Positions 1 to 64,000 of a DNA stretch of 64,000 bases are shown in pieces (within the stretch, counting starts at the first letter, position 1; every line of letters begins with the position of its first letter). The notes beneath the pieces are model-generated. The model saw only the letters and a list, made by a program, of their open reading frames with translations. It did not search any database and was not told the origin of the DNA. The DNA comes from Prosthecobacter debontii (GTDB taxonomy: Bacteria; Verrucomicrobiota; Verrucomicrobiia; Verrucomicrobiales; Verrucomicrobiaceae), in NCBI GenBank assembly GCA_945860295.1, contig CAMAQH010000006.1, positions 62,001 through 126,000 of the forward strand, read 5' to 3'. Both the position numbers and the translations under genes were made by a program.

Positions 1-332
1 GCGACCTCCGCCCCGCCGATCCAGCGGCGCACGGATTCATAGATGATGAAGACCGCTGCAAGCACGATGAGTCCGCCTTCAACACCGGCTGAGAAAAAGG
101 AAATCTTGCTGTGGCCATAGCGGTGATCTTCATCGGCTGGCTGCCCGGCTAACCAAAGGCTGTAAGTGGCAAAGATGACGGCGGCGACGTGAACGACGGA
201 CTCGGCGGCATCACCCAGAATGGCCGCTGAGCCGGTGAGCAGATACGCGCCCATTTTGAGCACGAGCATGACAAAGCCCGTGATCAAAGAGAGTCGCATC
301 GCTGACGAGGCGCTGGCGGATGCGGAGTTCAT
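1..332 (-). CDS. Cation diffusion facilitator (CDF) efflux transporter, N-terminal part
   Basis: Only the first 110 codons are in the window; the gene runs off the left edge. The translation opens MNSASASASSAMRLSLITGF and shows the first membrane segments of a cation diffusion facilitator: a helix at about residues 15-35, then GDAAESVVH, which aligns with the D-A-x-H-S-x-x-D metal-ligand stretch of TM2, then a loop EDHRYGHSK (the HxxGH-type motif of the family). CDF proteins export Zn2+, Fe2+, Co2+ or Mn2+ in exchange for protons across the inner membrane. The ATG at 330-332 overlaps the stop of the upstream HAD gene (ATGA), so the two are probably translationally coupled. The TM2 ligands differ from the usual set (Glu for His, His for Asp), so metal preference cannot be guessed. 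Confidence 0.8.
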   Translation of the reverse strand, partial: MNSASASASSAMRLSLITGFVMLVLKMGAYLLTGSAAILGDAAESVVHVAAVIFATYSLWLAGQPADEDHRYGHSKISFFSAGVEGGLIVLAAVFIIYESVRRWIGGAEV

Positions 333-1018
333 GAAAGCAGCAGTTCACACACACGCTCTGTTTCTGCCAGGCTTTCCAAGCACTGCCAGGGCTGGTGAAT
401 GCGCAGCGCGTCGGCCTGGAAATGGCCTGTGCCAACCGCGAGGCAACGCGCGCCGATGGCATGGGCGCAGGAGATGTCCTTTGGCGTGTCGCCGATGACA
501 ATGACATCTGCCACGGTGTAGCTGCGACCGGTGGCTGCGGTCATGCGCTGCATGGCGACAGGGCCGAGAAGATTTCGGTCCTCGGCATCATCCCCAAAGG
601 CACCGTCCACAAAGCGTGAGCCGAGATCAAAGCGCGCGAGCTTCATCTCCGCGCCACGCCGTACATTGCCAGTGAGAAGGCCGATGTCTGCGCCGCCTGC
701 GGACTCCAGCATGGTTAAAAGCGACCCGATGCCTGGAAGGGTCTCGCCGATAAATAATTCGTCATGCAGTCGGCGGTGCAGGTGCCCGAGGTAGCAGCTC
801 AGATAGGCGGTGATCGCCGCTGCTTCATAAGCGTGCCCTACCTGGCCGAACAAACGACGCAGCACGCCGCCATCGGTGGCACCCGCGAGATCGAGAGGCG
901 GTAGTTCATGTCTGGCCACGCCAAATATTTCCTCAGCCGCATCTAGCAAAGAGGCACCACCAGCACCGCCTGTGTCGAGCAGGGTTCCATCAATATCGAA
1001 GAGTAAAAGTCGGGGCAT
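329..1018 (-). CDS. HAD-superfamily hydrolase, phosphoglycolate-phosphatase-like
   Basis: A 229-residue haloacid dehalogenase phosphatase. Motif I is FDIDGTLLD at residues 7-15 with the nucleophile Asp8 and the acid/base Asp10. Motif II is the LLTGN stretch near residue 115, and motif IV is GDTPKDISCA near residue 177. A helical cap lies between residues 15 and 85. The overall size and the GDTPxD signature fit the phosphoglycolate phosphatase/pyrophosphatase PpaX/Gph group, but the substrate cannot be read from the sequence. It is followed directly by the cation efflux gene with a 4-base ATGA overlap, which suggests one transcript. It is transcribed away from the AraC regulator at 1123. Confidence 0.85.
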   Translation of the reverse strand: MPRLLLFDIDGTLLDTGGAGGASLLDAAEEIFGVARHELPPLDLAGATDGGVLRRLFGQVGHAYEAAAITAYLSCYLGHLHRRLHDELFIGETLPGIGSLLTMLESAGGADIGLLTGNVRRGAEMKLARFDLGSRFVDGAFGDDAEDRNLLGPVAMQRMTAATGRSYTVADVIVIGDTPKDISCAHAIGARCLAVGTGHFQADALRIHQPWQCLESLAETERVCELLLS

Positions 1019-1122
1019 GGTGTTTGGAGCACCGCCATTAGCCTAAATTCAGCAATGAGGAACCACTGAATACACCGAATACACAGAAAAATTGAATCAG
1101 CATTCTGCGTTCGACATCGGTC

Positions 1123-2013
1123 ATGCTTTGTGGTGACATGTCGTATCCAATCATGAATACCTTGTTCCAGGAAACTACTTTTCTATCGAATCTATATGCC
1201 ACGCCAGCGGACTGGCAGCGGGACTTGTTTTATTCAGTCGTCAGAGGCGGGCATCTGCGTGCGGGATATGAGCACCGAATTCAGCGCGAGACTTATCCTG
1301 GGCATGAGCTGATTCTATGCATCGGTGGACGTGGCTGGGTTCAGGTCAATGGTAAGCGCCATGAAGTTGTCGGAGATGAGTTGGTGTGGGTGAACTGCCA
1401 CCATCCGCACGCCTATGGTGCGATCACCAATGAGCCTTGGGAACTGTATTGGATTCGTGTTGAAGGCAGGCCTCTGGAGAAAGTCGCCAAGTTATTGGAG
1501 ATACGTTCGCAGCCAGTGATTCGGAGTTTTGATGCGCGTCAGGCCACGCAGGAATTTGAACGAGTATTCCGTTACATGACAGGAAACCGCCCAAGTGATG
1601 CCGCGCTGGTGAATGCTGCTGTGACGGCGCTCATTGCCCTAGCTTTTGAGGCACGCCTTTCTGATCTCGACATTATACGTCCGGAGTTGCCGATGCCGGT
1701 GCAGAAGGCGCTGGAGAAGATGCGACTCTACTTTCATACCCCGATTCGTGTGATCGAACTCGCTCAACTCGCGGGCATGAGTGAGAGTCATTTTAGTCGC
1801 CAATTTAAAACCGCCATCGGCACTAGCCCGATTGATTGGCTGCGGCGTGAGCGAATCAATCAGGCGAAGCATCGTCTCATCGAGTCTGAAGACGCCATTA
1901 AGGAGGTCGCAAGGCAGGTAGGCTACAGCGATCAGTTTTTCTTCAGCAAGGATTTCAAAAAGATGACGAAGCTAACGCCAACTCAGTTCCGTGAACAAGA
2001 AAGGCAGCCCTGA
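1123..2013 (+). CDS. AraC-family transcriptional regulator
   Basis: A 296-residue regulator with an N-terminal cupin-like sensor domain (about residues 20-170, with the glycine-rich turn CIGGRGWVQVNG and a His-rich strand NCHHPHAYGA) and a C-terminal double helix-turn-helix (about 190-292). The first HTH reads VIELAQLAGMSESHFSRQFK, and the second includes IKEVARQVGYSDQFFFSKDF, followed by the family-typical LTPTQFRE. Members of this type usually sense a sugar or another small metabolite and switch on a nearby catabolic gene. No obvious target lies beside it; the closest sugar-related gene is the lone ABC permease at 5755. Starts at 1138 or 1153 are also possible because neither has a clear ribosome binding site. 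Confidence 0.88.
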   Translation: MLCGDMSYPIMNTLFQETTFLSNLYATPADWQRDLFYSVVRGGHLRAGYEHRIQRETYPGHELILCIGGRGWVQVNGKRHEVVGDELVWVNCHHPHAYGAITNEPWELYWIRVEGRPLEKVAKLLEIRSQPVIRSFDARQATQEFERVFRYMTGNRPSDAALVNAAVTALIALAFEARLSDLDIIRPELPMPVQKALEKMRLYFHTPIRVIELAQLAGMSESHFSRQFKTAIGTSPIDWLRRERINQAKHRLIESEDAIKEVARQVGYSDQFFFSKDFKKMTKLTPTQFREQERQP

Positions 2014-2027
2014 TCGGAGCTGCCTTT
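2000..2027. terminator. Bidirectional terminator-like hairpin between araC-type gene and infC
   Basis: A perfect 9-bp inverted repeat, AAAGGCAGC (2000-2008) and GCTGCCTTT (2019-2027), with a 10-base loop that contains the TGA stop of the AraC gene. It lies between two converging genes and has A/T-rich flanks on both arms, so it could end transcripts from either side. Confidence 0.6.
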
Positions 2028-2051
2028 CGTTTGCGGTGCGGAATTTTAAAC

Positions 2052-3080
2052 TTAAACCGACTTGGCTGCTGGTGGCGTGGATTCATCTACCGCCAGCGGC
2101 GATGATTCGGTAGCTTCTGGAGTTTGAGTAGGCTCAACCGCTGGAGTAGTCGCAACTTCTGGCGAAGCCACCGGCTCATGATGGTCGTCGTCGTGATGAT
2201 CTTCTTCGGAGTGAAGGTTCTCGCGTGGATCATGACCTTCTGCATGCAGAATATCTTTCTGATCGGTGACGCCTTTGAGGTGGGCACGGAACTTGCGATG
2301 GCGCTGACGCTCGGGAAGCGGGCTGATCTGCATGTTGATGTTACGACCAGCCATCTTGGGTTCTTGATCTGGATGACCCATGGTCAGCAAGTCGGCTTTG
2401 ATCCGAGCGGCCAAGGCGTGACCAAGTTCTTGATGCGCCATCTGACGACCACGGAACTGGAGTTGGAGGCGCACTTTGTGGCCTTCAGCGAGGAAGTCTT
2501 CAGCGTGGGTGATTTTGATTTTGTAGTCGTGCGGGTCGATGCCGATACGGAACTTCATCTCCTTCACCTTGCCGCCCTTTTGATGCTTGTGGGCTTCCTT
2601 CTTCTGCTTTTCCAGCGAGTACTTGTACTTGCCGTAATCAATGATTTTGCAAACCGGTGGGTCAGCCGTGGCGGCGACTTCAACTAAGTCCAGGCCGCGC
2701 TCGCGAGCCATGCGTAGAGCTACGGAGGTGACGAGCACGCCGTATTGCTGATGAGTGATGCCATCGACCACACGCACTTTCGGCGAACGGATTCGGTCAT
2801 TGATGCGTGTCTGGTCCACGTAGCGGCCATTGGGCGGCCTATGATTGCCCTGCCCGCTCATCGGCGGTCGGCTGCCACCCATGGGTGGTCGGTAGGCTCC
2901 CTGAGTGCCCGCTGGCCGTGGGCTGTTAGCCGCGCCGGTGGCACCTGCTGGGCGCTGAGCAGGCGTTGGTCCGCCAGTCCCACCTGCGGCAGGCGCAGGC
3001 TGTGAAGGTGGCGGAGTGCTGCCTTGATTTGGACGACCAGGGAATTGGCCGCTACTCAGATTATTGAATGGATTGCTTAT
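2052..3080 (-). CDS. infC: Translation initiation factor IF-3, ATA start, long N- and C-terminal extensions
   Basis: The IF-3 core is unmistakable: RINDRIRSPKVRVVD, DPPVCKIIDYGKYKY and FRGRQMAHQELG, covering about residues 88-268 of 342. The start is placed at ATA (3078-3080) because GGAGGT lies five bases upstream (3086-3091), the reading frame is open back to a TGA at 3117-3119, and no ATG, GTG or TTG lies between that stop and 3080. The first in-frame ATG, at 2882, has no ribosome binding site. Translation from ATA gives MSNPFNNLSSGQFPGRPNQG, then a Pro/Gly/Ala/Gln-rich tail before the core. IF-3 genes in many bacteria use rare starts (AUU in E. coli) so that IF-3 represses its own synthesis; that this applies here is inference. 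The C-terminus carries a His/Asp/Glu/Pro/Thr-rich tail of about 65 residues beyond the usual end. The usual rpmI-rplT neighbours are absent. Confidence 0.85.
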   Translation of the reverse strand: MSNPFNNLSSGQFPGRPNQGSTPPPSQPAPAAGGTGGPTPAQRPAGATGAANSPRPAGTQGAYRPPMGGSRPPMSGQGNHRPPNGRYVDQTRINDRIRSPKVRVVDGITHQQYGVLVTSVALRMARERGLDLVEVAATADPPVCKIIDYGKYKYSLEKQKKEAHKHQKGGKVKEMKFRIGIDPHDYKIKITHAEDFLAEGHKVRLQLQFRGRQMAHQELGHALAARIKADLLTMGHPDQEPKMAGRNINMQISPLPERQRHRKFRAHLKGVTDQKDILHAEGHDPRENLHSEEDHHDDDHHEPVASPEVATTPAVEPTQTPEATESSPLAVDESTPPAAKSV

Positions 3081-3120
3081 GGGGGACCTCCAGGTGGTTT
3101 GGGCTTCGGTAGAAGGTCAT
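3061..3120 (-). CDS. Possible upstream leader ORF overlapping the infC start
   Basis: A 19-codon ORF, MTFYRSPNHLEVPHKQSIQ, with ATG at 3118-3120 preceded by GAGAGGT at a good distance. It reads through the infC ribosome binding site and the ATA start in another frame and stops (TAA, 3061-3063) 15 bases past the ATA codon. It contains CCC-C immediately before ATA; a +1 slip there would join it to the infC frame. Whether it is translated is unknown. It could be a regulatory leader peptide, a coincidence, or the true N-terminus through frameshifting. Confidence 0.35.
   Translation of the reverse strand: MTFYRSPNHLEVPHKQSIQ
3086..3091 (-). promoter_or_regulatory. Ribosome binding site deciding the infC ATA start
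   Basis: GGAGGT on the minus strand, five bases before ATA. It is one of the strongest Shine-Dalgarno matches seen in this window, where most genes have weak or no such site. Confidence 0.7.
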
Positions 3121-3462
3121 GATTGACCTCTCGAAAATCGGACTCGCGTATGGCACAGGACAGTCAGGCATATCAGACCGTGCGGACTCGCGTTAGCATA
3201 GACGACTCATCCCTTTCCCGATCATGCGGGTTGGTGTGAGAAGAGAAAAATAAAGTCATGCAAAGAAAAATCGCGGTGTGGAAATCTTTGGCTTGATAGC
3301 TTGAAGTTCCGGCTGACAAAGCTGCCAGCTTTTCCACAACGCGACTTGTAACCACTTTCTTGGCTTCGGGCAAGATGATTTACCACAAAGTCTCGACTCA
3401 TTCGATGATTGAGAACTGCATTTTTCCTTTCAGTCGCGTATCATGCGCATCATTCTCTGATC
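3121..3462. other. Divergent intergenic region between infC and the protease gene
   Basis: About 340 bases with no convincing gene. It must hold the infC promoter (leftward) and the protease promoter (rightward), but I see no clear -35/-10 pair. A loose repeat, ACTCGCGTATGGCA and ACTCGCGTTAGCA, occurs at about 3143 and 3187. Confidence 0.4.
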
Positions 3463-5682
3463 ATGCGCACGTTCTATTATATAACCCTCACGGTCTTCGT
3501 TATGTCAGGCTCACTGGTTTCTGGCAAGACTACGAAGTCCAGCCCGGCGCTGAAGTCGGTGGAGCAAATCGCAGCCGAGGTGAAGCCTTCCGTGGTGAAG
3601 ATCTTGCAGGCGGGGCGCGCTGGGCTTGATGGTTTGGGCACGGGCTTTGTCGTGAGCAAGGATGGCCTGATCGCGACAAATCTGCATGTCATTGGTGAGG
3701 CTCGGCGATTGGAAGTGGAGATGAGTGATGGTACGAGGCATGAGGTGATAGAGATCAGTGCCACCGACTCACACTGGGATCTGGCGCTGCTACGGGTGGC
3801 GAGCGCTGAGCTGAAACCTTTGATCCTAGCAGATAGTGATGAGGTGAAGCAGGGCCAGTCAGTGGTGGCGATGGGCAATCCTGAAGGACTTGGTTTTAGC
3901 ATTGTGGACGGAGTGGTTTCAGAGTTCCCAGACATCGTCAATGAGGTGCCGATGATTCGTCTGGCGATGCCAATCGAACGAGGTAATAGCGGCGGGCCAT
4001 TGCTGGATCGCCAGGGACGTGTGCTGGGCCTCTTGACCATGAAATCGGCTGTCACGGCGAACCTCGGTTTTGCTATGCCGGTGAATGAATTGAAGCGACT
4101 GATCGAGAAGCCGAATCCTGTGCCGATGGCGCGCTGGCTAACCATCGGCGTGCTCAATCCACAGCTCTGGCAGCCATCACTCGGTGCGCGCTGGACACAG
4201 CATTCGGGCATCATTCAGAGCAGCACGATGGGGTCAGGTTTTGGCGGAAGAACGCTGTGTTTGTCAGGGGCTGCATTGCCTGAGGAAACGTACGAAGTGG
4301 CGGTGAATGTGAGGCTCGAAGACGAGTCGGGTGCTGCCGGGCTTGTCTTCAGCGCGCAGGATGACGATCATTATTACGGCTTCTATCCTTCCAACGGTAA
4401 GCTGCGTTTCACACGCTTTGAGGGGCCTGATGTGTACTCGTGGACGGTGCTCTCGGAATTTGCTTCAGAGGCCTATCGTTCCAGTCAGTGGAATCATCTG
4501 CGTGTCCGTGTGGAACCTGGAAAAATAACGGCCTGGGTGAATGCGCAGCGTGTGCTGGTGCATGAAGATACGGCGCTGCGCGGTGGCCGTGTGGGGTTGT
4601 GTCGCTTTCGTGCGCCGATGGCTGAGTATCGTGGTTTTCGATTGGGCGCTGATCTTGCTGAGAAACCAGTGCCTGAGGCGCTGGCGGGTACGATTGAAAA
4701 AGCTCTGGATCAGTTTTCTGCTAGCAGGGGTGCTCGCGAGCCGACGCTGGACACATTGCTGGATGATCCGTCAGCATCACGTCGCGTATTGACTGATCGT
4801 CGCCGAGAATTGGAGCGTCAAAGCGCAGCTCTGAAGGATCTGGAAAAGGATCTGCACCGGCGAAGCATCACGCGCGATTTATTGACTGAGCTGGCGAAAC
4901 CCGAGGACAACATCGACCTCATGAGAGCAGCCCTGTTACTGGCTCGGCATGACAATCCTGAGGTCGATGTGCCGCAATACTTGCAGCAGTTCACCCGCAT
5001 GGTGGATGAATTGAAGTCTTATCCCGAGATCGCAAAAGGCACCGCATCTGCCGTGAAGCGCCTGAACCGTTACCTCTTTGATGAAGGCGGCTATCATGGC
5101 AGCCGACATGATTACGAGAGTAAGGCCAATAGCTACGTCAGTGAGTTGCTAGATGATCGTGAAGGTCTGCCCATCACGCTTTCGGTGCTTTACCTCGAAC
5201 TGGCTGCGCGTTTAAACGTTCCTCAGGTGTATGGTGTGCCTTTGCCGGGTCGATTCATGGTTGGCTACAAAGATGGACCCGAGGGTGAACTGGTGCTGCT
5301 GGATGTTTTTAATAAAGCTAAAAAGCTCACGGTCGAGCAAGCGGCCATGGAACTCACGGAGCGTGGTGAACTGGACAAAGAATACCTCGAACCTGCGACG
5401 AAGCGCAGCATCATCCTGCGCATGCTACGCAATCTACTGAGTAGCACGATGGATCAGGAGACGGCGGTGAAAGAGACATTGCCGTATCTGGATCTCGTCG
5501 TCGCCGTCGAGCCTGAGTCATCTGTGGAAAGACTCACTCGCGCACAGATGAATCAGCGTCTCGGCGACAAGGCAGCAGCCCGCGCGGACGTGCAGTGGAT
5601 CATCGAGCACTTCCCTGAATCGGGTCCAGATGAACTGAGAGCCCAACTCGATCAATGGATGCAGGCGCTGAGGCAGGATTAA
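3463..5682 (+). CDS. Secreted trypsin-like serine protease fused to a LamG-like domain and a SirB1 transglutaminase-like domain
   Basis: A 739-residue exported protein. ATG 3463 gives a signal peptide (MRTFYYITLTVFVMSGSLVSG); an in-frame TTG at 3409 would add 18 residues. Residues 40-215 are an HtrA/DegP-type chymotrypsin fold with His75 (NLHVIG), Asp106 (WDLALL) and Ser176 (RGNSGGP). No PDZ domain follows. Instead, residues 240-400 look like a concanavalin/LamG or DUF1080-type sandwich (GLVFSAQDDDHYYGFYPS). Residues 500-650 are a SirB1/Transglut_core2 domain (YYESKA-like start, LPITLSVLYLELAARLNVP, GVPLPGRFMVGY), and the end resembles a TPR (LTRAQMNQRLGDKAAARADV). The protease likely acts in the periplasm; the combined role is not known. 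It stands alone between infC and the ABC permease. Confidence 0.8.
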   Translation: MRTFYYITLTVFVMSGSLVSGKTTKSSPALKSVEQIAAEVKPSVVKILQAGRAGLDGLGTGFVVSKDGLIATNLHVIGEARRLEVEMSDGTRHEVIEISATDSHWDLALLRVASAELKPLILADSDEVKQGQSVVAMGNPEGLGFSIVDGVVSEFPDIVNEVPMIRLAMPIERGNSGGPLLDRQGRVLGLLTMKSAVTANLGFAMPVNELKRLIEKPNPVPMARWLTIGVLNPQLWQPSLGARWTQHSGIIQSSTMGSGFGGRTLCLSGAALPEETYEVAVNVRLEDESGAAGLVFSAQDDDHYYGFYPSNGKLRFTRFEGPDVYSWTVLSEFASEAYRSSQWNHLRVRVEPGKITAWVNAQRVLVHEDTALRGGRVGLCRFRAPMAEYRGFRLGADLAEKPVPEALAGTIEKALDQFSASRGAREPTLDTLLDDPSASRRVLTDRRRELERQSAALKDLEKDLHRRSITRDLLTELAKPEDNIDLMRAALLLARHDNPEVDVPQYLQQFTRMVDELKSYPEIAKGTASAVKRLNRYLFDEGGYHGSRHDYESKANSYVSELLDDREGLPITLSVLYLELAARLNVPQVYGVPLPGRFMVGYKDGPEGELVLLDVFNKAKKLTVEQAAMELTERGELDKEYLEPATKRSIILRMLRNLLSSTMDQETAVKETLPYLDLVVAVEPESSVERLTRAQMNQRLGDKAAARADVQWIIEHFPESGPDELRAQLDQWMQALRQD

Positions 5683-5754
5683 AACTCATTGCGGCTTTCA
5701 GCATCTTTCTCCGTGACAAGGAGGCGTGTCTTTTGCTAAGCCTTGTCTCTGCCC

Positions 5755-6882
5755 ATGTCTCGCTCGTTTTCTCTCCGTGACTACTCCATCGCTTTCGCGT
5801 TGCTGGGGATATGTTTGTTCTTTGGGGTCGTGGAGCCGAAGTTTCTGGATTCTCGAAATCTATCGCTGCTGATGACGGAACTCTCAATCACGGCGACGCT
5901 GGCGATGGGCATGTTGCTCATCATCTTGCCTGGGCACATTGATTTATCAGTCGGTAGTGGACTGGCTTTGCTGAGTGGGATCGCCACGGTGCTGACAACG
6001 AAGGCCGGCCTTCCTGCACCGCTGTCTTTGAGTATCGGGCTGCTGGCCGGTCTCATCATCTGGTATGGCAAAGGCGTGTTGATCGTGAAGGAACGCATTC
6101 CGGCTTTCATCGTGACCTTGGCCGGCCTGTTGGTCTTTCGCGGACTGTTCTGGCTGGTGATCCAGAATCAAACCGTGCCTGTAGTGGCTGGTGGTCAGAC
6201 AAATTTATATTCCTTGATCAGCACTTGGTATCTACCGCCACTGGCAGGCTATGCTCTGGCTGCTGCAGTGATTGTTGCGCTCATCGTGGCGACGATCAAA
6301 GGGCGCCAGCAGCGGTTGTCGAATGGCTTTGAGGTGGAGTCAAAAGAGGCTTCGTTCTTACGCGTGTTCATCGCTACACAGGCGGCGCTGTTGTTCGTGA
6401 TCTTGACGAATCAATTTCGCGGTATCCCTTCGCCAGCGCTGATTTTTGCCGCCGTGGCTCTGATGGTTTATGTGCTAACTCAGCACACGCCTTTTGGTCG
6501 CTATCTCTATGCTATCGGTGGCAATGCAGAAGCGGCGCTGGTGTCTGGTGTGCCAGTCAGCCGCGTGGTGATCGGAGCGTTTGCCATTATGGGTGCGATC
6601 GTGGCGGTGACAGGTTTTATGCTGACCTCCTACACCGGAAACTCGACCACCGATCTCGGTGAATGGATGGAGCTTGATGCCGTAGCAGCGTGTGTGATTG
6701 GCGGCGTCAGTTTGCGCGGTGGCAGAGGGACGGTGCTCGGTGTGCTGGCTGGCGCGCTGATCATGGCGACGCTACTCAATGGCATGACGCTGATGGCTGT
6801 ATCACCCGAATACAAACTCTTGGTGCGCGGCAGCGTTCTGCTGGCTGCCGTGTGGATGGATGTGCGCCTGGGGCGTCAATAA
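5755..6882 (+). CDS. Monosaccharide ABC transporter permease (RbsC/XylH type), orphan
   Basis: A 375-residue hydrophobic protein with about ten membrane segments and the BPD_transp_2 signature of ribose/xylose permeases: LPGHIDLSVGSGLALLSG near residue 65, VTLAGLLVFRG near 115, YAIGGNAEAALVSGVPV near 255 and CVIGGVSLRGGRGTVLG near 320. It would form the membrane channel of a sugar importer together with an ATPase and a binding protein, but neither is present on either side. The pair must be encoded elsewhere or the gene is a leftover. ATG 5755 is chosen; a TTG at 5743 is possible. Its 3' end is overlapped on the other strand by the remains of a truncated haemoglobin gene. Confidence 0.88.
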   Translation: MSRSFSLRDYSIAFALLGICLFFGVVEPKFLDSRNLSLLMTELSITATLAMGMLLIILPGHIDLSVGSGLALLSGIATVLTTKAGLPAPLSLSIGLLAGLIIWYGKGVLIVKERIPAFIVTLAGLLVFRGLFWLVIQNQTVPVVAGGQTNLYSLISTWYLPPLAGYALAAAVIVALIVATIKGRQQRLSNGFEVESKEASFLRVFIATQAALLFVILTNQFRGIPSPALIFAAVALMVYVLTQHTPFGRYLYAIGGNAEAALVSGVPVSRVVIGAFAIMGAIVAVTGFMLTSYTGNSTTDLGEWMELDAVAACVIGGVSLRGGRGTVLGVLAGALIMATLLNGMTLMAVSPEYKLLVRGSVLLAAVWMDVRLGRQ

Positions 6883-7248
6883 GAATTGCTGAATCTCGTT
6901 CGTGCAGGTGTTGATGTCCTTTAATGACCGAGTCGGTATTAGCTTCATCCACTCCAATGTCTTTGAGCGTCTCAAAGAGATGTTCGACGAAATGAGCAAA
7001 TTGAACTTTGGTGATGCCGCGCCCGTGATGAAACTGACTTATGCTTCGTCCGGAGTATTCCGCAGGAGCAACGAGAGCCATGCCAAAGAACTGGGTCTGC
7101 ATGGCGCGGAGTCGCTCCATGGCCAGTCTTTGAGGAACGGGGCCAGCTTCAAATCTGCCAAGAAGCAGACGTAAAAGGCCTCGATTAGGCCATCAATCGC
7201 GGCTGCACCACCAAGCCAATCATTGAGGGAGGATTCAATTGCGCTCAT
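6802..7248 (-). pseudogene. Group I truncated haemoglobin, broken by two frameshifts
   Basis: Three pieces of one truncated haemoglobin can be read. Frame one (7248 to about 7125) gives LGGAAAIDGLIEAFY and KLAPFLKD. After a 1-base loss near 7122, a second frame gives PMERLRAMQTQFFGMAL, EYSGRSISQFHHGRGITKVQF (with the proximal His in HHGRGI) and FVEHLFETLKDIGVDEANTD. After a 1-base gain near 6920 the first frame returns with DINTCTNEIQQFLL. The shifts cancel, so the middle is still perfectly family-like, which suggests recent damage or sequencing error. The last frame has no early stop and runs into the 3' end of the permease gene. Truncated haemoglobins bind O2 or NO. Confidence 0.75.
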
Positions 7249-7356
7249 GAGGCCGAATCTATCTGTAGCCGTGCCAACTCACTTCATCTGCGTGTGCAAT
7301 CAGTGCGCCTCGACTGTCTGCGCCTAAGATCATTTTGTGCTGTCTCTGTTTGGGCG

Positions 7357-7391
7357 GTGATCAGACATGGATTCAGCGTGATCAGGCATGG
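7357..7391. promoter_or_regulatory. Tandem direct repeat upstream of the cytochrome gene, possible operator
   Basis: GTGATCAGACATGG (7357-7370) and GTGATCAGGCATGG (7378-7391) differ by one base and start 21 bp apart, two turns of the helix. They lie about 70 bp before the cytochrome gene at 7460. This spacing suits a dimeric regulator binding one face of the DNA. The protein is unknown. Confidence 0.4.
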
Positions 7392-7459
7392 TCTGCATGA
7401 ACGATTGTGCTGAATATCAGCGTTGATATGGCAAGCCACCGCAACCATTCCTACCCGCC

Positions 7460-8578
7460 ATGTCTTATCCCTCCCAAGAATTCGACGCACCCAAGTGCTA
7501 CACGGCCATTTGGGCAGCCACCCTCGCACTCATCATCGCCTTTGTGATCGGTTTGCTAGTTTTTCCGCCACTCTATGAAGCACCAAAAGGCGACGCTGCT
7601 AGCGGGGTCATCTTCATCGGTCGCTTTCACCCCATTCTACTGCATTTGCCCGTCGGCGCATTGGCCCTGCTTTGCATCATGGAACTGGCCTGCATGACCC
7701 GAAGTGGTGAGAACAAACTCGGGGCAGCAGCATTGCTGACGCTTTGGGTTGGGTCTGCTGGATCTGCACTGGCCGTGCTCGCAGGCATCATGCTGTCTCG
7801 TGAGGGCGGATATGAAGGTGGAAATTTCACCCTACATCAAACGTTGGCGTTGATCGGCACCTCAGGCGTTCTCCTCGCTCTTGTGATTCGAATTTACGCC
7901 ATGGGGCAGGGGAATCGCGAACTGATGCATGTTTACCGTGCGGTTTTCTTTGGCAGCTTCGGAGTCATGGGCTTGGGAGCGCACTTTGGTGGTAACATGA
8001 GCCACGGTAGCAAGTTCCTCACCGAGCACGCGCCAGAGCCAATGAAGAGCCAGATGATCGGCATGGAAAAATGGATGCTCAGCTTTGTCGAAAAACCGAA
8101 GGCCAAGGTAGAGACTCCGGTGCCACCCACTACTCCCGTTCCTGTTCCGACTCCGTCTGCGACTGCACCCATCACGCCGACAGCCACGATCCCCGTCGCT
8201 CCAACAAGCACCGACAAGCTCGTTTTCCAAAACGTTGTCCTGCCGATCTTTGAGGCTAAATGCAATAAGTGTCACGGAGCTGAAAAACAGAAAGGCGATC
8301 TGCGAATGGACACCTTTGAGGCCGTCATGCTGGGCGGTGAAAACGCTGCTGAAAAGAAGAACAACATTGTCCCTGGAAAACCCGACGATAGTTTGACCAT
8401 CCAATCCATCACTTTGCCAGTGGATGACGACGCCCACATGCCACCCGAGGGAAAAGACCAACTGACAACTGCCGAGATTGCCGCGATCCGCTACTGGGTG
8501 CAGGCAGGAGCCAGCGCCACGCAAAAGATGAGCAATGCCCAATTCCCGCTTGAGGCGAAAGAAGCTCTGCAGAAGTGA
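7460..8578 (+). CDS. Membrane-anchored planctomycete/verrucomicrobial-type cytochrome c (PSCyt1)
   Basis: A 372-residue protein with five predicted membrane segments in residues 15-190; the second reads FHPILLHLPVGALALL, like the DUF2231-type membrane domain. A Pro/Thr-rich linker (residues 210-255) follows, then a cytochrome domain with one haem c site, CNKCH, at residues 268-272. The domain continues KQKGDLRMDTFEAVMLGG and DDDAHMPPEGKDQL, the pattern of PSCyt1 domains in which a distal Met is the likely second haem ligand. The haem domain should face the periplasm. It is the first gene of a block that ends with the cytochrome c maturation genes at 11193 and 12410. Confidence 0.85.
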   Translation: MSYPSQEFDAPKCYTAIWAATLALIIAFVIGLLVFPPLYEAPKGDAASGVIFIGRFHPILLHLPVGALALLCIMELACMTRSGENKLGAAALLTLWVGSAGSALAVLAGIMLSREGGYEGGNFTLHQTLALIGTSGVLLALVIRIYAMGQGNRELMHVYRAVFFGSFGVMGLGAHFGGNMSHGSKFLTEHAPEPMKSQMIGMEKWMLSFVEKPKAKVETPVPPTTPVPVPTPSATAPITPTATIPVAPTSTDKLVFQNVVLPIFEAKCNKCHGAEKQKGDLRMDTFEAVMLGGENAAEKKNNIVPGKPDDSLTIQSITLPVDDDAHMPPEGKDQLTTAEIAAIRYWVQAGASATQKMSNAQFPLEAKEALQK

Positions 8579-8670
8579 CGAACTCCTATGCCCTTGAAAT
8601 CAGTAATTGGTTTTAAGTCCAAAGCGCCAAGCTTGCAGTCTCTCCTTTTGAAACGAAATACTCCCCACTC

Positions 8671-10491
8671 ATGAAATCTGCCCTCCTCCTTTGCCTGCTT
8701 AGTCTGAGTCTGCACGCCGCTGACAAGCCAGCGGCTGATCCCGCCATCAAAGCGACCCTGGATAAAGTCAACGCCACGGGTGGCTCGCTGATGCCCATCG
8801 CCGCCGATGGCAAAACCTACCGCTTCACCGCGCTGAATGTCGCTAAAGAGTTCAATGACGCAGGTCTCGCTCAGCTTGCACCGATGGCGGAAAAGATTGT
8901 CTCGCTCGACCTAGCCCGCACAAAGGTCACGGACGCTGGATTGAAAGCGATCTCCGGTTTCAAAAACCTCACGGAACTGCATCTGGAAGGCACTGGCATT
9001 ACGGATGCTGGGTTGGATCATTTGAAGGGGCTTGCCTCTCTGGAATACCTGAATCTTTACAACACCAAAGTCACTGATGCAGGCGTGCCAAAGCTTGTCG
9101 GGCTGATCAAAATGAAGTCGCTGTATTTGTGGCAGACAGGTGTGACTAAAGCAGGTGTGGCCCAGCTTAAAGCCAAGCTTAAAGGAGCTCATATCAACAT
9201 GGGTTGGACGGCTGAAGATGATGCCAAACCTATAGCGGTCGTCGCCGCTTCTGCTGCTAAGCCAGCAACCGCTGTGCCACCCGCCGCCGCACCCGCAGCC
9301 GCGCCAGTTGCTGGTGGTAAGTTGGATGCCGCAATCGCCGTGAAGGCTGTGGTTTATCAGGACGTGATTGCCCCGATCATGAAGGCCAAGTGCGTGGCCT
9401 GTCATGGTGAAGAAAAGAAGAAAGGTAAACTGCAACTCCACACCTTTGCAGCAATCATGAAAGGCGGCAGTGAGGGAGCAACCACAGTCATCCCCAAGAA
9501 CATCAAGGAAAGCCTCATGCTCGTCCGAGCTAATTTGCCCAAAGACGACGATGACCACATGCCACCTAGCGATGAGCCGCAACTGAGCAAAGAAGAGGCT
9601 GCCGTCTTGAAATGGTGGATCGAGTCCGGTGCCTCTGACAAGCTGACAGTCGCCGCTGCCAAACCAGATGCCGCCACCGAGGGCATCTTGACTGTCCTGT
9701 TGGGTAAAGGTTTGCCGAAAGCAGATACGACCACGGCTAAAGTCGTGAAGCCCAAGCCAAAAGCTTTGACCGATGCCGAGAAAAAGCAGATCGCAGAAAT
9801 CTCCGCTAAGATGCAGGCACTGAATGCCTCCCTCATGCCATTGGCACAGGATACCGAGCAACTCCGCCTCAGTGTGATCAATGCCGCTGACAAGTTTGGA
9901 GACAAAGAACTCGCCCTGCTTGAGCCTATCGCGCAGCAAATCGTGTGGGTCGATCTCGCCCGCAGTCTCGTCACGGATACTGCCTCTGTCACGTTGCTCA
10001 AAATGGTCAACCTCGAGCGCCTGCATCTTGAGAACACCAAGATAACGGATGCAGGTGTCGCCAAACTTGGTGGCTTGAAGAACTTGGAATATCTCAATCT
10101 CTATGGCACCAAGACCACAGATGGCGGCATTGCCAAACTTTCCGCAGCCAAGAAATTGAAGAAGCTCTTCGCTTGGCAGACGGGTGTCACCAAAGCCGGA
10201 GCCACAGCTCTTGAAGGTCAGGTGACAGGTCTCAAGGTAAACGTCGGACTGAGCGAGGCTGAGATCGCCAAACTCACCACACCACCAACAGCGCCGCCGC
10301 CTGCTCCCGCAAAGAAGGAAGAGCCAAAGAAGGCTGCTGCTAAAGCTGCGGTGAAACCAGCAGATGCAAAGCCAGCCGTTCCTGCTCCTACGGTAAAGCC
10401 GGTAAAGCCTGCCGCAGCAGCCACGCCTCCAGTTCCCGCAAAGCCTGCTGCTGAAGTAAAGCCAGTGGCACCCGCGCCTAAAGCCAACTAA
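8671..10491 (+). CDS. Secreted protein with LRR-cytochrome c-LRR arrangement
   Basis: A 606-residue exported protein. A signal peptide (MKSALLLCLLSLSLHAADKP) is followed by a leucine-rich repeat domain at residues 30-175 (LDLARTKVTDAGLKAI, LHLEGTGITDAGLDHL, LNLYNTKVTDAGVPKL, LYLWQTGVTKAGVAQL). A PSCyt1 domain follows with CVACH at residues 241-245 and DDDDHMPPSDEPQLS, then a second LRR domain at about 370-530 whose units match the first (LNLYGTKTTDGGIAKL, FAWQTGVTKAGATAL). The last 70 residues are an Ala/Pro/Lys-rich tail that could touch the cell wall. The two LRR blocks look like an internal duplication. Protein binding by LRRs plus electron transfer by the haem is the likely combination; partners are unknown. 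Confidence 0.85.
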   Translation: MKSALLLCLLSLSLHAADKPAADPAIKATLDKVNATGGSLMPIAADGKTYRFTALNVAKEFNDAGLAQLAPMAEKIVSLDLARTKVTDAGLKAISGFKNLTELHLEGTGITDAGLDHLKGLASLEYLNLYNTKVTDAGVPKLVGLIKMKSLYLWQTGVTKAGVAQLKAKLKGAHINMGWTAEDDAKPIAVVAASAAKPATAVPPAAAPAAAPVAGGKLDAAIAVKAVVYQDVIAPIMKAKCVACHGEEKKKGKLQLHTFAAIMKGGSEGATTVIPKNIKESLMLVRANLPKDDDDHMPPSDEPQLSKEEAAVLKWWIESGASDKLTVAAAKPDAATEGILTVLLGKGLPKADTTTAKVVKPKPKALTDAEKKQIAEISAKMQALNASLMPLAQDTEQLRLSVINAADKFGDKELALLEPIAQQIVWVDLARSLVTDTASVTLLKMVNLERLHLENTKITDAGVAKLGGLKNLEYLNLYGTKTTDGGIAKLSAAKKLKKLFAWQTGVTKAGATALEGQVTGLKVNVGLSEAEIAKLTTPPTAPPPAPAKKEEPKKAAAKAAVKPADAKPAVPAPTVKPVKPAAAATPPVPAKPAAEVKPVAPAPKAN

Positions 10492-10529
10492 TTGGCGCTG
10501 GCACACTCGCGCTCCGTGTTTCATATCCA

Positions 10530-10567
10530 GAACGCCGTTCACAGTCAACCAAAGGCGGACGGCGTTC
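10530..10567 (+). terminator. Hairpin after the LRR-cytochrome gene
   Basis: Inverted repeat GAACGCCGT (10530-10538) and ACGGCGTTC (10559-10567), followed by a T-rich run (GTTCGTTTTCTTA). It lies just after the stop at 10491 and before the lipoprotein start at 10588, so it may end or attenuate transcription into the ResB/CcsA genes. Confidence 0.5.
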
Positions 10568-10587
10568 GTTCGTTTTCTTACACTGAC

Positions 10588-11196
10588 ATGATTTCATTTC
10601 CCCCACGACTCAAGGTTGCATGCCTTCTGTCATTCATCATTCCGAGCTGTGGCCGCGTGTCAGAGCGAATGGAGATCACTGAGACGCGAGACATCTCCAC
10701 GCACGAGGCCAAGCCCAAGCTCAATGCTTACCCTCAGGAACGCTTTGGTGACGAGCGCCTGCGCTGGGAAACGCCTACCGGTTGGTCACAAGCAGAGCGC
10801 AGTCAAATGCGCCCCGTAAACCTCACCTTTGGACCTAACAAAGAAGGCGAGTGTTACCTGGCCATGCTGCCCGGTGGCGCTGGTGGCGTATTGGCCAATG
10901 TGAATCGCTGGCGCAAGCAGATGGGCCAGCCAGAACTTACGGAGGAGGATCTCACCAAGCTGCCTCAAAAGGCACTCATGGGCATCCAAGGCGTCTATGT
11001 CACCGTCGATGGAGCCTACACCAATGTCGGAGCCTCAGAGGCCAAGTCTGACCATCGTATGTTAGGCATTGTCGCCTCGCTCGGTGAGGCCGGATTGTTC
11101 GTGAAAATGGTCGGCCCCAAAGCGTTGGTCGAGGCCAACACAGCCGCCTTTGACCAATTCGTCGCCTCCCTCAGCCTGCGCACGCCGAAGCAATGA
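10588..11196 (+). CDS. Conserved lipoprotein of the cytochrome c biogenesis block
   Basis: ATG 10588 gives a 202-residue protein with a short basic start, a hydrophobic stretch and a lipobox-like FIIPSCG at residues 15-21. An upstream TTG at 10492, right after the previous stop, would put an unlikely hydrophilic leader in front. The mature part has a single domain with WETPTGWSQ, GECYLAMLPGGAGGVLANVNRWR and a C-terminal AAFDQFVASLSL. I have no certain family name; similar proteins are known next to ResB/CcsA genes in related bacteria, from memory rather than a search. The stop overlaps the ResB start (ATGA, 11193-11196), so it is very likely co-translated with it. Confidence 0.7.
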   Translation: MISFPPRLKVACLLSFIIPSCGRVSERMEITETRDISTHEAKPKLNAYPQERFGDERLRWETPTGWSQAERSQMRPVNLTFGPNKEGECYLAMLPGGAGGVLANVNRWRKQMGQPELTEEDLTKLPQKALMGIQGVYVTVDGAYTNVGASEAKSDHRMLGIVASLGEAGLFVKMVGPKALVEANTAAFDQFVASLSLRTPKQ

Positions 11197-12395
11197 TGGC
11201 TTCAAAATCACCTATCATGTCCGCCAAGTCCAAGTCCTTCCCCAGTATCGTCTTCGCCGTCCTGTCCTCTTATGGACTGGCGATCACAGTTCTTAGTTTC
11301 TTGCTGCTTATCACCTTCCTCGGCACCCTGTCGCAAAAGGACATCGGCCTGCTGGACAGCCAGCGCACCTACTTTGATTCTTGGTGGCTCATTCATGATC
11401 TAAACATCGGCGGCACGCTCATCCCACTGCCGCTCCCTGGTGGCGGATTGCTCATGCTTGTGCTGTTTTTTAACATGCTTTGCGGGGCGGTGATCCGTAT
11501 GCGCAAAGGCTGGCGCACTGTCGGAAATTTGATCTCTCATCTCGCCATCATGTTCATGCTCGCCGCTGGCTTTGTGAGTTTCCTTTACAAGACCGAAGGT
11601 GCCATGCCGCTCTATGAAGGGCAGTCCAGTGACCAGTACCAAAGCTACCACGACCGCATCATCGAGATCCAAAAATTCGACGCCAGTGGTAAGGGCGACG
11701 ACAAAGCCCTGGTGATCCCGATGAAACACTTCGCCGATCTCGATCCAGGTAAAGCGCGCACCTTCTTTTCCAAAGACCTGCCATTTGAAATCCAAGTCAC
11801 TGGCTACCAGCGCAACGCCAATGTCGCGCAGGCTCAGGAGGACGACAAAACAGGCATCGATGGCTACCGCGTACAACAAGTCAAGAACGCCAAAGAAGAC
11901 GAAGCCAACGTCACAGCCGTCGAGATCACCGTGAAACCCAAGACCGGTCCCGAGCAAAAAGCCATCCTTTGGGAGCGTCAATTTGAACCCTACACCGTTA
12001 AGGTCGGTGACGCCTCCTATGTCATCTCTATCAGCCGCATGAAGTGGAAGCTGCCCTTCGCCATCCGCTTGAACGATTTTGTCCGTGAACTGCACCCCGG
12101 CACCATGAAGGCCAAGAAGTTCACCAGCCATGTGACCAAGATCGTCGATGGCAAAGAAGAACCGAAAGTCGTGACCATGAACGTCCCCGTTCGTGACCAA
12201 GGGTATGTCGTCTATCAGGCCAGTTTCAGCGAAGGCTCGAATGGCGAGCAATCCGTCTTCACTGTCGTCACCAATCCTTCCGATCAGTGGCCGCTATGGA
12301 GCTGCATCGCCGTCGCCGTCGGCCTCATCATCACCTTCCTTCAGCACCTCATCCGTTTTCTCAGTCGGTCATTGAAGACAAAGGCAGTTATTTAA
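11193..12395 (+). CDS. resB: ResB-family cytochrome c biogenesis protein
   Basis: A 400-residue membrane protein of System II cytochrome c maturation. Membrane segments are seen at about residues 25-45 (YGLAITVLSFLLLITFLGTL), 75-95, 110-130 (LISHLAIMFMLAAGFVSFLY) and 375-395 near the C-terminus, with a large periplasmic domain (130-370) between them. The LGTLSQ turn after TM1 is typical of ResB/CcsB. Together with CcsA it moves haem to the outside and holds the apocytochrome thiols reduced. It is linked by ATGA overlap to the lipoprotein before it and followed 14 bases later by ccsA. An in-frame ATG at 11217 is a possible shorter start. Confidence 0.85.
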   Translation: MMASKSPIMSAKSKSFPSIVFAVLSSYGLAITVLSFLLLITFLGTLSQKDIGLLDSQRTYFDSWWLIHDLNIGGTLIPLPLPGGGLLMLVLFFNMLCGAVIRMRKGWRTVGNLISHLAIMFMLAAGFVSFLYKTEGAMPLYEGQSSDQYQSYHDRIIEIQKFDASGKGDDKALVIPMKHFADLDPGKARTFFSKDLPFEIQVTGYQRNANVAQAQEDDKTGIDGYRVQQVKNAKEDEANVTAVEITVKPKTGPEQKAILWERQFEPYTVKVGDASYVISISRMKWKLPFAIRLNDFVRELHPGTMKAKKFTSHVTKIVDGKEEPKVVTMNVPVRDQGYVVYQASFSEGSNGEQSVFTVVTNPSDQWPLWSCIAVAVGLIITFLQHLIRFLSRSLKTKAVI

Positions 12396-12409
12396 TTTTC
12401 GTTGCCACC

Positions 12410-14335
12410 ATGAAGACTTTTTTGCTCGCCTGTTTATTTCTGACAACACTGGTTCAAGCCCAGCTCCCTGATCCCGCTCTTTTGCGTGACAAAGCCATCG
12501 TTGCTACCTTTCAATCTCTGCCAATTCAGGAAGGGGGTCGCATCAAGCCGCTCGATACTTATGCCCGCTTCTTGCTGCTGCGTCTGCACGGCAAGCAAAG
12601 CATCAGTGTCGAGCATCCTCAGATACCCGAGGTCAAAAAATTGACGGCCATTCAGTGGCTTCTGCTATCCTGGTTCCGGCCCGACATCGCACGCGACCTT
12701 CCTCTCTTCGTTGTTGATAACTCGCAGGCCGTTGGCGAAATCGGTGTGGACCCGAAAGGATTGCGTGATCGCTATTCCTGGAATGAGATCGTCAAGGGCA
12801 AGGAAGAACTCATCAAACGTGCTCAGGCCTACAGCGAACTCGAAAGCGACCAACTCACCGGTGTTCAGCGCAACGTCATCGATCTAGCGCGCAACTTCTT
12901 CGACTACGATGCCGTCAGCGACTTCATGACGGCGGCGCGCACCGATTGGCCAAAAGAAGTAAGCGCCATCTTGCCACCCGAAGTCGCCAAAAATATGGCT
13001 GGCTCAAACGGCGTCTGGGATCTGGCCGTGAAGCTTGGTGAACTCATTCGCAATCCAGAGAAGATGGGCGCACTCGGAGATGCTCCGCGCAGCAAGCTCT
13101 TGGAACTCTTCATCAACACCACGCTGCGTCCTGGAAAAACCCTCTCCTTCATCCCGCCGGACGATGCCAAAAATGATACTTGGCTGCAAGTTGAGCAAAC
13201 CGTCACCACCTTGATGAAGGAAGGCAAGCTACCCGAAAGTGAGCTGCGCATTTCAAAAGCCAAGGATGCTCTTTATGCCGCGAGCTTGAAGACCGAAACC
13301 TTTGCACAAGCCGTCAAAGCCTTCGTCGCAGACGTGCGCGCTGTTGCTGAAAAGCGTGGTGAATTAAAGCATGTGGATCGTGAAGTGAGCTATCACAAAA
13401 ACGACTTCTTTACCTATGCACTCGTTTGGTATCTCCTCGGTTTCCTGGTGGCATTCATTAGTCTCGTCGCACCACAGACCAGCCTAGCCAAATGGTCGGC
13501 TCGTATCGCTTGGTTGAGTTTGCTGCTGGCGATCGGCTACAACGTCTATGGCATCACCCAGCGCTGCATTATCAATGAGCGCCCACCGATTGCCACGTTG
13601 TATGAGACGCTCCTTTTCATCACCGGCGTTGTCGCCATTGTGGGTCTCTTTATCGAGCGCTTCACCCGTCAAAGCATTGGCCTTGTCGTGGCGGGCTTCG
13701 TGGGAGCACTCGGCATGTTTGCCGCCAATCGCTTCATGGCGCTCGATGCTCGGGACACGATGCCCACCCTGGAAGCGGTCTTGATCACCAACTTCTGGCT
13801 GGCCACCCATGTCACCTGCATCAACATCGGTTACGCGGGTGCCATGCTCGGTTCCATCACCTCTATGGTGTATGTTATCTATCGGTTGTTCGTGCGTGGT
13901 CCTCAGGTCATCGAGTTTCGCAGACTACTCACCCGCATTGTCTATGGCATCGTCTGTTTTGGCGTCTTGTTTGCCCTCGTTGGCACCGTCCTTGGTGGTA
14001 TTTGGGCCAATGATAGCTGGGGCCGTTTCTGGGGTTGGGACCCCAAAGAAAATGGTGCTCTCATGATCGTTCTCATGGGTCTCATTATCCTCCACGCCCG
14101 CCTGGGGGGCTACATCCGCGAAATTGGTCTGCACGCGCTATCACTCATGCTTGGTGCCGTCACACTCTTCAGTTGGTTTGGCGTGAATCAGCTCAGCATC
14201 GGCCTGCACAGCTACGGCTTCACCGCTGGCATATCTCTGGCATTAAATTCCGGTTACAGCATCAAAGCCATCTTCATGCTCATCTGCCTCGGCTTCTGGT
14301 GGCAGGAGCGCGCAGCCAAGAACGCTTTAGCCTGA
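12410..14335 (+). CDS. ccsA: CcsA-type cytochrome c assembly protein with large N-terminal domain
   Basis: A 641-residue protein: signal-like start MKTFLLACLFLTTLVQA, a roughly 340-residue extracytoplasmic region beginning with GGRIKPLDTYARFLLLRLHG, then eight or so membrane segments from residue 345 on. The haem-handling WWD-type motif is WGRFWGWDPKENGALMIVL near residue 540, with the flanking ATHVTCINIGY and VNQLSIGLHSYGF His-bearing loops that bind haem in this family. ATG 12410 is preferred over the longer frame opening at 12287, which would overlap resB by about 100 bases with an Arg/His-rich segment. With ResB it attaches haem to CXXCH motifs, such as those of the cytochromes at 7460 and 8671. 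Confidence 0.88.
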   Translation: MKTFLLACLFLTTLVQAQLPDPALLRDKAIVATFQSLPIQEGGRIKPLDTYARFLLLRLHGKQSISVEHPQIPEVKKLTAIQWLLLSWFRPDIARDLPLFVVDNSQAVGEIGVDPKGLRDRYSWNEIVKGKEELIKRAQAYSELESDQLTGVQRNVIDLARNFFDYDAVSDFMTAARTDWPKEVSAILPPEVAKNMAGSNGVWDLAVKLGELIRNPEKMGALGDAPRSKLLELFINTTLRPGKTLSFIPPDDAKNDTWLQVEQTVTTLMKEGKLPESELRISKAKDALYAASLKTETFAQAVKAFVADVRAVAEKRGELKHVDREVSYHKNDFFTYALVWYLLGFLVAFISLVAPQTSLAKWSARIAWLSLLLAIGYNVYGITQRCIINERPPIATLYETLLFITGVVAIVGLFIERFTRQSIGLVVAGFVGALGMFAANRFMALDARDTMPTLEAVLITNFWLATHVTCINIGYAGAMLGSITSMVYVIYRLFVRGPQVIEFRRLLTRIVYGIVCFGVLFALVGTVLGGIWANDSWGRFWGWDPKENGALMIVLMGLIILHARLGGYIREIGLHALSLMLGAVTLFSWFGVNQLSIGLHSYGFTAGISLALNSGYSIKAIFMLICLGFWWQERAAKNALA

Positions 14336-14660
14336 AGACACTTTTGAAGAATTCCGAATATGCAGTGAAGCGGATTCGCTGTGTAGGCCAGCATCTGATG
14401 AAGTCGGTGATGGAGGCTTTTCACTCGCACATCGAGTTGCTGCTCGTGCTCTGAGAAAAGCGGCGAAATGGCAGGACACGTCAGCGCTGCATTAATTCGA
14501 CTTGGAAGTGTCCCAGATTGCATCGCCAGACAAAAATGAACTCACCTGAGACGCGCTCGTGGTGATGAAGATTGGCGGACGGGCTTGAGCCGGAATGAAT
14601 ACCACGGTTGTGCAGTTTCCCTTTGCTACTAGGCGCGGCCTTCTCTAAACCTTAATTGAC
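14336..14660. other. Intergenic region without a convincing gene
   Basis: About 325 bases. Short frames exist on both strands (one on the plus strand reads KRIRCVGQHLMKSVMEAF and ends at 14454), but none has a start with a ribosome binding site or a family I recognise. It may be gene debris. The promoter of the Gfo/Idh gene should lie at its right end. Confidence 0.4.
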
Positions 14661-15620
14661 ATGGAACTAACCAAGCAACCTTTCCGCATTGGCGTCGCCG
14701 GTGTGGGCGCCATCGGCAAGAATCACGCTCGCATCATGGCTGAGATCGCGGCGAACAGCGGCGGTGCCATCATCTTTGCGGCGGTGTATGATGCTGATCC
14801 AGCCCGGGCGGTGGAGTTCGCGGCGCAGTATGGTGCGCAGGCGGCGAGTGATCTGGCTGACTTTGCGACTCGGGTTGATGCAGCTACAGTCGCTGTGCCG
14901 ACGATTTATCATCGCCCCGTGGCTGAGCCGCTCATGGAGCGTGGCATTCATGTGCTGGTGGAGAAGCCGATCTCGGAGAGCTACAGCGAGGCGCAAGCGC
15001 TGATCGCCATGGCGCAGGCAAAAAATGTGATCCTGCAAGTTGGGCACATCGAGCGCTTTAACCCTGTGCTGCGTCAGCTTGAGGAGCGCATGAACCAGCC
15101 GCGCTTCATTGAGTCACATCGGCTTTCGCCTTTCCCGAATCGGAGCATCGACATCGGCGTGGTGCTCGATGTGATGATTCACGACATCGAGATCGTGCTG
15201 CATTTGGTGAAGTCGCCGCTCATCCAGGTGGATGCGGTGGGCATCCCGGTGCTGACGAAGCGTGAAGACATCGCGAATGCGCGCATGAAATTCGCCAATG
15301 GCTGCATCGCCAATCTCACGGCCAGCCGAATCAGCCCGGAGAAGATGCGGAAGATCCGTGTGTTTCAGTCTGACTGCTACCTGAGCTTGGATTACCAAGA
15401 GCAGAGCGGCTGGATCTACCGAAAGGACGGCATGGCCATCGTGCGCGAGGAAGTCGAGGTGGAGAAAGACGAGCCACTGAAGCTGGAGATCACCGCCTTT
15501 GTCGAATGCGCCCGTCAGGGCAAGCGCCCTGTCGTCAGTGGCCAAGAAGGAGCGGAGGCGGTGCGCATCGCACTGGAAATTACCGATCAAATCGATAAAA
15601 ACGCCGCTCTGGCAGGCTAA
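14661..15620 (+). CDS. Gfo/Idh/MocA-family NAD(P)-dependent oxidoreductase, possibly UDP-GlcNAc 3-dehydrogenase (GnnA-like)
   Basis: A 319-residue oxidoreductase. The Rossmann motif is GVAGVGAIGKNHARI at residues 11-25, EKPISESY lies near 100, and the C-terminal alpha/beta domain contains VMIHDIEIVLHLV (catalytic-region His) and NARMKFANGCIANLTASRIS. This version of the family is often found beside lipid A genes, and here lpxB starts 78 bases downstream. In Acidithiobacillus GnnA oxidises UDP-GlcNAc at C3 so that GnnB can aminate it, giving amide-linked lipid A. A GnnA role is inferred from context and family likeness; no GnnB aminotransferase is in the window. Confidence 0.8.
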   Translation: MELTKQPFRIGVAGVGAIGKNHARIMAEIAANSGGAIIFAAVYDADPARAVEFAAQYGAQAASDLADFATRVDAATVAVPTIYHRPVAEPLMERGIHVLVEKPISESYSEAQALIAMAQAKNVILQVGHIERFNPVLRQLEERMNQPRFIESHRLSPFPNRSIDIGVVLDVMIHDIEIVLHLVKSPLIQVDAVGIPVLTKREDIANARMKFANGCIANLTASRISPEKMRKIRVFQSDCYLSLDYQEQSGWIYRKDGMAIVREEVEVEKDEPLKLEITAFVECARQGKRPVVSGQEGAEAVRIALEITDQIDKNAALAG

Positions 15621-15698
15621 GGAAGAAGTTTGCAGTTGTTTGCCTTTGTTTTTCCAACGACTGCAATCCATCGCAAACAATCTGCGCCCCCTCATCCC

Positions 15699-16820
15699 AT
15701 GCATCTCCACATTATCGCCGGTGAAGTCAGTGGGGACACTCATGCCTCGGGCTTGATCCAGGAATTGCAGGCGCTTGATTCTTCCATGCGCTTCACCGGG
15801 CTCGGTGGGCCCCGTATGAGGCAGGTTGCCGGGCAGGGGATCACTGATTGGGTAGAGACGGCGGGGGTTGTCGGTTTGTGGGAGGTGCTAAAAATGTACT
15901 CTTATTTCAAAAAGAAACTGGAGGCCACAGTCGCCCAAGTGCTGACTGAGCAGCCCGCTGCGGTAATCTTGGTGGACTACCCTGGTTTTAATCTACGAGT
16001 GGCTAAAAAACTGCGAGCTAGCGGCTACACTGGCAAGTTGCTCTACTACATTAGCCCTCAGGTTTGGGCTTGGAAGAAGGGCCGCGTGAAGACCATGGCC
16101 AAGGTGCTGGATCTCATGATTTGCATCTTTCCCTTTGAAAAGGATTTCTATGAGCAGAGTGGCCTGCGCACTGAGTTCAGCGGGCATCCCATGGTGGATC
16201 GGGTGATCACTCTGAAGCGTGATTGGCCGCGTGAGCGCTGGCTTGTCGGCTGGTTCCCAGGCAGTCGGCTGAATGAAGTAAGCCGGCTCTTTCCCGTCAT
16301 GCTGCAAGCGGCTTATGCGATTCGGATGCAGGTGCCGCAGGTGCGATTTTGTATGTCGGCGGCCAATGAAACCCTGGCCAATGAGATGCGCCACATGGCT
16401 GATGCTGCGGGTGTGCCCGAAGCTAAAACCTGGGTGGAGACTGGCACGGTCTATGATCTCATGCAGCGCTGCCAAGTCGGCGCAGTGGCAAGTGGCACGG
16501 CTACACTTGAGGCGGCCTGCTTTGGCCTACCTTACGCTCTGGTTTATAAAGTGAATGCCGTCACCTTTGCGGTCGCGAAGATGGTCGTGAAGATCAAGAA
16601 GATCGGCATCATCAATGTGCTCGCCCAGCGTGACGTGGTTAGGGAACTCGTGCAGGGCGACCTGACGAGCGACTCCCTTGCGGCTGAAATTGTCAGCCTG
16701 TTGACCAACGATGCTCGCCGTCAGGCTCTGGAGGCTGACCTGGCCACCGTCGTGCACACTCTCGGCGAAGGTGGCGCTTACCGCCGTGCCGCCTTGGCAT
16801 TGCAGCGTGCCCTTATCTGA
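15699..16820 (+). CDS. lpxB: Lipid-A-disaccharide synthase
   Basis: A 373-residue GT19 glycosyltransferase that joins lipid X to UDP-diacylglucosamine to make the lipid A disaccharide at the inner membrane face. The N-terminus MHLHIIAGEVSGDTHASGL (residues 1-19) and GLGGPRMRQVAGQGI are diagnostic. VDYPGFNLRVAKKL, ISPQVWAWKKGR and PGSRLNEVSRLFPVM follow in the family order, and ASGTATLEAACFGLP forms the nucleotide-binding end. ATG 15699 is chosen because the family begins there; the frame is open from 15630. Its presence shows that the organism makes lipid A. The neighbour upstream is the Gfo/Idh enzyme. Confidence 0.93.
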   Translation: MHLHIIAGEVSGDTHASGLIQELQALDSSMRFTGLGGPRMRQVAGQGITDWVETAGVVGLWEVLKMYSYFKKKLEATVAQVLTEQPAAVILVDYPGFNLRVAKKLRASGYTGKLLYYISPQVWAWKKGRVKTMAKVLDLMICIFPFEKDFYEQSGLRTEFSGHPMVDRVITLKRDWPRERWLVGWFPGSRLNEVSRLFPVMLQAAYAIRMQVPQVRFCMSAANETLANEMRHMADAAGVPEAKTWVETGTVYDLMQRCQVGAVASGTATLEAACFGLPYALVYKVNAVTFAVAKMVVKIKKIGIINVLAQRDVVRELVQGDLTSDSLAAEIVSLLTNDARRQALEADLATVVHTLGEGGAYRRAALALQRALI

Positions 16821-16849
16821 CCTGAGAAAAGCATCTCATACCGGTCCAT

Positions 16850-18204
16850 TTGGCCGTAGGACTCCTGCTGCTAGGGTGGGCTATGTCGGTCAGGGCAGAT
16901 GTTTTTAGTGACGCGCTCTTCAACGAATCGAACTCTGAGGCACTGACGGCTGGTCGCAGTCAAAATGATCTCTTGCCTGAAATCTCACGGTCAATGCCCA
17001 TGCTGCATGCGGCGATCTACAATGCCGTTGAAGGTATATCCGGGTAGCATCAGATCTACAGTCATGCCGGCTACGCGGGCACCTCAGGCACCGCTTCGTC
17101 TGGGGCGTCGATGCAGGCGGCTGCGTCCTAAGCTGCTTACACGATTTTACAGGGACTTTATTCCAACCCGTCTGGCTCTTTTGGCGATCTCTATTCGAGC
17201 CAATTGAGCTAGCTGGCCGATGATCAGGCAAAGCTTGATGGCATCAACTTAGGTATCTTGGTTGCCAACGACGTTCTTAACTGGCGCAACAGCGATAGAG
17301 CCTCGAATCCCGCCCTTTACACGCCTGTCGGGAGTGTCGGATATTGGGCCACGATTGATTCTCTCAATCAAGCCGCCGAGCTACCCGGATGGGGAAACGT
17401 CGGGATCTTTGCCATCGCTGGCACGGCTGGCTACATAGGCAGTCTTGGCATGTCGAATCCTGATTACCTGACCACGAATACCTATGCCACGGACTACAAC
17501 ACCGTCAAAACTCGCGGCTCCGCCAGCGTTCCGCTGAACGTTCGCAGTGCCGCGCAAACAAATACCACATTTTTCTGGAATAGCGCAGCGGGCACGATCA
17601 CTAATGCAGGTCTATGCAACGGCGTGGCTAAGTCGGTGGTCGCGTATGGAGACCTGAATCTCGCCGATGTTGAGCGGCTCTACGCCGCGTAAATATTGCC
17701 ATGGCGGACACGGCCATCGTTACTTGGATGACTAAATTTGATGTCGATTTATGGAGTCCCGTGACTGCCATCACCAATGGCGCAGCCGATTGCAATGCAG
17801 CCACTGTTCAGGACTCGAACTGGGTTTCACTGCTCGACACGCCAAACTATCCCGCCTACTTCGCCGAGCAGGCTGCACTGGCTGCCGCTGCTGCAGGCAT
17901 CCTGAAATCCTTCGCTGGTAGTGGCTTTGCTTTCTCTCTCGGCAGTGACACGGATGGCGACGGTATTATCGACCTCACCTCGAATTTCAGCAGCCTCTTC
18001 CAAGCCCGCGATCAAGCGAACATGAGTGGCGTCTATGGCGGTACTTACATGCCGCAGGCAGGCCCTAACGCTGCCGTCTCAGGCGGTCAAATTGCGACCT
18101 TTGTTTTAAACAACAACTTCGCCGCCGTGCCGGAGCCATCCGGGCTGTTGCTCGTAATTCTAAGTGGCCTGACTTTAATGCGTCGCCGCCGTTTCAGGGC
18201 CTAA
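16850..18204 (+). pseudogene. Vanadium-dependent haloperoxidase-like/PAP2 PEP-CTERM protein, decayed
   Basis: One gene can be followed across five pieces. A signal peptide and RSMPMLHAAIYNAVEGI (16850-17044) come first, then the same frame continues through three nonsense codons, TAG 17045, TAA 17129 and TAG 17210. After TAA 17690 a 1-base loss moves it to the frame ending at 18204. The parts read like haloperoxidases: LGILVANDVLNWRNSD, YTPVGSVGYWATID, AQTNTTFFWNSAAGT, KFDVDLWSPVTAI. Vanadate-binding residues are gone: WRPVTAI has become WSPVTAI, and the SGH loop after TPNYPAY reads FAEQ. The C-terminus is a PEP-CTERM sorting tail, VPEPSGLLLVILSGLTLMRR, which an exosortase would have processed. 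Because catalytic residues and frame are both lost, this is true decay rather than sequencing error. Confidence 0.8.
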
Positions 18205-18266
18205 CATCAATTGCGAAAGCATTGAAGCGTCGCAATACCCGTAAAAGTGTTCTCGTATTATTTTGG

Positions 18267-19625
18267 ATGCCTTCTTTTCTTCACCCGCTCTGCCTTACTT
18301 TCATTGTCACATCTCTTTCTGCCGCAGTGCCCAGTTTTGAATGGGTGGCTGCAGGTGGTGGAGCCAAGAGCGACAAGACGCGCGCTGTTACATTTGATCT
18401 TGAGGGTAATGTTTTCCTGGCTGGCGAAACGACGGATGATGGCATCTTTGGTGACCAGCAACGCAGCGGTTTTGGTGGCATGGACTCTTTCTTGGCAAAG
18501 GTGTCCAAAGAAGGCCGTTTTCTTTGGGTGCGCAGCCTCGGTGGCAGCCTAGCGGATCGCGGCTATGGCGTGGCTACAGATCTTGCTGGTAATGCTTATG
18601 TAACCGGCCATTACCAGAGCATCGATGCCAAAGTGAATGGCCAAACGCTCCCAAACGCGGGTGACTACGACATCTTTGTCGCCAAGTATGATGCGCAGGG
18701 AACGCTGCAGTGGCTGCGTAGCGCCGGTGGTAAAGGTTACGATTACGGCCACGGAATTGTGGTTGATGGCAAGGGCGACATAGTCGTTACCGGAGCCGTA
18801 GCGGGCGAAGCTAAGTTTGGTGATGTCATCGTGAATGCTGCCAGCACGACGCGGCCTATTTTCTGTGCCAAATACGATGCCTCTGGCAAGCTGAAGTGGG
18901 TGAAGACCACCAGCGGCAAATTCTCTGGCAGTGGTCATGGCGTGGCGGTCGATGCACAGGATCAAATCTACATCGGCGGCAGTGGCGGTGGTGTGGGCAG
19001 CATGGATTCTGTGGTGCTTGATGGGAGCAAAGGACAGGCAGGCGTCGTTTTGAAACTCAGTCTTGCAGGCGAAGGACTCTGGTTTGCTCAATTGCCCGGC
19101 ACACCCAGCGCCGGCTTCCATGAGATCACCGCGGATGCCACCGGTCGCGTCTGGTGCGCTGGCATGTTTAAAGGTAGCGTCACACTCCCTTCCGGCCCCG
19201 TGCAGACGACAGGCGACAAAGACAACGACGGCCTACTTGCCCACTTCAGCCCAGACGGAAAACTGCAGTGGGCTCACGCTCTTCAAGGCCCTGCTACCGA
19301 CTACTGTCTCGGCGTCGCCACCGATGGCACGGGCCGCTGTTTTGTGAATGGCGAATTCTCAGAGACCTCCACCTTCGCGGGAGAAACGCACACATCTCAG
19401 GGAGCCACCGACATCTTTACGGCTGCCTTTGATGAGAAAGGCAAGATCGAGTGGTTCCTCCCCAGCGGTGGCATCAAAGGCGACAACGCCTACACCATGG
19501 CCTGGCATCCTTCTGGCAAACTCATCATCGCCGGAGCTTGCGCGGCACCAGCGAAATTTGGCGCACAGCCCATGACCTCACCCGGCGGTGCCGAGGCTTA
19601 CGGAGCTATGATAAAATTGAAGTGA
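18267..19625 (+). CDS. Secreted SBBP-repeat beta-propeller protein
   Basis: ATG 18267 gives a 452-residue exported protein starting with a signal peptide (MPSFLHPLCLTFIVTSLSAA); a TTG at 18222 would add 15 mostly basic residues. The rest is made of about seven repeats of the SBBP type: AVTFDLEGNVFLAGETTDD, GVATDLAGNAYVTGHYQ, GIVVDGKGDIVVTGAVAGE, GVAVDAQDQIYIGGSGGG, EITADATGRVWCAGMFKG, GVATDGTGRCFVNGEFSE, TMAWHPSGKLIIAGACAA. These blades make a beta-propeller. In this phylum such proteins are surface or periplasmic and of unknown function. It is separate from the haloperoxidase pseudogene, whose stop lies about 60 bases upstream. Confidence 0.8.
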   Translation: MPSFLHPLCLTFIVTSLSAAVPSFEWVAAGGGAKSDKTRAVTFDLEGNVFLAGETTDDGIFGDQQRSGFGGMDSFLAKVSKEGRFLWVRSLGGSLADRGYGVATDLAGNAYVTGHYQSIDAKVNGQTLPNAGDYDIFVAKYDAQGTLQWLRSAGGKGYDYGHGIVVDGKGDIVVTGAVAGEAKFGDVIVNAASTTRPIFCAKYDASGKLKWVKTTSGKFSGSGHGVAVDAQDQIYIGGSGGGVGSMDSVVLDGSKGQAGVVLKLSLAGEGLWFAQLPGTPSAGFHEITADATGRVWCAGMFKGSVTLPSGPVQTTGDKDNDGLLAHFSPDGKLQWAHALQGPATDYCLGVATDGTGRCFVNGEFSETSTFAGETHTSQGATDIFTAAFDEKGKIEWFLPSGGIKGDNAYTMAWHPSGKLIIAGACAAPAKFGAQPMTSPGGAEAYGAMIKLK

Positions 19626-19708
19626 AGTTCATGTCACTTTAACCATACAACGGATAAAGCACAGAGTCCACAAAGGCAGTTAGTGGGGGTCCGCTTGATG
19701 ACATCTTG

Positions 19709-22700
19709 TTATCCCAGCAGCGCCTCCAGTCGTTTCAGACTCACCGGCTGGGCGGTGCCGAGTTCCTGGGCGAAGATGGAGACGCGGTATTCCTCAAACA
19801 TCCAGCGGAAGGGTTCGTGATTGCTTGGGCGCACTTCATTCTCCCAGCCTTGGAAATCGCGGATGACCAGCGCTTTGTCGATGTCCTTGGCAGGGTTGTT
19901 CGCCGCGCGTTCAGCACGGATGTGGATGGCTTTTAAATAGCGCGGCAGGTGTTGAAGGTGGGCGTGTGGTGTAACAGCCAGCACGTTCATCGGCAGCAGC
20001 CGCAACAGATCCTGCTCCATGCCTGGGTAGCGCTTCGGGTAGGCCATGATCTTCTGCCGCCAGTCATCGCACTGCTTCAAAAGATCACGCACGCGCTGAG
20101 TCAGCACAGGTAGATCACGACGCACGGCCTCGCACAGAGTTTGAAAGCGTTTCTCCGTCAGCGGTAGCAGCGGCTCAAGCCGCAAAGCATGAGCTAGGAT
20201 GTGCTCCTGGGCCTGTGCTGAAACCGCTGCCGGGGACGCTGGGACAGACGCTTTGCTGCTAAGTTTCGCCAAGTCCTGAAAACCCAGCGCTTTCGGTGCA
20301 GGCTTCGTCGCACCATCAAAAGCACGCAGCTCTTTTTGCAGCCATGCGATGTCTTTTCCCAGCGCCATCTCAGCGAGTTTCCTCACCGCAGCAGGCGCGA
20401 CAGCAGCGGCCTCGTCGGCTTTGCGGAAGAGGCGTATGTCCACCTCACCCTCGCGCAGGCTGAGACCGGGATAGCCGAGCACCGGCACGCCGTTGATTTC
20501 CTCGATGACGATGGACTCCGGCAGATCACCGAAGGTCCAGCCGGGCAGCGCGTACTTCTCAAAGCGCGGCACCGTGCGCTCCCAGGCATCGGATTTGCGT
20601 TCCTGCTTCTGAACACTCGCGCGGATGCTATCGAGATCGCGACTGGTGATCACAGATTTATTACCCTGTGCCATCACTGCGACTCGTGGTTTCAGATGCG
20701 CGGGCACACTGTCGGCAGGCCAGTCGGTCGCGCTGACGGGGGTCGAATGAACCTGTCGCAAATGCTTGGCCAGAGCTTCCAGGAACTCCGCACGGCCCGG
20801 ATTGAACTCCCGCGCGATCTTCTTCGCTGTGGCTTCGATGGGCATGAGCGAACGGCGCATCGGCTTTGGCAAAGCGCGCAGCAGCGTTTCGATCAGCTCT
20901 TCACGCAGTCCTGGCACCATCCACTGCAACTGCCCGCTAGTCAGCGTCTCGGCGAGGGGCAGTGGGACCTGCACCGTCACGCCATCATCTTCCTGACCCG
21001 GCTTATAAGCATAGGTGATGGGCAACACGTTATTGCCCACAGATGCCTGATCGGGGAACTGCTCCAGGTCGCTAGAGAGATCGTCACCGCCCGTGAGATC
21101 ATCCTCCGCCACGCAGAGGAAGTCAGGCTCGGAACGGACACGCTCGTTCACCAGCTTGTTCAGATCGTGAATGGAGGACACGCCATGAATACGCGCTCGA
21201 TAAAACTCAAATAAATGCTCCTCAATTGCATAGACACGACTGCTGCGCACGCGGGTGAGTGCGGCTTCCAGGCGGTCACGCAGCTTTTGATTGTACGCAA
21301 AGAAGCTATGCGGGATCAGCGTCGTGCCATCTAGCAGCGCCCCACGGATGAAGAGCTGCGTGGCACCCACCGCGTCGATCTTGCCAAAATCAATCGGCTG
21401 GCGCTTCACCTCCAGCCCATGCAAAAGTAAACGCTCAGTGACGAGCACACGACCTGTCTTAGCGCTCCAGTGCGGCTCGCTGTAGCGGCGCTCCAGCAGA
21501 TGCGCGCCGAGCTCTGCCGCCCACTGCGGATCAATGCGGGCTACCGTGCGTGCGAAGAGCTGTGAGGTCTGCACGATCTCACCCGCCACGATCCACAGCG
21601 GCTGCTTCGTCTTCTCCTGGCCGGGCTTCGCATTCTTTTCGCGCCGCTCATAAAGATTGCTGCCGGGGAAGATCATCACCTCACGATTGCCGGAGGATTT
21701 GTACTGATTCCGCTCCTGCCTCATGGCGATGTGGCTCAGATGCCCAGCGAGAATGCAGCGATGCAGCGCCATCTCAGGCTCGGCAGGAGCCACAGGTCGC
21801 TTTGAGTCACGAAAAGTATCGCGTAGTTGCATCCACACATCTCGCCACTCCGTCATGCGGGTGAATGACATGAAGTTACCACGGCAAAACTTGCGCAGCG
21901 CGTTCTTGCCGCCGCGTTCCTGATCCGGCACTGCCTTCCAGATTTTCAGCAGCGTCATGAAGTCCGAGTCGGGTGAGGCAAAGGCCTTGTGCGCTGCATT
22001 CGCCATTTCCTTACGCTCTTCAGGCCGCTCACGTGGATCTGGGATGCTCAGCCCAGCGGCCAGAATGAGCATGTCATCGAGACAGCCTTCCTCACGCGCT
22101 TGCAGCAGCATCCGGCCCAGCGTCGGGTCCAGCGGCAGTGCGGCCAGTTCGCGTCCGCGCTCTGTCATCTCCTGCGTCTCGCTCAGCGCACCCAGTTCAT
22201 GCAGCAGATCATAACCCGCGCGAATAGACGCACTCACCGGCGGATTGAGAAACGGAAACGTCTCGATCTCGCCTAACTTATAGGCTTTCATTCGCAAGAT
22301 GACTTCCGCCAGGTTGCTGCGCTGGATCTCCGGCTGCGTGAAGCGTGAGCGCTTATTAAAATCCTCCTCTTCGTAAAGGCGGATGCACACCCCGTCCTGC
22401 AAACGTCCCGCACGGCCCGCGCGCTGATTCGCACTACTTTGAGAGATCGCCTCCACCGGCAGGCGCTTCGTCCGAGTGCGTGGATTGTAGTGGCTCATGC
22501 GCGCCAATCCCGTGTCCACCACATAGCGGATCCGCGGCAGTGTGATGGAGGTCTCCGCCACATTCGTGGCGATGATCACGCGCCGTCTCGGTCCGGGTGA
22601 AAACACCCGCTGCTGCTCATGCGACGCCATGCGGCCAAACAGCGCCAGCACATCAATGCCGCGCCCCAGGCGGCCATCGAGAATGTCATGCGTCTCGCGG

Positions 22701-23578
22701 ATGTCGCGCTCCGTTGGCATGAAGACCAGCACGTCGCCGTCATTCGTTTCAATCAGCACATCTTCCACCGCACTGACCGCCGCATCGATGTGAGAGGGAT
22801 CTTCATCACTGCTACCCACCGCCTGATAGCGGATGTCCACCGGATACAATCGGCCAGACACTTCAATGATCGGCGCGCCGTCAAAGTGCGCGCTAAACGC
22901 CTCCGTATCGATCGTCGCCGAGGTGACGATGAGTTTTAAGTCAGGCCGCTTCGGCAGCAATGTCTTCAGGTAGCCGAGCAGGAAGTCGATGTTCAGCGAG
23001 CGCTCGTGCGCCTCATCGAGAATGATCATCGAGTAGGCCCGCAGCATCGGATCACTCTGGATCTCCGCCAGCAGGATGCCGTCCGTCATGAATTTGATCT
23101 TCGTGTCCCGGCTCGTGTCATCGCTAAAGCGCATCTTGCAGCCCACCACGCCTCCCCAGCGCACATCCAGTTCCTCCGCCACACGGTGGGACACACTCAT
23201 CGCCGCCACGCGTCGTGGCTGCGTACAGCCGATCATCCCGCGTCCCTCGCCCAGCACCTCCAGACACATCTTCGGTAGCTGCGTCGTCTTGCCAGAGCCC
23301 GTCTCCCCCGCCAGGATCACCGCCGGATGTCCACGAATTGCCGCTAGGATGTCCTCACGGCGTGAAGTGATGGGAAGGTCGGGTGGGTAGCTGATCAAAA
23401 GGGCAGGGGTTTGCGGACACCGTCTTTGCAGTTGATCCCGAAATCCTGCAAGCCCCGTCTCTGATTCGCAGCGCCTACGGAGCGTATGTATGGCGCAGCC
23501 GACGAGTCTGTGCTTGGGCTTGGTGGCCTTCGCTGCGTTCGTAATTCCGCCTTGATGCGGTCCCCGATTCCCGATCAC
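19709..23578 (-). CDS. hrpA: ATP-dependent RNA helicase HrpA
   Basis: A DEAH-box helicase of HrpA length. Motif I is AGETGSGKTTQLPK, motif II DEAHERSLNIDFLL, motif III VTSATIDTEAF, and motif VI QSSANQRAGRAGR. The winged-helix/ratchet (HA2) and OB segments follow, then the long HrpA-only C-terminal DUF3418-type region (GYPGLSLREGEVDIRLF). HrpA unwinds RNA, and in E. coli it rescues stalled or collided ribosomes. The ORF opens at 23578, but its first roughly 55 residues come from a repeat-like segment with a hairpin. The conserved protein begins at about YPPDLPITSRREDIL (near 23395), so the true start is probably a GTG or TTG in that area. Confidence 0.9.
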   Translation of the reverse strand: MIGNRGPHQGGITNAAKATKPKHRLVGCAIHTLRRRCESETGLAGFRDQLQRRCPQTPALLISYPPDLPITSRREDILAAIRGHPAVILAGETGSGKTTQLPKMCLEVLGEGRGMIGCTQPRRVAAMSVSHRVAEELDVRWGGVVGCKMRFSDDTSRDTKIKFMTDGILLAEIQSDPMLRAYSMIILDEAHERSLNIDFLLGYLKTLLPKRPDLKLIVTSATIDTEAFSAHFDGAPIIEVSGRLYPVDIRYQAVGSSDEDPSHIDAAVSAVEDVLIETNDGDVLVFMPTERDIRETHDILDGRLGRGIDVLALFGRMASHEQQRVFSPGPRRRVIIATNVAETSITLPRIRYVVDTGLARMSHYNPRTRTKRLPVEAISQSSANQRAGRAGRLQDGVCIRLYEEEDFNKRSRFTQPEIQRSNLAEVILRMKAYKLGEIETFPFLNPPVSASIRAGYDLLHELGALSETQEMTERGRELAALPLDPTLGRMLLQAREEGCLDDMLILAAGLSIPDPRERPEERKEMANAAHKAFASPDSDFMTLLKIWKAVPDQERGGKNALRKFCRGNFMSFTRMTEWRDVWMQLRDTFRDSKRPVAPAEPEMALHRCILAGHLSHIAMRQERNQYKSSGNREVMIFPGSNLYERREKNAKPGQEKTKQPLWIVAGEIVQTSQLFARTVARIDPQWAAELGAHLLERRYSEPHWSAKTGRVLVTERLLLHGLEVKRQPIDFGKIDAVGATQLFIRGALLDGTTLIPHSFFAYNQKLRDRLEAALTRVRSSRVYAIEEHLFEFYRARIHGVSSIHDLNKLVNERVRSEPDFLCVAEDDLTGGDDLSSDLEQFPDQASVGNNVLPITYAYKPGQEDDGVTVQVPLPLAETLTSGQLQWMVPGLREELIETLLRALPKPMRRSLMPIEATAKKIAREFNPGRAEFLEALAKHLRQVHSTPVSATDWPADSVPAHLKPRVAVMAQGNKSVITSRDLDSIRASVQKQERKSDAWERTVPRFEKYALPGWTFGDLPESIVIEEINGVPVLGYPGLSLREGEVDIRLFRKADEAAAVAPAAVRKLAEMALGKDIAWLQKELRAFDGATKPAPKALGFQDLAKLSSKASVPASPAAVSAQAQEHILAHALRLEPLLPLTEKRFQTLCEAVRRDLPVLTQRVRDLLKQCDDWRQKIMAYPKRYPGMEQDLLRLLPMNVLAVTPHAHLQHLPRYLKAIHIRAERAANNPAKDIDKALVIRDFQGWENEVRPSNHEPFRWMFEEYRVSIFAQELGTAQPVSLKRLEALLG

Positions 23579-23591
23579 CGGCTAAAGCCGG
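23576..23591. repeat. Short palindromic repeat, copy 1
   Basis: CACCGGCTAAAGCCGG, containing the hairpin CCGGCT-AA-AGCCGG. A degenerate copy with two changes lies at 55325-55340. Small palindromes of this kind are dispersed between genes in many genomes; only two copies are seen here. Confidence 0.4.
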
Positions 23592-23605
23592 AACTACAAA
23601 ACGCC

Positions 23606-23761
23606 CTACCTCCGCTGCGCCGTGATCAACTCATCCAGCTTGTTCACCACCTGCTGCATTTCCGCCTGAGTCGGTGGGTCACTCACCACGAGATTGAGCG
23701 TCGCCACCGCAACCATCACCGTCTGGGCTACGGTTGGTTCAGGCGGGACATGCAAGCCCAT
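23606..23761 (-). CDS. Small hypothetical protein (51 aa)
   Basis: A short frame, MGLHVPPEPTVAQTVMVAVA..., ending QQVVNKLDELITAQRR. GGGAAAAG lies before the ATG at 23761. Composition and codon use look protein-like, and the second half (EMQQVVNKLDELITAQ) should be an amphipathic helix. The frame is also open upstream (ISATPFRREK before the Met), so this may be the tail of a broken longer gene rather than a complete small one. I recognise no family. Confidence 0.4.
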   Translation of the reverse strand: MGLHVPPEPTVAQTVMVAVATLNLVVSDPPTQAEMQQVVNKLDELITAQRR

Positions 23762-23877
23762 CTTTTCCCTTCTGAATGGCGTGGCTGATATGCAGCGTTC
23801 CTTGGCTCAAAAGCCAATTCCTATCAGAAGAAAAAATTGGTGAGAAGACCCTATCAGACTGACGGGGCGGCCAGTGC

Positions 23878-26043
23878 CTATCGAGATTCAATCTTCAGTG
23901 TCCCGGCGGCGCGGCGAGTTGCCTTGGTGGAACTCGGAGTGGTGAAGTGACCGATGATGCCGGTGCCCTTCGGCGTGCGGACACCACGGAAGGTGACGGC
24001 GCGGGCCCGGCTGGTTTTCGTCGCAGGCAATGTCAGACTGCCGGTGAGAATGCCTGACTTTTTGTCGAACTGCAGTTTCACTCCACTCACTTTCGCACCG
24101 GGTGCGGCCTTGAGGGCAGCGCGTTGCACGGTGAGTGCGAATTCGGGCTCGGCGGGCACGTCCTCCCCGATGAGGTCGAGCTGCGCTGTCGTGATGCTTT
24201 CCTCCAGGCCGAGCAAATTGAGGCCAGCGGGCTCGGGTGTGTGGCGCGAGCCGATCACACCCGTGTAGTCCACGAGCGAGATGCCGTCGGGAAAGGCACC
24301 GCGATTGGTCGCGGACTGATACCAACTGAGTTGCCCAGCGGCGTCGCCATCGGCATTGACAAAAATTTGCCCAGCAAGCGTGCTGGAACCGCTCGAATTA
24401 GGCAGGATGAAATAGACAGGTAATGTCGCGCCATAAGATGTTTCGGAAAGCGTGGCAGCCAGGCTAACCGGCGCGCTGCCATCAGGAGCCCAGACCGTGA
24501 GCGTCACGTTGCCCACATTAGAGATGCTGGCCGCCAGGAAACCTGCACCCGAAGGCTGACCAGCCAACGCATTGCTTTCATTCACGAAGACGAGGTTAAT
24601 CTTCTTATCGCTGGCGTAGGGGCTCGGATCGGCCGCGCTGCGGACGGTGGTGCGTGAGCCATTGACGGCGGCGGCGCTGCTGGCGTTTGCGACTTCGCCG
24701 ACGAAGGTGAAGTAAGGCTGCGGACTACCGGCAGAAAATTCATCGCTGAGGGCGATGCTGCCACGCACCGTTACCCCTGCACCTGGCGGGGCAATAGTGA
24801 CATCGCCCGTTTCTGGATCGAGCTTGACCGCGGAGGCTGCGAAAGGATAGCGCACAAGGTTGTGGATAAGAAACCCTGTGCTCTGCCCACCGCGTGTGAG
24901 GGTAAAGCGGAGGCGTCCGCCGTTGTTGCCGTTCAGTGATTCGGAGCGCTGGACGACGCTGTCGTAGGTGCCCGCGGCGTCGGCTAACGGGTTGGCAGGC
25001 AGCACTTCGATGGTTGCTTCCACCTCTTTGGTGGTTGTGCCATCGGGAAGGGTGGCGCGGAAGGTAGCGGCAAAGGTGCCGATCTCCGTCGGACGTCCAA
25101 CCACAAAACCACTGCCAGGTGCTTGTGAGTCAATCGACAATCCCGGTGGCAGGCCAGTGGCGGCAACGGTCAACGGTTCTGACGAGCGCGCCCCGAACTC
25201 ATCCACCACGTAAACGAACGGCGCCCGGTAACCATAAGCAGCGTAGGCCACATTTTTGCGGATCGGTCCGGGCACGACCACTGTGAGGGTCTGCTCCGGC
25301 TTGTAATCAACAGTGAACACTTCCAAGTCCACTGAGGTCTCAGCAATCGGTGCACCATCCGGCCACGAAAAGGCAAGCTTCACGGAGAACTTCCCAGCAA
25401 CCTCAGGCGCACCCTGAATCGAGTAATAACCAGGATATCCACTCGTCCCCACGGTCAATCCTGCTGGCAATCCCGTGGCCTGTACTTGCACCGGAGCTTT
25501 CAGCAACGACTGCCATTGACCGACGAGAAACGCACCCGCATTACCCAACTTCAGCCCCTGGCGGAATTTTGCCAACCCCCATGTCTGCACGCTGTAGTTC
25601 TCATCCCGTGGGTCCGAGATAGAGAAAGTAACGCTCTCCTGTGTCGTCGTCAGTCCATCGGCCATAGTGGCTTGGACCTGGACTGTGAACTGCCCTGCCT
25701 GGGTCGGCGTTCCTGCAAAGCGCGCGAGATCAAAGAAGGCAGCCCCCTTTTGCTCTAGCCGAATGCCCGGCGGGAGATCGCCATTTATCTGGATGGTGTG
25801 CGGCAGTCGATACCAAAAGTTGTCTCCGGGGCTAGGGCGTAAAACCTGAATCTGCGCGCCCCAAGGCTCAAGGGCTTCACCCGCTTTGAGCGACCCCACC
25901 AACGCCACATGTAGTCGATAGTTTGGCGCCGCCTGCGCACTTGACGTCAGCGCCCCGAAGAGCAGCCCAATGAATAACAAAAAAGCGATTTGCAGGCCAA
26001 AAATGGCTGCGTTTGCTCGAGTCGAATTAGTGGCGGTATTCAT
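23878..26043 (-). CDS. Large secreted surface protein with Ig-like (putative He_PIG type) repeats
   Basis: A 721-residue exported protein. A hydrophobic segment at residues 15-40 (FLLFIGLLFGALTSSAQA) acts as the signal peptide. Residues 40-350 hold about three Ig-like repeats with the turns LPPGIRLEQ, LPAGLTVGTSGYPGYYSIQG and LPPGLSIDSQAPGSGFVVGRP, each followed by AGKF/IGTF-type strands, the pattern of putative Ig domains. Residues 355-720 form a different module with ADAAGTYDSVVQRSESLNGNNGGRL and GDAAGQLSWYQSATNRG, ending GVRTPKGTGIIGHFTTP. No sorting tail is evident. A broken paralogue of the C-terminal module is at 34229-34975. Function is unknown; adhesion or surface display is a guess. 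Confidence 0.75.
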   Translation of the reverse strand: MNTATNSTRANAAIFGLQIAFLLFIGLLFGALTSSAQAAPNYRLHVALVGSLKAGEALEPWGAQIQVLRPSPGDNFWYRLPHTIQINGDLPPGIRLEQKGAAFFDLARFAGTPTQAGQFTVQVQATMADGLTTTQESVTFSISDPRDENYSVQTWGLAKFRQGLKLGNAGAFLVGQWQSLLKAPVQVQATGLPAGLTVGTSGYPGYYSIQGAPEVAGKFSVKLAFSWPDGAPIAETSVDLEVFTVDYKPEQTLTVVVPGPIRKNVAYAAYGYRAPFVYVVDEFGARSSEPLTVAATGLPPGLSIDSQAPGSGFVVGRPTEIGTFAATFRATLPDGTTTKEVEATIEVLPANPLADAAGTYDSVVQRSESLNGNNGGRLRFTLTRGGQSTGFLIHNLVRYPFAASAVKLDPETGDVTIAPPGAGVTVRGSIALSDEFSAGSPQPYFTFVGEVANASSAAAVNGSRTTVRSAADPSPYASDKKINLVFVNESNALAGQPSGAGFLAASISNVGNVTLTVWAPDGSAPVSLAATLSETSYGATLPVYFILPNSSGSSTLAGQIFVNADGDAAGQLSWYQSATNRGAFPDGISLVDYTGVIGSRHTPEPAGLNLLGLEESITTAQLDLIGEDVPAEPEFALTVQRAALKAAPGAKVSGVKLQFDKKSGILTGSLTLPATKTSRARAVTFRGVRTPKGTGIIGHFTTPSSTKATRRAAGTLKIESR

Positions 26044-26343
26044 GATTAATAATGGAGTGAAAATTAAGGTGCAACAGGCATCGAATTACGTGTGTTTGCA
26101 AAAGACGGTGACCTAAAAAATCATGTTTTGTCAATCGGAAATGGGAGAGATACTTACCTTCTGAGATTTCTGCCATGCGTCTGCTTTGCGGCCGCCTTTC
26201 TAAATGGGGTTTCTGCGTCTGCGGGTATATTCCACAAGCTCCCGTGGCGGTCACATTTTTTACCGCGAAGCCTGCTGGCAGTGGTGCCCACGCTCCCTTG
26301 GCAACGAGTATTTCAATCTGCCTTTTGATGTTGGGATTTAAGG
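26044..26343. other. Intergenic region between diverging genes
   Basis: About 300 bases. The left part (26044-26150) is A/T-rich and probably holds the promoter of the surface protein. Short frames on both strands have no recognisable protein. The right end leads into the clamp-like gene with GGGATTTAAGG before its ATG. Confidence 0.4.
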
Positions 26344-26682
26344 ATGAAATTCACGATCCACAAAAAGACGCTGGTTAAGATGCTCAAAGTCCTCTCTGGC
26401 TATTGGGTCAAAAAAGATGCCCACCTGCGTATTGCTGCTCAGGATGGGCGGGTGACATTCACTACCGAGGATTTGAATATGGCTAGCTACGATGCGGATG
26501 TGATAGTTGAAGGTGTTTGTTTTTTCAGGCACAAACAGCTTCTTCCACTGCTGACATCCTACAAAAGCGAACAGTATCTAACGATGCAAATCACAGCGGA
26601 CGGCATCGACATTGGAAGCACTCACATTAGCCGAGGCCTTTGGGAAATATCGCTTTTCATGAATCCATCTATCGCGCCTTAA
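26344..26682 (+). CDS. Stand-alone protein resembling domain I of the DNA sliding clamp (DnaN)
   Basis: A 112-residue protein whose length and pattern match the first of the three domains of the bacterial beta clamp. MKFTIHKKTLVKMLKVLSG lines up with the DnaN start MKFT...LLK.L..VSG. QDGRVTFTTEDLNMAS lines up with ADGTLSLTGTDLEM. FFRHKQLLPLLTSYKSE matches VPARKFFDICRGLPE, and GIDIGSTHISRGLWEIS matches the closing strands. Domains II and III, which carry the partner-binding pocket, are absent. It may be a clamp remnant, a decoy or regulator of the clamp, or an unrelated look-alike. Its stop shares one base with a 25-codon ORF. The likeness is by eye and needs a structural check. Confidence 0.6.
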   Translation: MKFTIHKKTLVKMLKVLSGYWVKKDAHLRIAAQDGRVTFTTEDLNMASYDADVIVEGVCFFRHKQLLPLLTSYKSEQYLTMQITADGIDIGSTHISRGLWEISLFMNPSIAP

Positions 26683-26759
26683 TGGCTGATCTTGAAAAAA
26701 CGAAAACAAAGAAGCTGCCTGAAAAAGAGGACCCGGCACAAATGCGGTTAGATATCTGA
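26682..26759 (+). CDS. Possible 25-residue peptide ORF coupled to the clamp-like gene
   Basis: MADLEKTKTKKLPEKEDPAQ then MRLDI and stop. The ATG shares its A with the TAA of the preceding gene (TAATG), a layout typical of translational coupling. It is very charged, and its last six residues, QMRLDI, resemble the hexapeptide clamp-binding motif QLxLxL. Too short for certainty. Confidence 0.35.
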   Translation: MADLEKTKTKKLPEKEDPAQMRLDI

Positions 26760-26924
26760 CTATAAATGCCACTCAAAGCCTGAGATCGGAATCAGCGCTG
26801 AATCACCGCCCGTCTCAGCCTCCACATAAACAGCGCGCTCCAGCATTTCTACCTTCAGCGCCGCCAGCGCCCCGGCCAGTCCGTTGTCCGGTAAAACAGC
26901 ATCCACCGCTTTGGCGACCCCCTG
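26760..26924 (-). pseudogene. C-terminal fragment of an unidentified protein
   Basis: A frame without a start reads AKAVDAVLPDNGLAGALAAL, then EMLERAVYVEAETGG and ISGFEWHL before TAG at 26760-26762. Base and residue composition are gene-like, but the frame is closed upstream by a TAA near 26956, with a GC-rich hairpin (GCGGGCTTTCCAGCCCGC) in between. It is best read as the tail of a deleted gene. I cannot name the family. Confidence 0.35.
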
Positions 26925-26954
26925 CGGGCTGGAAAGCCCGCGCTCCGGGGAGCA

Positions 26955-27248
26955 TTACCGCGTGTAGAAAATGAAGTTTGCAAAAAAACCCGCGACCCCG
27001 AGACCAACAAGTCCGGCAACGGCAAGCCCGCTCTCGAATGGGTCATGGAACGCCAGTTTATCTAAGGAGTCCCCGACAGCGGCATCATCAACGACGCAAA
27101 CATCTAGGAATCCGAGACGATGAACAACCCCAAGTATCTTCTGGAACTGTTCCTGCGTGTCATAGACGTCAGTTTGGAGACGATGAAGATCGTAGACGGG
27201 TTGCCGCGCTGGATGAAAAGTGATGGGGCTACCCATCTTGTCCGTCAT
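26955..27248 (-). CDS. Hypothetical small protein with C-terminal membrane segment
   Basis: A 97-residue frame starting at 27248 with AAAGGTGA before the ATG. Residues 1-70 are soluble (MTDKMGSPITFHPARQPVYD, QTDVYDTQEQFQKILGVVHR), and residues 72-95 form one membrane helix (GLAVAGLVGLGVAGFFANFIF). It is divergent from the small membrane protein at 27281. I do not recognise a family. The surrounding kilobase is rich in debris, so it may itself be a remnant, although it has no stop or frame break. Confidence 0.5.
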   Translation of the reverse strand: MTDKMGSPITFHPARQPVYDLHRLQTDVYDTQEQFQKILGVVHRLGFLDVCVVDDAAVGDSLDKLAFHDPFESGLAVAGLVGLGVAGFFANFIFYTR

Positions 27249-27280
27249 TCACCTTTGCTTCAAACATGCTCCATGTCTCC

Positions 27281-27520
27281 ATGCGCTACTTGTATTTCTC
27301 TAGCCTGCTTCTCTCGTGCGTCAGCATCCTGATATCGTGCCTTTTTCCGCAAAGCTCCTTCGCTATGCCGATCTACATCGGCATCATCTTATGTGGTATC
27401 TTGATGTCGGTGGGCATGTATCGAAAGGCGGCGATTCAGGTGAAACAGCAAATTCTGATGGCTGCATCCGGTGCTGTTCTAACGGCAGTTGGGGTCGGCG
27501 TATTCTTTTACCTGCGCTGA
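27281..27520 (+). CDS. Small integral membrane protein
   Basis: A 79-residue protein, almost entirely three membrane helices: YFSSLLLSCVSILISCLF, MPIYIGIILCGILMSVGMY and ILMAASGAVLTAVGVGVFFY, with a basic loop RKAAIQVKQQ between the second and third. The first Met of the open frame (27266) is less likely than 27281, from which the helix begins directly. No family is recognised. It is transcribed away from the 97-residue gene. Confidence 0.5.
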   Translation: MRYLYFSSLLLSCVSILISCLFPQSSFAMPIYIGIILCGILMSVGMYRKAAIQVKQQILMAASGAVLTAVGVGVFFYLR

Positions 27521-27864
27521 GCTTGGGGCTGTGAGGCAGACTCGTGATACAGCTGAACAGAAGACGAGGAAAAACTATCGACTTTGGAAGTCAGGGTTTC
27601 GACGGCACAGCGTTCACCTGCTCTGAGCGCAGCACTTTGCGCAGCGCCTGGATTCGTGAGGTTTCGGCCTGTCCACTCTACCACGCCACCTGCACCATAC
27701 CAGCCGTCCCAGCGGATCGCGCCGACGATGGGTGTATCATCGGCGGCGTGGAGTGCTTCGCAGAGTTGACTCCCTCTCTGCCGCCGCTCGGTCGAGCTGC
27801 GCCCAATTTTTCGCATTGTCTGTCTCACACGCCCGCGCGTGTTCGGCTCATGGCCTTCTCCCAA
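27508..27864 (-). pseudogene. Probable gene remnant with WDGWYG motif
   Basis: A 118-codon frame of mostly low-complexity Arg/Ser-rich sequence. Inside it, AADDTPIVGAIRWDGWYGAG looks like the start of a glycoside-hydrolase-99-like domain, in which (V/I)GAIRWDAWYG is a familiar opening. The downstream part does not continue the domain. I take the region 27521-28043 as debris of such a gene; nothing else convincing is present in it. Confidence 0.3.
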
Positions 27865-28043
27865 GTTGGCCGCGCCTCGCTTACTGGCACCTCAACGACG
27901 AAACCGTGGCCTGCTAGGAAGGCGTGACGCTGGATTACGGGAGCGCGGGCTTCCGATCCCGCTAAGGTCCTGATCAAAATATCTGGTCAAGATGGAAGGT
28001 TGTCCTTTAGCCTGCGTCGCCAGACACGCTTTTCCTTTTTTCC

Positions 28044-30086
28044 ATGTATCTTCTGCTCTCACTGCTGAGTCTTCTCAGTGCCTTCCTGCTTTTCCAAGTT
28101 CAGCCTGTCATCAGTAAGTTCATCCTGCCGTGGTTTGGTGGTAGTCCGGGGGTGTGGACGACTTGCATGTTGTTCTTTCAAATCGTTCTCTTTGCTGGCT
28201 ATGCCTATGCCCATGCTCTGACGAGGTTGCGCCCGCGCAGGCAGTTTCTCATTCATGGCGTGCTGATGCTCAGCGCGCTGATTTGCCTGCCTATTGCGCC
28301 AGGAGATTCATGGAAGCCGGTGGGAAATGAAGATCCAGTAGGGCGCATCTTGCTGCTGCTGCTCGGCACGGTGGGGCTACCCTATTTTGTTCTCTCTAGC
28401 ACGAGTCCGCTGACTCAGGTTTGGTTTACTCGGGTTCTGCCGAAGCACTCGCCGTGGCGTTTGTATGCTTTGTCGAATCTCGGTTCCTTGGCGGCATTGC
28501 TAAGCTATCCGTTCATCTTTGAGCCACGTTGGGATGTGCTTCAGCAGACGCATTACTGGTCCGTCGGTTTTGGGTTGTTTGCGGCTCTTTCTCTATGGAT
28601 GGCGCATCGCACTTCAACCAAGACCACGCAGATTGAAGAAAAGGCTGTTGTGGTAAACGATCAACCGCCGCTGTGGTGGCACCGCGTGCTTTGGGTTGTT
28701 CTGCCTGCACTGGCGAGTGTGATGTTGCTAGCCACGACCAATCATGTCTGTCAGGACGTGGCTGTGGTGCCTTTCATGTGGGTCGCCCCATTGAGCCTTT
28801 ACCTCATCACCTTCATCATCTGCTTTGAGCATGAGCGCTGGTATGTGCGCGGTGTCTGGACCGTGTTGGCCATGGCCGTGATCTTTGTCACAGCCGCAGA
28901 TAAAAAAATGCCGGTGGATGTCTCGCCAAACTACCTCGCTGAAATGGCGTGGAGCTTCGGGGCGATGTTCCTCGCCTGCCTTATCTGCCATGGCGAACTG
29001 GCGCGGTTAAAGCCCGCTTCTTCGAGACTGACAGAGTTTTACCTGCTCATGTCTGCTGGGGGTGCTGTCGGCGGCCTGCTTGTTAGTCTCTTGGCACCGC
29101 GAGTTTTTGTGACGTATCTGGAGTGGCCACTGGGCTTGATTGCATCCTTTGCGGTGGCTGTTGGGGCCTTAGTGTTCGCTATCCTGTCGATGAATAAAAA
29201 GTGGGTGAAGTGGGCTATCTCGCTCGCGGTTATTGGTCAGGGTATTTTCGGCGTGGTGATGCTATGTAAATGGACACTTCCCGTGGACAAACGAATCGAG
29301 CGCCTGCGCAATTTCTATGGTGCTGTGAATGTCGATGAAGATTGGGACACGGGTCTGGAGAATACCTACCGGACGCTTACCCATGGCGGCATCATTCATG
29401 GGATGCAAAACCTTGGGGCTGAGTTTCGGGACATACCGGTGTCCTATTATGGTCATGAGTCAGGCATTGGGCGCTCTCTGGATTCGCTGATGAACAATCC
29501 CGCCGCGCGGGTTGGCATCGTCGGTATGGGAGCAGGCACCACAGCTAGCTATGCGCGCCGTGGTCAGCACTGGCGCTTCTATGAAATCAATCCTGAGATC
29601 TCACGACTGGCTCGGAAACACTTCACCTATTTAGCCGATGCCGAAAAGCGCGGTGCCAGTGTGGAGACGATCATTGGTGATGCACGTCTGATGCTGGAAC
29701 GTGAGTCCGATCAAAAGCTTGATGTGATTTTACTCGATGCCTTCAGTGGTGATGCCATCCCTGTGCATCTGCTCACTCAAGAAGCTTTTGCAATCTATCG
29801 CCGCCACATGAAGCCAGATGGAATCATCGCCGTGCATGTGACGAACAGCTACCTCGCGCTGGCACCTGTCGTTGAGAGATTAGCAGCGGACATGGGTTGG
29901 AAAGCAACACGCATCATCACCGAGGAGGACGGCGATTTAGACTCCACTGACTATGTGATGGTCACGCTGAATGAAGCCTTTCTCAAAGCCACACCGGCTG
30001 ACGAACCCGAAGATCCAGAACCCAGAGACGTGCCACTATGGACTGACAAGCGGCACGATCTGTTTCAGATCCTGATGATGGACTAA
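28044..30086 (+). CDS. Membrane-bound spermidine-synthase-like protein
   Basis: A 680-residue fusion. Residues 1-420 contain about ten to eleven membrane helices, beginning LLLSLLSLLSAFLLFQVQPV and FILPWFGGSPGVWTTCMLFF, the opening typical of fused MFS/spermidine synthase proteins. Residues 470-640 are a SAM-dependent spermidine-synthase-like Rossmann domain with GIVGMGAGTTASYA, the acidic FYEINPEI at strand 2, IIGDARLMLE and LLDAFSGDAIPVHLLT. True spermidine synthases transfer an aminopropyl group from decarboxylated SAM; for these membrane fusions the substrate is not established. It is a single gene with its own start (no overlap) and no polyamine genes around it. Confidence 0.85.
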   Translation: MYLLLSLLSLLSAFLLFQVQPVISKFILPWFGGSPGVWTTCMLFFQIVLFAGYAYAHALTRLRPRRQFLIHGVLMLSALICLPIAPGDSWKPVGNEDPVGRILLLLLGTVGLPYFVLSSTSPLTQVWFTRVLPKHSPWRLYALSNLGSLAALLSYPFIFEPRWDVLQQTHYWSVGFGLFAALSLWMAHRTSTKTTQIEEKAVVVNDQPPLWWHRVLWVVLPALASVMLLATTNHVCQDVAVVPFMWVAPLSLYLITFIICFEHERWYVRGVWTVLAMAVIFVTAADKKMPVDVSPNYLAEMAWSFGAMFLACLICHGELARLKPASSRLTEFYLLMSAGGAVGGLLVSLLAPRVFVTYLEWPLGLIASFAVAVGALVFAILSMNKKWVKWAISLAVIGQGIFGVVMLCKWTLPVDKRIERLRNFYGAVNVDEDWDTGLENTYRTLTHGGIIHGMQNLGAEFRDIPVSYYGHESGIGRSLDSLMNNPAARVGIVGMGAGTTASYARRGQHWRFYEINPEISRLARKHFTYLADAEKRGASVETIIGDARLMLERESDQKLDVILLDAFSGDAIPVHLLTQEAFAIYRRHMKPDGIIAVHVTNSYLALAPVVERLAADMGWKATRIITEEDGDLDSTDYVMVTLNEAFLKATPADEPEDPEPRDVPLWTDKRHDLFQILMMD

Positions 30087-30122
30087 AGGATATCTGTTCT
30101 CTCTGTTTCCTCCTGTGAAAAA

Positions 30123-31184
30123 TCAATGAGCGAGGAACTCATCCAGCGCTGCTTTAGTGATGCGGTATTGGCTGCCGATTTTTTTACCTTTGAGATCACC
30201 GGCTTCAATACTGGCTATCACATCACCTTCAGTCACACCGAGGGTTTGAGCGACTTGGGCAGGCGTGAGAATATCCAATACTGGAGCTGCTGAAGGTGCC
30301 GCTGCGGCTGGTGTGGCCTGAGTTGGATTCATGGTGAAGGCCCCCTGTGCCATCATGCTATTGGCCATGCCAAAACCCATGGCGATCTCGGCGGCTGAGC
30401 CGGCTACTCCAGGGCCACCTTTGGCTAGGCCTTCAGCCATCTGGAACTTCACATAGTCGTTGATGTTGCCGATCGCACCCATGCTGCTGCGCTTGTCGAT
30501 CGCGGCTTCCACTTCAGGTGGCACGCTGGCATTTTCCAAAAGGAAGCTGGTGATCTCGATGCCATACTTGCCTTGAGTTGCTGGATTGATCAACGGTAGC
30601 AAAGCATCGCCTAATTCGCTGTAGCGTGTGGCGAGATCGAGCACCGGCACCTTGGCCGTAGCGAGAGCATCCGTGAACACGCTGACAATGCGGCTGCGCA
30701 TGGTGTCGGCGAATTCATCGAGACGGAAATGATGGTCGGATCCGGCTACTTCTTTGAGAAAGAGCTTCACGTCAGTGATGCGGAAATCAAAGGTGCCAAA
30801 GGCGCGGACACGGACGATGCCGAAGTCCAAGTCGCGCATCATGATCGGGTTGCTTGTGCCCCATTTGTTTCCAGTGAAGAGACGTGTGTTGACGAAATAC
30901 ACGTCAGCTTTGAAGGGCGACTCAAAGCCATACTTCCAGCCCTTGAGTGTGGATAGAACAGGGATGTTTTCCGTGACTAGAGTGTGCTTACCGGGACCAA
31001 AGGTGTCACCAAATTCACCGAGATAAACGAACTGCACATTTTGTGACTCACGTACGATGAGCTGCGCACCGCGTTTGATTTCTTTATCCTCATCTGGGAA
31101 GCGCCATGAAAGCGTGTCGCGCGAGTCATCTGTCCACTGGATAATTTCCAGAAACTGTCCTTTAAGATAATCCATCAGGCCCAT
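30123..31184 (-). CDS. SPFH-domain protein with a C-terminal helix-turn-helix module
   Basis: ATG 31184 starts MGLMDYLKGQFLEIIQWTDD, the usual beginning of the SPFH/virion-core-like (YdjI-type) family; the open frame extends to 31277 but that leader looks non-coding. The 353 residues comprise an SPFH domain (about 40-230, with QLIVRESQNVQFVYLGEFGD and RVRAFGTFDFRITDVKLFL), a helical stretch with MAEGLAKGGPGVAG, an Ala/Pro linker, and a last 50 residues (ILTPAQVAQTLGVTEGDVIA...GSQYRITKAALDEFLAH) that read like an excisionase/MerR-type winged helix. SPFH proteins scaffold membrane microdomains. The HTH-like tail may be a peptide- or DNA-binding module. It is oriented like the HPr gene, 170 bases upstream. 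Confidence 0.82.
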   Translation of the reverse strand: MGLMDYLKGQFLEIIQWTDDSRDTLSWRFPDEDKEIKRGAQLIVRESQNVQFVYLGEFGDTFGPGKHTLVTENIPVLSTLKGWKYGFESPFKADVYFVNTRLFTGNKWGTSNPIMMRDLDFGIVRVRAFGTFDFRITDVKLFLKEVAGSDHHFRLDEFADTMRSRIVSVFTDALATAKVPVLDLATRYSELGDALLPLINPATQGKYGIEITSFLLENASVPPEVEAAIDKRSSMGAIGNINDYVKFQMAEGLAKGGPGVAGSAAEIAMGFGMANSMMAQGAFTMNPTQATPAAAAPSAAPVLDILTPAQVAQTLGVTEGDVIASIEAGDLKGKKIGSQYRITKAALDEFLAH

Positions 31185-31353
31185 AATCGTGTGTCGTTTG
31201 AGGTTTTCGGTGAGGTGCGGATTTAGGCTAGACTGAAGGCAATGCGAAGAAAAGTTTAATTTGGATGGTTGCTTCACACCTGATAGCTACGGTTATCCCA
31301 TATCGAAGTTATTCTGAATAATGATTGTCCACTTCGGCTATGGGAAGCCGTGA

Positions 31354-31626
31354 TTACTCCACGTCGCCAAAGCCGGTATTCACCAGTTCTTCGAGATCAG
31401 CCATGGCTGCTTCGGCGTCGATGCCGTCGGTGATTAGCTTGATGATTTCACCACGCCCGGCAGCGAGCATCATGAGTCCCATGATGCTTTTGCCATTTAC
31501 TGGTTCCTCGTCTTTTTCCACCCAGATATCGCACTTATACTTGCTAGCACGTTTGACGAACTGCGCGGCCGGCCGGGCATGCATACCCATTTTGTTGCGG
31601 ATCGTGAGTTCTTTATTGAGCATCAT
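31354..31626 (-). CDS. ptsH: HPr-family phosphocarrier protein
   Basis: A 90-residue HPr. GMHARPAAQFVKRAS contains the phospho-accepting His16, and NGKSIMGLMMLAAGRGE contains the regulatory serine (Ser48) that HPr kinase phosphorylates. The HprK gene ends 23 bases downstream of... its start side, that is, hprK precedes ptsH on the same strand with a 23-base gap, so they form an operon. No enzyme I or sugar permease of the PTS is in the window. In several phyla this pair works as a signalling switch without sugar transport. The acidic C-terminal tail (VNTGFGDVE) is slightly longer than in E. coli HPr. Confidence 0.9.
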   Translation of the reverse strand: MMLNKELTIRNKMGMHARPAAQFVKRASKYKCDIWVEKDEEPVNGKSIMGLMMLAAGRGEIIKLITDGIDAEAAMADLEELVNTGFGDVE

Positions 31627-31649
31627 GAGGTGGTGGGTGAATCGTCAGC

Positions 31650-32690
31650 TTAACCTAATTGATCGTCTGCCATCTTTTTCAACAACCTTTGATCAAACTC
31701 CACGGCACTGTTGTAACCAAAGGCTCTTAATTTGTAGTTTAGAGCACCGAGCTCGATGAGGCCAGCGACATCTCGACCCGGCGCGACTGGGATTTCCACT
31801 TTCGGAATGGCGAGTCCCATGACGTTCTCTGTAAGTTGATGGGTGCCGACGCGCTCCAGATCTTCAGATTCCTTCACATGGACTAGATTGACCAGCAGAT
31901 CGAGGCGCTTGCTCAGACGCACGGAACCGACTCCAAACAGCGCTGCGACATTGAGTATGCCGAGGCCGCGAATCTCGATCATGTCTCGTGTCATTTCGGG
32001 GGCCGTGCCGATGATTTCGCGGTCTTCGATCAGCCGTAAGCGCACGGCGTCATCAGCTACGAGGCTGGCCCCACGCTGAAGCAGGCCGATCACGCTTTCG
32101 CTCTTACCGCTGCCGCTGCTGCCTTGGATAAGAACACCGATGCCTTGCACGTCCACAAGGCAGCCATGCACGAGCATTGTGGGAGCAAAAGCAGTTTCTA
32201 GTTTGATGGTGGCTGCGTTCAGAAACTTCATGGTGACCATGCTTGTATGAAAGACGGAGATGCCAGCTTCATTGGCAATTTGAACTAGATCATCCGGAAG
32301 CCTATGACCGCGTGCGACGACGAGTGTTGGAATCTCCCAACTGCATAGCTGGCTGAATCGTGCGGCTCTTTGATTGGGTTCTAATCCTTCTAAACAAGAC
32401 AATTCGGAATTGCCGATGACCTGGATGCGCTTGTAGGCGAAGTAAGTGAAGAAGCCTGAGAGTGCTAGGCCTGGACGGTTCACCGAAGGCTCCCATATCT
32501 TCCGCGTGTATCCCACATCGGTTCCGACCAAACGCAGCTTGAGTGCCTTTTCATTTTGGCTGAAAAAGTCTCCCACAGTGATGGAAGACGGGCGTTTGAC
32601 CTTGGGCGGCAGACTCATGAGCGAGATGCTAGGCGGAGGAGTGTCTGGTGGCAAGCTGTGAGGTGATTTCCCCTGTGAAGTAGGATTCAT
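31650..32690 (-). CDS. hprK: HPr kinase/phosphorylase
   Basis: A 346-residue HprK/P. The N-terminal domain (residues 35-150) precedes the catalytic domain with the Walker A loop GVLIQGSSGSGKSESVIGLL near residue 180 and ADDAVRLRLIEDREIIG after it. The signature MIEIRGLGILNVAALFGVGS near 245 and a C-terminal LNYKLRAFGYNSAVEFDQRL complete the family. HprK phosphorylates HPr on Ser using ATP or PPi and removes the phosphate with Pi. It is upstream of ptsH on the same strand. The first 24 residues are Pro/Ser-rich and not conserved; a start at MSLPPKVKRPSS (residue 25) is also possible. Confidence 0.92.
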   Translation of the reverse strand: MNPTSQGKSPHSLPPDTPPPSISLMSLPPKVKRPSSITVGDFFSQNEKALKLRLVGTDVGYTRKIWEPSVNRPGLALSGFFTYFAYKRIQVIGNSELSCLEGLEPNQRAARFSQLCSWEIPTLVVARGHRLPDDLVQIANEAGISVFHTSMVTMKFLNAATIKLETAFAPTMLVHGCLVDVQGIGVLIQGSSGSGKSESVIGLLQRGASLVADDAVRLRLIEDREIIGTAPEMTRDMIEIRGLGILNVAALFGVGSVRLSKRLDLLVNLVHVKESEDLERVGTHQLTENVMGLAIPKVEIPVAPGRDVAGLIELGALNYKLRAFGYNSAVEFDQRLLKKMADDQLG

Positions 32691-32948
32691 CCTGCTTGAT
32701 GTATGATGGACTTAGTCAGTCACTCTTTGAATGCGGCGGAAGTCCGCCAGAGGGGTGTCGCCGGGCGGGATAAGCTAGGCGCTCGAAAGCTGGACGCGTT
32801 CGGCGCGCAGAGCATCACAAAAACGTTTGGCTTAGATTATATTCGGTATTGAACCTAAGGTGAATAGGCGTCATCGGCTGAGTGGTCTCGGTCCCCGGTT
32901 GGTGACCATCAATTCCTAGCGCTGACTTCAGGTCAACGAACTGCATCG

Positions 32949-34142
32949 TTACTTGATCCGGCCCCAATGGCTCGTCAGAGGCCAATAACAGAACAGGGCT
33001 GGGCCGACGAGGTTACGCTCGGGGATGGTGCCCCAGACGCGGGAGTCGCTGCTGTTGTAGCTGTTGTCACCCATGGCAAAATACTCCTCATCACGCAGAT
33101 TGATGTGATGGATGCTGCCACCGACGGAGCGGGGGTCGCCATAGCCGCGGTAGCCGTCCACGGGTTGCTGCTGGGTACCCTGCATGACGCGCTTGAAGCC
33201 GAACTCTTCGGCTTCGTGTCCATTGTGCATGAGCTTGGGGGAAATCACTTCGAGCTCGTCTCCAGGGACTCCGGCGAGGCGCTTGATATAATGTTGTGCG
33301 CCCTGCTCAAAGGGCACCGCGATGCCACGGATGTGTTTGGTGGTAAAGACAAAGACTTCACCGCGCGTGGGGGTGCGGAAATGGTAGCTGAATTTGTCCA
33401 CTAGAACATGGTCGCCGTTATGGACGATGCCGCGCGCGAGGAGCTGGCCTTTGCTGATGTGTTCACCACCGCGCAGGCCATAGGCCATACGCCGGTCGGG
33501 TGTGTCGTTACCTGTTTCGATGGGCATGCTGTTGATGTGCTTCACGAGCTGCAATTCATCCAATAGCTGACGCTGTGGTGCCTTGATGGTGATCGTGTGC
33601 CCGTCTTTGAAGTGCAGCTTGCAGTAGGGCATGAAGATCGCGAAGCGATGCTCGGTGACGGGCGTGGTTTCATCAAGATAGCCGTCATGATCAGACTCTA
33701 CATTGATGTAGCGAGTGCTGGTGACCAAGGAGGCTAGCTGGCCGATCAGGCCGGGTGTGGGATCTTCGGTTGTGGCCTCGGCGGTGATACCATTGAGCGT
33801 CGGCTGCATGGAGCCAGTGGGAATTTGAAAGGGCTGGGCGATGTAGCCACGAATGCCCAGCGCGATGACGATGGCGACGAAGAAGACTTCCACATTATCG
33901 CCGATCTCGCTGGTGGCAGCATTCGGCAGAGCTTTTTCGCAAATTTTGTTCAGTTCCTCATTCAGCGTTTTGATCCGCTCTCGATCCTTGGCCTTCATGG
34001 CAGCTTCTAAACTGCGGCGCAGAGTCAGGATCTCATCGAGCTTGGCCTGCGGTAGCAGATCACGTTTGTAGTCGATGAAGCGTGTGACGCCTTTATGCAG
34101 GAGCTTGGCTTGCTTTAGGTAGCGGGGGGTAAAGAAGAACAT
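32949..34142 (-). CDS. lepB: Signal peptidase I
   Basis: A 397-residue S26 signal peptidase that removes signal peptides from exported proteins at the outer face of the inner membrane. The catalytic serine is in QIPTGSMQPTLNG near residue 115 after a membrane segment (VFFVAIVIALGIRGYIAQPF). The catalytic lysine is in YIKRLAGVPGDELEV near 288, and the closing box MGDNSYNSSDSRVWGTIPE is near 355. It is longer than the common form: residues 1-85 are a basic, coiled N-terminal extension (RRSLEAAMKAKDRERIKTLN), and about 100 residues are inserted between the serine and lysine boxes, as is usual in this phylum. It likely processes the many secreted proteins encoded nearby. Confidence 0.93.
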   Translation of the reverse strand: MFFFTPRYLKQAKLLHKGVTRFIDYKRDLLPQAKLDEILTLRRSLEAAMKAKDRERIKTLNEELNKICEKALPNAATSEIGDNVEVFFVAIVIALGIRGYIAQPFQIPTGSMQPTLNGITAEATTEDPTPGLIGQLASLVTSTRYINVESDHDGYLDETTPVTEHRFAIFMPYCKLHFKDGHTITIKAPQRQLLDELQLVKHINSMPIETGNDTPDRRMAYGLRGGEHISKGQLLARGIVHNGDHVLVDKFSYHFRTPTRGEVFVFTTKHIRGIAVPFEQGAQHYIKRLAGVPGDELEVISPKLMHNGHEAEEFGFKRVMQGTQQQPVDGYRGYGDPRSVGGSIHHINLRDEEYFAMGDNSYNSSDSRVWGTIPERNLVGPALFCYWPLTSHWGRIK

Positions 34143-34228
34143 GAGTGCGCGGTCAGTGACAGGCGCTCCTGTGACATCTGCTTTCCATCACAGCAAGCGG
34201 CAATAACGCCCCTGAATGAAGGCGCAGT

Positions 34229-34975
34229 TCAGTTAAAGTGAGCCACCTCTTCACCCACGAGCTTGCCTGAAAGGATCGGCGCCGTGGTGCTGCGGCTAGT
34301 GGGCAGCAGGGAGCGTCCGACGGCTTTTTCGATGTTCGGGATGAGCAGTACACTGATCGTTCCAGCTCGTGAATTGGTCGGGGTGAACTCGCTGAAGTCG
34401 AGCGCTGTGCCGCTGCCTGTGAGGATGCCGGTGTTCACGTCGATGCTGGCGGTGAGCTTTGTAGGGATTGCCGCCGCCAGCAGGGAAGGCAATCTTATTG
34501 CCGGCACCGAGAGTGAGAAACTGGGTGTAGGGAGCCGCAAGCCCGCGCTGGGTTAAAATGAAACGTGCATTGTCCGAACCTGGGCTGATGCAGAAGATGA
34601 GGCTGCCAAATAAAAACGGCGTGTATTTTCCACCAATGCCGGTGAGCGAGTGCTGAGGGAACCCTGTGGCGTAGCTGCGTCCGCTGACCGCTGATTTCAC
34701 CCAGCCGAGGGATGCAGCGCTGAGACCTGTCGCGGAGTTCAGTGTCTGCCAGCCCTGGATGGAGCCATTGAAGTTGTACTGCATGACTTGTAATGCGGTC
34801 TGGCCGCCTTCTGCCTAGCCAGTGCTGTAGGTGAAAGCGGTGCCATCCGCGAGCCGCCCGCTATAGTTGACGGCACCAGCAGCGGTGATCGTTTTCGTGG
34901 CCCATGAGGCACCTTGGGGATAGGTTACATTGCCCATGAGACCGATTGGCACCTCGTAGCCTGGGCGATGCCGGC
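34229..34975 (-). pseudogene. Fragment of a secreted surface protein (C-terminal module), broken
   Basis: The C-terminal part of a protein related to the surface protein at 23878-26043. It reads GNVTYPQGASWATKTITAAG, then TAG at 34815, then the same frame continues with YNFNGSIQGWQTLNSATG, GKYTPFLFGSLIFCI and FLTLGAGNKIAFPAGG. A frameshift near 34485 moves it to KLTASIDVNTGILTGSGTAL and NIEKAVGRSLLPTSR. KSGILTGS-type strands match both proteins. No start is present; it directly abuts a fragment of another gene at about 34975. Confidence 0.6.
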
Positions 34976-35310
34976 GCTGGCGTTGTGTGAGGTGCCGAGC
35001 ATTTGCAGGGCGATGAGTCCTTCTGGGAAATTTGTGGCCTGAGTCGCCAGCCAATTGACCCCAATGGCTGAACCCGGCGCGTCCATGTTTTCCTGGACGA
35101 GCTTGAGCACCTTGGCCGCATAAGTTTCAGCGCTCGGCACGCTGTCTCGATCCTTTTTTTCTCCTCTTCAGTCTTCGCTTCGATGATTTTCATCGTATTG
35201 GCGCGCACGTTGGTTTCATACTCGTCGATCACGATACGGATCGCTTTCTCGGTGGCATCTGGCTCAGCATGCAAACTGACGGTGATGAAAAGGAGGCTTA
35301 GGCCGATGGA
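34960..35310 (-). pseudogene. Fragment of an exported helical protein, possibly thioredoxin-like (TlpA-type) N-terminal region
   Basis: Reads GLSLLFITVSLHAEPDATEK, RIVIDEYETNVRANTMKIIE and, after a frameshift near 35150, SAETYAAKVLKLVQENMDAP and NWLATQATNFPEGLIALQML. A signal peptide followed by helical repeats of this kind precedes the thioredoxin domain in some exported TlpA-like proteins of related bacteria; the thioredoxin part itself is missing. No start codon is found. Identification is tentative. Confidence 0.4.
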
Positions 35311-35727
35311 TTTTAATGGTAATTTGTAAGTGGATCGGCGGTGATTCAGTTCTGTCAGGGCAGTGCAGAGTAGCAGTATAGAACTGGCAGGATCAGGCAC
35401 AGCAGCGAAGCCAGGCCAAAAGGACTCACTGACGTCAAAGTGCCCCACTGGGCCGCCAAAGTGCTCGTATTCAGTCCGAAAACATCCAGGGCAGTCGCCA
35501 CTGTCGAGTGATCCGACTTCGGAGAATCCCACAGGCTCGGCACGCTCATATATGACCAGTTTTTCCAGTTCAGCGGTGGGTGCTGCGCGCATTCGGTTGA
35601 CCAACTCCAAAGCATACTCGTGATTCGCTGTCGGGCCTGCCAAAGACTGCTTCTCGACCACACACGCAACCCCCGCCGTCAGACATAGGTGCCTGAGAAT
35701 AGGGTGATGGAAGGTATGGCCGCGCAT
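35300..35727 (-). pseudogene. Fragment joining a CAP-like N-terminus to a PEP-CTERM tail
   Basis: Begins with a signal peptide (ILRHLCLTAGVACVV) and ANHEYALELVNRMRAAPTAE, the first helix of a CAP/SCP-like domain. It then jumps within about 90 residues to VPDPASSILLLCTALTELNH, a degenerate PEP-CTERM sorting signal. Most of the expected domain is missing and the frame runs on into the next fragment. It looks like a gene with a large internal deletion and a lost stop. Confidence 0.45.
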
Positions 35728-35911
35728 GAATGCTTAATCTATGGTAATTATAGCGACGACAAACGAGAAATACAGCCTCTGCGACTGTGAACAGGATAAT
35801 ACTCAAGTTCCTGCATTTTCGTCTCCGGAAAGAGTCTGGTGTCGTAAGCGTACAGTTTTCCTTTGATTCCAAGTTTCGTTTTGGAGTCTGGTTAGGCCCG
35901 ACAATCCCCCC

Positions 35912-38293
35912 ATGTCAGCTCGCACCGTGTTTACAAATTCATCTTTTGCCATCTTTCTGGTTCTGTCAGTGAAAACTGCGCTTTTTGGCGCTGCGCCCGC
36001 TCCTGAGAGAGAGCACCCTGGCAAGGTAGTTTATCTAAAGCTCTGCGCTGAGTGTCACGGGGATCGCGGGCAGGGGGTGGAGGATGAATACGATGAGGTG
36101 CTTACTGGTGAGAAAAGCGTGGAGGCGCTGGCAAAATACATCGATCGGACGATGCCTGAGGATGACCCGGACAAGTGCAGCCCGGAGGAGTCGAAGCTGG
36201 TGACGGCTTACATTTACGAGGCGTTTTACTCACCGGCGGCGCAGGCGCAAATAAACCCTCCTCAGAAGGAACTGAGCAGGCTGACCATTGATCAAGTCCG
36301 CAGGTCGGTGATGGATCTGATCGGTCGTTTTCGCATGGGGCCCGGCTTTGATCGGCCCGTCGGTAATGAGCAGGGCTTGAAGGCAACGTATCGCGGCGTG
36401 GAACTGCCAAAGCCGGGTGAAAAGGCGGTGGATACGACGCCGAAGAAGGGCATCCAAGCGAAGCGCCCGAACAAGACGATCGAGCGTGTCGAGCCAGTGA
36501 TCGCCTTTCACTGGGGCGCGGACAGCCCAGACAAAGTGGTGCTGGAAGCCGAGCAGTTTCAAAATCGCTTCGAGGGCAGCGTCATCGCCGCTGAGACAGG
36601 TCTATATGAATTTGCGGTGAAGTCGGAGAACGGCTTCCGCCTGTGGGTCAATGACGGCAGCGAGTCAGATGTGCTGATCGATGGCTGGGTCAGTAATGGA
36701 CCGCAGGTGCGTGAGGAAAAGAAATCCATTTTCCTGGTCAGTGGTCGCACTTACATGCTGCGACTGGAGCATTTTAAATTCAAAGAGCAGACCGCCTCCA
36801 TCGAGCTTTGGTGGAGGACGCCGCATGGCGTAAAGGAACTCATCCCAGCCCATGCCATGCGCACAGATCGTCCACGCGAACTGATGATCGTAAACACGGA
36901 GTTTCCCGCTGATGACAGCAGCGGTGGCTACCCGCGCGGCACCACTATTTCCAAAGCCTGGGATCAGGCTGTGACCGATGCCGCCATCGCCACTGCCGAG
37001 CATGTGGTGGAGAATCTCGACGAGCTGTCCGGGTCGAAAGTAGGAGAGCCAGATCGTGGAGGGAAGCTTCGGAAATTTGCCTTCAGTTTTGTTGAGTCGG
37101 CCTTACGCAGACCCTTGAGCGACGAACAAAAAGCATTCTTCATTGAGGCTCAATTTAAAGCTGCTAAATCACCCGAGACAGCGGTGAAGCGTGTGGTCTT
37201 GTTCACGTTGAAGTCCCCGGAGTTTCTCTATCCGAATCTGCGCGATGATGAAAAGCAAGACGACTTCGAGGTCGCCTCACGTCTTGCCTTGGCGCTTTGG
37301 GATTCCATTCCTGACAAGAAGCTCGCTCAGGCTGCCACGGCAGGCAAACTGCACACGAGAGATCAGCTGAAGGCCGAGGCGCAGCGCATGATCGCCGACC
37401 CGCGCTCAAAGGCGAAGATGCAAGGCTTTTTCCATCACTGGCTAGAACTCGAACGTGCCGAGGGATCAACGAAAGATCCCAAGATCTTCCCCGGCTTCGA
37501 TGCGGAGATGATGGCAGATCTGCGCTTGTCACTGTTCCAATTCATCGACCAAGTCGTGTGGAGCGAGAAGTCCGACTACCGCGAGCTGCTTCAGGCGGAT
37601 TACCTGCTAATGAATGAGCACCTTGGCAAGTATTACGGACATCCAGTGACGGGTAATGAGTTCCAGCGCGTCGGCTGTGATCCGATGCAGCGCGCTGGAG
37701 TGATCACGCATCCGTTTTTACTCGCCTCACTCGCCTACACGAAGCAGTCGTCACCAATTCATCGTGGAGTGTTTCTCACACGCAACATCGTCGGTATGTC
37801 GCTTAAGCCACCGATGAAGGCCGTGGTCTTTGAGGACAGCCATTTTAATCCCAAGCTGACCATGCGTGAGAAGATAACCGAGTTGACCCGCAGCGGCGGA
37901 TGCATGAGCTGTCATAGCATGATCAACCCTCTCGGTTTCAGCTTGGAAAATTTCGATGCGGTGGGCCGCTGGCGCACGAAGGACAACAACAAACCGGTGA
38001 ACCCCGTCAGCGAATTTGCCACCGCAGATGGTAAAACCGTTCGCCTCGCGGGTCCACGCGACATCGTGAACTACGTCGCCGAGAATCCCAGCGGTCATCG
38101 CGCCTTCATCCGCCACCTCTTCCATCACATCGTGAAGCAGGAGCCGACAGCCTATGGCGCGCAAAGAGTCGATGAAATGCAGCGTGAGTTTGCCGCCAAT
38201 GGCTGCAATATTCAGAAGCTTCTAATGGACATCGCTCTGATCGCTTCACTTGATGGCATACCAGTCGAACCCGATACCAAAGCCAAAAAATAA
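35912..38293 (+). CDS. Cytochrome c/PA14/DUF1592-DUF1588-DUF1585 protein
   Basis: A 793-residue exported protein of the planctomycete/verrucomicrobial type. A signal-like start (residues 5-30) precedes a cytochrome domain with CAECH at residues 45-49. Residues 200-300 are a PA14-like domain (GLYEFAVKSENGFRLWVNDG). Then come DUF1587/DUF1595-like sequence, DUF1592 (VVLFTLKSPEFLYPNL), DUF1588 (YLLMNEHLGKYYGHPVTG) and DUF1585 (FLHH-type C-terminus RHLFHHIVKQEPTAYG). A second CXXCH, CMSCH, is at residues 664-668 and could bind another haem. These proteins are always found with a DUF1552 partner, which follows 6 bases downstream. Sugar or polymer oxidation has been suggested for the group but is not shown. 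Confidence 0.88.
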   Translation: MSARTVFTNSSFAIFLVLSVKTALFGAAPAPEREHPGKVVYLKLCAECHGDRGQGVEDEYDEVLTGEKSVEALAKYIDRTMPEDDPDKCSPEESKLVTAYIYEAFYSPAAQAQINPPQKELSRLTIDQVRRSVMDLIGRFRMGPGFDRPVGNEQGLKATYRGVELPKPGEKAVDTTPKKGIQAKRPNKTIERVEPVIAFHWGADSPDKVVLEAEQFQNRFEGSVIAAETGLYEFAVKSENGFRLWVNDGSESDVLIDGWVSNGPQVREEKKSIFLVSGRTYMLRLEHFKFKEQTASIELWWRTPHGVKELIPAHAMRTDRPRELMIVNTEFPADDSSGGYPRGTTISKAWDQAVTDAAIATAEHVVENLDELSGSKVGEPDRGGKLRKFAFSFVESALRRPLSDEQKAFFIEAQFKAAKSPETAVKRVVLFTLKSPEFLYPNLRDDEKQDDFEVASRLALALWDSIPDKKLAQAATAGKLHTRDQLKAEAQRMIADPRSKAKMQGFFHHWLELERAEGSTKDPKIFPGFDAEMMADLRLSLFQFIDQVVWSEKSDYRELLQADYLLMNEHLGKYYGHPVTGNEFQRVGCDPMQRAGVITHPFLLASLAYTKQSSPIHRGVFLTRNIVGMSLKPPMKAVVFEDSHFNPKLTMREKITELTRSGGCMSCHSMINPLGFSLENFDAVGRWRTKDNNKPVNPVSEFATADGKTVRLAGPRDIVNYVAENPSGHRAFIRHLFHHIVKQEPTAYGAQRVDEMQREFAANGCNIQKLLMDIALIASLDGIPVEPDTKAKK

Positions 38294-38299
38294 CGATTT

Positions 38300-39619
38300 A
38301 TGAAACACCTCGATCGTCGCCAATTTCTTCGTAACCTTGGCATCTCAGCCGGGACGCTGCCATTTCTATCAGGCCTACCCAGCCTTACTGGCGCACCGGC
38401 TCCGCAGAAGCGGCAGCGACTGATTGTGATGTTTTCCCCCAACGGCACCATACCGAATGAGTTTTGGCCGGAGCAGGAAGGCGCGGACTTCAGCTTCAAG
38501 TCGATCCTGAAACCTCTGGAGCCATTCAAAAAGCAGATGCTGATCCTGCATGGTATCGCAAACAAAGTGGGTGGCGATGGTGACAGTCACATGCGCGGCA
38601 TGAGCTGTCTTTTGACCTGCGATGAGCTGCTCAAAGGCAACATTATGGGCGGCGGTGGTAATCCTGCGGGCTGGGCTAGCAACATCTCTATTGACCAGGA
38701 AATGAAGAACTTTTTCCAGAGCCGCGCAGAGACAAAGACGCGCTTTGGCTCACTGGAGTTTGGCGTGGCGGTACCAGATCGTGCGGACCCGTGGACACGC
38801 ATGAGCTATGCAGGTGGAAACCAGCCCATCGCGCCGATGGATGATCCGCATCAGGTGCTGAAAAAGCTCTACGGTCAGATGAAGGATAAGGAGAGCCTTG
38901 TGAGTATTTTGGATGATGTGGGGGCGGACTTAAAGCGTGTGTCGTCGAAGCTTAGTGCGCGCGACAAAGCGCTGCTTGATCAGCACATGACTCTGGTGCG
39001 TGGATTGGAACAGGATTTGGCCGATGCGGACAAACAAGGAGCGCTTGCGCATCCGGTGCCAAAGGTAGACCCGAGCATCGAGATGGTGAATGACAACACA
39101 CCGCAGATCAGCCGCATCCAGATCGATCTGCTGGTGAACAGTCTCGCCAATGACATGGCGCGTGTCGGCACTCTGCAATACATGCGCAGCGTCGGCATGG
39201 CGCAGATGCGCTGGCTAGGCATCGAAGAAGGCCACCACAGTCTGTCGCACGATCCCGATGACAAGAAGGAGAGCTACGAAAAGCTTATGAAAATCAACAC
39301 CTGGTTTGCCGGTGAGTTTGCTTATTTGGCGAAGCGCCTGAGCGAAACTCCGGAAGCCTCCGGCGAGGGTAGCATGCTTGATAACACGCTGCTCGTCTGG
39401 ACCAACGAACTCGGTAAAGGCAACACGCACACGCTGGACAACATTCCGTATGTGATGGTCGGGGGCGGGTGTGGCTTCAAGATGGGCCGCTCACTGAAGT
39501 TTGACAAAGCCGCTCACAATCGCCTCTGGCTGAGTGTGGCGCACGGCATCGGTCACACGAGCCTAAAGACCTTTGGCAAAACCGAGCTGTGTGAAGGCGG
39601 GGCGCTGGTGCTGGCTTAA
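38300..39619 (+). CDS. DUF1552 protein with Tat signal
   Basis: A 439-residue protein starting MKHLDRRQFLRNLGISAGTL, a twin-arginine signal, so it is exported folded, probably with a bound cofactor or metal. The body matches DUF1552: MFSPNGTIPNEFWPEQ, HGIANKVGGDGDSHMRGMSC (His/Asp-rich, metal-site-like), GLEQDLADADKQGAL, and near the end LLVWTNELGKGNTHTLDNIPYVMVGG, which resembles the sulfatase/alkaline-phosphatase-like DUF1501 relatives. It forms an operon with the DUF1592 cytochrome gene 6 bases upstream. Function is not established. Confidence 0.88.
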   Translation: MKHLDRRQFLRNLGISAGTLPFLSGLPSLTGAPAPQKRQRLIVMFSPNGTIPNEFWPEQEGADFSFKSILKPLEPFKKQMLILHGIANKVGGDGDSHMRGMSCLLTCDELLKGNIMGGGGNPAGWASNISIDQEMKNFFQSRAETKTRFGSLEFGVAVPDRADPWTRMSYAGGNQPIAPMDDPHQVLKKLYGQMKDKESLVSILDDVGADLKRVSSKLSARDKALLDQHMTLVRGLEQDLADADKQGALAHPVPKVDPSIEMVNDNTPQISRIQIDLLVNSLANDMARVGTLQYMRSVGMAQMRWLGIEEGHHSLSHDPDDKKESYEKLMKINTWFAGEFAYLAKRLSETPEASGEGSMLDNTLLVWTNELGKGNTHTLDNIPYVMVGGGCGFKMGRSLKFDKAAHNRLWLSVAHGIGHTSLKTFGKTELCEGGALVLA

Positions 39620-39773
39620 TGGATTGGTCTAGAGAATTGAAAACGAAAATTGAGTTATACTCTGAGGTGAATATTCTCTTTTCACGCCCCCCGGAACGAC
39701 TCCAGATGGCGCTGGTTTGCGCACTCCACAGGCGCAGCTACAACCGGCCTGAAAACTAGGTCACAAATAGCAG

Positions 39774-39795
39774 GACGCTTTAGTGTCTCTTTTTG
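39774..39795 (+). terminator. Weak terminator-like hairpin after the DUF1552 gene
   Basis: GACGCT-TT-AGTGTC (one G-T pair) followed by TCTTTTT, between the converging DUF1552 and dnaA genes. The stem is short, so confidence is modest. Confidence 0.35.
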
Positions 39796-39816
39796 ATTGA
39801 ATTTGCCGCTAGAATT

Positions 39817-41295
39817 CTAGGCCTCAAGCAGCTTCGCATTCAGGCGATCGACCATGCTGCGGAACTCGGTGGTTTCACTCATGCGTCGGCTGATGACCTT
39901 GCAGGCGTGGATGACTGTTCCGTGATCACGCCCGCCGAATTCCTCGCCGATCTGGATCAGTGGCAGTTTCACCATGTGACGGGTGAGGTACATAGCGACC
40001 TGACGGGCTTCAGCGATGTTTTTTGGGCGGCGTGGCCCGGTGAGGTCGCTGACGCGGAGGTCATATTGAGCCGCCACTGCACGCTGGACGCGGTCCACGG
40101 TCACTGACTTTGTGGGTTCCTCATCAATCACGTCATGCAAGAAAGCCGCAAGGGCGGATTCGTTGCTCATGGTGCCTTCTAGAGACACATGCGCGGCGAC
40201 TCTCATGAGGGCACCTTCAAGCTTACGCACGTTGGCGCGGATTCGATGGGCGATGAATTCGAGAATCCAAGGCTCCAGCGAGACATTAAAGTCATGCATC
40301 TTGCGGCTCAGAATGGCGACGCGGGTCTCGAAGTCTGGTATCTGAATCTGTGTGGTGAGGCCCCATTCAAAACGAGAGACGAGCCTGCTTTCCAAATTCT
40401 TCATGTCACTAGGAGCGCGATCACTGGCGAGCACGATCTGCTTCGCGCTGTTGAAGAGTTCATTGAAGGTATGAAAGAACTCCTCCTGCGTGCTGTCCTT
40501 GCCCTCAAAGAATTGCACATCGTCGATCAACAGCACATCGACTTTCCGATACTTCTGACGGAATTGGCTGAAGCTCTGTTTCTTGATGGCTTCGACGTAC
40601 TCATTGGTGAATTGCTCAGAGGTCACGTAGCGAACGATGGCGCGCTTTTTACGAGTCAGCACTTCTTGGCCGATGGCCTGCATGAGGTGGGTTTTACCCA
40701 AGCCTGTAGCACCATAGAAAAAGAGCGGGTTGTAGATGCGACCCGGCTTCTCAGCGACGGCGCGAGCGACGGCGGCCGAGTAGCTGCAATTGGAGCCAAC
40801 GACGAAGCTGTCGAAGTTAAATTTAGCATTCAGTCCAGCATCAGAAAATGAGCGGATGCTGAGTGAGTCATCTACCACGTGAGGACTAGCCGCTGGGCGA
40901 TCATCAAAGTGGCGCGTCGAAATGACACGAGCGGCTTTCTTCTCCAAAGTGGCATCGGCAGTCAGCGGGCGTAGCGGCTCGCTAGCCACATGATATTCGA
41001 TGGAGGCTGAGGTGCCGAGCACTTCAGCCACTGCATCTGCAAAGGTACCGGAGAAATTACTCTCGATCCAAAGCTGATGAATGGGGTTTGGCACATGCAC
41101 GATCACCCGGTGGTCATCCGTGATACGGGCGGTCGTGCCTGAGAAGCAGCGTGTGTAGTTATCATGCCCCAGCTTTTTCATGAGCAGGGTACAGATGTCA
41201 TCCCATGCTGTAGGGATCACGGTAAAAAGGTCAGCACGATTTGTGTGAGAAGTGGACTTGGAGAGTTGTGTTGAGTCTTCATTGGCGGTCTCCAT
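39817..41295 (-). CDS. dnaA: Chromosomal replication initiator DnaA
   Basis: ATG 41295 gives 492 residues; the frame is open to 41367. Domain I is at residues 25-110 (WDDICTLLMKKLGHDNYTRCF), and a linker domain II follows. The AAA+ domain III contains Walker A YGATGLGKTHLMQAIG near 200, the Walker B DVLLIDDVQFFEGKD, and the arginine-containing SRFEWGLTTQIQIPDFETRV. Domain IV has the DnaA-box-binding signature GRDHGTVIHACKVI near 470. DnaA-ATP melts the origin to start replication. dnaN, often next to dnaA, is not here. The upstream region is A/T-rich and has three phased repeats resembling weak DnaA boxes. A 12-bp palindrome CTAGAATTCTAG covers the stop codon. Confidence 0.95.
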   Translation of the reverse strand: METANEDSTQLSKSTSHTNRADLFTVIPTAWDDICTLLMKKLGHDNYTRCFSGTTARITDDHRVIVHVPNPIHQLWIESNFSGTFADAVAEVLGTSASIEYHVASEPLRPLTADATLEKKAARVISTRHFDDRPAASPHVVDDSLSIRSFSDAGLNAKFNFDSFVVGSNCSYSAAVARAVAEKPGRIYNPLFFYGATGLGKTHLMQAIGQEVLTRKKRAIVRYVTSEQFTNEYVEAIKKQSFSQFRQKYRKVDVLLIDDVQFFEGKDSTQEEFFHTFNELFNSAKQIVLASDRAPSDMKNLESRLVSRFEWGLTTQIQIPDFETRVAILSRKMHDFNVSLEPWILEFIAHRIRANVRKLEGALMRVAAHVSLEGTMSNESALAAFLHDVIDEEPTKSVTVDRVQRAVAAQYDLRVSDLTGPRRPKNIAEARQVAMYLTRHMVKLPLIQIGEEFGGRDHGTVIHACKVISRRMSETTEFRSMVDRLNAKLLEA

Positions 41296-41367
41296 GGCGT
41301 TGTGTTGAGGCTGGTCGATGAGATGAATGAGGATAAATTGGCGCTGTTTCGGGAGAAGCAGCGCCAT

Positions 41368-41625
41368 TTGATTATTTTAAAAATTACTGCTTCTGTTTAT
41401 GACAAGACTGTCACCATTGAAAGTAAATGTTGAATCAATTTTCAATCCCCTGAGCATGTGGAGTGCTTTATATAAAAAAGATGTTTTACATGTCTAAAAG
41501 ACATTGATTAAAATTCGGTGAATAGATTGTGAATGATCTGTGAATAGACGATTCATTTTGTGTCCGAGTTAAAGGTGGCACACTTCATGAACAAGGCTTG
41601 CATCTCATAATACGATGGCCTAACA
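41368..41625. other. A/T-rich region upstream of dnaA, candidate dnaA promoter or origin
   Basis: About 260 bases without genes, clearly richer in A and T than the surroundings (for example TTTATATAAAAAAGATGTTTTA near 41470). It must hold the dnaA promoter. It also includes three phased near-DnaA-box repeats. No perfect TTATCCACA is present. Confidence 0.5.
41518..41547. repeat. Three 11-bp-phased GTGAAT repeats resembling DnaA boxes
   Basis: GTGAAT begins at 41518, 41529 and 41540, exactly 11 bp apart: GTGAATAGATT, GTGAATGATCT, GTGAATAGACG. On the other strand the units read CTATTCACC, TCATTCACA and CTATTCACA; the last differs by one base from TTATTCACA, an accepted DnaA box. The phasing puts them on the same helix face. 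Confidence 0.55.
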
Positions 41626-41655
41626 AAAGAGGCGAACGATTCATCGTTCGCCTCT
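41626..41655 (-). terminator. Rho-independent terminator of the first ThuA gene
   Basis: A near-perfect hairpin with arms AAAGAGGCGAACGAT and ATCGTTCGCCTCTTT. On the minus strand it is followed by TTTTGTTAGG; it begins just after the ThuA stop at 41684. It is the strongest terminator in the window and may also insulate dnaA. Confidence 0.85.
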
Positions 41656-41683
41656 TTGTTTTGAAAGTGATGATGAAGCCTCG

Positions 41684-42622
41684 TTACTTGGCTTTGGGCT
41701 TAGCTGGAGCCTTGGGCTTTTGGGCGACATAGGGCGGGTTTGTGTAGGCGCCTGGAGCTGCATTTTGGATGTTCGCGGTAACCTCGGCCTTCACTTCACC
41801 CAGTGCCCATTTGATGCCGCCAATCAGGATTTGTTGGAAGATGGTGTTCGTCCAAACATCTTCACGATGGCCCATGGCAGTGAACCAGACACGACCATCG
41901 CCTTCTTTGCGCGCCCAGGTGTTCGGGTAGGCGGGGCGACCATACATCGAGCCTTCCATAGCAGGTGAATCTATGGTGGTGAGGACGTGAATGTCGTCGC
42001 GGAAGTCCTTCAGCGAGTACCACTCTTCTTGAAAGGAGAAGTCTTTGCCCACATTTTCAAAGCCCGGGAAAGCGGGATCAATCACGGTATTCTTGGCCAC
42101 TTGCTGAGCGCCATGGATGATGAATTCACCACCCAGGAAGCGCACATAAGAGTCAGCTTTCTCGCCGTGATTCAAATAGCGTTCTGGTCCCTTCACGGCC
42201 TCGTTGGCGGTATGGAAGGTGTCACTCGCCGAGTGAGTGCCGATGAATCCCTTGCCTGCTTTAACGAAATCAAACAATGCCTGCTTGCCTTCAGCGCTCA
42301 TGGGCGGTTGGCCGTCTGTGCCGGGGCTGCAAAGGTCGCCCGTGGTGTAAAAGAACAGGGCATCAAACTGAGCTAGATATTCTTTGGAAAATTTGGAGCC
42401 GTCTTTTGAAAATTCAAAGTCCCAGCCCTGCTTGGCTCCGAGCTCTGAGAGCACCTTTTCAGCATAGCTGGGCTGACCTGTTTTCCATGAGATGACACTG
42501 TGCTCGAAGCCGCTCGATTTGGAGAAGAACAGGATATGAGGTTTCTTGGCAGCAGAAGCTGAGAAAGCCAAGCCAATGGCTAGGCAGAGGCAGGCGAGAG
42601 GAGCGAGTAATTTTGTTAGCAT
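41684..42622 (-). CDS. Secreted ThuA-domain protein 1
   Basis: A 312-residue exported protein with signal peptide MLTKLLAPLACLCLAIGLAFSASA. The ThuA (trehalose-utilisation-like, glutamine-amidotransferase-fold) domain fills the rest: ILFFSKSSGFEHSVISW, FDALFFYTTGDLC, GFIGTHSASDTFH (the GxHxxxD-type motif), VRFLGGEFIIHG, WARKEGDGRVWFTAMGHRED and a C-terminal Lys/Pro-rich tail. ThuA-like domains are frequent in Planctomycetes and Verrucomicrobia beside sugar dehydrogenases; the reaction is not known. A second member is at 45386. It ends at a strong terminator and is oriented like the metal-permease pair upstream. Confidence 0.88.
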   Translation of the reverse strand: MLTKLLAPLACLCLAIGLAFSASAAKKPHILFFSKSSGFEHSVISWKTGQPSYAEKVLSELGAKQGWDFEFSKDGSKFSKEYLAQFDALFFYTTGDLCSPGTDGQPPMSAEGKQALFDFVKAGKGFIGTHSASDTFHTANEAVKGPERYLNHGEKADSYVRFLGGEFIIHGAQQVAKNTVIDPAFPGFENVGKDFSFQEEWYSLKDFRDDIHVLTTIDSPAMEGSMYGRPAYPNTWARKEGDGRVWFTAMGHREDVWTNTIFQQILIGGIKWALGEVKAEVTANIQNAAPGAYTNPPYVAQKPKAPAKPKAK

Positions 42623-42677
42623 GGTTGGTCGAGATTAAGCTAGGAGCACCGACTTGAGTAGGTCGTCAGCATCTGCA

Positions 42678-43862
42678 TCAATAGATCATGGCATCTGCTG
42701 GAGCCGTCGTTTCTTCGATCTTGGTGGCTTCAATAATAGGCACCGTTTGGTCGCCCTCTTTCTTATAGGACATGGTGCCGGTCACTTTGACCCAGGTCAT
42801 GTCTTTGTATTCGGGGGCCTTTTTGCCGAAATCGACTGGCACTGAATACGGGCGCGCATCTGCCGCACAGCACTGGACGAGCATTCTGAAAACACGCAGA
42901 CGATGACCATTGGCGTTATTCACCTTTTCAGGCAGCACTTGAGCGATGGTTTCCACGGGCTGGCCAGTGATGACTTTCTGCACTTCGAGGTCGCCTGCCG
43001 TGTAGTAGATCTCAGGCACTTCGAGAATAAAATTACCCTCCTTGCTCTGTGGTACCTGCTTCTTCAAATCCTCAAGCGTGAAACTGCCGTAGCTGTTCGC
43101 CTTGTCCGGTGGCTTGGGGGCTGCTTTGGCCACAGCATCAGGCTTCTGAAACTGAGCTGGAGGCGGCAATGGCGCATCGGGTAAAGGCGTCACTTTTGGC
43201 GCAGCACGATCAGGCTTGGTCGTCAGTGTTTCTGTGCGCAGGGTGAACTTGTCAGCATTCGTGGTGTCGCTGTAGTTTGGGTTGTAGAGTCCCTTGTTGG
43301 CGATTGCGTTCGCGCTGTAACGATCAGGCGACTGGAAGGCTGCCCAAGTCAGAGGTGCCGTAAGCACCAGTAGCGCAGCGATGCGGCCTGGCCAACTGCT
43401 CTCAGCGAGGATGCCGTGACTGTGATCATGGTTCGCGTGTTCATGAACCCCATGGTCATGACCGCAACCTGCGTCGTGCTTGTGTTCATGACCGTGATCG
43501 TGTCCGCAGCCTTCATGGTGGACATGCTCGTGCGCATGGTCGTGATCACACGCTTCACCGTGTTTATGCTCATGGTCATGGCTATGATCGTGGCCGCAGC
43601 CGCCGTGCTTGTGATCATGTCCGTGGTCGTGATCACAGCCATGGGCTTCGCAGCCAGCATCTTCAGCGTTTGTTGTGAATAGATTGAAGAGCGCGACAAC
43701 GGCCAAGCCAATGCCTGAGATCAGCACCATTTGGCGGAAGATGCCATCTGGCGGCAGATAGGCCGAGACACGGCCACTGAGATGAAAGTAGAGCAGCACA
43801 GCGCTCCATAACAGCAGGATTAGGATGCTCAGAAAATGAATGATGGTGCGAGTTCCAGACAT
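42678..43862 (-). CDS. TIGR03943/DUF1980-family permease subunit with His-rich loop
   Basis: A 394-residue protein: two membrane helices (residues 8-28 and 43-62), then a hydrophilic stretch at residues 70-152 with about 30 His and six Cys (repeats such as [10 protein letters not shown] and CDHDHAHEH). A third helix lies at 158-176, then a soluble domain (230-394) ending in an OB-like DUF1980 part with [13 protein letters not shown] and [14 protein letters not shown]. It pairs with the permease gene 7 bases upstream. B. subtilis YcgQ/YcgR is the best-known pair, and related genes are under zinc control (Zur). The His-rich loop suggests Zn2+, Ni2+ or Co2+ buffering here; the metal is inferred. 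Confidence 0.85.
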
Positions 43863-43869
43863 GGCAGTG

Positions 43870-44847
43870 TTACTTGGTTGCGAGTTTTTGAATCACGAGC
43901 ATCCACGGCTCCGACAGACATCCAATGAGGATGAAAAGACCAATGAGAAAGGCTATTACGACCCTGCGCTTGAAGACGGCGGAGTACATGAACAGAAGCT
44001 TGATGTCCATCATCGGGCCAAAGACCAGGAAGGCCAGTTTGGCGGCGTTTGAAAAGACCGCCATCGGCGCAGCAATGAATGCATCAGACGTGCTGCAAAG
44101 TGACAGCACCATTGCTAGCCCCATGATAGATGGCAGCGCTAGCCATTCATTGCGCGCCACGGTGTCCAAGATGGATTGATCTACCTGTGTGTTGAAGACG
44201 GAAGTGATGATGACGCCAATTGTAAAATACATCGCCGTGTCCAGGAAGTCACCCATCGCGGTGCGTAATGCATGGACCAGTTTCGCATTAAAACTCTTTG
44301 CTGGGGTAGGGGCTGTGGCATCGGCCACCGGTGCGCTGATACCTGCGATGACATTGGCTCTCAAAATCTGCGATGGGCGGAAGCGGAGCACGATGAGTCC
44401 GACGATCACCGCTACCAGATAGCCAAGAGACAGTCGAGAGATCGTCATCGTCGCATTACCGATGTCACCCCAGCCATGAACCTTTTGGAATTCCTTAAAA
44501 GCCGTCAGCGTGCTCACCGCGACAATGGGGTTCATGATCGGAGCCGAGAGCATGTAAGTCACCGCGCAGGAGATCGGCAGGCCTTTCTGCACAAGTCGGC
44601 GGATCACGGGCACCACGGCGCACTCGCAGACTGGAAAGATCAGTCCTAAAAAGCCTGCCATGAATGTCGCCAGCACACGACTTTTTGGCAGCACCTTGTC
44701 TAGCAGCTTTGAGTCAAGAAAGGCGGCGATCAGGCCGGAAAGCACGGTGCCGATCAGGATGTATGGGGCACCCTCGAAAAGGATGCTGAGGAAAGCCATC
44801 AGGACGTCCCCGATACGGCTAGGTTCTGGCAGAGCAGCGAAAAACAT
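43870..44847 (-). CDS. DUF318/ArsP-type permease, partner of the His-rich protein
   Basis: A 325-residue membrane protein with about eight helices. The signature [21 protein letters not shown] near residue 75, with its paired cysteines, is diagnostic of the DUF318 (ArsP/YcgR) permease family; [20 protein letters not shown] follows, and the second half repeats the fold ([14 protein letters not shown]). It would form the channel of an exporter or importer whose accessory subunit is the His-rich protein, encoded next with a 7-base gap. Some relatives move organoarsenicals, others are zinc-regulated. I see no clear Zur or Fur box in the region before the start. Confidence 0.85.
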
Positions 44848-45200
44848 GTGTTCTGTCCTAAACGTTGTATGAAGCGTGATTCAAGCGAGAAACCGTATAT
44901 GAAAAGCAAGTTGCCAGTAAATCCTACTTGATGACTTTTTCGTTTCTATTGGGCATCATGGCTGGCATGGCCTGTGCTTGATAGCTGATTGTGAAGCAAG
45001 CGACACGTGTTATCCCTCTAAACTCCATTCGTTCTGGGACACATTCTTCGAAAATTATTCGCACGGAACCTGATCCTGTTGGTGCTAACGGTTCGTGCAG
45101 ATTCAGACCACGTCGCGAGTGCCGTTCTTCTCAATGATCACTCCATCCTGCTTTCCCAACTGCCGACTGGCGCTGGAGCCAGTGTGTCGACCCTTAAATA
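44848..45200. other. Intergenic region upstream of the metal permease pair
   Basis: About 350 bases without a supported gene. It should hold the promoter of the permease operon (leftward). I see no clear metal-regulator palindrome. Confidence 0.4.
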
Positions 45201-45356
45201 GGCCTCTAAGCCTTCATCGTCTGCTCCGCAGTCTTTGCTTTCATCAGGCTTAGAATCCGCATTCGAGCCATCGAAGAAGAGCAGATCAAGGGCCTCGATT
45301 TCACTGAGCACGCGGCGAATGCTTACCCAGATTTCCAGACCACGGAGCAGTCATGA
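45201..45356 (+). pseudogene. C-terminal remnant of an ammonium transporter (Amt)
   Basis: A frame without a start reads AFIVCSAVFAFIRLRIRIRA, then EEEQIKGLDFTEHAANAYPD and FQTTEQS before TGA at 45354-45356. The run xEEEqxKGLDxxEHaxxAYPDF is the cytoplasmic tail of Amt/MEP ammonium channels, preceded by the end of the last helix. It is closed by a TAA just upstream (45199-45201), and no other part of the channel is found, so only the tail survives. Confidence 0.5.
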
Positions 45357-45385
45357 AATTCCGGGCAAGCCTCAAACACTGAAAC

Positions 45386-46255
45386 TTACTTTGCATAACC
45401 GTCTGCTGGCTTACCGTCATCACCAAGCTTGCTGGTCGTCCAAAGGATGGCTCGGGAGATGAGTTTCTGGTAGCGCTCGTCTTTCACCGTGGCGGTGTTG
45501 TGGCCGATCGTGGTGCTAAAGATGCGGGTCTTGTTCGCGCCGTATTCATTGGTCCAGGCGACGACCGAGTTCGCTTCTGTTGCTTTAGCATTCGGGTTCG
45601 CCACCTCGCCCTTCTTGACCTTGGGCATGGCCATCTGCTTGCCACTGGCCAGCGGCTTGCCGTTGAGGATCTGGATGTTGTTATAGAGTTCCTCTTTGAT
45701 CGTGGTCCAGTTTTCCAACCCCTGAGTGATGGGGTGCTCCTTTGCCGTGAAACTGATCTCTATCGGCTCCTGCGGGCCGTGGCCTGTGGACTGAATGCCG
45801 ATCATTTCATACCAGCCTGCATTGTCGGCACCGGCCTTCACAGGCTCTTTGAAATTTCCCCAGCGGTAGCTGTGCATGGCGCAGTGGAGATTGATCGCAG
45901 GCACACCTGCCTTGTGCGCATTGAGGATGTTTGCTACATAAGCAGGGTCCGTCACATCGGCAGAGCACTCGTCATGGATGATGACATCAAAATCTTTGGC
46001 CCAGTCTTTGGATTTATAGATTTCAAAGGTGGCTTTGGTAGTTTTATCGGGATTGTAAGCCACATCGACCACAGCATTGAGTCGCGCTTCGATGCCTTCT
46101 TTCAGCGCTAAATGCTGCTTGTCATACTCATGGCAGCAGCCACCAGCGACCAAAAGGATGCGAAGTGGCTTCGGCGCTGCATTGTCAGCAGCTTTGACGA
46201 GATAAAGGCCTGTGGCGAAAGCCAGCAGCACGAGCGGGGCAAGGAGTTTCTTCAT
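45386..46255 (-). CDS. Secreted ThuA-domain protein 2
   Basis: A 289-residue exported protein with signal peptide MKKLLAPLVLLAFATGLYLVKA. The ThuA domain reads LRILLVAGGCCHEYDKQHLA, FDVIIHDECSADVTDPAYV, GVPAINLHCAMHSYRWGNF, PQEPIEISFTAKEHPITQGL, and VVAWTNEYGANKTRIFSTTIGHN. It is clearly related to the ThuA protein at 41684 but differs in the glycine/cysteine-rich first loop. It is separated from the permease pair by the Amt remnant. Function is unknown; the fold suggests binding of a small molecule or sugar. Confidence 0.88.
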   Translation of the reverse strand: MKKLLAPLVLLAFATGLYLVKAADNAAPKPLRILLVAGGCCHEYDKQHLALKEGIEARLNAVVDVAYNPDKTTKATFEIYKSKDWAKDFDVIIHDECSADVTDPAYVANILNAHKAGVPAINLHCAMHSYRWGNFKEPVKAGADNAGWYEMIGIQSTGHGPQEPIEISFTAKEHPITQGLENWTTIKEELYNNIQILNGKPLASGKQMAMPKVKKGEVANPNAKATEANSVVAWTNEYGANKTRIFSTTIGHNTATVKDERYQKLISRAILWTTSKLGDDGKPADGYAK

Positions 46256-46367
46256 GGGTGGATTGGGGAATAACCGCCAGGTAACGCAGTGTCGAGATCG
46301 AAACGTTCATCCTGTAAAATAAGTGAGCACTTGTTTTACCGCATGGTGTGGTGTTTCTCAGCAGCCT

Positions 46368-46709
46368 ATGAGCAACACTGCATGCCCGATGTGTGAAATG
46401 ACCGATGTATTAGCGCACCCCGACCGCTTCGAGTGCATGACCTGCGGTCATGAATGGTCGAAAGGAGTTGAGGTTGACGCGCCATACTCGGATCGCATCG
46501 TCAAAGATGCCTATGGTGCCGTGCTCGCTGACGGAGACATCGTGGCGATGATCAAAGATTTGCAGCTCAAGGGCTCCTCGCAGGTTCTCAAAATAGGCAC
46601 GAAATCCAAGCCCATTCGTCTCGTCGATGGTGACCACGAGATCTCCTGTAAGATGGATGGAATTGCGATTGGGCTGAAAGCCTGTTTCGTGAAGAAAGTG
46701 GTTGCCTAA
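46368..46709 (+). CDS. yjdM: YjdM/PhnA-family zinc-ribbon protein
   Basis: ATG 46368 gives 113 residues; the longer frame from 46323 adds a non-conserved leader. The N-terminus has a four-cysteine zinc ribbon, CPMCEMTDVL and FECMTCGHEWSK. The PhnA domain follows: VKDAYGAVLADGDIVAMIKD, GSSQVLKIGTKSKPIRLVDG and DGIAIGLKACFVKKV. Although named after alkylphosphonate uptake, this protein is not required for phosphonate breakdown, and its function is unsettled. It stands alone, divergent from the second ThuA gene. Confidence 0.9.
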   Translation: MSNTACPMCEMTDVLAHPDRFECMTCGHEWSKGVEVDAPYSDRIVKDAYGAVLADGDIVAMIKDLQLKGSSQVLKIGTKSKPIRLVDGDHEISCKMDGIAIGLKACFVKKVVA

Positions 46710-46715
46710 CGCCCT

Positions 46716-47110
46716 AGCTGCGAGCGATCAGAGATAGACTTTGTCGAGCTGCTCATAGGCGTTGTTGAGTCAGGCTTTAACACGCTGCCTCTCCAGAATA
46801 CCCAGACCCGCCTCATCAGATTTTTAGCCGCCCAGAAGCGGGTGCTGCCAGAGTCGATCTTATTGATCACTGGCTCATGCAATCGCTTGAGTGAAAGCTG
46901 CGACATGAAGACTATGAGCATGCTTTTTCTTACCTGACTTCTCATAAATATCGAAGTTGTCTCCGCGCAGTTGATTGAGCAAGATCACGTAATTGAGCCG
47001 GAACCAAAGCGATCCAGCAGCTTCTGCAATAGATCCACCGAGTCCTTGCCGGAATCCATCACATGGTGAGGCTATGGCAACATTTGGCCCGTAACGGTAG
47101 TCCGCATCGA
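46716..47110 (-). pseudogene. Decayed gene, family not identified
   Basis: A minus-strand frame from 47129 to 46875 reads YRYGPNVAIASPCDGFRQGL, GSLWFRLNYVILLNQLRGDN and FDIYEKSGKKKHAHSLHVAA. Beyond its stop the same frame continues with gene-like pieces (GLGILERQR, LNNAYEQLDKVYL) interrupted by four further stops. It looks like an old enzyme gene, loosely reminiscent of polysaccharide lyases, but I cannot assign it. It overlaps the end of the methyltransferase gene by a few bases. Confidence 0.35.
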
Positions 47111-48055
47111 CTAACGCACCATCACCCATAGCGTGCTGGCACCGTAGCCATCAGGGAAATCGACGGGCGTCGCAAAACGCGGGTAATCCGCCGTGCGGCG
47201 TTTACTTTTCACGCACACTCGTGCCATGCGCTCCAGTGCCACTGAATCGAACTTCGTGCAGTTGGTGGACAATAGAATGGCGCACTTTGGCAGCGCCACT
47301 TCCAAGGCGGCGCAGAGCAGGCCTTCAAAGTCCTGCTCGACCTGCCAGCGGCGGCCGTTGTTGCCGCGTGAGAAGGTGGGCGGGTCCAGAATGATGAGAT
47401 CAAAGCAATCTTTGCGGCCATCAAGCGTCGGCAACAGATCGAGCGTGTCGTCAGCCATGAAGCGATGACCTTTCTCAGTGAGACCATTGAGCGCAAAGTT
47501 CTGTCTGCCGCGATCCAGCGACTTGCGGGACAAATCCACGCTCATGGTCTCTGCGCCAGCTAGCGCCGCAACCACGCTGAAACTGCAGGTGTAGGCGAAA
47601 GTGTTCAGCACACGCTTAGGCCGCATGGCACGAACCTTGGCGCGATTTGCCCGCTGATCTAGAAACAGCCCATGGCTGTAACCCGCTGCGAAGTCCAAGC
47701 CGTAACGAACTCCTGCTTCCGTCACCACGGTCGTTAGTGGCAGCGTCGCATCACCGCTATGCAGGACCGGCGAAATACGCTCATGATTTTTGAATGGCAA
47801 AAACCGCGTGAAGATGCGTGCTGGTGCCCAGCCTGACTCAGCACTCCATTTTTCTAGGCCGACGATCAGCTCCTTCAATGCCACGTCGTTCTTGTGGGAA
47901 ATCATCACATCATCACCCAGTCTCTCGGCCCAGCCATCCGTGCCTGACGCCAGCCGATGCGCAGTCGTATCTGCCGCTTCGAAAATGCCACGCTGAGACG
48001 GGGCAATCCATACGGCGGGTTTTGAAGGCAGGCGGGAGTCGGGAGATGAAGGCAC
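47111..48055 (-). CDS. SAM-dependent methyltransferase, RlmI-like
   Basis: A 314-residue class I methyltransferase. AGYSHGLFLDQRANRAKVRA at about residue 120 matches the RlmI/RlmK group (HGLFLDQR). Motif I is VLNTFAYTCSFSVVAALAGA, the acidic strand 2 is TMSVDLSRKSLDRGRQNFAL, and the substrate motif IV is DLIILDPPTFSRG (DPP) near 220. In this group the DPPxF loop suits methylation of cytosine C5 in 23S rRNA, but the N-terminal PUA domain of RlmI is missing, so the target may differ. The first 50 residues are variable and the exact start is unsure. Confidence 0.82.
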   Translation of the reverse strand: MPSSPDSRLPSKPAVWIAPSQRGIFEAADTTAHRLASGTDGWAERLGDDVMISHKNDVALKELIVGLEKWSAESGWAPARIFTRFLPFKNHERISPVLHSGDATLPLTTVVTEAGVRYGLDFAAGYSHGLFLDQRANRAKVRAMRPKRVLNTFAYTCSFSVVAALAGAETMSVDLSRKSLDRGRQNFALNGLTEKGHRFMADDTLDLLPTLDGRKDCFDLIILDPPTFSRGNNGRRWQVEQDFEGLLCAALEVALPKCAILLSTNCTKFDSVALERMARVCVKSKRRTADYPRFATPVDFPDGYGASTLWVMVR

Positions 48056-48202
48056 ACACTGAGTCTGCCGCAGATGTGATGATCAATCAAATCTCCTCAC
48101 AAGTTTCGCTGAGCCGATGGATTTCGCTTTGCCAAATTTGGTAACTCTGTGCAATGAAGATAGACACAGAGACAATCCTGAGAAGACCAACGAACGCAGA
48201 CC

Positions 48203-48391
48203 ATGAGGAATCAAAAGCAAAGCAACAAAGCGCCCCGTCCCTTCAAGAATCAAAACTCTGCGCGTGACTGGTCGGGTGGAAGTGCCGGCTTCATTCCCGC
48301 GCCCAAGCCCAGTCACCGAGTCGTGAAAAAGACTGTGCAGGAAAGTCCGCCTGCGACGAAAAAAAGTGATTTTCCGCCGTCGGATGCTTGA
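48203..48391 (+). CDS. Small basic hypothetical protein
   Basis: A 62-residue frame rich in Lys, Pro, Ser and Asn, with GGSAGFIPAPKPSHRVVKKT in the middle. It is probably disordered. The ribosome binding site is poor and I know no family, but the frame is free of rare features and is placed normally before the lactonase gene. Low confidence that it is expressed. Confidence 0.4.
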   Translation: MRNQKQSNKAPRPFKNQNSARDWSGGSAGFIPAPKPSHRVVKKTVQESPPATKKSDFPPSDA

Positions 48392-48448
48392 ATTCGTAAA
48401 GGCATCAAGAGACTGCAAAGCCCAGTCGGTTGATGACGTAGCCTCATC

Positions 48449-49711
48449 ATGCAGTCTCACTCCATTCAGATGTCATCCCGCCGCGCACTTTTCAAAACCG
48501 CATCCGTCCTGGCTTTAGGAGTGGCCTTCGCATTGCTTTTCCAAACGCAGGCGGCTGATGGCAAAGGCAAGCTCATGGCCTATGTGGGCACCTACACGTC
48601 GCCGCTTCAGAACATGCGGGCCACTCAGGTGGATCTGCCGCCGGGAAATGGCCGTGGCATTCATCTTTTTGAAGTGGATCGTGCCACAGGTGCCATGACT
48701 CCCGCTGGTATGCATGAGATGGGCACCAGCCCGAGTGCCCTCGCATTTGATGCGGCTAAAACGCATCTGTATTCTGCGAATGAGACGGACAGGCTGGGCG
48801 ACAATGAAGCGGGATCAGTCAGCGCTTTCGCCATTAAAGCCGATGGGCAACTGAAGCTCATCAACACCGTCAGCTCTGGTGGTAAAGGCCCCGCGCATCT
48901 CAGTGTGCATCCATCTGGAAACTTTGTGCTCGTAGCTAATTACTTCGGTGGCTCCGTGGCTATCTTGCCCATTAAGGGGGATGGCAGCCTCGGCGAAGCG
49001 ACCGACATGAAGAAGGACGCAGGCACCGTGGGGCCAACGAAAGCCGCCCACGCGCCTCCTGGCAGCTTCGCCATCAGCGGTCATGATCAAACGCACGCGC
49101 ACATGATCGAGGCTGATCCTTCCGGGCGCTTCGTTTTGCATGTCGATCTCGGCCTAGATCAGATCCTCGTCTGGAAGTTCGATGCGCAAAAAGGCACGCT
49201 CACGCCGAACGATCCGCCCTTCGTTTCGCTGCCCGCTGGCGATGGCCCACGTCACTTTGCTTTCCACCCGAAACAGAGCTGGCTATACTCCATCCAAGAA
49301 GAAGGCTCCACCATCGTCTTGTTCGACTACGATGCCGAAAATGGTCGGCTCACCTCCCGACAGACAATCTCCAGCCTCCCGCCAGGCTTTGCGGGTAGCA
49401 ACTTCTGCTCCGAGATCATGCTCTCCGCCGATGGACGCTTCGTCTATGCCGGCAATCGACTGCATGACAGCATTGCCATCTTCGCCGTCGGCAAGGATGG
49501 CAAACTGACCTACATCACTGAAGAATGGACGCATGGCGATTACCCCCGCAGCTTCGCCTTTGATCCCAGCGGCGAGTTTTTGTATTCGTGTAATCAGCGC
49601 GGCGACAACATTGCCATCTTCCGCGCAGACAAGGCCACGGGTGGCTTGAAGTTCACCGGCCACTACACGCCGGTGGGGAACCCATCGATCATCGTCTTTC
49701 GCGATTCCTAA
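48449..49711 (+). CDS. Lactonase-family seven-bladed beta-propeller protein
   Basis: A 420-residue protein of the 6-phosphogluconolactonase-like YbhE family. The N-terminus SSRRALFKTASVLALGVAFA is a Tat-like signal (start at 48449 or at 48470). The blades follow in order: LMAYVGTYTSPLQ, GIHLFEVDRATGAM, GPAHLSVHPSGNFVLVANYF, GSVAILPIKGDGSLGE, DPSGRFVLHVDLGLDQILV, GPRHFAFHPKQSWLYSIQE, FCSEIMLSADGRFVYAGNR, YPRSFAFDPSGEFLYSCNQ. This is the full-length family pattern, so a sugar-lactone hydrolysing role is likely. Export suggests an extracytoplasmic sugar oxidation route. A broken gene fragment follows directly. Confidence 0.9.
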   Translation: MQSHSIQMSSRRALFKTASVLALGVAFALLFQTQAADGKGKLMAYVGTYTSPLQNMRATQVDLPPGNGRGIHLFEVDRATGAMTPAGMHEMGTSPSALAFDAAKTHLYSANETDRLGDNEAGSVSAFAIKADGQLKLINTVSSGGKGPAHLSVHPSGNFVLVANYFGGSVAILPIKGDGSLGEATDMKKDAGTVGPTKAAHAPPGSFAISGHDQTHAHMIEADPSGRFVLHVDLGLDQILVWKFDAQKGTLTPNDPPFVSLPAGDGPRHFAFHPKQSWLYSIQEEGSTIVLFDYDAENGRLTSRQTISSLPPGFAGSNFCSEIMLSADGRFVYAGNRLHDSIAIFAVGKDGKLTYITEEWTHGDYPRSFAFDPSGEFLYSCNQRGDNIAIFRADKATGGLKFTGHYTPVGNPSIIVFRDS

Positions 49712-49713
49712 GT

Positions 49714-49970
49714 CAGCGAGGGAACCTTCACTGGCATCGAAGAAGGGGACTACTTCCATTGGAGCATGAAAACAAAGGCCGGTGAGGAAGTGTCCTTCTT
49801 TATTTTAGAATGCCGACCAGACCGTGGACAAGGTGCTCGATAATCCCAAGGCTTTCGTCGGCAATAAATGCCGCGTGACATGGGAAAAATCGACAAAGAA
49901 CATCTCCAAAGCCGGCGGCAAGATGGAAGTCGATCAGATCCTCAGCGTCGATTGGCTAGGGAACAAGTAG
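49714..49970 (+). pseudogene. Remnant of a small OB-like protein, frameshifted
   Basis: The frame after the lactonase stop reads SEGTFTGIEEGDYFHWSMKT then AGEEVSFFIL. A 1-base shift near 49809 continues it as NADQTVDKVLDNPKAFVGNK, CRVTWEKSTKNISKAGGKME and QILSVDWLGNK before TAG at 49968-49970. The pattern G.F.GIE.GDY.H....... and the closing V..WLGNK resemble small bacterial OB-fold proteins. There is no start codon. Function unknown. Confidence 0.55.
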
Positions 49971-49989
49971 GGTTATTCGATGGGCACGC

Positions 49990-51045
49990 TCAGCTTACTG
50001 GCACGGCTGCTGCGAGCTTGGCGGCGATGTCGTGGAAGACACTGGACGAAGCTGATTTTGCGGTGTCTTCGAGGGCGATGGGGTGGCCTTCGTCACCGGA
50101 CTCGCGGACGGCCATCTCGATGGGGATTTGTCCGAGGAGTGGGACGCCTAGACGCTTGGCTTCATGCTCGCCGCCGCCTTTGCCAAAGATGGCATAGCTC
50201 TGGCCATCGCTGGGGCAGAGGAAGTAGCTCATGTTCTCGATGATGCCGAGAATGGGGACATTCACTTTTTGGAACATGGACACGGCCTTGCGGGCGTCGA
50301 TCAATGCAACTTCCTGCGGGGTGGTGACGATAAGGGCTCCGTCGAGCGCGACGGTTTGCACGATGGTGAGCTGGATGTCGCCGGTGCCGGGTGGCAGATC
50401 GAGGATGAGGTAGTCGAGATTGTCCCAGGCGCACTGACGAAGGAACTGCTGGATGTAGCGCGTAGCGATAGGGCCGCGGACGATGACGGCGCTGTCGTCA
50501 TCGAGCAGGAAGCCCATGCTGATCAGCTGCAAGCCGTAGCGCTCGATGGGGACGATTTGCTGCTCTTCGTTTTGGAAGGGGCGCTCATTGCTGCCGAACA
50601 TATGGGCGATGCTGGGGCCATAGAGATCGCAGTCGCAGAGGCCGACTTTGGCTCCGTTCTTACTCAAAGCGACGGCGAGATTCGAGGCAACAGTGCTCTT
50701 ACCGACGCCGCCTTTGCCCGAGGCGACGGCGATGACGCGCTTCACGCCAGGGATGCTGGAGGTGGGCAGTTTATCGGCAGACGGTGTGGCGGTATTTGGT
50801 GGCTCTTTAATGTCGAAGTTGAGCTTTGCCTCAGTGACGCCGGCGACCTTGGTCAGCACGTCCATGGCTTGTTCATGAATGAGGCGCGGGATGTTCGAGT
50901 CGCGCGTGGCGACGGAGATGTCCACGACGACCTTGCCACCGTCGATGGTGATGCCTTTGACCAGGCCGAACGAGATGATGTCACGGCTGAAACCTGGGTA
51001 ACGGACTTGAGCGAGGGCGGAGCGGATGTCGGATTCGTTTGGCAT
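49990..51045 (-). CDS. apbC: Mrp/NBP35-family iron-sulfur cluster carrier ATPase
   Basis: A 351-residue protein. The N-terminal DUF59/MIP18-like domain (residues 5-80, VRYPGFSRDIISFGLVKGI) is followed by the MRP P-loop ASGKGGVGKSTVASNLAVAL near residue 108 with the deviant Walker A lysine, GLCDCDLYGPSIAHMFG, and LDYLILDLPPGTGDIQLTIV. GIIENMSYFLCPSDGQSYAIFG near 270 has only one of the two CxxC cysteines usually seen (C-PSD-G), as in the bacterial Mrp group. It carries and delivers Fe-S clusters. The nth gene, whose product needs a cluster, starts its coding just upstream on the same strand; direct linkage is inference. Confidence 0.9.
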   Translation of the reverse strand: MPNESDIRSALAQVRYPGFSRDIISFGLVKGITIDGGKVVVDISVATRDSNIPRLIHEQAMDVLTKVAGVTEAKLNFDIKEPPNTATPSADKLPTSSIPGVKRVIAVASGKGGVGKSTVASNLAVALSKNGAKVGLCDCDLYGPSIAHMFGSNERPFQNEEQQIVPIERYGLQLISMGFLLDDDSAVIVRGPIATRYIQQFLRQCAWDNLDYLILDLPPGTGDIQLTIVQTVALDGALIVTTPQEVALIDARKAVSMFQKVNVPILGIIENMSYFLCPSDGQSYAIFGKGGGEHEAKRLGVPLLGQIPIEMAVRESGDEGHPIALEDTAKSASSSVFHDIAAKLAAAVPVS

Positions 51046-51086
51046 GGGTGAGTGTTACGTCTCCGCTAGCCGAATGGCAGGAAAAC

Positions 51087-51743
51087 TCAAGCCTTGCGTG
51101 TTTTTAGCGCCCTTTTGCGCTCCGGGAAGAGTGTGGTGCAAATCTCGCAGACGGTGCCGTCGCAGCCACGGGCGGGGCAATGCTCTCGGCCATAAAAGAT
51201 GATCTGGAGGTGGAGCTTGTTCCATGCGGACACAGGGAAGAGGCGTTTCAAATCGCGCTCCGTCTGGACGACGTTTTTTCCATCCGTAAACTTCCATCGT
51301 TGGGCGAGGCGGTGAATGTGGGTATCGACCGGAAAGCAGGGGACACCGAAGGACTGGGCCATCACCACCTGTGCCGTCTTGTGGCCGACTCCGGGGAGTC
51401 GCTCCAGAGCTTCGAGATCGGCGGGAACCTGACCGCCATGTTCGTCGAGCAGAATTTGGGAGAGCTTCTGGATGGCTTTGGCTTTCTGAGGCCCAAGACC
51501 GCAGGGCTTCACGATGGCTTCAATCATTGCCACAGACTGTGCGGCCAGAGCTTGAGGTGTCCCTCCAAGTTCCTTAAATAGGCGCGGCGTGATCTGATTC
51601 ACCCTCACGTCAGTGCATTGAGCTGAGAGTAAAACGGCGATCAGTAGCGTGAATGAGTCCGTATGATCGAGTGGGATCGGCGGATCAGGATACAGCTCGG
51701 CCAATCGCTGAAGGACATGACTGGCGCGTTCGACCTTGGTCAC
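51087..51743 (-). CDS. nth: Endonuclease III
   Basis: GTG 51743 is preferred, giving 218 residues, the usual length; the open frame extends to 51851 but would overlap the 3D-domain gene. The helix-hairpin-helix LPGVGHKTAQVVMAQSFGVP with the catalytic Lys and the Asp in VDTHIHRLAQRW are in place near residues 110-145. It removes oxidised pyrimidines from DNA. The C-terminal Fe-S cysteines read HCPARGCDGTVCEIC, spaced C-X4-C-X4-C-X2-C instead of the standard C-X6-C-X2-C-X5-C, so the cluster may be changed or absent. Confidence 0.88.
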   Translation of the reverse strand: MTKVERASHVLQRLAELYPDPPIPLDHTDSFTLLIAVLLSAQCTDVRVNQITPRLFKELGGTPQALAAQSVAMIEAIVKPCGLGPQKAKAIQKLSQILLDEHGGQVPADLEALERLPGVGHKTAQVVMAQSFGVPCFPVDTHIHRLAQRWKFTDGKNVVQTERDLKRLFPVSAWNKLHLQIIFYGREHCPARGCDGTVCEICTTLFPERKRALKTRKA

Positions 51744-51757
51744 AAAAGGGCAGGGGA

Positions 51758-52249
51758 CTAGCTGCGCTGGATGCGGCTGACCATGGAGCGGACATGGCCG
51801 TATTTTTGGCGCTCTTTCATGATGGCTACGCTCTTGGAGAATGAACCCCATTTAAGCACGCGAATGTTCACACTGCGCACGCCCCAAGCCTTCATTTGCG
51901 CCTTGGTCGGTTGGTAGATGTCGATCGTGTTCGTGCCGACGAGCGCCGAGCCGTAGTCGTCCACTTGGTAGATATTGGGTGTGCCTTCGATCTGGAAAAT
52001 GGTCCCCACGGGGTAAACTGACCAATCAGCCGCCGCACTGCGGACCGTGCCGAATTTCAAAGGTGTGCCAACGGCTGTGCGCGCTCCGTAGATGATATGA
52101 TCCGACTCGCTGTGTGTGTAAGCCGTTGTGCGGACGGAGGTGATGCGCGTGCCTTTGCTGGTGACTACGCGGCCCTTGGAAGCACTCGAGCATGAACAGA
52201 GAAGCGCGACAGCGGCGCAGAGGAAACAGGAGATGGCTTTCGAGGTCAT
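51758..52249 (-). CDS. 3D-domain lipoprotein
   Basis: ATG 52249 gives 163 residues: a lipoprotein signal (SCFLCAAVALLCSCSS, with Cys at the lipobox), then a 3D domain with SVRTTAYTHSES, YGARTAVGTPLKFGTVRSAA, YPVGTIFQIEG, IYQVDDYGSALVGTNTIDIY and GVRSVNIRVLKWG. The three Asp residues of the name are D (DDYG) and D (TIDIY). The double-psi barrel 3D fold resembles the catalytic core of MltA, so a peptidoglycan role in the outer membrane is likely. It is encoded upstream of nth on the same strand, 15 bases apart. Confidence 0.85.
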   Translation of the reverse strand: MTSKAISCFLCAAVALLCSCSSASKGRVVTSKGTRITSVRTTAYTHSESDHIIYGARTAVGTPLKFGTVRSAAADWSVYPVGTIFQIEGTPNIYQVDDYGSALVGTNTIDIYQPTKAQMKAWGVRSVNIRVLKWGSFSKSVAIMKERQKYGHVRSMVSRIQRS

Positions 52250-52382
52250 TTGTTTAGATATGTTGATTTCCAACAGTAGCTCAATCGGGCTCTATCCTTG
52301 GGCATGGCATCGGATTTTGCAATCATTGATTTCGAGGGGCCAAAGGGGCTTGTTTCAATGAGGATCTCGCCTCTGTGTCGCT

Positions 52383-53378
52383 TCACCGCCCAAACGCCTG
52401 AATGAAGGCCACCTCTAAAGCCAGTCCTTCATTCACGTTCGTGTGCAGATGTTGATCGAGCTGGCGCAGATAGCGGATGCGCTTGGAGGTGTCCTCGGGC
52501 GTCCAGCGCTGGGCTAGCTGGGCAGTGGCTGAGCGATACTGAGTCAGGTCGAGATGCTCGGCGCCGACTTGCAGGCGGGCCACGTCACCCATCCAGGCAA
52601 GCATGAGGTCCATGAGTGCGTCACGGCGTTGCAGATAGGCCGCTTCGATTTGCGCAGTAACTTCTTCCTCACGCTGCTTCAGCCATGTGCCGTCCGTGGT
52701 CTGCTTGTAGTGATCCTGCTCCTTCTCGAATTCCTCTTCCTGCTCCTCTTTGATCTCGTCGTAGAGTTCATCAATGATGGCCTGGAAGTCTGCTTTCAAG
52801 CCCAGTGCAGCCGAGATACTGCCGCTGGCGCGCGTGGCTAGTTGCTCCAGCACTGCGAGCAGTTTTTGCTCATACTCATCAAAGACGCGCGCCTCAGCAG
52901 GCGGCAGCAGTGGGATCTCGATGACACGCGAAAGGATCGTCGTCAGGAGCTGTCCAGGCTGTGCCGTCAGCAGCAGCAGCAAAGTGCGTGCGGGTGGTTC
53001 TTCCAGCGTCTTTAGGAAAGCATTCTGCGCTTGAGCATTCATGCGCTCGGCATCCACGATGATGCCCAGCTTAAATCCCCCAGGCCCAGTCGTGCGGTGG
53101 ATCATGCGCTCCAAGTAGCGGATCGTTCCCACCTCGCTCCCATTCTCACCGATGGTGATGCGGCGTGACTTACTCTGCGGCCGCAGGATCACCGCGCCCT
53201 CTTGGGCCCAGTCCTCAAGCGACGTGTGTCGGGCAGGACTCACCAGTGCCAGCACTTTTGCCGCAAAGCTCTCCAGGTCCGTGCCGCGCGGCCCCGTGAT
53301 CATGTAAGCATGGCCCAGACGCCCAAGCTTCTGGGCGCGTGTCAGTAAGGTCAAAGCGTGATCAGTTTTAAAAGGCAT
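52383..53378 (-). CDS. holB: DNA polymerase III delta-prime subunit (clamp loader)
   Basis: A 331-residue clamp-loader subunit. LGRLGHAYMITGPRGTDLES holds the degenerate P-loop (GPRGTD) typical of the non-ATPase delta-prime subunit. GFKLGIIVDAERMNAQAQNAFLKTLEEPPARTLLLLLTAQ is the sensor region with the SRC-like LTTILSRVIEIPL, seen in delta-prime. The zinc-binding cysteines of E. coli HolB are absent. An acidic coiled stretch (residues 200-240) is unusual. tmk overlaps its start by 11 bases and is upstream on the same strand, a common tmk-holB arrangement. The gene ends with a C-terminal helical collar domain. Confidence 0.85.
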   Translation of the reverse strand: MPFKTDHALTLLTRAQKLGRLGHAYMITGPRGTDLESFAAKVLALVSPARHTSLEDWAQEGAVILRPQSKSRRITIGENGSEVGTIRYLERMIHRTTGPGGFKLGIIVDAERMNAQAQNAFLKTLEEPPARTLLLLLTAQPGQLLTTILSRVIEIPLLPPAEARVFDEYEQKLLAVLEQLATRASGSISAALGLKADFQAIIDELYDEIKEEQEEEFEKEQDHYKQTTDGTWLKQREEEVTAQIEAAYLQRRDALMDLMLAWMGDVARLQVGAEHLDLTQYRSATAQLAQRWTPEDTSKRIRYLRQLDQHLHTNVNEGLALEVAFIQAFGR

Positions 53379-54078
53379 GTCGGCGTGTCTCCACGAGTTT
53401 TAGGATCTCAGCATGGATCAGTTCCGGCGCGCGTCCCGCATCCACCACAGCGATCCGCCCCGGCTCAGCCCGCGCTAGCTCCAGGTAGCCTTGGCGCACC
53501 TTTTCAAAGAACTCACGCGGCTGGCTCTCCATCCGATCCAGCTCACGACCTGTGGCGTGGATGCGCTGCCAAGCGGTATCCGTCTCCAGATCCAGCAGCA
53601 CCGTCAGATGCGGCAGCGTGCCACCGACCGCGAAAGCATTGATCGCCTGCACGCTCGCCAGCGGCAGCCCACGAGCCATACCTTGATAAACCGTGGTCGA
53701 GTCCAGAAAACGGTCCAGGATCACCAGCACACCCGCCTCCAGCAGCGGGCGCACTTTTTCCCGCACCAGTTGCGCGCGGCTTGCCGCAAAAAGCAGCAGC
53801 TCAGCCTCATGCGTCATCACATGGCCCGCCTTCGCGTGCTGCAGCAGGTGCCGCACCTCCTCACCGATGGCCGTGCCACCGGGTTCGCGCATCACCTCCA
53901 CCGCTTGGCCCGCCGCCTTCAAGTGCTCAGCCAGTAGCCGGATCTGGGTGGACTTGCCACAGCCCTCCGAACCTTCAAAGGAGAGCAGGAAGCCGTTGTG
54001 AGTCGCAGTGTTCAGAGATTGGGCGGGGTTGGAACTCGTCTTTTTAGCGTGACGAGCGGCGATGTCGAACAAAAGCAT
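53368..54078 (-). CDS. tmk: Thymidylate kinase
   Basis: ATG 54078 gives 236 residues; the longer frame to 54138 would run across the start of hisI on the other strand. It phosphorylates dTMP to dTDP. The P-loop is SFEGSEGCGKSTQIRLLAEH, the DRX-type motif REPGGTAIGEEVRHLL follows, then LVILDRFLDSTTVYQG, and the LID region is near WQRIHATGRELDRMESQP. It overlaps holB by 11 bases, forming a nucleotide/replication operon. hisI starts 46 bases away divergently. Confidence 0.92.
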   Translation of the reverse strand: MLLFDIAARHAKKTSSNPAQSLNTATHNGFLLSFEGSEGCGKSTQIRLLAEHLKAAGQAVEVMREPGGTAIGEEVRHLLQHAKAGHVMTHEAELLLFAASRAQLVREKVRPLLEAGVLVILDRFLDSTTVYQGMARGLPLASVQAINAFAVGGTLPHLTVLLDLETDTAWQRIHATGRELDRMESQPREFFEKVRQGYLELARAEPGRIAVVDAGRAPELIHAEILKLVETRRHAF

Positions 54079-54124
54079 TTTCGTTTTGGCAAAGGCACAC
54101 GCCGCGTTTATCTCCCGCTCCCCC

Positions 54125-54544
54125 ATGACACCGCTCACCGCCTATCAGTTCGGCCCCCGCGATACCAAGCTGGCCATCGAAGAAGACCTCCTCTTTGCCC
54201 CCAAGTTCGACGAGCACGGTCTCATTGCCGCCATGGCCGTGGATGCCAATACCGGCGAGCCACTCATGCTCGCCTACATGAATGACGAGTCCCTGCGCAT
54301 GACGATGCAGCTCGGACAGGCCGTCTATTACAGCCGCAGTCGGCGCACCCTTTGGCATAAAGGTGCCACCAGTGGCGAGTTCCAGGAAGTCATCGACATC
54401 CGCACCGACTGCGACCAGGACGCCATCGTCCTCCGCGTCATCCAGCACGGCGGCGGCTGCTGCCACACCAAGCGCTCGAACTGCTTTTACCGTAAAGTCG
54501 TCGTCCCATCTGAGGGAGGCCCTGTCACCCTGGAAAAAGTCTAA
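54125..54544 (+). CDS. hisI: Phosphoribosyl-AMP cyclohydrolase
   Basis: ATG 54125 gives 139 residues of the histidine pathway enzyme that opens the purine ring of phosphoribosyl-AMP. MLAYMNDESLRMTMQLGQAV and YYSRSRRTLWHKGATSGEFQ are diagnostic. The metal residues are in DIRTDCDQDAIVLRV (Asp-X-Asp) and QHGGGCCHTKRSNCFYRKV (Zn-binding Cys). No phosphoribosyl-ATP pyrophosphatase domain is attached, so hisE must be elsewhere. It is ten bases ahead of recR; no other his gene is near. Confidence 0.94.
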   Translation: MTPLTAYQFGPRDTKLAIEEDLLFAPKFDEHGLIAAMAVDANTGEPLMLAYMNDESLRMTMQLGQAVYYSRSRRTLWHKGATSGEFQEVIDIRTDCDQDAIVLRVIQHGGGCCHTKRSNCFYRKVVVPSEGGPVTLEKV

Positions 54545-54553
54545 CCGCTGATC

Positions 54554-55159
54554 ATGCCCGCGCTCGATTACCCGCCTCCGCTCCAGCGCCTGATCGCTCA
54601 GATCAAGTCGCTCCCAGGACTTGGCCCGCGCAGCGCCGAGCGACTCGTGCTCTGGCTCATGCAGGACGGTGGCCGGGTCGAGCCACTCGTCGATGCCCTG
54701 CGCGATGTCACCACCCGCGTCCATGCCTGTGATCAGTGTGGTTTCTTCATCGAGCACGATACTGACTGCGCCCTCTGCCATAGCCCGAAGCGCCAACAGA
54801 AAATCATCTGCGTCGTCGAGCAGGCCGCCGATGTCCTCCGCCTAGAACGCAGCGGCGCCTTCAGCGGACTTTACCACGTCCTTGGTGGTAAACTTTCGCC
54901 GCTGGATAACGTCACGCCTCAGGACCTCCGCATCGACTCCCTCATCGACCGAGTCCGGCAATTGCAGGCCGAAGAAGTTATTCTCGCCGTCGGCTCCGAT
55001 GTCGAGGGTGAGGCCACCGCCAGCTACCTCAACGACATGCTCCGCCCCGAAGGCATCGCCGTCTCCCGCCTAGCCCAGGGCATGCCAGCCGGCGGTGCCC
55101 TGGATCATGTGGATGAGCTCACCCTCTACCAGGCTCTGCATGGTCGGAGAAGAGTGTGA
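54554..55159 (+). CDS. recR: Recombination mediator RecR
   Basis: A 201-residue protein of standard RecR length. The helix-hairpin-helix is SLPGLGPRSAERLVLWL at residues 18-34, the four-cysteine zinc finger is CDQCGFFIEHDTDCALC at about 56-72, and the Toprim domain begins KIICVVEQAADVLRLERSGA and contains YHVLGGKLSPLDNVTPQDL. With RecO and RecF it loads RecA at gaps. It follows hisI by nine bases, an unusual pairing with no functional link. recO and recF are not in the window. Confidence 0.95.
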   Translation: MPALDYPPPLQRLIAQIKSLPGLGPRSAERLVLWLMQDGGRVEPLVDALRDVTTRVHACDQCGFFIEHDTDCALCHSPKRQQKIICVVEQAADVLRLERSGAFSGLYHVLGGKLSPLDNVTPQDLRIDSLIDRVRQLQAEEVILAVGSDVEGEATASYLNDMLRPEGIAVSRLAQGMPAGGALDHVDELTLYQALHGRRRV

Positions 55160-55792
55160 TATTAAAAGGGGCCCGCGTTTAGCCGTAGCGGTGCCGTTGA
55201 AGTCGGCAAAGAAGGGTGAGCGCGGACGCCAGGGTGTGGGCGCACTCGCCAGAGTGCGTGAAAGCAAACACCACGTTCTGGCAAACAAGCCTACTGCCGA
55301 ATCTCGGAGTCTCAGAGGTCGGAGCACCGGCTATAGACGGACCCTAGTCGCCACAATGGATATTCGAATAACCGTCTAAAGCCCTTGCTTCGAACGCCGA
55401 AAAGTCCTTCCTCTCACAGACCTCTGATCGAGTGGCTTCAGTTTCTACTCTCAGATGAGCCATTTTTAAATAGTCCGCTGTGCTCCCATCATTTTAGCCT
55501 TCATCATTCTATCTCAGCGCCTCTCAGCGAGGGCAGGGAAGGGTGAAATAATGTCGGGCTCGAAGGATGGGAACGGTTTGTTGGGTTGGGTCAAAGCGCA
55601 GAATCAACTCGATCATGACGACACCCAGCACAAGCACCGGTCAAGACCTCAGCGCAAGTCATGCCCGCGTTGTGAGAAAAAGCGCCCGACGAGGCATTTG
55701 TAGTCTTCACCGCACGGTCAAAACGCCGCAACGCCCGACTCAAGACCGCCACCGCAGGATCGAATCAGCCACAAGGCCATGTCACATCGTCC
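55160..55792. other. Long non-coding stretch after recR
   Basis: About 630 bases with no supported gene. Frames on both strands are broken by stops or have Arg-rich, shadow-like translations. It includes the degenerate palindromic repeat at 55325-55340 and leads into a transposase fragment, so it is probably debris of an old insertion. Confidence 0.45.
55325..55340. repeat. Short palindromic repeat, copy 2 (degenerate)
   Basis: CACCGGCTATAGACGG, 14 of 16 bases identical to the copy at 23576-23591. The hairpin is weakened by the two changes. Confidence 0.35.
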
Positions 55793-56162
55793 TCAAAGCC
55801 AGAACAGCGCGCTATTTAAGCAAGCAGCGTCAGAGAATCGGGAAAAAGCCGTTCCCCAAAGGCTAAGTCTTGGTCCGGCTGGCCAGCGCTTGGGATGGGC
55901 GCTGCGATAAGGACTCAGCAGCCGGTCCAAGGTGGCCGCACTCGCGGCGAGCACGCTGCGCCGTAATGCTTTGCTCAAAGCTCCCTCCCGGCGCTCGAAG
56001 TGCGGCAGCCAGATGGGCAGCGGTTCCTTCAGGCGCTTGCCGCAGGGCTGCTCGCTGCTCAGCCAGATGGGCTTGATCACGGCCACGCTGGGCATAGCGC
56101 CAGCGCATCTTGGCTAGATACTCTTTTCGACTCAATTGACTCATCTCCGGTGGGGTCTCCAT
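55793..56162 (-). pseudogene. N-terminal remnant of an IS transposase
   Basis: Two overlapping minus-strand frames together give the start of a transposase of the kind with an integrase-like core. The first (from 56162 or the Met of MSQLSRKEYLAKMRWRYAQR) shifts frame near 56075 to the second, EQPCGKRLKEPLPIWLPHFE, ALSKALRRSVLAASAATLDR and LLSPYRSAHPKR. SKEYLxKMRxRYAxRGR and the later LPLWLPHYE...LDRLLxPYR order is what intact elements of this type show. The DDE catalytic domain is missing and no inverted repeats were found. Confidence 0.5.
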
Positions 56163-56253
56163 ACGGTGTCATTCTTTTTGAGGCAACTCGGCGGGGGTAA
56201 ATGAGGCATTTCTTGCTTGGCCTTTCACTGCTGCGGTGCATTCATGGCAGATC

Positions 56254-57063
56254 ATGGTTTCTCTACCTCCCGTTCTTAGCATCGCTGGTTCTGACTCGTC
56301 CTGCGGGGCAGGGGTGCAGGCGGATTTGAAGGCGATCTCGGCGCTGGGTGGCTATGCGTTGAATGCGCTGACAAGTGTGGTTTCGGAGACTCCGGGTAAG
56401 GTTTCGAGGGTGCGACTGCTGGAGCCGGAGTTCATCGCGGATCAGATCCGTGTTTTGTTTGAGGCCTTCCCGATCCGCGCGGCGAAGACGGGGATGCTGG
56501 GCGGGTCGGCGCAGGTGGAGGTGGTGGTGCAGGCCTGGAAAACTCATGCGGGTGGCATCCCGCTGGTGGTGGATCCGGTGATGGTGGCGACGGGTGGCGG
56601 CAGGCTGCTGGAAGATGATGCGGTTAGCGCGATGAAAACGCTGCTGCTACCGCTAGCGACGCTGATCACGCCTAACATGGATGAGGCCGAGGTGCTCTGG
56701 GGCAAGCCAGTGACGACACGTGAGGCGATGGAGACCTGTGCCTGGGATCTGGCGCAGATTTTTCAAACGAGTGTGCTGCTGAAAGGCGGGCACCTGATCG
56801 GGGATGATGCGGCGGATGTGCTGTGCACGGAGGATGGTCTGATGTGGTTCGAGGCGAAGCGCACGCCGAATGTGCAGACTCATGGCACGGGCTGCACTTA
56901 CTCGGCCAGCATTGCTACGGGGCTGGCGAATGGTCTGGAACTGGTGGAGGCGGTGACACAGGCCAAGGAGTTTGTCAGTTGCGCCATCGCCCAACATTTT
57001 GTCTGGCAAACGAGTGCTGGAATCGTTCATGCTCTAAACCATCTGCATCAACGCGCCGAATGA
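56254..57063 (+). CDS. thiD: Hydroxymethylpyrimidine/phosphomethylpyrimidine kinase
   Basis: ATG 56254 gives 269 residues, the usual length. It phosphorylates HMP twice in thiamine synthesis. VLSIAGSDSSCGAGVQADLKAI is the ribokinase-family start, KTGMLGGSAQVEVVVQAW lies in the middle, LVVDPVMVATGGGRLLEDDA holds the substrate loop, TPNMDEAEVLWGKPVTTREA and HGTGCTYSASIATGLANG (the anion hole GTGC) are near residue 208. Its stop overlaps the next start (ATGA), making an operon with a S41-like gene and an OB-like gene. No other thiamine genes are near. Confidence 0.92.
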   Translation: MVSLPPVLSIAGSDSSCGAGVQADLKAISALGGYALNALTSVVSETPGKVSRVRLLEPEFIADQIRVLFEAFPIRAAKTGMLGGSAQVEVVVQAWKTHAGGIPLVVDPVMVATGGGRLLEDDAVSAMKTLLLPLATLITPNMDEAEVLWGKPVTTREAMETCAWDLAQIFQTSVLLKGGHLIGDDAADVLCTEDGLMWFEAKRTPNVQTHGTGCTYSASIATGLANGLELVEAVTQAKEFVSCAIAQHFVWQTSAGIVHALNHLHQRAE

Positions 57064-58160
57064 AATGTCTCGCGCCCATCCTTTGTCTGATCGCCGCGAA
57101 TGCTCAGTCGCAGACCGCACCGAAGAAGATCGAGAACATCTCCCAAGCGGCGGTGCAGTCGGCTTTTCAGATCCTGCGCGGTGAGTACATCCGCAGTGGT
57201 GAGCTGACCGTTGATGAGCTCAATCGCTCCGCATTGCAAGGTCTGCTGCAGCGGCTGGATATGGGAGCTGAGCTGCTGACTAAACTGGATGCTGTGCGCC
57301 CGATCATGGAGAGCGGTGTGCTGTCTGACATGCTGACGCCTGAGATCGCTTTTCTGCGTCCGCTGGCCTTAGTGGAAAAGGAGGCGGCACTGCTCGAAGC
57401 CAAGCTGCGTGAGTATCGTGATGCCAAAGTGCCTCAGGTGATCCTGGACCTGCGTAGCCCTGCCCCGGCGGGTGATTTCGCGGTGGCTGCGGCCATGCTG
57501 GAGTGCTTTGTGCCAGAGGGTGAGCTGCTTTTTAAACTAAAGCAGGTGGGGCGTGATGATGCGCAGCTTTTTATCAGTCACCGTGCTCCGGTGTGGACCG
57601 CGCCGCTGCTAGTGCTGGTGGATCAGGAGACGAATAATTTGGGTGAAACCATCGCCGCAGTGCTGCGGCAGCGGAAGCTGGCCGTGCTGATCGGCGGCAA
57701 CACGCGCGGAGCGACGGTGGGCTATGAGACGCTGCCTGTGGATGATCAATGGCTGATGCGTTTTGCCCGCGCTGAAATGCTGCTGAGCAATGACACGTCT
57801 TTCTTTAAACAAGGCCTGAAGCCCGACTTCGTGATCAATCTTTCCAGCGTCAAGAAGCGTGCGTTGTTTGATAACAACCGCAAGCGACCTGCGATCAAAG
57901 ACACGCTTTTTGACATCGCACGTCCGCGCTACAACGAAGCGGCTCTGGTGGCTCGTAAGAATCCTGAACTGGAGGACTACATCCGCCGCAGTGCCGGTGA
58001 AGTCACCGAAGGCTCTAAGGCACCGCTGCGTGACATAGTATTACAGCGTGCGGTGGACATGCTGATGACGCGCCGCCATCTCGATGCCATGAAGCTCGAC
58101 TGGAAAGCGGGTCCACGCGATGCCCGACCCACCATCAAGAAAGCCCAGCCTGTGCCATGA
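57060..58160 (+). CDS. Exported S41-protease-like protein lacking catalytic residues
   Basis: ATG 57060 gives 366 residues with a signal peptide (MKCLAPILCLIAANAQSQ). The middle (residues 120-290) follows the S41/C-terminal-processing-protease core: QVILDLRSPAPAGDFAVAAA, then PLLVLVDQETNNLGETIAAV and LAVLIGGNTRGATVGYETLP. In active enzymes the second stretch carries the nucleophile (SASASE) and the third the lysine (GxxTxGKG). Here both positions are changed (NNLGET and GNTRGATV), so it is predicted inactive as a protease. It overlaps thiD by 4 bases (ATGA) and the next gene by 4. It may bind peptides or act as a scaffold. Confidence 0.6.
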   Translation: MKCLAPILCLIAANAQSQTAPKKIENISQAAVQSAFQILRGEYIRSGELTVDELNRSALQGLLQRLDMGAELLTKLDAVRPIMESGVLSDMLTPEIAFLRPLALVEKEAALLEAKLREYRDAKVPQVILDLRSPAPAGDFAVAAAMLECFVPEGELLFKLKQVGRDDAQLFISHRAPVWTAPLLVLVDQETNNLGETIAAVLRQRKLAVLIGGNTRGATVGYETLPVDDQWLMRFARAEMLLSNDTSFFKQGLKPDFVINLSSVKKRALFDNNRKRPAIKDTLFDIARPRYNEAALVARKNPELEDYIRRSAGEVTEGSKAPLRDIVLQRAVDMLMTRRHLDAMKLDWKAGPRDARPTIKKAQPVP

Positions 58161-58366
58161 CTTTAGAGATTCCCGAGACTGTCGATGCCCACGTCATTAT
58201 CCAAGCGCAGCACAGCTACCGCACCTGGCACGCCGCGCTGCCGAATGGCAAAAGGGTGATCGCTTTCATCAATGAAGAAGGTCCACCGATCACTCTGGAA
58301 GTGGGAGCCAAAGTGCGAGTGTGCTTGACGGTGAGTGATTTCTCACGGGCCCTGATCGTCGTGTGA
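58157..58366 (+). CDS. Small OB-fold-like protein, distantly like IF-1
   Basis: A 69-residue protein starting MTLEIPETVDAHVIIQAQHS. The middle ALPNGKRVIAFINEEGPP and GAKVRVCLTVSDFSRALIVV have the size and strand spacing of an S1/IF-1 type OB fold (compare ALPN..F.V.L.NG..V.A.I). It overlaps the S41-like gene by ATGA and should be co-translated with it. True IF-1 is much better conserved, so this is a related fold at most. Role unknown. Confidence 0.6.
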   Translation: MTLEIPETVDAHVIIQAQHSYRTWHAALPNGKRVIAFINEEGPPITLEVGAKVRVCLTVSDFSRALIVV

Positions 58367-58403
58367 TGCAAGCCGCAGCAGAGTCACGGCGTATCCCTGT
58401 GCC

Positions 58404-59297
58404 ATGACCTCACGCCGCTCCTTCCTCACGTCTGCTTTCCAAGCCAGTGCCATTGCCAGCACGGGTTCACTTTTTGCCCAGGCACCTGCTGCTCCGAAGC
58501 GGCAACTTCGCAAGGCGATCATGGGCGGCACGCTCGGCATCAAGGGCACGCTGCTCGAGAAATACACAGCGGCGAAAGCGGCGGGTTATGAAGGCGTGGA
58601 ACCAGCCGGTGGTATGAATCAGCAGGAGGTGCTGGATGCGCTGCGTGCGTCTGGATTAAAAGCTGCGAGTGTGTGCTGCCACACGCACTGGAAACAGACA
58701 CTCACTCACGACGACGAAAAGATGCGTGAAGAAGGTCTGCAAGGCGTGCTCACCACGCTGCGCGATGCCAAGGCCTATGGCGCGGACTCCATCCTCGTCG
58801 TGCCTGGCGTGTGCAGTGAAGAGGTGCCTTATGACGTAGCCTGGGAGCGCTCGATCACACAGCTCAAAAAGGCTGTGCCCCTGGCGAAGGAACTCGGCGT
58901 GAAGATCAGCATCGAGAACGTCTGGAACAATTTTATTCTCAGTCCGCTCGAAGCGGTGCGCTTCCTGGATGAGATCGGCGACCCGATCGTCGGTTGGCAT
59001 TTCGACATTGGTAACGTGCTGCGCTACGGATGGCCGCAGCAGTGGATCAAGGTGCTAGGCAAGCGCATCAACCGCATCCACGTCAAAGAATACAGCACCA
59101 AGAAGATGAAGGACGAAGGCGTCTGGAAAGGCTTCGACTGCGACCTCACGGAAGGCGATAACAACTGGCCTGCGATCATGAAAGCGCTGGATGACGTCGG
59201 CTACACCGGTTGGGCGATCAGTGAGCAGCGTGGCGGCATCAATCCACAGGGCCTCCAAAAGCTCACTGAGCGCATGGACAGCATCTTTGCGCTGTGA
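58404..59297 (+). CDS. Exported sugar phosphate isomerase/epimerase-like TIM-barrel protein
   Basis: A 297-residue protein with Tat-type signal MTSRRSFLTSAFQASAIAST. It belongs to the AP-endonuclease-2/xylose-isomerase-like TIM-barrel family: GYEGVEPAGGMNQQEVLDAL, KAASVCCHTHWKQTL, SILVVPGVCSEEVPYDVAWE, GVKISIENVWNNFILSPLEA (metal Glu), VGWHFDIGNVLRYGWPQQWI (HxD metal site), INRIHVKEYSTKKM and GWAISEQRGG. The full metal-site set is present, so it should be active. Export of such isomerases is common in Planctomycetes and Verrucomicrobia. The substrate is unknown. A separate promoter is likely. Confidence 0.85.
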   Translation: MTSRRSFLTSAFQASAIASTGSLFAQAPAAPKRQLRKAIMGGTLGIKGTLLEKYTAAKAAGYEGVEPAGGMNQQEVLDALRASGLKAASVCCHTHWKQTLTHDDEKMREEGLQGVLTTLRDAKAYGADSILVVPGVCSEEVPYDVAWERSITQLKKAVPLAKELGVKISIENVWNNFILSPLEAVRFLDEIGDPIVGWHFDIGNVLRYGWPQQWIKVLGKRINRIHVKEYSTKKMKDEGVWKGFDCDLTEGDNNWPAIMKALDDVGYTGWAISEQRGGINPQGLQKLTERMDSIFAL

Positions 59298-59375
59298 GTT
59301 GACTGGTGTATTAGAGTCCACCTCACTTGGAATCCAGCGCATGACAGGTTGTGTATGTGATTCTAATGCTGACGT

Positions 59376-60110
59376 ATGCAAACTAACCGCCGCATTCTCA
59401 TCACCGGAGCCAATGGAACTCTGGGCCAGGCCACCGCGCGCTATTTCCTGGAGCGTGATGCCGCCTGCCATGTTTTTCTCGGAGTCCGAGAAAAACGTGA
59501 ACGCGCTGAGGCGCTGGTGGCGGAGTTTGCCGGAAGAGCCTTCCTTTGCCCGCTAGAAATCACGTGTGATGAGGCCTGGATGGCAGCGCTGAATCAGATC
59601 GAAGCGCAAAGCGGGCTGATCAATGTGCTGATCAACAATGCGGGCTATCACGATGACGCGTTGTTGGTGACGATGTCTCATGCACAGTGGTCGGGTGTGC
59701 TGGAGGCAAACCTGAGTTCGGTCTTTCTCGGCTGTCAGGCGGTGATGAATCCGATGATGCAACAGCGCTGGGGACGCATCATCAATGTGGCCTCACTCAG
59801 CGCGCTACATTCACCCGCAGGCCAGACAAACTACGCGGCGGCTAAAGCTGGAGTGCTGGGACTGACGCAGAGTCTGGCAAAAGAAACGGCGCGTCTCGGC
59901 ATCACGGTGAATGCGATCTGCCCTGGCCATATCGAGGGCGCGCTGCCTGCGACCTGGACGAAGGAACAGATCAAAGCTGTGAAGCGTGAGACACCGATGC
60001 GGCGCTTTGCGAGGCCTGAAGAAATCGCTGCTGTGGTATTCTTCCTTGCCAGTGCAGAGGCGAGCTATATGACTGGCGGTCACCTGAAACTGGACGGCGC
60101 TTTGGTCTGA
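59376..60110 (+). CDS. fabG: 3-oxoacyl-ACP reductase-like short-chain dehydrogenase
   Basis: A 244-residue SDR. The coenzyme motif is ITGANGTLGQATARYFL (residues 9-25), the NAG motif LINNAGYHDDALL is at about 85, and the catalytic Ser-Tyr-Lys are in NVASLSALHSPAGQTNYAAAKAG near 140-160. GHIEGALPATW and RFARPEEIAAVVFFLASAEA complete the FabG pattern. It would reduce 3-ketoacyl-ACP with NADPH. An acyl carrier protein gene follows 41 bases later, but no ketosynthase or malonyl transferase is near, so this may serve a specialised acyl pathway instead of bulk fatty acid synthesis. The gene symbol reflects family, not proven essential FabG. Confidence 0.82.
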   Translation: MQTNRRILITGANGTLGQATARYFLERDAACHVFLGVREKRERAEALVAEFAGRAFLCPLEITCDEAWMAALNQIEAQSGLINVLINNAGYHDDALLVTMSHAQWSGVLEANLSSVFLGCQAVMNPMMQQRWGRIINVASLSALHSPAGQTNYAAAKAGVLGLTQSLAKETARLGITVNAICPGHIEGALPATWTKEQIKAVKRETPMRRFARPEEIAAVVFFLASAEASYMTGGHLKLDGALV

Positions 60111-60151
60111 ATATTTCTGCTTTTCGTTTTCTGCTTTCCACTATCCAAAGA

Positions 60152-60406
60152 ATGAACCTCCGCCAACGCATCAAAGAAGTCATGGCCAGTGAACTGATGC
60201 TGGAAATCAGTGTGGATGAAATTGGTGATGAAGTGCTTCTTTTTGGCCCGGATGGCATCGGCCTGGACAGTGTGGATGCCTTGCAATTGGTGGTCGCCAT
60301 CGAGAAGCATTTTAAACTGAAGATCAGTGACCAATCCAAAGCGCGTGAGATCCTGATGAATGTGGAGTCGATCGCTAAGGCAATCGAGGAAGCTGGGCTG
60401 GCGTAA
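60152..60406 (+). CDS. Acyl carrier protein
   Basis: An 84-residue phosphopantetheine-binding protein. GIGLDSVDALQLVVAIEKHF holds the attachment serine (Ser in LDSVD, residue 40). The N-terminal helix RQRIKEVMASELMLEI and the C-terminal ESIAKAIEEAGL give a normal ACP shape. It differs from housekeeping AcpP in the first helix and in the LLFGPDGIGLDS loop, which is found in ACPs of secondary-metabolite and aryl-polyene-like clusters. It lies between fabG and a membrane-protein gene and is likely loaded with acyl chains used by that group. Confidence 0.88.
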   Translation: MNLRQRIKEVMASELMLEISVDEIGDEVLLFGPDGIGLDSVDALQLVVAIEKHFKLKISDQSKAREILMNVESIAKAIEEAGLA

Positions 60407-60427
60407 GGTCAGAAGGACTGCACGAGC

Positions 60428-61435
60428 ATGAAGAAAGCCGTCCTCATCCTGCTGAAGCTGGGCATCACCACGGTTCTGCTTTGGCTGATCTTCCGCGAGC
60501 ATCATTTCACGGTCGATATTCTGCCGCATCTGCGGGCGATGTTTACGCACTGGGGGTGGACTCTAGCGGGCCTGGCCTGCGTGGGCGTCACCACTTGGCT
60601 GAGTGCGGTGCGTTGGCAGATTCTTTTGCTCGGACAGCAGCAAAAAGTGACCCGTGGTGAAGTACTGCGAGTCACCGTGGTGAGCAATTTTTTCAATATC
60701 ACGTCCATCGGTGTCCTGGGCGGTGACGCCTATCGCGTGCTGGCGCTGAAGCAGAGACAGGGTACGCGTAAACTGCCGCTCATGGTTTCTGTGATGCTCG
60801 ATCACATGCTGGGAATGGTCGGGCTGGGTCTATTGTTTCTGTCATGTAGGCTGGTTTTTGTCGATCGACTCGGCACGCTGAGTGACGAAGTGCGCGCTAT
60901 TTTGAAAGGCTACGAGATGTTCATAGCAGGATCACTCGTCATGATTTTAATCTCGGCGATTTCATTCACGCCGAGCCTCTACAACTGGGGTGAAAAACAG
61001 TGGCCAAAGATGCTGGGTTTTGCGCCCCTCAAAAATTTCTCAACAGCCTGTGATGCGTTGCGGCGTGACTGGCGAGGCTCCATTCTAGGGACATTGCTCT
61101 CGATCGTGTTGTTTGTGTTTCACTTCCTATCTTTTTACTGCGCCATTTATGCCGTGGGTGGCGTGGCGCCATTGCTGGAGGTGCTAGCGGCCATGCCTGT
61201 CGTCGATACGATGGCTAGTTTGCCCATCTCCGTGTCGGGTCTTGGTGTGCGTGAGAAGACTTTTGAAACGCTGATTCATGCACTGACGGGCTTGCCCAGA
61301 GCCACGGCGGTGTCGGCTTCACTTGTTGGCTGGCTGATGGGCGTGGTCTGGGGTTTATTCGGTGGCCTGCTTTTCATCAGCGGATCTCGTGCAGCGGATT
61401 CTGATCTTGCAGTCGCGGAAGCGGAAACACCATGA
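60428..61435 (+). CDS. Lysylphosphatidylglycerol-synthase-TM-region (UPF0104) membrane protein
   Basis: A 335-residue membrane protein with about eight helices, beginning KAVLILLKLGITTVLLWLIF and including LAGLACVGVTTWLSAVRWQILL, NFFNITSIGVLGGDAYRVLA, LPLMVSVMLDHMLGMVGLGL, and VDTMASLPISVSGLGVREKT near residue 270. This is the LPG_synthase_TM/UPF0104 family, whose members flip or build lipids in the membrane. Its stop overlaps the next start (ATGA at 61432-61435). Position after FabG and ACP suggests a lipid-linked product; this is inference. Confidence 0.82.
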   Translation: MKKAVLILLKLGITTVLLWLIFREHHFTVDILPHLRAMFTHWGWTLAGLACVGVTTWLSAVRWQILLLGQQQKVTRGEVLRVTVVSNFFNITSIGVLGGDAYRVLALKQRQGTRKLPLMVSVMLDHMLGMVGLGLLFLSCRLVFVDRLGTLSDEVRAILKGYEMFIAGSLVMILISAISFTPSLYNWGEKQWPKMLGFAPLKNFSTACDALRRDWRGSILGTLLSIVLFVFHFLSFYCAIYAVGGVAPLLEVLAAMPVVDTMASLPISVSGLGVREKTFETLIHALTGLPRATAVSASLVGWLMGVVWGLFGGLLFISGSRAADSDLAVAEAETP

Positions 61436-62460
61436 AGCCACGCATCGCCATCACACTCGGGGCCTCCTTTCTCGGCTACGCTGCCAATGCTGGATTTTTG
61501 GCGCGGCTGCATGAGCTGGGCGTGCGGCCAGTGCGTGTCGGTGGCTCGTCCGCAGGTGCTATCGCGGCGGGACTTTATGCGGCTGGACTGCCTGCGGATA
61601 AAATCCGTGAGGTGGTCCTCTCCTGGGGCTTACGCCTATCCTTTGTCAGCGGCACGCCGTGGTTTATGCATTATGTGAGGAATACCTTTTGTTCCTCTTA
61701 TCCGGCTGTGTTCAAGCCTGATGCGGCGGTGAATTATCTGGAGTCCATCCTCGGTGATCGAAAGATCGAAGATCTGCATGAGCCGACTTTCATGGCTGCT
61801 GTCTGTGACCTCGATGCCGCCCGCACGCACTTCATGCAGTCCGGCTCACTGGCGCGCACCATGGTCGCGAGCTGCTGTGTGCCCACCATTTTTTCTCCGC
61901 TCAAGTTCGTGGGCATGAACTGTTTTGATGGCGGTGTCGTGCATGAGGCCCCGTTTGATCCGTGGCTGGAGGATGATGAGATCGACACCATCATCATGCA
62001 TCGAGTCGCGCACACGGAGCAGAGCTACCCGAGGTTTTTGCCCTTCAATCTCTTTAAAATCACCGCTCAGGCCCATGCCTGTGCCAGTGAGCAACTCCTC
62101 CAATACCGCCTGCGCCTCGCCGCGATTCTTGGTAAAAAAGTGCTCATTACGCAGACCACGCATGACCGTCCTGCCTTGTTCTCAGGCAATCGGATGCCTG
62201 ATTTTTATGAAGCTGGTGTGCAGCAGGCGCAGCGGTTCTTTGATCAGGAACTGAAGGCGATCATGGAAGCCTCTGTCCAGCTGCCACAGCCTCCACCATG
62301 TCTTGCATGGGCTTGTAAGGGTTCGAGTAATCAGGGTATCTCGGATCGCGCACCTTTGAGGGTGTGTAGCGCCAATACTTATACATCCAGAGCCAGCATT
62401 CAGGATGCTCACGAATCGCTTTTTCAAAGTGATCCCAAACGCGCTGCGTCAGGATTGTGA
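61432..62460 (+). CDS. Patatin-like phospholipase
   Basis: A 342-residue patatin-like protein. The nucleophile elbow is VGGSSAGAIAAGLYAAGL (GxSxG, Ser near residue 41), the oxyanion glycine-rich start is TLGASFLGYAANAG, and the catalytic Asp is in NCFDGGVVHEAPF (DGG near 165). It should hydrolyse acyl chains from lipids. From about residue 276 on the sequence (QLPQPPPCLAWACKGSSNQ) is low in family likeness and lies over the 3' end of the converging acyltransferase gene, a 200-base overlap, so the real stop may have been lost. It is coupled to the UPF0104 gene by ATGA. Confidence 0.8.
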   Translation: MKPRIAITLGASFLGYAANAGFLARLHELGVRPVRVGGSSAGAIAAGLYAAGLPADKIREVVLSWGLRLSFVSGTPWFMHYVRNTFCSSYPAVFKPDAAVNYLESILGDRKIEDLHEPTFMAAVCDLDAARTHFMQSGSLARTMVASCCVPTIFSPLKFVGMNCFDGGVVHEAPFDPWLEDDEIDTIIMHRVAHTEQSYPRFLPFNLFKITAQAHACASEQLLQYRLRLAAILGKKVLITQTTHDRPALFSGNRMPDFYEAGVQQAQRFFDQELKAIMEASVQLPQPPPCLAWACKGSSNQGISDRAPLRVCSANTYTSRASIQDAHESLFQSDPKRAASGL

Positions 62461-63235
62461 CATCATCTTCCGGACTCGGTTGGATGGCCTCAAAGATGCG
62501 CACTTCATACCGCCCATCTGGTAGCGGCAGACAGACTCCAGTCATGATGGAAAGTCCCAGCCGCTTAGCCAGTTCGACATGCAATGTCGGAACTGAAGTC
62601 TTCATGCCAAAGCAATCAATTGCCGTCGAGGCCTTGCCTGGAGACATGCTTAAATCTGTGAGCAAGCCAGCGTGCCCCTGCCGTTTCAGCGACTTCATCA
62701 GCTTCAGCATTGCATTCTCCTGTGAAATGAATGTGTGGCCCGAGTTCTCTCTCAATCGCTTGAAGATCGCTGTGATCGCCGCATTCTTAAAATCCTGAGC
62801 CACCACCGTGAACTTGATGCCACGGAATCCCCAAATCAGACTAACAAACTCAAAGTTACCGAAGTGAGGCGTGACCCACACGGCACCCGTAGCACGCGCC
62901 TTTGCCTCAGCTTCAGGATCATCCATGCGGATGCTCACATGTTGCTGCCAGTTTTCCGGCGTCAGCGTCACGGACCAGAAGAGATCAAGAAAGGTGCGGG
63001 CGAAGTTTTGATAGGAACCCAGCGTGATACGGCGCACTTCCTCATTACTCAGTTTACCTTTAAAGGCGGCGCGTAGATTCTGGCGTGCCGTCCTGCGGCC
63101 CCGCGTGTCGCCTAAATAGGCCACACGGCCTGCGCCACGAGCCAGCATCAAGATCACCCAACGAGGCAGGCGCGGCACAATCCAAGCGAAGCTAGAGACC
63201 AGAGTGGCCTCAAAGAAATATCGGAGCTTTATCAC
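62261..63235 (-). CDS. Lipid A biosynthesis lauroyl/myristoyl-type acyltransferase (LpxL/HtrB family)
   Basis: GTG 63235 starts VIKLRYFFEATLVSSFAWIV and gives 324 residues; the frame is open to 63352 but the extra part covers the promoter of the divergent peptidase. The acyltransferase HX4E motif is WVTPHFGNFEF near residue 113, followed by KFTVVAQDFKNAAI, GHAGLLTDLSMSPGKASTAIDCFG and VPTLHVELAKRLGLSIMTGV. HX4E is catalytic. It would add a secondary acyl chain to lipid A precursors using acyl-ACP, consistent with lpxB and the ACP gene in this window. Its 3' end is crossed by the patatin gene. Confidence 0.88.
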   Translation of the reverse strand: MIKLRYFFEATLVSSFAWIVPRLPRWVILMLARGAGRVAYLGDTRGRRTARQNLRAAFKGKLSNEEVRRITLGSYQNFARTFLDLFWSVTLTPENWQQHVSIRMDDPEAEAKARATGAVWVTPHFGNFEFVSLIWGFRGIKFTVVAQDFKNAAITAIFKRLRENSGHTFISQENAMLKLMKSLKRQGHAGLLTDLSMSPGKASTAIDCFGMKTSVPTLHVELAKRLGLSIMTGVCLPLPDGRYEVRIFEAIQPSPEDDVTILTQRVWDHFEKAIREHPECWLWMYKYWRYTPSKVRDPRYPDYSNPYKPMQDMVEAVAAGQRLP

Positions 63236-63277
63236 GTTGGCAGTTGGTAGTTGGTAAAAAGTCGTTACGGTGCGCAC

Positions 63278-64000
63278 ATGGCAGTGCCCAATTTTACGAC
63301 CATTCTCAAGCGAATTCTGAAACAGCCGACCGCGCCGTTCCATGAATATCATGTCTGTGCCGAAATCGAATCCTTATTAAAGGATTGTCCGAACGTGAAG
63401 CTCAAGCGTGACAAGTTCGGCAATCTCATCGCCACTTACAAGAATGGTAAATCCAAGAGCAAGCCCACCTGGGTGCTGGGCGCGCACATGGATCATCCTG
63501 CTTTTGTTCGCACGCCCGGCAGTAAGACTGAATGGCAATTTCTCGGCGGCGTGGCGCAGGCCGAAGTCGATGCCGGAGTGAAGGCTGGTAAGCGCAGCAA
63601 ACCTAAAGGCGACATCGCCACCTGGGACTTTCCAGTGAGCGTCACTGCTGAAAAAATTGAAGCCACCGCTTGTGACGACCTCGTTGGTTGCGCGATCATC
63701 GTCGCCATCTTTTGGGAACTCGCCTCGTTGAACTTCAGCACCACTTTTCATGCGACGTTTACTCGCGCAGAAGAAGTCGGCTTCCTTGGAGCCTGGCATA
63801 TCGGTCAGAAGTGGCCTTTCGGAAAAGACGCCGTTTTCCTCTCCATCGAAACCAGTCGTCCCGTCAATGGTGCCACTATGGGTGGTGGACCTTGCGTCCG
63901 TGTGGGTGATCGCCTCTCTATCTTTGATAACGAAGGCACCGCTGTCATCATGACCACAGCGAAAGAGCAGGGCATCCGCGTGCAGCGCTGCTTACTTGAT
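63278..64000 (+). CDS. M42-family metallopeptidase (partial)
   Basis: The first 241 codons; the gene continues off the right edge. MAVPNFTTILKRILKQPTAP is the start; the family then shows TWVLGAHMDHPAFV (metal His/Asp), a domain-insertion region, ATACDDLVGCAIIVAI (bridging Asp), FTRAEEVGFLGAWH (catalytic Glu pair) and FLSIETSRPVNG. The metal ligands His, Asp, Glu, Glu are present in the right order for a two-zinc (or cobalt) aminopeptidase of the M42 glutamyl/TET type. It starts 43 bases from the divergent acyltransferase. Confidence 0.88.
   Translation, partial: MAVPNFTTILKRILKQPTAPFHEYHVCAEIESLLKDCPNVKLKRDKFGNLIATYKNGKSKSKPTWVLGAHMDHPAFVRTPGSKTEWQFLGGVAQAEVDAGVKAGKRSKPKGDIATWDFPVSVTAEKIEATACDDLVGCAIIVAIFWELASLNFSTTFHATFTRAEEVGFLGAWHIGQKWPFGKDAVFLSIETSRPVNGATMGGGPCVRVGDRLSIFDNEGTAVIMTTAKEQGIRVQRCLLD

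Follow-up and report, generated by a model that had tools for sequence, protein, structure and literature searches.

How does translation of infC, the gene for initiation factor IF3, begin in Prosthecobacter debontii, and what would the codon used there mean for control of the gene? We analysed a 64,000-nucleotide stretch of this genome (the window), in which the infC frame on the minus strand opens with ATA behind GGAGGT. Judged from the letters and their relatives, infC translation most likely begins at AUA, preceded by a strong ribosome binding site. The positions of the features discussed are collected in Table 1.

Table 1. Features at and around the infC start in the window, with positions on the window and the basis of each assignment.
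Feature	Position	Strand	Basis or remark
infC coding sequence	3080-2052	minus	342 residues plus stop codon; ends with TAA 2054-2052
Shine-Dalgarno sequence GGAGGT	3091-3086	minus	5 nt (five C) before ATA
ATA, start codon of infC	3080-3078	minus	ATA, ATT or ATC in 61/61 family loci with GGAGG
In-frame TGA closing the infC frame upstream	3119-3117	minus	sequence
ATG, first canonical in-frame start	2882-2880	minus	rejected as start
N-terminal extension, 89 codons, Pro/Gly/Ala-rich, ahead of the IF3 core	3080-2814	minus	core model; pN/pS
Codons 1-5, ATH AGC AAT CCA TTC	3080-3066	minus	nucleotide-level conservation in the family
Stretch of raised conservation, -20 to +15	3100-3066	minus	60 rows

The product is readily recognised as IF3. 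The IF3_N and IF3_C domains occur in that order, both above cut-off (PF05198, 92.2 bits; PF00707, 97.6 bits), solved IF3 chains align to residues 92-254, counted over the 341 residues after the start codon, and the curated infC family TIGR00168 also matches above its cut-off (G000, E = 9.3e-56). This is the single IF3 match in the genome. Among the 288 genomes, 285 scored above the TIGR00168 cut-off, and these were the same 285 that had any match to it. One genome, G208, carries two infC matches on two contigs (L095 on G208:C69, and another on G208:C54), reflecting either a second copy or contamination. The position of infC beside rpmI and rplT is a common context, not an essential one. That infC-rpmI-rplT arrangement is absent here: rplT sits on contig C34, and infC lies on C6, a contig of 186,399 bases, with over 60 kb to either end, where it is flanked by genes for an AraC-type regulator and for a trypsin-like protein. 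The latter, divergent from infC (3409-5682, plus strand), carries a trypsin-like domain (PF13365) fused with one of transglutaminase-like type (PF13369). At its C-terminal end (2052-2315, minus strand), IF3 has a tail of approximately 87 residues past IF3_C with a His/Asp-rich stretch, HSEEDHHDDDHHEP, and similar His/Asp stretches are present in the IF3 tails of L003, L012 and L071.

The original prediction was that GGAGGT lies five bases before ATA in a frame open back to a stop codon, with no ATG, GTG or TTG available upstream. These coordinates were borne out, and none of the twelve codons from the TGA to the ATA is canonical; the TGA also rules out any in-frame start 5' of the ATA in the window. 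Following the ATA, the minus strand reads AGC AAT CCA TTC AAT AAT CTG. The 3' end of this genome's 16S rRNA bears the matching CCTCC, and once ATH codons (ATA, ATT or ATC) are allowed, the ATA is the best candidate of the infC frame, with an anti-Shine-Dalgarno pairing of -10.0 kcal/mol. The best pairing for canonical starts in the first third of the frame is only -1.9 kcal/mol. The string GGAGG-N6-ATH was seen six times in the window against 4.64 expected, with 31 of 100 shuffles reaching six, a count not beyond chance. Because the short string alone is within chance, the start call in the window rests on the reading frame and on conservation.

Conservation was assessed in genome family f1, which we take to be the Verrucomicrobiaceae. 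Of 68 genomes searched, 64 had an IF3 match, and 62 loci were analysed (the partial matches in G025 and G030 were omitted, and the additional fragments in G012 and G057 were not counted). At 61 of these 62 loci, GGAGG is followed by ATH six nucleotides on (seven in three loci), as ATA in 32, ATT in 26 and ATC in three. ATG, GTG or TTG is the first candidate at the GGAGG spacing in none of the 61, with L024 also carrying a GTG in an overlapping site one base off. The sole exception, L080, has no GGAGG and has ATA as its only in-frame candidate; its omission gives 61 rows for codon conservation, the family tree and pN/pS, and 60 rows were used for start-region conservation. The family tree requires at least 12 changes among ATA, ATT and ATC, and contains no row with ATG. 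An internal isoleucine codon would likewise predict exchange among these three codons without ATG, and that reading is excluded only where a stop lies at or downstream of the Shine-Dalgarno sequence. Such a stop is present in 12 of the 61 loci, no canonical codon lies between the ATH and the IF3 core in 26, and nine loci have both features; because of this combination, these nine cannot start IF3 canonically upstream of the core. A canonical in-frame codon upstream of the ATH is present in 14 of the 61 relatives. By these alignments, the near-cognate ATA start is kept in relatives as the ATH class. The ATA/ATT/ATC class and the SNPF-like N-terminus, whose conservation in relatives had been put forward as a check, are both conserved in the family.

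A start at the ATA gives IF3 an N-terminal extension, and this segment evolves as coding sequence. Across 12 disjoint f1 pairs (811 codons, with the distant, odd pair L012/L090 included), pN was 0.072 and pS 0.381 for the extension, and the remainder of infC gave 0.038 and 0.317, respectively, in the same pairs. The start-to-core distance, measured to the core model, varies between 19 and 105 codons among the 61 f1 loci, and at least 84% of the residues in the 46 long-form extensions are P, G, A, Q, N, S, T or R. Substitution patterns of this kind indicate that the extension is translated protein under constraint. An extension of 66 residues had been predicted; the extension itself stands, but its length does not, as 66 is the count from the ATA to the internal methionine codon ATG 2882, whereas the IF3 core is reached after 89 codons including the start. 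This ATG, being the first canonical codon in the infC frame, could be taken for the true start of IF3 (as could another canonical codon), leaving the extension untranslated. Such a start is barely credible given the coding constraint on the extension, the weak Shine-Dalgarno pairing of the canonical codons in the frame, and the 26 of 61 relatives whose extension has no canonical codon; ATG 2882 was rejected on these three grounds. Gene prediction limited to ATG, GTG and TTG would trim the infC extension or set a false start.

The strength of the infC ribosome binding site was gauged against other genes. Among 42 long open reading frames in the window, a canonical start in the first third pairs at -9 kcal/mol or better in five. 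As a control, rplT was examined in 30 genomes, a non-random set picked by infC type, where it starts with ATG in all 30 and reaches -6 kcal/mol or better in four. In eight f1 genomes, pairing for rplT spans -6.6 to +0.9 kcal/mol versus -10.8 to -10.0 kcal/mol for infC. From the rplT and window comparisons, infC couples an unusually strong Shine-Dalgarno sequence with an unusually poor codon.

This coupling extends well beyond the family. We scored 192 loci of the phylum (a set that includes the family loci and omits the named-genome loci L032-L062), ranking seven candidate codons solely by Shine-Dalgarno pairing with a threshold of -6 kcal/mol. A start at the threshold or better was found at 135 loci, of which 130 are ATH (ATT 52, ATA 46 and ATC 32); the others are CTG (2), GTG (2) and TTG (1), with no ATG. 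The remaining 57 loci, where start calls are uncertain, have no strong Shine-Dalgarno sequence, and canonical infC starts fall mainly among them: 38 have a canonical codon in frame as well, and 19 have only ATH or CTG. Four of the 57 carry an ATH at -5.8 or -5.9 kcal/mol (L100, L116, L117 and L121). A mechanism that relies on a strong Shine-Dalgarno sequence leaves unexplained 18 loci with only ATH or CTG in frame and no such sequence. Loci with only ATH and no detectable pairing make up part of L186-L224 (for example L198, L205, L208, L214, L219 and L220), from other families of the order.

The phylum tree was built from 149 of the 192 rows, with L100, L116, L117 and L121 hand-counted as ATH and five rows classed as 'other' left outside the change count. 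On this tree, at least eight changes between AUH and canonical codons are needed. One 22-row group (98*), with rows from families f6, f8, f12, f13, f15 and f16, has 21 rows with a canonical codon and no Shine-Dalgarno sequence and one with a doubtful CTG. AUH was also dropped in four f2 rows (GTG), two f42 rows and rows of f7 and f11, and a canonical codon also turns up in isolated rows elsewhere on the tree. Because this 22-row clade and several smaller groups have dropped AUH, a feedback loop through the start codon is not indispensable. AUH appears to be replaced mainly where the strong Shine-Dalgarno sequence is missing, and the lineages that switched to ATG or GTG offer natural tests of IF3 feedback kept versus dropped. 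Through much of the phylum, a poor infC start appears to be kept by selection, paired with a strong Shine-Dalgarno sequence.

Within the family, conservation around the start is also evident at the nucleotide level. When two of the 46 long-form rows encode the same residue at a position, they also use an identical codon for it at frequencies of 1.00, 0.87, 0.96 and 1.00 for codons 2 to 5, and of 0.37 to 0.72 across codons 6-16. In the 61-row alignment, all 53 serines at codon 2 are encoded by AGC, and CCA encodes 52 of the 53 prolines at codon 4; none of the 11 further conserved proline columns listed has CCA in more than 15 of 54. Upstream, the adenines at -20 and -19 are conserved in 0.87 and 0.93 of 60 rows, and RNA folding gives an openness of 0.62 for the region from -15 to +6, above the 0.50 of mononucleotide shuffles (60 rows). 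The -20 to +15 span would match the footprint of an initiating 30S subunit in size, and selection probably acts on initiation here.

The start region has a further property, which suggests another route to infC. The AUH codon overlaps a stop codon (TAA in ATAAGC, TAG in ATTAGC) that could end an upstream open reading frame, and infC would then be translated by termination-reinitiation. An out-of-frame ATG open reading frame runs over the infC start in 53 of 61 rows, with its ATG near -85 to -94 in many of them. Over the 27 codons before the start (60 rows), stops number five in the frame stopped at the start region, 45 in the second out-of-frame reading and 61 in that of infC; in a control stretch further up (59 rows), the respective counts are 67, 61 and 44. 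The +1 frame is the longer one in 29 of 32 ATA rows and the +2 frame in 19 of 26 ATT rows, with the three ATC rows outside this comparison. These raw upstream-frame counts are not independent. In tests that allow for kinship, the association of codon with frame has a median p of 0.22 over independent pairs, and thinned row sets give p values of 0.63, 0.22 and 0.04 depending on the threshold. In a pair simulation, the upstream frame stayed open in 18 of 18 usable pairs against 13.1 expected; the 19 pairs were hand-picked, one being too diverged, and they excluded L004, L011, L074 and L075, whose upstream frame closes near the start.

Several other observations argue against this route. In a clade of 12 rows, the upstream frame shows no sign of coding (N/S 0.94, codon-position pattern absent), and the window itself is an exception, with its upstream ATG frame continuing to +20. 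The upstream ATG also sits in a GATATG-like motif (GATATG, GACATG or GATCATG at -115 to -75) that 35 of 61 rows share, and this motif may belong to a promoter and not to the mRNA. We consider it very improbable that infC is reached by termination-reinitiation. A fuller form of the idea, which we regard as likewise very improbable, joins two features in Prosthecobacter and its kin. An RNA element from about -20 to +15 would hold the nucleotides of codons 1-5 constant, apart from the third base of the start, and the start would overlap the stop (as AUAA or AUUAG) of a short upstream open reading frame whose peptide is not conserved. Whether AUA or AUU is used would then depend on the frame of that upstream reading frame, and the termination-reinitiation would be sensitive to IF3. 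In the window, a TGATATG lies approximately 90 nucleotides 5' of the infC start (3169-3175, minus strand) and may be part of a promoter. A promoter and terminator scan of 3060-3420, using the sigma-70 consensus for promoters, found nothing, and no Rfam family was detected in the window at the gathering threshold.

The reading we prefer, and think likely, is that infC is translated from the AUA at 3080-3078, where a strong Shine-Dalgarno sequence together with a codon that IF3 discriminates against would give IF3 feedback. The start site, the conservation of AUH with a strong Shine-Dalgarno sequence, the lack of AUG in the family and the constraint on the extension are established at the level of sequence comparison; repression of the AUA codon by IF3, and with it the feedback loop, would follow by analogy with E. 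coli and others. A near-perfect Shine-Dalgarno helix (GGAGGU) would dock the 30S subunit at a near-cognate start, AUA, AUU or AUC. With free IF3 plentiful, initiation at AUH would be destabilised and infC translation would drop, whereas with IF3 scarce, the strong Shine-Dalgarno sequence would permit initiation. The net effect would be to keep IF3 at a steady level.

The main rival accepts the AUA as the true start but has it merely fix a low, constant yield of IF3, with no feedback. Reporters for three other genes of S. aureus, described in PMC13009471, gave a non-AUG yield of approximately 10% of that of AUG in poor medium. Rejection of such codons is, however, IF3's own role, as set out in PMC5472188. 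A low yield alone also fails to explain the coupling of a weak codon to an exceptionally strong Shine-Dalgarno sequence, and the absence of any change to AUG. We judge this rival unlikely. The conservation of an AUH start with a strong Shine-Dalgarno sequence fits the known way in which IF3 limits its own production.

Non-AUG genes have reportedly been surveyed by Gvozdjak and Samanta (arXiv:2008.10758). For infC starts in Verrucomicrobiota, we found no paper in the open-licence PMC literature, the coverage of which is limited. Published accounts describe several infC genes of this codon class. In E. coli, the AUU start makes the gene self-regulating via IF3 (PMC5472188), and the likeness to E. 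coli drawn in the original prediction is apt, both being IF3 genes with a near-cognate AUH start for which self-repression by IF3 is proposed. Unlike E. coli infC, the gene here has AUA, a long N-terminal extension, and rplT on a separate contig, and its regulation is inferred. A further likeness, drawn from the published description and not from sequence, is S. aureus infC of another phylum, where an AUA start was located by retapamulin ribosome profiling, with a Shine-Dalgarno sequence predicted to direct it, and autoregulation was called likely but only presumed (PMC13009471). Starts of the same codon class, again in other phyla, are described for infC of Streptomyces (AUC; PMC5472188), B. 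subtilis (AUU; PMC1805508), Listeria (ATT; PMC13068326) and Xanthomonas (ATT; PMC5559785). The expectation of another non-AUG infC in a distant phylum is supported, with an ATA start here and ATH kept at 61 of 62 family loci. An AUA start in infC thus has a precedent in S. aureus, and what the present comparison of loci adds is its conservation, as the AUH class, widely through the phylum.
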